Below, piece after piece: positions 1 to 32,209 of a stretch of DNA of 32,209 nt. Origin of the DNA: Gammaproteobacteria bacterium (lineage in GTDB: Bacteria > Pseudomonadota > Gammaproteobacteria > Steroidobacterales > Steroidobacteraceae); contig DAIDKA010000192.1 of the NCBI GenBank assembly GCA_027451085.1, positions 1-32,209 on the forward strand. Reading direction: 5' to 3'. Positions within the stretch are counted from its first letter, which is position 1. The number at the start of each line of letters is the position of its first letter. The notes under the pieces are model-generated. The model was not told where the DNA came from. It made no database searches and saw only the letters and a list, made by a program, of their open reading frames with translations. Made by a program: the position numbers and the translations under genes.

Positions 1-483
1 CAGCCAGGCTGCCTGGTGCTGGATGTACGCATGCCCGGCATGAGCGGTTTGGAGCTGCAACAGGAACTGAACCACAGGGGCGCCGTGATTCCCGTGATCT
101 TCATCACCGGACACGGTGATGTTCCCATGGCGGTGGAGGCCCTGCATCACGGGGCCTTTGATTTCCTGCAGAAGCCGTTCCGGGACCAGGACCTGATCGA
201 CCGCATACAGAAGGCGCTGCTGAAAGATGCGCAGATGCGAGCCACCCTGCGATCGCAGGAACAACTCAAAGCAAGCCTGGGCGCGCTGACCCCGCGGGAA
301 CACGAGGTCCTGAAGCTCATGATCCAGGGCAAGCCGAACAAGACCATGGCGGCCGAGCTGGGCGTCAGCCAGCGCACCGTCGAGATACACCGTGCACGGG
401 TGATGGAGAAGACCAGGGCTGATTCGCTGGCCCACCTCGTGAGGATGTGCCTTGCAATGGACCTGGGCGGTGGCAAGGCATGA
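1..483 (+). CDS. FixJ/NarL-family response regulator, 5'-truncated by window edge
   Basis: Reading frame is open from base 1 (QPGCLVLDVRMPGMSGLEL...); receiver motifs (LDVRMPGMSG, FITGHGD, KPF) and C-terminal LuxR-type HTH (LTPREHEVLKLMIQGKPNKTMAAELGVSQRTVEIHRARVMEK). Confidence 0.92.
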   Translation, partial: QPGCLVLDVRMPGMSGLELQQELNHRGAVIPVIFITGHGDVPMAVEALHHGAFDFLQKPFRDQDLIDRIQKALLKDAQMRATLRSQEQLKASLGALTPREHEVLKLMIQGKPNKTMAAELGVSQRTVEIHRARVMEKTRADSLAHLVRMCLAMDLGGGKA

Positions 484-516
484 ACCGGACGTCCCTCGAT
501 TGACCGGCCCACGCCG

Positions 517-2022
517 ATGAGCGCCTCGAACCTGTTCGGCAAGGCACTGGAGTCAGCGCCCGATGCCATCGTGATCGCGGATGCCGCCGGGCGCATCCTG
601 TTCGCCAATCGGCGGGTGCTCGATGTGCTGGGCTACGACCCGGCGGAGCTGCTGGGCCGGCAGATCGAGGTCCTGCTGCCGCAAGAGCTGCGTGAACGGC
701 ATCTGTCGCACCGTGCCGGCTACATGCGCCAGCCGCGGGCGCGCCCCATGGGCATCAACCTGGGACTGACGGCCCTGCGCAAGGACGGCACGCAGATCCC
801 GGTTGAAATCAGCCTCAGTCCCATAGAGGACGGTGACCGGGTCCTCACCGCCACCGCCATCCGCGACGTAACCGACCGTAAGCGCATCCTGCAGGAGCTG
901 CAGCAGGCGCGAGAAGCCGCAGACCGTGCCAACCTCGCCAAGAGCCGGTTCCTGGCCACCGCCAGTCACGACCTGCGCCAGCCGCTGCAGGCATTGGCGC
1001 TGCTGAACGGCTCGTTGCGCCGCATGGCCCTCGATGAAAACCAGCTGGAGGCCGTGAACCAGCAGGAACGCGCCGTCACCACCATGTCGCGCCTGCTCAA
1101 TGCACTGCTGGACATCAGCAAGCTGGAGGCCGGCGTCGTCCGCACTGCGCCCGTCGACTTCGGGGTCCGCAGCCTGTTCGAGGACCTGCGGTCGGAGTTC
1201 GCAGGCCTTGCCGCCAGCAAGGGCCTTCAGCTCGAAATCGAACCCGGCAGCCTGGTTGTCCATTCAGACCCGGATCTGGTGGGCCAGGTGCTGCGCAACC
1301 TCCTGGCGAATGCCATCAAGTACACCTCCCGAGGTTACGTGCGGCTGTCCGCCCGCGGTGACGGCCTGCGGGTCCATTTCGAACTCAGGGACACCGGCAT
1401 CGGCATCCCGCCCGACAAGCTGCCGTTCATCTACGACGAGTTCTTTCAGGCGGGAGCCGCCGCGGCCGATCATCGCGAAGGTTACGGGCTTGGGCTTTCC
1501 ATTGTCCGCCGGATCGTGACCCTGCTCCGGCTCAAACTGGATATCTGTTCAGATGTGGGCGTCGGAACCTGCTGCACCTTGGAACTGCCGGCCGGGAGGA
1601 ACGCTGCGCATGTCTCCGCCGCCGCCGTGGTGGCGCCGGCCGGTACCACACGAGCCACACAGCCCCAGGTGCTGCTGGTCGATGACGACAGCGGAGTCCG
1701 CAACGCCACCGCGCTGCTGTTGCGGGTCGTCGGCTGCCGTGTGTTCAGCGCGGGTTCGGTCAGCGAAGCAGCTGAGGTCGCACACGGCAACCCCGGGATC
1801 GATGTCGTCCTGACGGATTACCATCTGGGCGCCGGCGAGACAGGCCTGGATGTGATCAAGCAGGTCCGGGACATCCTGCAGCGGCGGTGCAGCGCCGTGC
1901 TGGTGACGGGGGACACCTCGGCCGCGATCCAGGCCCGGGCGGCTGAGGACATCCGCCTGGTGAGCAAGCCCATCCGGTCAGATGAGCTGCTCGCGCTGAT
2001 CCATGAGCTGGCCCCGGGCTGA
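517..2022 (+). CDS. PAS-domain hybrid sensor histidine kinase with C-terminal receiver domain
   Basis: PAS (ALESAPDAIVIADAAGRILFANRR), H-box (FLATASHDLRQPLQAL), N/G boxes (LLANAIKYT, DTGIGIP, GYGLGLSIV), receiver (VLLVDDDSGVRNA...VLTDYHLG...SKPI). Confidence 0.93.
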   Translation: MSASNLFGKALESAPDAIVIADAAGRILFANRRVLDVLGYDPAELLGRQIEVLLPQELRERHLSHRAGYMRQPRARPMGINLGLTALRKDGTQIPVEISLSPIEDGDRVLTATAIRDVTDRKRILQELQQAREAADRANLAKSRFLATASHDLRQPLQALALLNGSLRRMALDENQLEAVNQQERAVTTMSRLLNALLDISKLEAGVVRTAPVDFGVRSLFEDLRSEFAGLAASKGLQLEIEPGSLVVHSDPDLVGQVLRNLLANAIKYTSRGYVRLSARGDGLRVHFELRDTGIGIPPDKLPFIYDEFFQAGAAAADHREGYGLGLSIVRRIVTLLRLKLDICSDVGVGTCCTLELPAGRNAAHVSAAAVVAPAGTTRATQPQVLLVDDDSGVRNATALLLRVVGCRVFSAGSVSEAAEVAHGNPGIDVVLTDYHLGAGETGLDVIKQVRDILQRRCSAVLVTGDTSAAIQARAAEDIRLVSKPIRSDELLALIHELAPG

Positions 2023-3732
2023 TCAGTTGCGTTTCTTGGCCAGCGCCGCGGCGTGGATGCGGCGGTTGATGTTCCACTGCTGGGCGATGCCCAGCACCGT
2101 GTTGGCAACGTAGTACAGCACCAGGCCCGACGGCAGGAACATGAACAGCGCGGACATGCCGATGGGCATGAACATCATCACCTTTGCCTGCACCGGGTCG
2201 GCCGGCGCGGGATTCAGCCGCTGCTGCACGAACATTGCCGCTGCCATCAGGATCGGCAGGATGAAGTACGGGTCCGGCGAGGACAGGTCCTGCAGCCAGC
2301 CCATGAAGGGCGCCTGGCGCATCTCGACGCTTTCCTGCAGCACCCAGTAGAAGGCGAAGAACACCGGCATCTGCACCAGCATGGGCAGGCAGCCGCTGAC
2401 CGGGTTGGCCCCTTCCTTGGTGTACAGCTCCATGGTGGCGCGGCCGAGTTTTTCGCGGTCGTCCTTGTACTGCTCCTGCAGGTTCTTGATGCGCGGGCCC
2501 AGCTCGCGCATCTTGGCCATCGACTTGCCCGAGGCCTCCGACAACGGATAGAACACCAGCTTCAGCAGCAGGGTCACCACCAGGATCGCCACGCCCCAGT
2601 TGTGCGTCAGGTCGTAGACACGGGCCAATGCCCAGAACAGCGGTTGGGCGATGAAGAACAGGTGGCCGAAGTCCGTCACACGCTGCAGCTGCGTGCCGGT
2701 CGTCGCCAGCTGTGCCTGCAGCTTCGGTCCCACGAACACGGTCAGCGGAAAGCTGGCCGAACCACCGGCCGGCACAACGGTGCCGGGGCCGCTGGCGGCC
2801 AGCGCAAATTCGTTGCCCTGCGCCTGCATGGTGAAGCGGAACGGCACACCCTTCGGTGGCACCACCGCCGTGACAAAGTGGTGCTGCAAGGCCGCGATCC
2901 AGCCCGTGGTCACTTCCTGCGACAGGTGGGCGTCGTCTTCGTCCGAGAGTTTGAGCTTGCGGTACTTGCCGCCATCCCAGATGGCCGGCCCGTTGAAGGC
3001 AAAGCGCTCCGGGTTGGGATTGAACATGGAACTGTGCACGGGCACATGGTTGCGCAGGATCTGTGCATAGGGCGTCGCGGACCAGGCCGCGGCTGACTGG
3101 TTGTCGACCGTCTGCTCGATGTCCACGGCATAGCTGCCGCGGTGGAACACGTATTGCTTGGTGACGCTGACACCGCCAGCGCTCCAGTGCAGCGGCACGC
3201 GCAGTTCATCCTGCCCCTGCGCCAGGGTGTACTCGCCCTTGTCGGCGCTGAAGGTGGCCTGCTGGTTGGGACGATCTTCACCCGGCGGACCCGTGAGCCC
3301 GGTCTGCAGCACGTACAAGGTGTCAGGGGAATCGTGGTTCTCCAGCCGCACGCGTTCGAGCTTGCCCTTCACCAGCGCGTAGACCGGCAGGTCCACCTGG
3401 GTGATGGTGCCGCCCTTGAGCGACAGCACCAGGTCGAGGACATCGGTGCGCACGTGCACGTCCCCACCGGTGAATGCCTGCATCACGGTGCCCAGCGATC
3501 CGGGCGCGGAGCTGGAAACCGCAGCCTGTGCCGGCGCACTGGCAGATGTCCCGCTCGCCGCGATCGCCGGCACCGCGTCGAGTCGATTGGCGGCCGGATG
3601 TTCCGCCGCGGCCTGGGTCAGGGCGTCGACAAGCGCGTAGTCCTTCTGCCAGGTCACGTAGTTCGCAAACAGCGCGATGGCGAAAATGATCCAGAGGGCG
3701 TAGCGGAAAATCTGCGAGATGTTATTCATCAT
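2023..3732 (-). CDS. yidC: Membrane protein insertase YidC
   Basis: [32 protein letters not shown]-terminus; C-terminal YidC/Oxa1 core ([88 protein letters not shown]). Start is ATG at 3732 or 3729; the longer ORF call (3759) is unlikely. Confidence 0.96.
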
Positions 3733-3970
3733 TACCACGGTGAACATGCACACAGGCACCCTGCGGTACCAGATCTACGCCGCCCGCATTCCACGGGTGA
3801 CAGCGGGCGAGGCGTCGCAGCGTGAGCCAGCCACCACGCACAACGCCGAACCGCCCGATCGCCTCCAGCGCATAGTTCGAGCAGGACGGATGGAAGCGGC
3901 ACACAGGACCCAGCAGCGGACTCAAGGTCCACTGATAAATCCGGATCAGGCCTTTGAAAAGGAAGCGCAT
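3722..3970 (-). CDS. yidD: Membrane protein insertion efficiency factor YidD
   Basis: 82 aa; [53 protein letters not shown]; overlaps rnpA and the yidC start in the canonical order. Confidence 0.95.
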
Positions 3971-4341
3971 CGAACGGTGACTTTATCCCACAATGCCGCA
4001 AGACTGGCGCGCAGTTGCGGGCCTTCGATGTCACGCGCGGCGGGGCGGCAGCTGACGACGATGTCCACCGCCGGCAGCTGGTGCTGGCTGAGCCGGAATG
4101 ACTCGCGCACCAGGCGGCGCAGGCGGTTGCGTCCCACGGAACCCCCGAAGGGCTTGGACGCAACAGCAAGACCCAGACGCGGACCGTCCAAGCCGTTGAA
4201 TTTGACCGTAACGCCAAAGAAATTGTTGCCAAGGCGGACACCCTGGCCGTAGAGCTGGTCGAACTCCCACTTGCGGCGCAGGCGGCGCGCAGCGGGAAAG
4301 GTCAGACACCCGCGATCTCCCTGTCCTGGGGACAAGGGCAC
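3946..4341 (-). CDS. rnpA: Ribonuclease P protein component
   Basis: [30 protein letters not shown]...[31 protein letters not shown]-type motif; position between rpmH and yidD. Exact start uncertain. Confidence 0.94.
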
Positions 4342-4346
4342 CGACC

Positions 4347-4481
4347 TTACGGAATGAGCTTTTTACGGCCCTTGGCCCGGCGCCGGTTCAGGACCTTGCG
4401 GCCATTGGCGGTGGCCATGCGGGCTCGGAACCCGTGGGTACGCGCACGGCGGACCTTGCTGGGCTGGTATGTACGTTGCAT
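4347..4481 (-). CDS. rpmH: 50S ribosomal protein L34 (not in supplied ORF track, 44 aa)
   Basis: Translated by hand: [44 protein letters not shown], a full-length L34. Confidence 0.97.
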
Positions 4482-4510
4482 TGCAGTTGGCCCTGTTAAG
4501 AGGGGCGGCA

Positions 4511-4539
4511 AGGTTAGAGGGATGCACCCCGGGTGTCAA
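4511..4539 (-). promoter_or_regulatory. Candidate sigma70 promoter for rpmH operon
   Basis: Minus strand TTGACA (4539..4534), 17-bp spacer, TAACCT (4516..4511), about 30 nt upstream of the rpmH ATG. Confidence 0.55.
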
Positions 4540-4581
4540 TACAGCCAGTTACTTAAATCGGTCCGGTGGCGGTAGACTGCG

Positions 4582-4615
4582 ACCCCTTTTTGTTCCGGAG
4601 GTCGGAACGAGGGGT
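4582..4615 (+). promoter_or_regulatory. Inverted-repeat hairpin in the dnaA leader
   Basis: ACCCC-TTTTT-GTTCC-GGAGGTC-GGAAC-GA-GGGGT: nested 5-bp stems, ending 21 nt before the dnaA GTG. Confidence 0.4.
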
Positions 4616-4636
4616 TCAGTGGGGGTCAGGTCTTAA

Positions 4637-5983
4637 GTGAATCTCTGGTCGTATTGCGTGCAGGCCCTGGAGGCCGAGCTTCCCGAGCAGGATTTCAACA
4701 CCTGGGTGCGTCCGCTGCAGGTGATCGAAGCCAACGGGGTGCTGAAGCTGCTCGCGCCCAACCGTTTCGCGGTGGACTGGGTGAAGGCCAACCTGCTGCA
4801 GCGCCTGGGTGAACTGGTACGCAGCGCAGCCAGCCAGAACGGCAGCGCCGCACCCATCATCACGGTGGAAGTGGGATCGCTGCCACGCGCAGTGTCTGCT
4901 GCTGCTTCGACCTCGGCGCCCCCGTCCAGAGCGGTCCGGCCGCAGGTGGAAGGTCTGGTGGTCGGAGCCAGGCTGAATCCGGATTTCGGATTTTCCTCCT
5001 TCGTCGAGGGCAAGAGCAATCAAATGGCCCGCGCCGCCTGCCAGCAGGTGGGTGAAAACCCGGGCAAGGCCTACAACCCGCTGTTCCTGTACGGCGGAGT
5101 GGGCCTCGGTAAGACCCACCTCATGCACGCGGCGGCCCACCTGATGAAGGAGCGCGAGAGCGACGTGCGTGTAGCCTACGTCCACTCCGAACGCTTCGTC
5201 GGAGACATGGTGCGGGCGCTCCAGCACAACAAGATGAACGAATTCAAGACAGCGTACCGGTCGCTCGACGCGCTGCTCATCGATGACATCCAGTTCTTCG
5301 CCAACAAGGATCGCTCGCAGGAGGAATTCTTTCATACCTTCAACGAACTGCTTGAAGGCCAGCGGCAGGTGATCCTCACCTGTGACCGTTATCCCAAGGA
5401 GGTGAACGGGCTGGAGGAGCGCCTGACATCCCGTTTCGGGTCGGGACTCACCGTGGCCATAGAGCCACCGGACCTCGAAACCTGCGTGGCCATCCTGATC
5501 TCCAAGGCGCAGGGCCTGGGTGTGGCGCTGCAGGATGAAATCGCCTTTTTCATGGCCAAGCGCATCCGCTCGAACGTCCGCGAACTCGAAGGTGCACTGA
5601 AGCGGGTGATCGCCAATTCGCGTTTTACCGGCCGACCCATCACGCTGGAGTTCACCAAGGATGCGCTGCGGGACCTGCTGCAGGTGCAGGCACGTCTGGT
5701 GACCCTGGAAAACATCCTGAAAACCGTGGCCGAATACTTCAAGGTTCGCGTGACAGACCTGCAGGGCGCAAGCCGCAGCCGCTCCATCGTGCGGCCGCGG
5801 CAGATCGCCATGGCGCTCGCGCGCGAGTTGACCAGCCACAGCCTGCCGGAGATCGGCGAGTATTTCGGTGGCCGTGATCACACCACCGTGATGCATGCGT
5901 GCCGGCAGGTCACGGAACTGCGCGCCTCGGACCAGCGGGTCTCCCAGGACCATTCAAACCTGTTGAGAACCCTGAGGGGCTGA
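4637..5983 (+). CDS. dnaA: Chromosomal replication initiator protein DnaA (GTG start)
   Basis: Walker [14 protein letters not shown], Walker [10 protein letters not shown], DnaA signature [16 protein letters not shown]-terminal [25 protein letters not shown]. Confidence 0.98.
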
Positions 5984-6195
5984 ATGTGGGCAGCCTGTGG
6001 ATGAGAGCGAGGCCGGATTTGATCCACAGATCGCCAACAACTCCTGTACAGGTCGCGAGATCTTTACTCCCCCACCTCCGGGAGAGGTAAGATCCTGATC
6101 AAACTGGCAGTATCAGGCTTCGTCCACGTATCCACAGCCTCTGTAGCTACTGCTTCAATCCTTATCCTAAGAACTTAAGATTTAAGAACACTCCC
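5984..6195. other. Probable chromosomal replication origin (oriC)
   Basis: dnaA-dnaN intergenic; DnaA-box-like 9-mers with one mismatch to TTATCCACA at 5996-6004 (minus, TCATCCACA), 6020-6028 (TGATCCACA) and 6128-6136 (GTATCCACA); five GATC sites at 6021, 6029, 6059, 6091 and 6097; AT-rich 3' end (ca. 6155-6190); palindrome CCTGTACAGG at 6043-6052. Confidence 0.72.
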
Positions 6196-7293
6196 ATGAA
6201 GCTCACCGCCTCCCGTGAAGACTTCCTCGGTCCTTTGCAAAGCGTCATCGGCGTGGTCGAGCGCAGGCAGACCATGCCCATCCTGGCCAATGTGCTGCTG
6301 GCCGCACGCGATGGAAAACTGAGCATCACAGGATCGGACCTGGAGGTCGAACTGGTGGCCACCCGGGCGGTGGACAGTCAGACAGACGGCGAGATCACCG
6401 TGCCGGGCCGTAAGCTGCTGGATATTTTCAAGGCGCTGCCGGAGAAGACCTCTGTCACCCTGACGTCAGAAGGCGAACGTGTGACCCTCAAGGCTGGCCG
6501 CAGCCGCTTTGCGCTGTCCAGTCTGCCGGCAGCAGAGTTCCCCCTGGTCGAGGACATCAAGGCTCAGCAGACCCTCAGCATCGCCCAGGTGGACCTGCGC
6601 AAGCTCATCGACAAAACATCTTTCGCCATGGCGCAGCAGGACGTCCGCTACTACCTGAACGGCCTGCTGCTCGAAACCGAGGCCAGGACGCTGCGCGCAG
6701 TAGCCACCGATGGTCACCGCCTGGCGCTGTGCGAAGCCGAACTGCCTGCCATGGCGACTACCGCCCAGCAGGTCATTGTGCCGCGCAAGGGAGTGTTGGA
6801 GCTGCAGCGCATCCTGGGCACGGACGGCACCGTGGAGCTGGCGATCGGCACGAATCATATTCGCGTCGAGATCGGCGATATTCGCTTTACTTCGAAGCTT
6901 ATTGATGGTCGTTTTCCGGAGTACAGCCGTGTTGTTCCGGCTAATCCGACCAAGCTCATACATACGGACCGGGATCTGCTCCGCCAGTCTCTGCAGCGTA
7001 CCGCCATCCTGTCGAACGAAAAGTATCGTGGCATTCGCCTGAATCTGAAAAGTGGCTTGCTGACCGTCCAGGCTCATAACCCCGAGCAGGAAGAGGCCGA
7101 GGACCAGGTGGAGGTAACCTACAGCGGCGAGGAGCTCGAAATCGGGTTTAACGTCAATTACCTGCTGGATGCCCTGAGTGCGCTGGACGTCGGCCAGGTG
7201 GAACTGGGTCTGACGGATTCCAACAGCAGCTGCCTGGTGCGTTCACCGGGCAAGGCGGAAGCCAGGTACGTCGTGATGCCGATGAGACTGTAA
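6196..7293 (+). CDS. dnaN: DNA polymerase III subunit beta (sliding clamp)
   Basis: 365 aa, MKLTASREDFLGPLQSVIGVVERRQTMPILANVLL...YVVMPMRL; follows dnaA. Confidence 0.98.
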   Translation: MKLTASREDFLGPLQSVIGVVERRQTMPILANVLLAARDGKLSITGSDLEVELVATRAVDSQTDGEITVPGRKLLDIFKALPEKTSVTLTSEGERVTLKAGRSRFALSSLPAAEFPLVEDIKAQQTLSIAQVDLRKLIDKTSFAMAQQDVRYYLNGLLLETEARTLRAVATDGHRLALCEAELPAMATTAQQVIVPRKGVLELQRILGTDGTVELAIGTNHIRVEIGDIRFTSKLIDGRFPEYSRVVPANPTKLIHTDRDLLRQSLQRTAILSNEKYRGIRLNLKSGLLTVQAHNPEQEEAEDQVEVTYSGEELEIGFNVNYLLDALSALDVGQVELGLTDSNSSCLVRSPGKAEARYVVMPMRL

Positions 7294-7330
7294 CGTGCTG
7301 CCTGCCTAGGTCGCTCGGAGGAACAGGGTC

Positions 7331-7819
7331 ATGCAGATCCATGAGGGCGGTTGCGGTTGTGGCGCACTGCGTTACCGGCTCAGTGGTGAGCCGATTTTCG
7401 TAAATAACTGCCACTGTACCCAGTGCCAGCACCAGACCGGGTCGACCTCGGTGGTCAACGCTTTTATTGAAAGCGAGCGAGTGCAGCTGCTGACGGGTGC
7501 AGTCACTGAGCATGTGGTCAGGGCCGGTAGCGGAGGGCCACATACTATCTGCCGTTGCGCCGTCTGCGGGGTCGCTGTGTGGAGTTACTATCCCAGGTTG
7601 GGGCGATTGGGAATGGGCATCCGGGTGGGCGCACTGGATAATCCCGGTGCATTTCGACCGGATGCGGTGATTTTCACGTCCGAGGCCATGCCGTGGGTTG
7701 CGCTACCCGAGGGCATCCCTCACTTTGAGAAGACTTACGATTTCAGATCAGTGCTGCCGCCCGAGCGTGTTGCGCGCTTGCTGGCGCTGGTGGCGCGCCG
7801 CCAGGCCGAACAGGGGTAA
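7331..7819 (+). CDS. GFA / CENP-V-family zinc-binding protein
   Basis: MQIHEGGCGCGALRYRLSGEPIFVNNCHCTQCQHQTGS...CRCAVCGVAVWSYY; Cys motifs of the GFA fold; GGAGGA Shine-Dalgarno at ca. 7317. Confidence 0.88.
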   Translation: MQIHEGGCGCGALRYRLSGEPIFVNNCHCTQCQHQTGSTSVVNAFIESERVQLLTGAVTEHVVRAGSGGPHTICRCAVCGVAVWSYYPRLGRLGMGIRVGALDNPGAFRPDAVIFTSEAMPWVALPEGIPHFEKTYDFRSVLPPERVARLLALVARRQAEQG

Positions 7820-7833
7820 ACGCCGAGACTCGA

Positions 7834-7849
7834 TGTTCCACGTGGAACA
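7834..7849. other. parS site 1 (ParB binding site), intergenic upstream of recF
   Basis: TGTTCCACGTGGAACA, matching the Pseudomonas-type parS; lies in a perfect 20-bp palindrome GATGTTCCACGTGGAACATC (7832-7851). Confidence 0.9.
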
Positions 7850-7981
7850 TCATCCAAGATGCGGCGGTGTTGACGCGAGGCGTGCCTTCCGGGTGCGGCG
7901 GAGGGGTGTATTTACCTTTGACGCCTGATTCGAGCGAGCCCGGGCCCACCATGACGTTCCAGCTTTCCCGATAAGTGCCCG

Positions 7982-9040
7982 ATGAGCCTGGAAACCCTCA
8001 ACGTCGAGAATCTCCGCTGCGTTCGGCAAGCCAGCCTGGAGTTGTCCCCGGGTCGTAGCCTGATCACAGGTGCAAACGGCTCCGGTAAGACCTCCCTGCT
8101 GGAAGCGATCTGCCTGCTGGGGCGAGGTCGTTCATTCCGTACGCGGAATTCAGAGCGACTGATCACTCACGGTGAAAGCCGGCTGGTGGTGCATGGCCGC
8201 ACGAGTGGTCTGAATCGCCCGACGATTGGAGTGCAGGTGGTCCGCGACCAGGCAACGGTGGCGAGGATCGGCGGTGAATTCACACGTTCCCTGGCAGATC
8301 TCTCCCAGGTACTGCCAGTCCAGGTCATCGAGCCCGGTGTACACAAGCTGATCGAAGATGGGGCCTTCCGGCGGCGACGCTGGATGGACTGGGCAGTGTT
8401 CCACGTGGAACAGGGCTTCGTGGAGACGTGGGCCGGGTATACCCGTGCGCTGAAGCAGCGGAATACCGCATTGAAGCAGGACTCCAGGCAACTGCGCGCC
8501 TGGGACGCAGAGGTAATCCGTCTGGGCGAGGCACTCGGCGCATCCCGCCGTAGCATGCTGGAGCGCTTGCAGCCATTCTGGCGCGAGGCCATTGCTGAAC
8601 TGCTGGGCCTGGACGTGACGCTGGGATATTCACAAGGCTGGCCCAAGGACCTCTCGTTGGCCGAAGCCCTCGTGGCGTGCCGGGAGCGGGATCTCGCCAA
8701 GGGTCAGACCCATGCAGGGCCGCACCGTGGTGATGCCGTTGTCCGGCTGGATGGCAAGCTGGCCCGTGACAACCTCTCACGGGGACAGCAGAAGCTGGTG
8801 GCGGTGGCCCTGATCCTGGCTCAATCGCGGCTGCTACAGGACCTGTTGCCAGACACCCCGCTACTGCTGCTGGATGATCCCGCCGCGGAACTGGATGGCT
8901 CGAAGCTGGCAGCTTTTATCAGCCTGGTGGCCAAACTGCGTTGCCAACTGGTCGTGACGTCATTGAGCCGCGATCAGAACCCATTCGGACCACCGGATAG
9001 GATGTTCCACGTGGAGCAGGGAAGGGTGGCAGTTATATAA
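7982..9040 (+). CDS. recF: DNA replication and repair protein RecF
   Basis: Walker A GANGSGKTSLLEAI; RSFRTRNSERLI; SRGQQKLVAVALILAQ; LLLLDDPAAELD. Confidence 0.97.
   Translation: MSLETLNVENLRCVRQASLELSPGRSLITGANGSGKTSLLEAICLLGRGRSFRTRNSERLITHGESRLVVHGRTSGLNRPTIGVQVVRDQATVARIGGEFTRSLADLSQVLPVQVIEPGVHKLIEDGAFRRRRWMDWAVFHVEQGFVETWAGYTRALKQRNTALKQDSRQLRAWDAEVIRLGEALGASRRSMLERLQPFWREAIAELLGLDVTLGYSQGWPKDLSLAEALVACRERDLAKGQTHAGPHRGDAVVRLDGKLARDNLSRGQQKLVAVALILAQSRLLQDLLPDTPLLLLDDPAAELDGSKLAAFISLVAKLRCQLVVTSLSRDQNPFGPPDRMFHVEQGRVAVI
8397..8412. other. parS site 2, inside recF coding sequence
   Basis: Perfect TGTTCCACGTGGAACA, read in recF frame as (V)FHVEQ. Confidence 0.88.
9003..9018. other. parS-like site 3, 3' end of recF
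   Basis: TGTTCCACGTGGAGCA, one mismatch at 9016; read in frame as (M)FHVEQ; the mismatch is synonymous (GAA to GAG). Confidence 0.7.
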
Positions 9041-9042
9041 GG

Positions 9043-11492
<2,450 letters not shown>

Positions 11493-11551
11493 TCCGGCCT
11501 CTGTTCAGCAGCGGCCTGCAGGCGAGATCGGGCAAAAGGTGCCGCAGAGGA

Positions 11552-11686
11552 TCAGCCCATTACCGGCACGTTCAATTCTCCCGCTGCCCGGCGCAGCGCG
11601 CCAGCGAGCGTGGCAAGCGGCAGCGCCGCCGACAGGCCATTGGCGACTTCCAGATGCCATAGCGAGGGAACGCGGGCACCACTACC
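11552..11686 (-). pseudogene. Putative remnant of a VapC-like PIN-domain toxin gene with internal deletion
   Basis: Minus-strand peptide GSGARVPSLWHLEVANGL|SAALPLATLAGALRRAAGELNVPVMG*: first half resembles the central VapC segment (VPxLWHLEVAN), second half the VapC C-terminus (LPLATLDxALRxAAxxxGVPLLG). Intervening acidic residues and the N-terminus are missing. Confidence 0.5.
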
Positions 11687-11699
11687 GAGGAACTGACGT

Positions 11700-12719
11700 C
11701 TACCTCGGTCTACCGGCGGGCATGGCCGTCGGCGCGAGGAAATCCGGCCCCTCAATGCTGTAACCCGCTGCGCGAAATTGCGTCAACCAGCCCGCGGGCC
11801 CCAGCAGCTGGTCGATGCTTTGTACGGCGAGAGAGGTCCTGTTGGTGGCCAGCGCGTTTTCCACGGCATCCATCCAGACCTTGTGGGCCTGATCCGTGAG
11901 GTCCTGAAGGCGCGGCGCACCGGAAATCGCCTCCAGGCAGGTTGTCCTGGTGTTGACCACAGGGTGTTCAACGAGCGTTCGCACGTCGCCCGAGGTCCAG
12001 GCCGTCGCGCGCGACTTCAGCGTATCCATGTCCTGCTCCAGGGTGGAAAGCATTGCCTCGAAGCAGCCCAGTTGCGCCGGTACGGACATGTCTCCCACTT
12101 CCTGCAGCACCCCGCGCGCATCCGGGACCTGCACCTTGGGCCAGCGGATCATCACCTCATGCTTGCGGGCGAGCTTCAATATGACCTTCTGCACATCCCC
12201 TGACGTCGTGAGCCCGGACTTCGCCAGCGCCATCTGCCGCAAACGCGCTCCGGCGAACAGGGGCTGCAGATGTTCAAGGTCCCGGGGGCTGCCGCCGTAG
12301 CGTGAGCGCAGGGCCGAGAACCGTGCATAGAGATCCGGCGGCAGTACTTGTCGCAGTGTTGTCCCATGTGGCAGCTCCTGGATGCGGCGCCATTGCAGGT
12401 ACAGCCGTATCCCGGAAATGAGGCCGATGTCCGCGTGGTACCGCAGCTGGTCTGGAATGACCTCCTGCGCCTCCCCCAGCACGTCTTCCACGGCCTTCGA
12501 GCGCCAGGTCATCTTTTCCGGCAGCGGCTGCAGCGTGCCGAAGATCCACACGGTGTGATCGCCGCGGGACAGCCGCCACATCTGTGGGCCAGCCCGCTCG
12601 CCGGCAACCTCCACCGTCTGCAGCGCCGGAGCAGAATCCTCGTCTCGCGCCAGCGCGGTGACGCCGGCCAGCATCAGCAGCGCGGACAGGCCCAGGCCGG
12701 CCTTGCGGATTCGCCTCAT
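11700..12719 (-). CDS. TraB/GumN-family protein with N-terminal signal peptide
   Basis: MRRIRKAGLGLSALLMLAGVTALARDEDSAPA...GPQMWRLSRGDHTVWIFGTLQPLPEKMTWRSKAVEDVLGEAQEVI. The track ORF extends further upstream (13307) through the TPR gene; the signal-peptide Met is preferred. Confidence 0.8.
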   Translation of the reverse strand: MRRIRKAGLGLSALLMLAGVTALARDEDSAPALQTVEVAGERAGPQMWRLSRGDHTVWIFGTLQPLPEKMTWRSKAVEDVLGEAQEVIPDQLRYHADIGLISGIRLYLQWRRIQELPHGTTLRQVLPPDLYARFSALRSRYGGSPRDLEHLQPLFAGARLRQMALAKSGLTTSGDVQKVILKLARKHEVMIRWPKVQVPDARGVLQEVGDMSVPAQLGCFEAMLSTLEQDMDTLKSRATAWTSGDVRTLVEHPVVNTRTTCLEAISGAPRLQDLTDQAHKVWMDAVENALATNRTSLAVQSIDQLLGPAGWLTQFRAAGYSIEGPDFLAPTAMPAGRPR

Positions 12720-12884
12720 GAGAATGTGTTCGCTGACGGGAGGGCGACTTGAGACATCTTTGCCATCATCGCAGGGATGGCCTCGAGATTGCTGCCAGAA
12801 TTGCGCAAGGCCATCGGCCGGGTGCTGCGTCCCGCGGTGAGCGCTCATCACACGGTGATGGGGTGATCCGGCACAATACGGCCG

Positions 12885-14243
12885 ATGGACGACCTGGCCG
12901 GACTGCTGCAGCGCGCCCGTGACCTCGACGCCTCGGGCCAGGATGACCTGGCACGTGCGGCCTATCTTGAGCTGTTGAGCCTGGACCCCCGGCACCTTGA
13001 TGCGCTGATCGGGCTCGGCAACCTCGCTTTTGTCACCGGCCGCCGCGCGGCGGCGCGCACTGCGTATGAGCAGGCGGTGCAGAGCCATCCGCAGCATGCC
13101 GCTGCGCGGGTCAATCTCGGTAACCTGCTCTATTCGGAAGCGGAATTTGCAAGCGCCGGCGAACAGTACCAGGCTGCCTTGAGGCTGAGTCCTGATCTGG
13201 CCGAGGCTCATCAAGGACTGGCGCGTACCCTGGATGCGCTTGGCAATGCCACTGCCGCTGAACCGCATTGGCAGGCCGGCTTCCGCGGACGGGCACTGGT
13301 CACGCAACGGTATCGCGGCTCGGCGGCGCCAATCCGGGTGCTGCTGCTGGTATCGGTGAAGCTGGGCAACCTGGGCTCAAGGCAGTTCCTGGATGACCGC
13401 ACCTTCCAGGTGACGGCGGTCCATGCCGAATTCATTGATCCGCACACGCCGCTGCCGGCTTGCGACGTCGTCGTGAATGCCATCGCTGATGCTGATCTGT
13501 GCGGCCTGGCGCTGGATAATGCCGGGCAAGCGCTGGAACGGGTCCAGGCGCCGGTGATCAATCTGCCGCGGTACGTGCGGCTGACCGGCCGCGCCGGGAC
13601 GACGCGGCGGCTTGCAGGCCTGCCTGGTGTGGTGCTGCCCGGCGTGCGGCAGCTGTCCCGCGGGGATGTCACGGCCGCAACGCTGTCATTTCCGGTACTG
13701 CTGCGCGCGGTGGGCTTTCATACCGGCCTGCATTTCGAGCGGGTGGAGCGGCCGCAGGACCTGGCCGCGGCGCTGGCAATGCTCCCGGGCGAGGAGGTCC
13801 TCGTCATCGAGCCCCTGGACGCCCGCGGCGCTGATGGCCTGCACCGCAAGTACCGCGTGATGATCATCGACGGTGAACTGTATCCGCTGCACCTGGCGAT
13901 TTCCCGTCACTGGAAGGTTCACTACTTCACAGGCGCGATGTCCGAAGATCCGGCGTATCGCAAGGAAGAGCAGCGTTTCCTGGCAGACATGCCCGCTGTC
14001 CTGGGATCGAAAGCCACGGCAGCGCTCACGGGCATCGCCGGCAGACTGGGACTGGACTACGCCGGAGTGGATTTCGCCATCGGGCCGGACGGCTCTGTGC
14101 TGCTGTTTGAAGCCAATGCCACCATGTCCATCCTGATGCCGGGTCCCGACCCCTTGTGGGACTACCGGCGGCCGAGCATCCAGCGGGCGCTGGATGCCGC
14201 GCGGCAGATGGTGCTGCGGCGCACCGGGCAGAAGGGACAGTAG
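12885..14243 (+). CDS. TPR-repeat protein with C-terminal ATP-grasp-like domain
   Basis: Consecutive TPRs (AAYLELLSLDPRHLDALIGLGNLAFVTGR.../AYEQAVQSHPQHAAARVNLGNLLYSE.../QYQAALRLSPDLAEAHQGLARTLDALG), then KYRVMIIDGELYPLHLAISRHWKVHYFTGAM and LGLDYAGVDFAIGPDGSVLLFEANATM, resembling ATP-grasp ligase motifs. Confidence 0.8.
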   Translation: MDDLAGLLQRARDLDASGQDDLARAAYLELLSLDPRHLDALIGLGNLAFVTGRRAAARTAYEQAVQSHPQHAAARVNLGNLLYSEAEFASAGEQYQAALRLSPDLAEAHQGLARTLDALGNATAAEPHWQAGFRGRALVTQRYRGSAAPIRVLLLVSVKLGNLGSRQFLDDRTFQVTAVHAEFIDPHTPLPACDVVVNAIADADLCGLALDNAGQALERVQAPVINLPRYVRLTGRAGTTRRLAGLPGVVLPGVRQLSRGDVTAATLSFPVLLRAVGFHTGLHFERVERPQDLAAALAMLPGEEVLVIEPLDARGADGLHRKYRVMIIDGELYPLHLAISRHWKVHYFTGAMSEDPAYRKEEQRFLADMPAVLGSKATAALTGIAGRLGLDYAGVDFAIGPDGSVLLFEANATMSILMPGPDPLWDYRRPSIQRALDAARQMVLRRTGQKGQ

Positions 14244-14338
14244 CAGATCCCGATCCGGGCTATGCTCGGGCAACGCAGTGCCGCAAGCCCCTGAGTCCCT
14301 CAGCCAGTAACCACCCGAGCGGGGTCGAAGGCGGAACA

Positions 14339-17300
14339 TTGAACGCTATCGTGCTGATGGCCCTCAAGCGGCCGTACACCTTCGTGGTGCTCGCCATCCT
14401 GATCCTGATCTATGGCGTACTCGCTGCCGTACGCACGCCCACCGACATCTTCCCGAACATCCGCATTCCCGTGGTCGCCGTGGTCTGGACCTACAACGGG
14501 CTGACGCCGGAGGACATGTCGGGGCGGGTGATCTACTACTACGAGCGCGCGCTCACCACCACGGTGGGCAACATCGAGCACATCGAGAGCCAGTCGCTGT
14601 ACGGCCGCGGCATCGTGAAGATCTTCTTCCAGCCGGGAACGGACGTGGCAGAGGCCCAGGCGCAGGTGGTGGCGGTGTCACAGACCGTGCTGAAGCAGAT
14701 GCCGGCCGGGATCACCCCGCCGGAGGTGCTGTCCTACAACGCCTCCTCGGTGCCGGTCCTTGCGCTGCAGATTTCGGGCGAGAACATGACCGGATCGCAG
14801 CTGTACGACCTGGCCTCGAACCTGATCAGGCCCGGCCTGGTGGCCGTGGCCGGAGTGGCGATTCCTGCGCCCTACGGTGGCACGCAGAGCTTCGTCGAGG
14901 TGGATCTCGACCAGCAGAAGCTGCTGGCCCACGGGCTGTCGGCGCAGGATGTCTCGCGGGCGCTCGCGCAGCAGAACATCGTGCTTCCGGCAGGTGACCA
15001 GAAGATCGGCGCCATCGATTTCCTGGTGGCGACGAATGCCTCGCCGGTGAACGTGGCCTCGTTCAACCGGCTGCCCATCAAGCAGGCAGATGGCGCGGTG
15101 GTGACCGTCGGTGACGTCGCGAACGTCCATCTCGGTGGTCCGCCGCAGATCAACGCGGTCCTGGTGCACGGCCGGCAGGCCGTGCTGCTGGAGGTGCTCA
15201 AGGCCGGCGATGCCTCGACCCTGGACGTGGTGGCCGGGGTGAAGGCGAAGATCCCGCAGATCGAAAAGACGCTGCCTCCGGGGGTCAGCATCACGACGCT
15301 GAGCGATGCCTCCATCTTCGTCAGGAAGTCAGTGCTGGACGTCGTGCAGGAGATGGTCACGGCCGCGCTGCTGACCGGGCTCGTGGTGCTGCTGTTCCTC
15401 GGCTCCGGCCGCTCGACCATGATCGTCGCCACGTCGATTCCGCTGTCGATCCTCTGCTCGATCATGGCCCTGTCCTGGGTGGGACAGACCATCAATGTCA
15501 TGACCCTCGGCGGCCTGGCGCTCGCGGTCGGCATCCTGGTCGATGATGCGACGGTGATGATCGAGAACATCGATGCGCACCTGGCGACAGGGGCCGAGCT
15601 CGAGCCCGCCATCATCCACGCGGCCAACCAGATCGTCATTCCCACCTTCGTGTCCACGCTGTGCATCTGCATCGTCTGGCTGCCGCTGTTCCAGCTTTCC
15701 GGGATCGCCGGCTACCTGTTCCTGCCGCTGGCCGAGGCGATCATCTTCGCGATGATCGCCTCCTTCATCCTGTCGCGGACGCTCGTGCCGACCATGGCCG
15801 CGCATCTGCTGCGGGCCCAGGTGGAGGCCAGGAAGGCGGGCCACGAGCCGCAGGGACCCTGGGGGCGCTTCCAGAGGGGTTTCGAAGCGCGGTTCGAACA
15901 GCTTCGCGAGCGTTACCGCGGTCTGCTTACGCAGGCCGTCGAGCGGCGGCGCGTGTTCATCGCCTGCTTCCTTGCGGTCCCCCTGGCCTCCATCGCACTG
16001 GTGCCGGCCCTGGGGCGCGATTTCTTTCCCGGCATCAAATCGGGCGAGATCGACATGCACTTCCGCGGGCCCGTCGGGCTGCGCATCGAGGAGGCGGGCA
16101 AGGTCGCCTCCCTGGTCGACATCGCCATTCGCAACAGTCTTCCGGGCAAGGTCCGCAGCATCATCAGCAACTGCGGCCTGCCCAGCAGCGGCATCAACGA
16201 GGCCTACAGCGCCAGCGGCACCATCGGCCCGCAGGACTGCGACGTCACCATCGACCTGGACGACCAGGCATCCCCGGTGGACGCGTATCGGGCGCGGCTG
16301 CGAGACACGCTGCCGAGGCTCTTTCCCGGCACCACGTTCACCTTCCTGCCGGGCGACATCACGGCCAAGATCCTGAACTTCGGACTGCCGGCCCCGATCG
16401 ACGTGCAGATCGTCGGGCGCAACGTGGTCGACAACATGGCCTACGCCGAACGCATCGTGGCGGCGCTGCGGCCGATTCCGGGCATCGCCGACGTCAACAT
16501 CCAGCAGACCCTCGACCAGCCCACCCTGCTGATCACCGCGCACCGCGCGTTCGCGCTGGGGGCCAACCTGACGGAGTCAGACATCGCCAACAACACCCTC
16601 GCAACGCTCTCCGGCTCCGGGCAGACGGCCCCGACCTACTGGCTCGACTACAGCACCGGCGTCTCGCACCTGGTGAACCTGCAGACGCCGCAGAGCCAGC
16701 TGACCTCGTTGAATGATCTTGAAAGCATACCGGTGGACCTGGGCAACGGCGATCAGAGCGGGACGCAGGCCCAGCTGCTGGGCGGACTCAGCACCATCAC
16801 CCAGACCGGGCGGCCGCTGGTGGTGTCGCACCGCGACATCATGCCTGTGGTCGACATCTATGCCAGCAATGCCGGGCGCGACCTCGGCGCGGTGAGCGAC
16901 GCTGTCGACCGGGTGCTCGCGCGGATGCGCCAGGACATCCCCCGCGGTGCATCCGTTGTGGTGCGGGGGCAGGCCGTCACCATGCAGGACGCCTACACAC
17001 AGCTGCTGGCCGGGCTGCTGCTGTCGGTGGTGCTGGTCTACCTGGTCATCGTGGTCAACTTCCAGTCGTGGCTCGATCCCTTCATCATCATCACGGCGCT
17101 GCCGGGCGCGCTCACCGGGGTCATCTGGGCGCTGTTCCTGACCGACACCCGGCTTTCGGTGCCGGCGCTGACCGGCGCCATCATGAGTGTGGGCACCGCC
17201 ACCGCCAATTCGATCCTCGTCGTGTCGTTTGCGCGCCGGGAGCTTGAGGAGCACGGTGATGCCGTCCGGGCGGCGATCACGGCTGGCTATACCCGGCTGC

Positions 17301-17503
17301 GCCCGGTGCTGATGACGGCCCTTGCCATGATCATCGGCATGGTGCCGATGTCCCTGTCCAATTCGCAGAATGCGCCGCTCGGCCGGGCCGTCATCGGCGG
17401 CCTGCTGGTGGCGACCTTCGCCACCTTGATGTTCGTTCCCTGTGTCTTCGCGCTTCTGCATCGCAACGTCAAACCGCAGGAGAACGCCCATGCCGAAGCG
17501 TAG
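14339..17503 (+). CDS. RND-family efflux permease (probable TTG start)
   Basis: (M)NAIVLMALKRPYTFVVLAILILIYGVLAAVRTPTDIFPNIRIPVVAVVW...; TM segments and LGGLALAVGILVDDATVMIENI motif; MSLSNSQNAPLGRAVIGGLLVATFATLMFVPCVFALL C-terminus. Confidence 0.93.
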   Translation: MNAIVLMALKRPYTFVVLAILILIYGVLAAVRTPTDIFPNIRIPVVAVVWTYNGLTPEDMSGRVIYYYERALTTTVGNIEHIESQSLYGRGIVKIFFQPGTDVAEAQAQVVAVSQTVLKQMPAGITPPEVLSYNASSVPVLALQISGENMTGSQLYDLASNLIRPGLVAVAGVAIPAPYGGTQSFVEVDLDQQKLLAHGLSAQDVSRALAQQNIVLPAGDQKIGAIDFLVATNASPVNVASFNRLPIKQADGAVVTVGDVANVHLGGPPQINAVLVHGRQAVLLEVLKAGDASTLDVVAGVKAKIPQIEKTLPPGVSITTLSDASIFVRKSVLDVVQEMVTAALLTGLVVLLFLGSGRSTMIVATSIPLSILCSIMALSWVGQTINVMTLGGLALAVGILVDDATVMIENIDAHLATGAELEPAIIHAANQIVIPTFVSTLCICIVWLPLFQLSGIAGYLFLPLAEAIIFAMIASFILSRTLVPTMAAHLLRAQVEARKAGHEPQGPWGRFQRGFEARFEQLRERYRGLLTQAVERRRVFIACFLAVPLASIALVPALGRDFFPGIKSGEIDMHFRGPVGLRIEEAGKVASLVDIAIRNSLPGKVRSIISNCGLPSSGINEAYSASGTIGPQDCDVTIDLDDQASPVDAYRARLRDTLPRLFPGTTFTFLPGDITAKILNFGLPAPIDVQIVGRNVVDNMAYAERIVAALRPIPGIADVNIQQTLDQPTLLITAHRAFALGANLTESDIANNTLATLSGSGQTAPTYWLDYSTGVSHLVNLQTPQSQLTSLNDLESIPVDLGNGDQSGTQAQLLGGLSTITQTGRPLVVSHRDIMPVVDIYASNAGRDLGAVSDAVDRVLARMRQDIPRGASVVVRGQAVTMQDAYTQLLAGLLLSVVLVYLVIVVNFQSWLDPFIIITALPGALTGVIWALFLTDTRLSVPALTGAIMSVGTATANSILVVSFARRELEEHGDAVRAAITAGYTRLRPVLMTALAMIIGMVPMSLSNSQNAPLGRAVIGGLLVATFATLMFVPCVFALLHRNVKPQENAHAEA

Positions 17504-18674
17504 CCAGCTGGCCGCGGCAGTACTGATCATCCTGGTGGCGGGGCTGGTGCTCTACGGCTTCCTTGCGCGGGCCCATCGGTTGAGCAACCTGCGGCGCATC
17601 GCCCAGGAGCACGCCGTGCTGCCGGTCGATGTCATCAATCCCCAGCCCGGGCCCGCCACGCGCACACTGGCGCTGCCGGGTACGGTGCGGGCCTGGTTCG
17701 AAGCACCGATCTTTGCGCAGGTGTCCGGCTACGTGCACAGCTGGTACGAGGACTACGGCGCGACCGTCAAGGCGGGGCAGCTGCTCGCGACCATCGACGC
17801 GCCTGAGCTGGACGCCGACTATGCGGCCGCGAAAGCGAAGCTCAGGGTGGCTCAGACCCGCTACCAGCTTGCCAAGACGACCGCGGCCCGCTGGCAGGCG
17901 CTCGCTGGAACGCCCGCTGTCTCCAGGCAGGAGGTCGATGTGCAGACAGCCGGTGCGGCGGCGGCCAAGGCGGATTTGCAGGTCGCCGAACAGGATGTCG
18001 CGCGGTATGCGGCGCTCGAGAAGTTCAAACGCGTCGTTGCCCCGTTCGATGGTGTGGTGACGGCACGCCTGACCGATGTCGGCAGCTACGTCAATGCAGC
18101 CGGGGGTCAGGCCGGGGCGCACGACGGGTCGACCGAGCTGTTCAGCGTCGCGGACATTCACAGGCTGCGGGTGTTCGTCGCCGTGCCCCAGGACTACGCC
18201 GCCGGCCTCGGCAGCGCGCCCGGGGCGACCTTGCACCTGCCGTCGGACCCGACAAAAGCCATCGCAGCAAAGTTCCTGACCACCGCGCGCGCCTTCAACG
18301 CCAACACGCGCACCGCGGTCACCGAACTGGTCGTGGACAAGCCTGACACGAGCCTCTGGCCCGGGACCTTCGTCGAGGTGGTGTTCGAACTGCCGACCGA
18401 CCGCGGTGTGCCCACCATGCCGGAGCAGGCGCTGATCTTTCGAGCCGCCGGCCCGCAGGTGGCGGTGCTGGACGCGCAGAACCGGGTGCACCTGCGCAGC
18501 GTGACACTCGGCCAGAATCTCGGACAGACCGTCCAGGTCACCAGCGGCCTGTCGGTTGGCGAGCGACTGGTGAATAATCCACCCGCGGGGCTGCTGGAGG
18601 GAGAGCTCGTACGCCCCGTGACGCCGATGGCGGGCTATGCTCCGGCGCGCGTGGATGGTGCGGGCACGCCATGA
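17490..18674 (+). CDS. RND efflux periplasmic adaptor (HlyD/MFP family)
   Basis: N-terminal TM, PGTVRAWFEAPIFAQVSGYVHSWYEDYGATVKAGQLLATIDAPELDADYAAA biotinyl-lipoyl motif, VVAPFDGVVTARLTDVGSYV; overlaps permease 3' end by 14 nt. Confidence 0.92.
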   Translation: MPKRSQLAAAVLIILVAGLVLYGFLARAHRLSNLRRIAQEHAVLPVDVINPQPGPATRTLALPGTVRAWFEAPIFAQVSGYVHSWYEDYGATVKAGQLLATIDAPELDADYAAAKAKLRVAQTRYQLAKTTAARWQALAGTPAVSRQEVDVQTAGAAAAKADLQVAEQDVARYAALEKFKRVVAPFDGVVTARLTDVGSYVNAAGGQAGAHDGSTELFSVADIHRLRVFVAVPQDYAAGLGSAPGATLHLPSDPTKAIAAKFLTTARAFNANTRTAVTELVVDKPDTSLWPGTFVEVVFELPTDRGVPTMPEQALIFRAAGPQVAVLDAQNRVHLRSVTLGQNLGQTVQVTSGLSVGERLVNNPPAGLLEGELVRPVTPMAGYAPARVDGAGTP

Positions 18675-20176
18675 GGTTGCGGGCCACAGCCGTTACCGTG
18701 CTGGGCGCCTCGCTGCTGTCCGCGTGCAATCTTGCGCCGGTGTATGAGCCGCCGCATTTCATCCTGCCCGACTCCTACCAGGGCAGCGGTCCGTTCCGCG
18801 TCGCGCAGCCGGCCGCTGCGGCGGCTTCGCGTGATGCCTGGTGGACGGTGTTCAACGACCCGGTGCTCAGTGGGCTGGAGGCGCAGCTGAACGCGGCCAA
18901 TCCTGACCTCGGCATCGCGGTGGAGCATTACACCCAGGCCCGCGACCTGGCTGCCGAGGCACGATCACAGCTCTATCCACAGGTCGGTGCGGGCGGTCAG
19001 CTCTCGGACAACCGGCAGTCCGACCGCCGGCTGTTCCGCAGCTTCCAGAGCCACAGTCCGGACGTGGAGGCTTCCAACGAAGTACTCGGCTCGGCGTCGT
19101 GGGAGCCGGACTTCTGGCAGCAGGTACGCAATCTAACCCGCGAGCAGCAGCGGCTCGCGCAGGCCAGCGCAGCGGATCTCGCCACGGCGCGGCTGAGCCT
19201 GCAGGCTGAGCTTGCGACCGACTATCTGGGCATCCGCGGTCTGGACCAGCAGCTTCAGGTGCTGCGCCAGTCCATCGCGGCGTTTGAGCAGGCGGTTGAA
19301 GTGACCGGCCTGCGGTACCACGGAGGAGTGGCCTCCGGGCTCGACTATGCGCGGGCCCGGAGCCAGCTCGGGTCGGCCAAGGCACAGCAGAGCGAGACCG
19401 CGCTGCAGCGCGAGCTGCTGCAGCACGCCATTGCAGTGCTCGTGGGTGCCATTCCCAGCGCGTTTACGCTCCCGGCACGGCACGCCTACCAGCCGGTCCC
19501 GTCCGTTCTGCCCACCGGAGTGCCCTCACAGTTGCTGCAACGGCGGCCGGACATCGCGGGCGCGGAGCGGCGGATGGCCGCTGCCAATGCCGCCATCGGT
19601 GTATCGCGCGCCGCCTTCTACCCGAATGTGACGCTGTTCGGTGGCGCGGGCTTCCAGGACAGCGGCTTCAACCTGATCAATCTCCCCGACAGCCTCTGGT
19701 CGATCGGTGCCGGGGTCATGCTGCCGCTGTTCGAGGGCGGGCTGCACCGCGCCGAACTGCAGCGCTCCTGGTCGCAGTACGCCGAGACGCGCGACAACTT
19801 CCGGGTCACGGTGCTCGCCGCCTTCCAGGAAGTCGAAGATGGACTCAGCAGCAGCCAGCGCCTGAAGGCCGAGGTTGAGCAGCAGCATGAGGCCAGCCGG
19901 CAGGCTGCCGAGGCGCTGGCACTGTCCACCACGCTGTACCGCGATGGCCTGGATAACTATCTGAGCGTGGCGGTCGCACAGGTCGCCGCGCTCGCGGCGC
20001 GCACTCAGGAGGTCCAGCTGCAGGCGCGGCAGATGCAGGCCGCAGTGTCGCTGATCCTCGCGCTCGGCGGTGGCTGGAACGCGAAGGACCTGCCTGACCA
20101 GCGCAGCGTGCTGCCGTTCGGACCGTTCGACTACGGCGTGCCGGCCGGCACCGGCACCGGACCGGACCTGCATTAG
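18671..20176 (+). CDS. NodT-family RND outer membrane factor lipoprotein
   Basis: Lipobox-like LLSACNLAPVYEPP; QLLQRRPDIAGAERRMAAANAAIGVSRAAFYPNVTLFGGAG; ATGA overlap with adaptor stop. Confidence 0.93.
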   Translation: MRLRATAVTVLGASLLSACNLAPVYEPPHFILPDSYQGSGPFRVAQPAAAAASRDAWWTVFNDPVLSGLEAQLNAANPDLGIAVEHYTQARDLAAEARSQLYPQVGAGGQLSDNRQSDRRLFRSFQSHSPDVEASNEVLGSASWEPDFWQQVRNLTREQQRLAQASAADLATARLSLQAELATDYLGIRGLDQQLQVLRQSIAAFEQAVEVTGLRYHGGVASGLDYARARSQLGSAKAQQSETALQRELLQHAIAVLVGAIPSAFTLPARHAYQPVPSVLPTGVPSQLLQRRPDIAGAERRMAAANAAIGVSRAAFYPNVTLFGGAGFQDSGFNLINLPDSLWSIGAGVMLPLFEGGLHRAELQRSWSQYAETRDNFRVTVLAAFQEVEDGLSSSQRLKAEVEQQHEASRQAAEALALSTTLYRDGLDNYLSVAVAQVAALAARTQEVQLQARQMQAAVSLILALGGGWNAKDLPDQRSVLPFGPFDYGVPAGTGTGPDLH

Positions 20177-20248
20177 GCTTCGAGGCCCCGGGCGGGCTGC
20201 CCGCCACGGCATTGCCCCCATGGCACGGTCCTGCGGATAATCCCCGGC

Positions 20249-21250
20249 ATGACAACCACCAACAGCAGCGCCACGCGCCACATCGTCACTCTCCAGGCCC
20301 ATGCCCTCGCCCATCAGGCGCAGCATCCCGACGCCTCCGGTACTTTTTCCTGGATCCTGTCAGCGGTCGCGGGGTCAGCCAAGCGCATCGCGGCCGCCGT
20401 GCGTCGCGCGCGCCTGGAAGACGTCCTGGGCAGTGCGGGCGAAACCAACGTGCAGGGTGAGACGCAGCAGAAGCTCGATGTCATCGCCAATGAAATCCTG
20501 CTCCAGACGCTGAGTGAGCGCGAAGGCGTTGCGGTCATTGCTTCCGAGGAGAACGAGGAACCGGTGCTGCTGCGGGTCGAGGACGACGGTCAATCACGCT
20601 ACTGCGTGCTGTTCGATCCGCTCGACGGTTCCTCGAACCTCGACATCTGTGGTTCGGTGGGCACCATCTTCAGCATCCTGAGCAAGGACGCGGCAACCCC
20701 GGCCGCGGATGCCATCCTGCAGCCCGGCAAGCGGCAGGTCGCCGCCGGCTATGTCCTGTACGGCTCCTCCACCGTCATGGTGCTGACCATCGGCAGCGGC
20801 GTGGACATGTTCGTGCTCGATCCGTCCATCGGCGCCTTCGTGCGGGTCGCGCAGGGCCTGAGAATCCCGCCGACGAACAAGTGCTACTCGCTGAACGAGG
20901 CCAATCGCCGGACCTTCCCCGAGGGCTACCAGAAGTACCTGGACTGGGCGCAATCCAACGGTTATTCCAGCCGCTATGTCGGCGCCATGGTGGGCGACGT
21001 GCACCGCGTGCTGCTGCAGGGCGGCGTGTTCATGTACCCGCCGACGGCCAAGGCGCCCAAGGGCAAGCTGCGGCTGATGTACGAAGCCAACCCCATGGCC
21101 ATGCTGGTGGAGCAGGCCGGCGGCAAGGCGCTGGCCGCCCCGGGCCAGCGCATCCTCGATGTACAGCCCGAGGCGGTGCATCAGCGCTGCAGCGTCATTC
21201 TCGGCAGCAGCGCCGAGGTCGACGCCGTGGTGGCGCAGCTCGCCGGCTGA
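20249..21250 (+). CDS. fbp: Fructose-1,6-bisphosphatase class I
   Basis: [95 protein letters not shown]. Confidence 0.96.
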
Positions 21251-21260
21251 AACCCAGGCA

Positions 21261-23072
21261 ATGCCCCGCACCGCGCTCGACATCCTCCACAGCGTCTTCG
21301 GCTATCCCGGTTTCCGGGGCCAGCAGCAGGCCATCGTCGAGCATGTGGCGGAGGGTGGCGATGCGCTGGTGCTGATGCCCACCGGCGGCGGCAAATCGCT
21401 GTGCTACCAGATTCCCGCGCTGCTGCGGCAGGGCACCGGCATCGTGGTGTCACCGTTGATCGCCTTGATGCAGGACCAGGTGGAGGCGCTGCGCGCCGCG
21501 GGCGTCGCGGCGGCATACCTGAACTCCAGCCTCGACGCCCAGGCGCAGCGCGAGGTCGAGCGCCTGTTTCTGGCGGGCGGGCTGGACCTGCTGTATGTGG
21601 CGCCGGAGCGCCTGCTGACCCCGCGGTTCATGGGCCTGATCGAGCAGGCACAGATTGCGCTGTTCGCCATCGACGAGGCGCACTGCGTGTCGCAGTGGGG
21701 GCACGACTTCCGGCCTGAGTACCGCCAGCTCACGGTGCTGCACGAGCGTTTCCCGCAGGTGCCGCGCGTCGCGCTCACTGCCACCGCCGACCAGCGTACG
21801 CGCGAGGAGATCGCGGAGCGGCTCGCGCTGGGCGCAGCGCGCCAGTTTGTCGCAAGCTTCGACCGCCCGAACTTGTGCTACCGCGTGATGCTGAAGCACA
21901 ACCCGCGCACGCAGCTGATGCAGTTTCTCGCAGGTCACGGTGGCGAGGCTGGCATCGTGTACGCGCTCAGCCGCAAGAAAGTGGACGAGACCGCCGCCTG
22001 GCTGGCCGCCGCCGGCATCGATGCCCTGCCGTACCATGCCGGTCTCGATGCAGCCACGCGCGCCAGCAATCAGCAGCGGTTCCTGCGAGAGGACGGGGTG
22101 GTGATGGTGGCCACGGTGGCCTTCGGCATGGGTATCGACAAGCCGGATGTGCGCTTCGTGGCGCATCTCGATCTGCCGCGCAGCCTGGAGGGCTACTATC
22201 AGGAGACGGGTCGTGGTGGCCGCGATGGACTGCCCGCCGAGGCGTGGATGATCTACGGCCTCGCCGACGTGGTGACGATGAGCCAGATGATCGCGCAGTC
22301 GGAATCGGCCGACGATCGCAAGCGCATCGAACGGCAGAAGCTGGAATTGCTGCTGGCTTATGCCGAGGCCACGCGCTGCCGGCGCGAACTGCTGCTGGGC
22401 GCGTTCGGCGAGGACTTCCAGGGTCCCTGCGGCCGTTGCGACAATTGCCAGCAGCCGCCGCAGACCTGGGATGCCACCGTGCCTGCGCAAAAGGCGCTGT
22501 CCGCGGTATATCGCAGCGGCCAGCGTTTCGGTGCCGGCCACGTCATCGACATCCTGCGCGGCGTGGACAATGAGCGCATGAGCCAGCTGGGTCATGACAG
22601 GCTCTCCACCTTCGGCATTGGCACCGACATGGACGAGCAGGGATGGCGTTCGGTGTTCCGCCAGCTGCTGGCCACAGGCCTGCTCGCCACTGATGCGGAA
22701 GGCTATGGCACGCTGCGCCTGACCCACGCCAGTCGGGCCGTGCTCAGCGCCGGCCAGCGCGTGCTGCTGCGGCAGGACGCCAAGCCTGTTCGCGCCACCC
22801 GCAGGCGCCGGGACGGCCAGGTCATCACCGGCGCCAATCTTGGCATTGAAGCCCGCGAACAGTCGCTCTGGAATGCGCTGCGTGCCCTGCGCACGCAGCT
22901 CGCCCGCCAGCAAGGCGTGCCGCCCTATGTGGTGTTCCACGATGCAACCCTGCTGGCGATGCTGCGCGCGATGCCAGCGGATGAGGACGAACTCGCCCAG
23001 GTCAGCGGCGTCGGGGAAGCCAAGCTGCAGCGCTATGGCCGCGACTTCCTCGCCGTCATCAACGCGGGCTGA
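21261..23072 (+). CDS. recQ: ATP-dependent DNA helicase RecQ
   Basis: [62 protein letters not shown], Zn cysteines ([24 protein letters not shown]), C-terminal HRDC. Track ORF begins upstream; ATG at 21261 preferred. Confidence 0.96.
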
Positions 23073-23075
23073 ACC

Positions 23076-23402
23076 TCACACGTTGGCGGTGATGAAGGCG
23101 TAGAGCTGGTTCTTGCTCAAGGCGCCCACATGCGTCGCCACGGGCCTGCCACCCTTGAACAGCATCAGGGTGGGGATGCCGCGTACACCATACCGGCTGG
23201 GGGTGGCCGGGTTTTCGTCGATGTTGAGCTTGGCCACTTCCACCTGGCCGGCATGCTCCACGGCGGATTGCTCCACTGCCGGTGCGATCATGCGGCAGGG
23301 TCCGCACCACTCGGCCCAGTAGTCCACCAGCACGGGCTTGTCGGCCTTCAGTACGTCCTGCTCGAAGCTCTGGTCAGTCACGGTCTTGACGGCGTGATTC
23401 AT
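23076..23402 (-). CDS. trxA: Thioredoxin
   Basis: [45 protein letters not shown]...[20 protein letters not shown] active site. Confidence 0.93.
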
Positions 23403-23492
23403 AAGACTCCTTCTGGTCGTTCGATCCGGGCTCAAGTCCCACCTGAATGCACTTTATTGCCCCGCTGAAATGGGATAAATAGAAGAGCAGGA

Positions 23493-23515
23493 ATTCAATA
23501 TTCCGATTTCTGAAT
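23493..23515. promoter_or_regulatory. Possible LysR-type operator between trx and the LysR gene
   Basis: Inverted repeat ATTCA-N13-TGAAT in an AT-rich stretch just upstream of the LysR ATG (23520). Confidence 0.3.
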
Positions 23516-23519
23516 AATC

Positions 23520-24458
23520 ATGGATAAGCTGCAGGCCATGGCCCTGTTCGTCCGGGTGGTCGAAACCGGCGGTATCACCCGTGCAGCAGACAGCCTGGGG
23601 ATTCCACCGGCTACGGCCAGTACGCTGATCCGCAAGCTCGAGACCCAACTCAAGGTCAGGCTGCTCAACCGCACCACCCGGCGGGTGAGCGTCACGCCCG
23701 ACGGTCAGGCCTATTACGCGCACGCCGTCGCCATCCTGGACCAGGTACAGGAGGCGGAAGAGGCTCTGCTGCAGCATCAGGCCGCCCCGAGAGGCCGCCT
23801 GCGGGTGGATGTGCCTACGCTGATTGCGCGCGCAGTCATCGTGCCCGCTCTGCCGGGACTGTTCTCACGCTACCCGGAGCTCGAACTGGCGCTGGCCGGC
23901 AACGAGCGGCACGTGGACCTGGTGGAGGCGGGCATCGACTGCGCATTGTGGGCGGGGGAGGTGGAATATCCCGGCCTCGTTGCACGGCGCGTGGGCTCGC
24001 TGTACTTCGCCACCTGCGCCGCCCCGGCCTACCTGGCAGAGCACGGCATGCCGCGGCATCCGCACGAACTGCGGCAGCATCACTGTCTCAACCATTTCTC
24101 GCCGCGCACCGGTGACAACGTCGGGTGGACGTTCTCCAAGGGCGCGGAACGGGTCCAGGCGCTGTTTCCGGGGCACCTGGCGCTGGAGGACGAGAACAGC
24201 TACGTGGCAGCGGCCGAGGCCGGGCTCGGGATCGCCCAGGTACCCGCGTTCATTCTCAAGGAGGCGATGGAGCGCGGCACGCTGCAACTGGTGCTGGGTG
24301 ACTGGTTCCCCGAACCCCTGGCCCTCTCGATCGTGTACCCGCAGAACCGCCACCTGTCACGCAAGGTGCGGGTGTTCGTCGACTGGCTGGCGCAACTGCT
24401 CGACGCACACGATGGCATCCAGCTGCGTTCGACGTTGCCGCGGCGGGCACACCCGTAG
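23520..24458 (+). CDS. LysR-family transcriptional regulator
   Basis: MDKLQAMALFVRVVETGGITRAADSLGIPPATASTLIRKLETQLKVRLLNRTTRRVSVTPDG wHTH; periplasmic-binding-like effector domain. Confidence 0.95.
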   Translation: MDKLQAMALFVRVVETGGITRAADSLGIPPATASTLIRKLETQLKVRLLNRTTRRVSVTPDGQAYYAHAVAILDQVQEAEEALLQHQAAPRGRLRVDVPTLIARAVIVPALPGLFSRYPELELALAGNERHVDLVEAGIDCALWAGEVEYPGLVARRVGSLYFATCAAPAYLAEHGMPRHPHELRQHHCLNHFSPRTGDNVGWTFSKGAERVQALFPGHLALEDENSYVAAAEAGLGIAQVPAFILKEAMERGTLQLVLGDWFPEPLALSIVYPQNRHLSRKVRVFVDWLAQLLDAHDGIQLRSTLPRRAHP

Positions 24459-24499
24459 CACACTGCGCCGCTGCATTGCGAAAACAACAAGGTGGGCCC

Positions 24500-25054
24500 A
24501 TGAAGATCAGATTCCTGCCGGTGCTGGCGGCCGCCTGCGCCACGACCTTCGCAGCGGCGGCCTTTGCCGGCTATGCCGATGACCGCGCCGAGATCGAGAA
24601 CCTGTCCAACAAGTACATGGTGGCCGTCGATGCCGGTGACATCGACACCGTCATGTCCACCTGGGCCGAGGACAGTGAGCTAGACTGGGTGGGTGGCGTG
24701 GTGCGCGGCAAGGCCAACATCCGCAAGGTCATGTCAAACTTCGGCGGCAGCCGCAAGGTGGACATCCCGGAAGGGGCCACTTCCCGGCCGCGCACCCACC
24801 ACCAGATCGTCAACCATGTCATCGACGTCGATGGCAATGTGGCCCACACCACGGCCTACTGGTTCGCCATCACCAACAACACTCCGCAGCACGACGTGCA
24901 GTTGCTGTATTTCGGCCACTATGAAGACACGCTGGTGAAGGTCAATGGCCACTGGCTGTTCAAGGTGCGCAAGGTGTACAACGAGTCCGAGCCCAACCGT
25001 GCGCTGTTCTATCCCGGCCTGGGCGAAAAAGATCCGCGGCAGCCGCAGCATTGA
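24500..25054 (+). CDS. Secreted SnoaL/NTF2-like protein
   Basis: Signal peptide MKIRFLPVLAAACATTFAAAAFA; DDRAEIENLSNKYMVAVDAGDIDTVMSTWAEDSELDWVGG...HHQIVNHVIDVDGNVAHTTAYWF. Confidence 0.85.
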   Translation: MKIRFLPVLAAACATTFAAAAFAGYADDRAEIENLSNKYMVAVDAGDIDTVMSTWAEDSELDWVGGVVRGKANIRKVMSNFGGSRKVDIPEGATSRPRTHHQIVNHVIDVDGNVAHTTAYWFAITNNTPQHDVQLLYFGHYEDTLVKVNGHWLFKVRKVYNESEPNRALFYPGLGEKDPRQPQH

Positions 25055-25097
25055 AATCGCCATGAGCCGGCGCCGCTCGCCGGCGTCAGGAGACGTG

Positions 25098-26015
25098 ATG
25101 AAGAAATTGTCCCTGTGCACGCTGGTGCTGGCCGGTGTGGCCCTGTCGGTCGCCGCGAACGCCGCGGGCCACGATTCCTGCGATGCAAAGTGCCTGTCGA
25201 CCATCGGCGATGAGTACCGGGCGGCCTATCTCGCCCACGACAGCAGCAAGGCGCCGTTCGCTGCGCACGTGCGCTACACCGAGAACATGGCGGAAATGCC
25301 GTTTCCGGATGGCAGCTGGGACGTGGTCACGCAGGAGGTCGGCCCGGCGCTGACCTTCACTGATCCCGCGACCGGCGGCATCGGCATCTACACCGCCATC
25401 ATGATGCGCGATGTCCCGGCGTTCCTGGCGATCCGCCTGAAGGTACGGCATGGACACATCACGCAGGTGGAGCACCTGCTGTCCACCAAGCGCCTGGTCA
25501 GCGGCCCGCCGACCCCTTTCGGCAACGTCCACACCCTGGTGCATGATCCGGAAATGGCGCGCCTGCTGACTCCGGCGGAGAAGCGTCCGCGCGCGCAGCT
25601 GGTCCGGATCGCCGACGGCTACTACGATACGCTGGCGCGCAACGACGGTACGCTGCACACCAGGTTCTCACCCCGCTGCCACCGCATCGAAAACGGCCTG
25701 GAGACGGCCGCGGACGGCTGCGCCACGCGCTTCAAACTCGGCTACTTCCGCTTCAATGAACGCGTGCGGCGCGAGCCCGTCCTGGTGGACGAGGCCCGGG
25801 GCCTGGTGATGTTCCGCGGTTTCATCGACCACAAGGGCAACGTGATCGATTACACCCTGACGGATGGCAAGAAGATGACTTCGCCCTTCCAGGAGCCGCA
25901 GACCTGGAGTTTCATCGAAACCTTCAAGGTGGCGAACGGCGAGGTGGGTCCGGTGGAAGCCGACTTCATCGGTTCGCCGTACTACCAGTCCTCGCCCTGG
26001 ATCGTGAAGCACTGA
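25098..26015 (+). CDS. Secreted conserved protein of unknown function (possible DUF8021/NTF2-like)
   Basis: Signal peptide MKKLSLCTLVLAGVALSVAANAAG; CDAKCLSTIGDEYRAAYLAHDSSKAPFAAHVRYTENMAEMPFPDGSW...GIYTAIMMRDVPAFLAIRLKV. Confidence 0.65.
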   Translation: MKKLSLCTLVLAGVALSVAANAAGHDSCDAKCLSTIGDEYRAAYLAHDSSKAPFAAHVRYTENMAEMPFPDGSWDVVTQEVGPALTFTDPATGGIGIYTAIMMRDVPAFLAIRLKVRHGHITQVEHLLSTKRLVSGPPTPFGNVHTLVHDPEMARLLTPAEKRPRAQLVRIADGYYDTLARNDGTLHTRFSPRCHRIENGLETAADGCATRFKLGYFRFNERVRREPVLVDEARGLVMFRGFIDHKGNVIDYTLTDGKKMTSPFQEPQTWSFIETFKVANGEVGPVEADFIGSPYYQSSPWIVKH

Positions 26016-26036
26016 TCTTACTTAAAGGAAGAGTCC

Positions 26037-27509
26037 ATGGTTGATTTCGCACAGGTTCAGAGCAAGACAGGCTTCGGTGCCCCGGAACGCTTCGAGGGCG
26101 AGGTGGCGGATTGCGAGGTGCTGGGGCGGATCCCGAAGGACCTCGACGGCAGCTTCTTCCGCGTGGGTGGGGACTTCCTGTACCCACCGATGTTCCACGA
26201 CGATGCGCCGCTGAACTCGGACGGCTACATCAGTGCATTCCGCCTCAACAACGGCAGGGTGAGCTACCGCGGCCGTTATGTTCGAACCCGCCGCTATCAG
26301 AACGACCTCGCTGCGGGCCGTCAGCTCTACGGCTACTACCGCAATCCCTACACCGATGACCCCTCGATCCGCGACCCGGAGCATCCGAACCTGCGCACGG
26401 TCTCCAACACGACGCCGGTGGTGCACGGCGGCAGGCTCTTCACCCTGAAGGAGGACGGACTGCCGCACCATATCGACCCGCTGACGCTCGAGACCAAGGG
26501 GACATGGGACTTCGACGGCCAGTGGAAGAGCCAGACCTTCACCGCGCACCCCAAGCTCGACCCCCTGACCGGTGAAATGGTGGCGTTCGGCTACGAGGCT
26601 TCCGGCCTGGCCACCAACGACGTCTATATCGCCACCGTTGGATCCGGCGGTCGCGTGACGCACGAGATGCGCGTCAAGACACCGTACATGACCATGCTGC
26701 ACGACGTGGCGGTCACGCACCGGCGCTTCATCATCCCCATGTGCGGCTACACCACGAGCCTCGACATCCTCAAGGCCGGCAAGATCCACTGGTGGTGGGA
26801 CAACTCCAAGCCGGCCTATATCGGCGTGCTCTCGCGCACCGGCGACGGCTCGGACATCCGCTGGTTCAAGGGACCGCCGCGCTGCATGATGCACACGTTC
26901 AACGCCTACGATGACGGCGACAAGGTCGTGATCTATGCGCCGTTCTGGGATGGCAACTTCTTCCCGTTCTTCCCCAACACCGACGGTACGGCCTTTGATC
27001 CGAAGCGGGCCCGCGCCTTCGTGCGCAAGATCACCATCGACCTGAAGTCGAAGGGCGAGGGCTATGAAGAGGAGATCCTGTATCCCTTCCCGGTGGTGGA
27101 CCTGGGCAAGGTGGACCCCCGGGCGCTGACGCTGCACAACCGTTATGGTTACACCAGTTTTGCCGACGCGACCCGACCGTTCGATGCCGCCCATGCCAAC
27201 GGCCTGGCGCAGGGCCGGGCGAACAACTGCTACGGCCGCTTCGACTTCCACACCGGCAAGTTCGATGCCTACTTCGCCGGCCCCACGCACACCCTGCAGG
27301 AGTGCAGTTTCGTGCCGCGCCCCGGTGGTCACGAAGAGGGCGACGGCTACCTGGTGGGTGTGGCGCAGAACTATGCCGAAATGCGCTCCGAGCTGATCAT
27401 TGCGGATGCGCGTGACCTGGCCGCCGGGGACGTGGCGCGGGTCATCCTGCCGTTCCGCACCAGCGCCCAGGTGCACGGCATCTGGGCTTCGGCGCAAGAA
27501 CTGGCGTGA
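26037..27509 (+). CDS. Carotenoid-oxygenase family (isoeugenol monooxygenase / lignostilbene dioxygenase-like)
   Basis: IPKDLDGSFFRVGGDFLYPP; candidate iron ligands in HPKLDPLTGEM, MLHDVAVTHR, MMHTFNAYDDGD and C-terminal VHGIW; overall resemblance to isoeugenol monooxygenases (YRNPYTDDPS, KEDGLPHHIDPLTLETKG). Confidence 0.9.
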   Translation: MVDFAQVQSKTGFGAPERFEGEVADCEVLGRIPKDLDGSFFRVGGDFLYPPMFHDDAPLNSDGYISAFRLNNGRVSYRGRYVRTRRYQNDLAAGRQLYGYYRNPYTDDPSIRDPEHPNLRTVSNTTPVVHGGRLFTLKEDGLPHHIDPLTLETKGTWDFDGQWKSQTFTAHPKLDPLTGEMVAFGYEASGLATNDVYIATVGSGGRVTHEMRVKTPYMTMLHDVAVTHRRFIIPMCGYTTSLDILKAGKIHWWWDNSKPAYIGVLSRTGDGSDIRWFKGPPRCMMHTFNAYDDGDKVVIYAPFWDGNFFPFFPNTDGTAFDPKRARAFVRKITIDLKSKGEGYEEEILYPFPVVDLGKVDPRALTLHNRYGYTSFADATRPFDAAHANGLAQGRANNCYGRFDFHTGKFDAYFAGPTHTLQECSFVPRPGGHEEGDGYLVGVAQNYAEMRSELIIADARDLAAGDVARVILPFRTSAQVHGIWASAQELA

Positions 27510-29530
27510 GCAGGCGGCGATGGCAGTCCCCGGGCATCAGCGGGGCATGGCGGGGCGCGTCCGGCATCGTGGCGCTCGGCCTGGGTGTGTGCGTGAGTGC
27601 GCAAGCTGCGGCGCCCGCAGTCGGATTCACCGCCGACCAGGTGGCGCGAGGCAGGGTCGTCTACGCCAGCGCCTGCGGCGTCTGTCATGGCAGGGAACTG
27701 CAGGGCGCCGCCGCAGTAGCCCTGACGGGCCCCAGCTTTGCGCGCACCTGGGGGGACGGCCACCACATGCTGCGTGATCTCTATGAGAGTGTGGCGAAGC
27801 AGATGCCCAAGAACGCGCCGGGTTCGCTGAGTGAATCGGACAACCTGGGGCTGACGGCCTTCCTGCTGGCTCGCAATGGCTACAGCGCCGGCGCGGTGCC
27901 ACTGACTGCATCGGCGCTGGATGTCGACCTCGGTGCCGAGGGTGAGGCCGCGCAGACGCAAGCGCCGCCTGCTCCGGTGTACACCGGGCCCTGGCCCCAG
28001 CCACCGGCCAGCGTGGTTCCCGCCACCACCCGGGTGCCGGACGATGCTGAGCTGCGGGCGCCGGCGGCAGGTGACTGGCTGACCTACAACCGTACGCTGG
28101 CTGGAGAGCGGTTCTCGCCGCTTGCGCAAATCAGCATTCGCAATGCCAGGCAGCTGCAGGCGCGCTGCCTGCTGCAACTGGGCGAGCTCGGCAGCTTCGA
28201 GACCAGTCCGGTCGCGTACCGGGGCACGCTGTACCTGACGACGGTGCACAAGGTGTTTGCGGTGGACGGCGCCACCTGTGCCCTGCGCTGGAGCTACAAC
28301 TATGTGCCGCCCGATCCCGAGCATCTGCCGGGCAACCGCGGTGTCGCCCTGTATCGCGGGGCGCTGTACCGCGGCACGGCCGACGGCCACCTGATCGCGC
28401 TGGACGCCGCCACCGGCAAGCTGCTCTGGGACGTGCGCGCAGCCGACAGTGCCAAGGGCTATGAGATCACCGGCGCGCCCGTGGCTTTCGGCGGCAAGGT
28501 CTTCACCGGCGATGCCGGCGCCGACACCGGCATCCGCGGCAGGGTGTACGCCTTCGATGCGGCCACCGGCGCGCTGGCCTGGTCGTTCAACATGATTCCG
28601 GCCGCCGGTGAACCCGCAGCCCGGACCTGGGGCAATGCCGCGGCCCTCGATCGCGGTGGCGGCGCCACCTGGTCGTCGATGGCCATCGATCCGGCGGCCG
28701 GTTCGGTGCTGGTGCCCACTGGCAATCCGGCGCCGGATTTCTACGACACGCTGCGTCCTGGCAGCAACCTCTACACCGATTCCGTCGTGGCCCTGGATAT
28801 GCGCACCGGTCATCTGCAGTGGTACGTGCAACAGGTGCCGCATGATGTGCACGACTGGGACACGGCAGCGGCTCCTGCGCTGTTCGAGCAGGGCGGTCGG
28901 CGCCTGATGGCGGTGGCCAGCAAGGACGGCCTGCTGTACGTCTACGACCGCGACAGCCACCAGATGCTGCAGCAACTGCCCTTCACCACGCGCGAGAACA
29001 TCGATGTGCCGCTCAGCCCGGATCACCCGGTGCACGTGTGTCCGGGCGCGCTGGGCCAGTACAACGGCCCGGCCTGGTCGCCGGCGCTGGGGCTGCTGTT
29101 CGTGGGAGCGGCCGACCGCTGCAACACCCTGCAGCGGGCCGAACCCAGGTATGTGCCCGGCGGGGTCTACTTCGGCGGCCGGTTTATCATCGATCCGCCC
29201 GTGCTGCAGAGTGGCTGGATCCGCGCCTTCGATCCGCGCTCGGGCCGCGAGGTCTGGCAGGTGCACCGCAAGGACCCGGTGCTGGCCGCCGTCACGCCCA
29301 CGGCCGGTGGGCTGTTGCTGACGGGGGATTCCGGCGGGGAGTTTCTCGCGTTGAACGCGAGCAGTGGCGAGATCCTCTACCGCTTCCAGACTGGCGGGCC
29401 TGTGGCCGGCGGTATCACCAGCTATGAAGCGGGAGGCCGCCAGTACATCGCCGTGCCCTCGGGCAGCTCCTCCCGGGACTCGGCCAGTGCCACCGGCGCG
29501 GCCACGCTGGTGGTGTTCGGGCTGCCGTAG
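27506..29530 (+). CDS. Cytochrome c-PQQ (quinoprotein) dehydrogenase fusion (GTG start)
   Basis: Signal peptide; N-terminal haem motif CGVCHG; PQQ beta-propeller (TYNRTLAGERFSPLAQIS, DAATGKLLWDVRAADSAKGYEITGAPVAFGGKVFTG, VPTGNPAPDFYDTLRPGSNLYTDSVVALD, HDVHDWDTAAAPALF). GTGA overlap with previous stop. Confidence 0.9.
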   Translation: MSRRRWQSPGISGAWRGASGIVALGLGVCVSAQAAAPAVGFTADQVARGRVVYASACGVCHGRELQGAAAVALTGPSFARTWGDGHHMLRDLYESVAKQMPKNAPGSLSESDNLGLTAFLLARNGYSAGAVPLTASALDVDLGAEGEAAQTQAPPAPVYTGPWPQPPASVVPATTRVPDDAELRAPAAGDWLTYNRTLAGERFSPLAQISIRNARQLQARCLLQLGELGSFETSPVAYRGTLYLTTVHKVFAVDGATCALRWSYNYVPPDPEHLPGNRGVALYRGALYRGTADGHLIALDAATGKLLWDVRAADSAKGYEITGAPVAFGGKVFTGDAGADTGIRGRVYAFDAATGALAWSFNMIPAAGEPAARTWGNAAALDRGGGATWSSMAIDPAAGSVLVPTGNPAPDFYDTLRPGSNLYTDSVVALDMRTGHLQWYVQQVPHDVHDWDTAAAPALFEQGGRRLMAVASKDGLLYVYDRDSHQMLQQLPFTTRENIDVPLSPDHPVHVCPGALGQYNGPAWSPALGLLFVGAADRCNTLQRAEPRYVPGGVYFGGRFIIDPPVLQSGWIRAFDPRSGREVWQVHRKDPVLAAVTPTAGGLLLTGDSGGEFLALNASSGEILYRFQTGGPVAGGITSYEAGGRQYIAVPSGSSSRDSASATGAATLVVFGLP

Positions 29531-29569
29531 CCACGGCAGCAGCGTGGTCAAGGTTCTGCCAAGGGCAGG

Positions 29570-30391
29570 TCAGGGCCGGCGTGCGGGTGTGGCACGGCGG
29601 ATCGCGTGCGCCGCGGGAGTCGTCGGGTCCGCAGGGTGCATCAGAGCCTGACTCAGGCTCTTGGCGGCAGCCACCACCTGGGCCGGCAGCCGCATCTCGA
29701 TCTTTGAACTGTAACGCGAGCCCGGCAGGATGACGCCGATGGAGCCGATGACACCTCCATTGGCCGACAGCACCGCGGCGCTGACTCCCGCGATGTTCAT
29801 GGCCTCGTTGTGGTACTGCGCATAGCGCTGGCCGCGCACCTGGGCCAGCTCCCTGAGCAGTGCGCGCTGTGGCGGCAGCGGCGCATGACTGAACGGCCCA
29901 GGGGCGTCGTGCAGCAGCACGGCTTCAATCTCCGGCGGTGACAGGTGGGCGAGGATGGCCCGGCCGAGCGAGCCCCATGCGAGGGAGATGACGCTGTTCA
30001 GCGCCAGCTCATAGCGCAGCGGGTGCGGGCTGGCAATGGAATCGGCCACCGTGGCTGTGCGGGTGGCGGGATTGAACAGGCACAGCACCGCCGATTCCTG
30101 CCACTGCTGCCATAGCGAGACGAGAATGGGCCGCGCCAGACGCGGGATCTCGAAGTGCTGCTGCACCATCGAGGCCACGCGGAACAGCTCCGGGCCGATC
30201 CGATAGGTTCTGGCGTCCCCGTGTTGCACCAGGTCGCGTTGCACCCAGCCCTCCAGCAACCGGTGCACCGTGCTCTGCGGCAGACCGATGCGTTCGGCGA
30301 GCTCCTTGAGCGTGAACTCACCAGGGCCTGAGGCGATGCAACGCAGCAGGTCCAGGGTGCGTGCGGCGGCCCCGCGGGTTGAGTTGGTCAT
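29570..30391 (-). CDS. IclR-family transcriptional regulator
   Basis: MTNSTRGAAARTLDLLRCIASGPGEFTLKELAERIGLPQSTVHRLLEGWVQRDLVQ; effector domain with AGVSAAVLSANGGVIGSIGVILPGSRY. Track ORF extends upstream; Met at 30391 preferred. Confidence 0.93.
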   Translation of the reverse strand: MTNSTRGAAARTLDLLRCIASGPGEFTLKELAERIGLPQSTVHRLLEGWVQRDLVQHGDARTYRIGPELFRVASMVQQHFEIPRLARPILVSLWQQWQESAVLCLFNPATRTATVADSIASPHPLRYELALNSVISLAWGSLGRAILAHLSPPEIEAVLLHDAPGPFSHAPLPPQRALLRELAQVRGQRYAQYHNEAMNIAGVSAAVLSANGGVIGSIGVILPGSRYSSKIEMRLPAQVVAAAKSLSQALMHPADPTTPAAHAIRRATPARRP

Positions 30392-30490
30392 GGCGTGGCT
30401 CCGAGGCCGGGTGTGACCGAAGCGCACATGGTAGTGACCGGGGCCAGAAAATGGAATTTCAATCTCAAAGTTGCGCGGCGGCGTCTCGCC

Positions 30491-30502
30491 GGAATATATT
30501 CC
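30491..30502. promoter_or_regulatory. Candidate IclR-family operator
   Basis: Perfect palindrome GGAATATATTCC in the IclR/VOC divergent region, with extra GGAAT half-sites at 30453 and 30511. Confidence 0.45.
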
Positions 30503-30584
30503 TGCTGCAAGGAATAAATGAGCCTGTCCGCCAGACGTGCAATGCGACGGCGGCGGCAAGCCCGAAGCAATCAGGGGAAGGCAG

Positions 30585-31493
30585 ATGCCAGCAGCGGTCA
30601 CGGATATCGTCCACGTCGGACTCGCGGTTGTGGACCTGGCCGCGGAGGTCGAGTTCTTCACCGCGCGCTGGGGGCTGCAGCCGGTCCACGAGCACGATGG
30701 CTGCGTCTATCTGGCCGCAGCCGGGTCGACCCACCCCTACACCGTTCGGCTGCGCGCCAGCGCGCAGCGTATGACGGATCTGTTCGGGCTGTCGGCCGCC
30801 TCGCGCGCGGATGTCCACGTCCTGCATGCACAGGTCGAGGCGGCAGGTGCCCGGATCATCCAGCCGCCGGCCCCGAGCGACCGGTTCGGGGGTGGTTACG
30901 GATTTCGCTTCTTCGATCCTGATGGGCACGCCGTGGAGGTGCTGACCGAGGCCACCGCACGCACGCCGCAGCCGGTCGGTGACACAGACCCCATCCCGCT
31001 TCGTATCAGCCACATGGTGCTGCACTCGCCACAGCACAAGCAGCTGGAGCGCTTCTATCGCGAGGCGCTGGGATTTCGTCTGTCCGACTGGCTGGGCGAC
31101 TTCATGGTGTTTCTGCGCTGCAATCGCGCGCACCACCGGCTCGCGATCCTGCCCGGACCGCCGGCCCTGAACCACGTGGCCTTTGATGTGGCCTCGGTGG
31201 ATGCGCTGATGCGGGGGCTGGGGCGCCTGTCGGCGGCAGGAGTGGAGCTGCAGTGGGGGCCAGGTCGCCACACCGCCGGCAACAACACTTTCACCTACTA
31301 TTCGACGCCCAACGGCAACACCGTGGAGTACACCTCGGACCTGGAGGATGTGGACGAGAGCACCTGGCAGCCCACGGTTTACACGCCGTCGCCTGAGACA
31401 ATGGACCAGTGGGGCACCGGTCGCATCATTCCCGGCAACCGCCCGCATGCTGAGCTCGCGGCCGACAAGGGTCTGTGGCAGGTTCCGGCGTGA
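30585..31493 (+). CDS. VOC-family (type I extradiol) ring-cleavage dioxygenase
   Basis: Two VOC modules; C-terminal candidate ligands RISHMVLHS, LNHVAFDV, GNTVEYTSDLED (H-H-E). Confidence 0.88.
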   Translation: MPAAVTDIVHVGLAVVDLAAEVEFFTARWGLQPVHEHDGCVYLAAAGSTHPYTVRLRASAQRMTDLFGLSAASRADVHVLHAQVEAAGARIIQPPAPSDRFGGGYGFRFFDPDGHAVEVLTEATARTPQPVGDTDPIPLRISHMVLHSPQHKQLERFYREALGFRLSDWLGDFMVFLRCNRAHHRLAILPGPPALNHVAFDVASVDALMRGLGRLSAAGVELQWGPGRHTAGNNTFTYYSTPNGNTVEYTSDLEDVDESTWQPTVYTPSPETMDQWGTGRIIPGNRPHAELAADKGLWQVPA

Positions 31494-32209
31494 TCGGGTC
31501 GGCTCTCATCCTCGGCGGCGGCATCGCCGGCATGTCCGCCGCAATCGCGTTGCGCGCGCGTGGCGTACCGGTGACGCTGATCGACGCCGACTCCGGCTGG
31601 CGCAGCTACGGCGCAGGTATCAGTCTCACCGGGATGTCGCTGCGCGCGTTTGAACAGCTGGGCACCCTGCAGGAGATCCGGCGCCAAGGCTTCGTGACTG
31701 CAGGCATGCGCGGCCGCGCGCTGGATGGCACGCTGCTGTTTGAAGCGCCGGTGCCACCGGCACCGCAGGCAGTCCAGTGCAGCGGCGGCATCATGCGCCC
31801 CGTACTGCACGAAATTCTTGCCACGCAGGTGCGTGCTGCAGGAACCGAGGTGCGCCTGGGCCTCAAGGCCGTCGGGTTCGACGATGATGGCGCCGGGGTG
31901 ACGGTGCGCTTCAGCGACGGCGGGCGGGGGCGCTACGAGCTGGTGGTCGCGGCGGACGGCCTGTACTCCGAGACACGGCGGCAGCTGTTTCCCGGCGCAA
32001 TGCAGCCGCGGTTCACCGGCCAGGGCTGCTGGCGCGCGGTGGCGCCGCGCCCGGCCGAAGTCGATCGGACCGAAATGTTCTTTGGTGGCCCGGTCAAGGT
32101 CGGAATCAACCCCGTCTCGTCCTCGCAGCTGTACGTTTTTGTGCTCGAGCACGTGCCGGACAACCCGCGCTATGAGCCGGACCAGCTCGTTGCGCACTTG
32201 CGTGAGCTG
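31490..32209 (+). CDS. FAD-dependent monooxygenase (PheA/UbiH-like), 3'-truncated by window edge (GTG start, not in ORF track)
   Basis: Hand translation from GTG 31490: MIGSALILGGGIAGMSAAIALRARGVPVTLIDAD...YELVVAADGLYSETRRQLFPG, open to the last base; GTGA overlap with VOC stop. Confidence 0.9.
   Translation, partial: MIGSALILGGGIAGMSAAIALRARGVPVTLIDADSGWRSYGAGISLTGMSLRAFEQLGTLQEIRRQGFVTAGMRGRALDGTLLFEAPVPPAPQAVQCSGGIMRPVLHEILATQVRAAGTEVRLGLKAVGFDDDGAGVTVRFSDGGRGRYELVVAADGLYSETRRQLFPGAMQPRFTGQGCWRAVAPRPAEVDRTEMFFGGPVKVGINPVSSSQLYVFVLEHVPDNPRYEPDQLVAHLREL

Follow-up and report, generated by a model that had tools for sequence, protein, structure and literature searches.

Two parS sites of Pseudomonas aeruginosa, parS1 and parS2, lie inside recF, about 4 kb from oriC (PMC3909081, PMC5521831). 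Both bind ParB, and the intragenic sites have been destroyed without changing the protein (PMC5521831, PMC4368675). Any single one of parS1–4 is enough for segregation (PMC4368675). The window analyzed here (the whole stretch of 32,209 nucleotides) contains two parS-like palindromes within recF and one just upstream of it (Table 1). The 16-mer of window sites 1 and 2 is the same as that of P. aeruginosa parS2 and the bound parS3 (PMC4368675), while parS1 of that species is TGTTCCACGTGGAACC. From the positions of the synonymous mutations made in P. aeruginosa we infer the frame TTC CAC GTG GAA, as in the window recF. The recF-embedded pair of the P. aeruginosa type, two sites in the FHVE frame, is present in the window, with one site mismatched. 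The preliminary description implied that parS sites embedded in recF were new, which they are not, as parS1 and parS2 in recF have already been published; the arrangement is known from P. aeruginosa, and the window is a further case. The two loci differ in their other sites: the third window site is in the immediate upstream flank of recF, and parS3 and parS4 of P. aeruginosa are intergenic near PA0011–PA0013. Unlike in P. aeruginosa, the C-terminal site of the window carries a synonymous mismatch, and the 75%-complete assembly shows no conspicuous low-affinity sites at a distance. With chromosomal parS of the Bacillus subtilis/Caulobacter type, the window sites share the 16-bp palindrome, the CACGTG core, the origin-proximal location, and a ParB with R173 and G201 equivalents, but they are located within recF and its flank.

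Table 1. Features of the origin-proximal part of the window
Feature	Position	Strand	Remarks
dnaA	4637..5983	+	TIGR00362
dnaA–dnaN intergenic region, candidate oriC	5984..6195	.	three DnaA-box-like 9-mers; weak consensus evidence
dnaN	6196..7293	+	Pfam DNA_pol3_beta domains
parS site 1 (putative)	7834..7849	.	palindrome without mismatch; between the GFA-domain ORF and recF, 148 bp before the recF start
recF	7982..9040	+	TIGR00611 equivalog, 316 bits versus cut-off 172; hosts sites 2 and 3
parS site 2 (putative)	8397..8412	.	perfect; in recF codons F140-H-V-E-Q144; internal position conserved class-wide
parS site 3 (putative)	9003..9018	.	one synonymous mismatch (GAG); RecF C-terminal codons F342-H-V-E-Q346
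gyrB	9075..11492	+	Pfam DNA_gyraseB, GyrB_insert

The gene order is yidC–rnpA–dnaA–dnaN–(extra GFA-domain ORF)–recF–gyrB, with rnpA assigned by position and sequence alone. A scan of the window with TGTTCCACGTGGAACA gave 0 mismatches at sites 1 and 2 and one mismatch at site 3, which reads TGTTCCACGTGGAGCA, in agreement with the positions and mismatch counts first described. No further match with ≤3 mismatches was found in the 32 kb, and the shuffled window gave a mean of 0.16 such matches, with three in 0 of 100 shuffles. Measured against the parS consensus, a 16-bp palindrome, two sites are perfect and one has a single mismatch. Sites 2 and 3 share one recF phase, xTG TTC CAC GTG GA(A/G) CAG, and both read FHVEQ; the mismatch of site 3 is GAA to GAG and is synonymous, and reading recF confirmed these three points of the preliminary description. 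Of the three parS sites it had placed across recF, sites 2 and 3 are indeed inside the gene, but site 1 is intergenic, between the GFA-domain ORF and recF. The distances of 563 and 606 bp were given correctly, but they are unequal, and calling them regular carries no meaning. A meaningful regular spacing was rejected, since the 606-bp distance follows the length of RecF (603–669 bp in 152 loci with both recF sites) and the 563-bp distance is not conserved in relatives. The best cluster of DnaA-box-like 9-mers (5996–6136; boxes at 5996, 6020, and 6128, each with one mismatch) is in the dnaA–dnaN gap, and the candidate oriC is based on gene order and these weak boxes. The parS sites are 1.7–2.9 kb from the cluster, which makes "about 2 kb" from the putative oriC a fair estimate. 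The ORF inserted between dnaN and recF (7331–7819) is of the glutathione-dependent formaldehyde-activating enzyme type, and it is absent from this place in the 19 related loci L017–L035 (in L023 and L025, no dnaN was in the stretch read).

The source assembly has 2.47 Mb in 348 contigs and is 74.9% complete, so that the counts cover about three quarters of the genome. In it, the three window sites are the only ones with ≤1 mismatch. A single site follows at two mismatches, and those with three mismatches are at the chance level (17 sites at ≤3 mismatches versus 18 for a reversed-pattern control). The sites in this 75%-complete assembly are thus few, clustered near the candidate oriC, and not dispersed. 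A parB–parA–rsmG cluster, with parA and rsmG assigned by sequence and order, is on contig C63, separate from the window contig. Its ParB matches TIGR00180 at 5e-60. In an alignment to the Caulobacter ParB structure 6t1f, the ParB retains R173 and G201, which contact parS and were reported to be absolutely conserved among ParB orthologs (PMC7383237). Positions 179/184 are L/E, not K, which are parS-type rather than Noc-type residues (for the roles of the specificity residues including these two, see PMC7383237). Many equally good dispersed sites and the lack of a chromosomal parB had been named as observations against a parS identity; neither was found, as the next best site of the 75%-complete assembly has two mismatches and parB occurs with parA. 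The identity of the sites as parS is well supported by the match to the consensus, the absence of dispersal, and the presence of parB and parA. As a whole, these sequence features are best explained if the window sites are origin-proximal parS of a chromosomal ParABS system, to which we assign a probability of about 0.9. We infer the events in the source organism from work on P. aeruginosa and other ParABS systems: ParB (with ParA, encoded on C63) would nucleate on the palindromes and spread along the dnaN–recF–gyrB region, and ParA would move the ParB complex so that the sister origins separate. The recF codons at the two positions would then be kept by both ParB binding and RecF function.

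Whole-protein searches for RecF covered 120 genomes of the family and 276 of the class. The family set consists of 96 recF loci and the class set of 111 gammaproteobacterial recF loci, all with about 1 kb flanks. Most families in the class set are represented by one or two loci; the class loci are 80 from the upper score list, 30 that were deliberately chosen lower, and one complete genome. Loci from a search with peptide patterns (WMDWAVFH and DRMFHVEQ) were kept out of the frequencies because the patterns favor loci with sites. Sites of relatives were scored with the form GTTYCACGTGRAAC. Such a site is present at the internal RecF position in 94/96 family loci and 70/80 upper class loci, and at the C-terminal position in 74/95 and 70/77, respectively. 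At least one of the two positions has a parS in 94 of the 96 family loci and 99 of the 111 class loci (both positions in 78, one in 21, and neither in 12). The 19 non-gammaproteobacterial recF loci have neither a site nor FHVE at the two RecF positions. In this comparison, the two positions (FHVE from 140 and 342) are old, shared putative parS positions of Gammaproteobacteria. In most of the class, as sampled by these loci, a centromere would be written through a conserved protein. A literature search, which did not cover the survey by Livny et al. (2007), found no account of class-wide recF parS or of codon freezing. We claim no priority for these sequence-level observations, which give a wider comparison than was open to the preliminary description.

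The palindromes might instead bind another regulator or a roadblock protein that controls recF–gyrB transcription and have no centromere function. ParB in excess lowers the expression of genes around parS1–4 in P. aeruginosa, and binding at such sites can thus affect transcription (PMC5521831). However, the 16-mer matches at every base parS2 and parS3, for which binding has been shown by experiment (PMC4368675), parB was found in 57/57 gammaproteobacterial genomes tested, and the sites are absent from the 19 non-gammaproteobacterial loci, which makes control by another protein very unlikely. The 57 genomes include six that miss one or both recF sites; because all of them have parB, whether parS presence tracks parB presence was uninformative.

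A different objection to selection on parS is that the 16-mers could be a by-product of RecF conservation, FHVE being encoded twice with ordinary codon bias and without selection at the DNA level. E. coli K-12 has no parS at the two RecF places, which read GCTTTCACAACGAACC (FHNE) and TGTTTACCGTGGAAAA (FTVE), and Enterobacteriaceae are without par genes (PMC4368675). The retention of FHxE at the internal and FxVE at the C-terminal place indicates that the peptide motif is at least partly constrained by RecF. The codons were examined by comparing the commonest codon of each conserved RecF column with each gene's own usage for the amino acid in question. Of 71 conserved columns in the class set, the top six were those of the H, V, and E codons in the two sites, with z values of 8.5 to 12.5, whereas the other columns had a mean of 1.45 and a highest value of 8.0. 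The latter belongs to the P-loop serine and is probably caused by the AGY/TCN split. CAC was used at H141 in 95/99 and at H343 in 90/94 genes (47.2 and 44.9 expected from the usage of the same genes), GTG at V142 in 92/95 and at V344 in 91/95 (35.7 and 36.2 expected), and GAA at E143 in 84/86 and at E345 in 79/82 (44.2 and 42.9 expected). The z values ignore relatedness, and the remaining columns, which share the tree, act as a control. In the family set (122 columns), the first eight were seven of the eight site columns and the flanking V139. The preliminary description had suggested that recF codon choice is constrained by parS function, and the test on orthologs is strongly in its favor.

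Several variants keep the palindrome at the expense of the peptide. The two halves of the palindrome co-vary at positions 5 and 12: an A at position 12 turns E into K, and position 5 is T in 24/28 sites with this A (FHVK) and in 58/149 sites with G (GC3-stratified permutation, p = 0.0002); a tree-based sign test of positions 5 and 12 gave the same direction and was non-significant on supported branches. Both sites of locus L274 are TGTTTCATATGAAACA, read as FHMK, and the internal site of L277 is TGTTCTACGTAGAACA, which changes RecF from FHVE to FYVE; the full palindrome is kept in each. Six genomes of genus g14 have lost the C-terminal site and have an extra site within recF in another frame, which reads VSRGT. 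The frozen codons and this other-frame site indicate that the conservation is of DNA, not of the peptide alone. Six columns more codon-frozen than any other conserved column, copies in intergenic DNA (site 1) and in another frame, and palindrome-keeping variants with altered amino acids all stand against a by-product of RecF conservation, an account we consider scarcely credible. With a centromere within recF, conservation of the RecF residues at these positions cannot be ascribed solely to constraint on the protein. A practical warning also follows: recoding recF synonymously can break chromosome segregation. Comparing the synonymous and palindrome-keeping variants that occur in nature offers a test of ParB specificity and of how many parS are needed. 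In L185, L180, and L274, both recF sites of each locus share one rare change (CACATG, CATGTG, and CATATG core, respectively), which suggests a lineage-specific ParB preference.

The number of sites near recF may also be maintained. Exactly two sites are present in 77/96 family loci (stretch read). Among the family loci with an internal site, an extra nearby site occurs in 19/20 that lost the C-terminal site and in 13/74 that kept it. These losses correspond to about four independent events on the family tree, nearly all in the same direction, and the accompanying gain of a site is suggestive at this number of cases. Site 3 of the window is alone among about 207 loci in having GAG at an intact C-terminal FHVE, and its variable position is A in 190/191 class sites. 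GAA to GAG is also among the changes in the synonymous knock-outs of P. aeruginosa (PMC4368675), and site 3 is probably weakened. Site 1 is missing from the nearest relative (L017), which has two recF sites only and no GFA ORF between dnaN and recF; the flank where site 1 lies also carries sites in several family members that lost the C-terminal one. The GAG of site 3 together with an extra perfect upstream site makes the window resemble decay and replacement. That site 3 is decaying while site 1 compensates is a tentative reading, from one genome and an association, and we place it somewhat below an even bet. Even odds may be given to a wider proposal, in which a centromere would have been part of the recF coding sequence from an early stage of the Gammaproteobacteria onward, as two sites at fixed positions with frozen codons and with palindrome-keeping E to K, V to M, and H to Y changes, about two sites would be kept near recF by gain upon loss, and the window would represent a replacement under way.

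Unusually many sites were observed in two loci. L023 has seven parS-like sites over 4.3 kb (offsets −3862 to 418 from the recF start), upstream of and inside recF, and a check of the 3.5 kb preceding recF found no dnaN. L131 (genus g4) has seven parS sites at offsets 415 to 2015 from the recF start, five of which come after the usual pair of recF positions, forming an unusually dense cluster.
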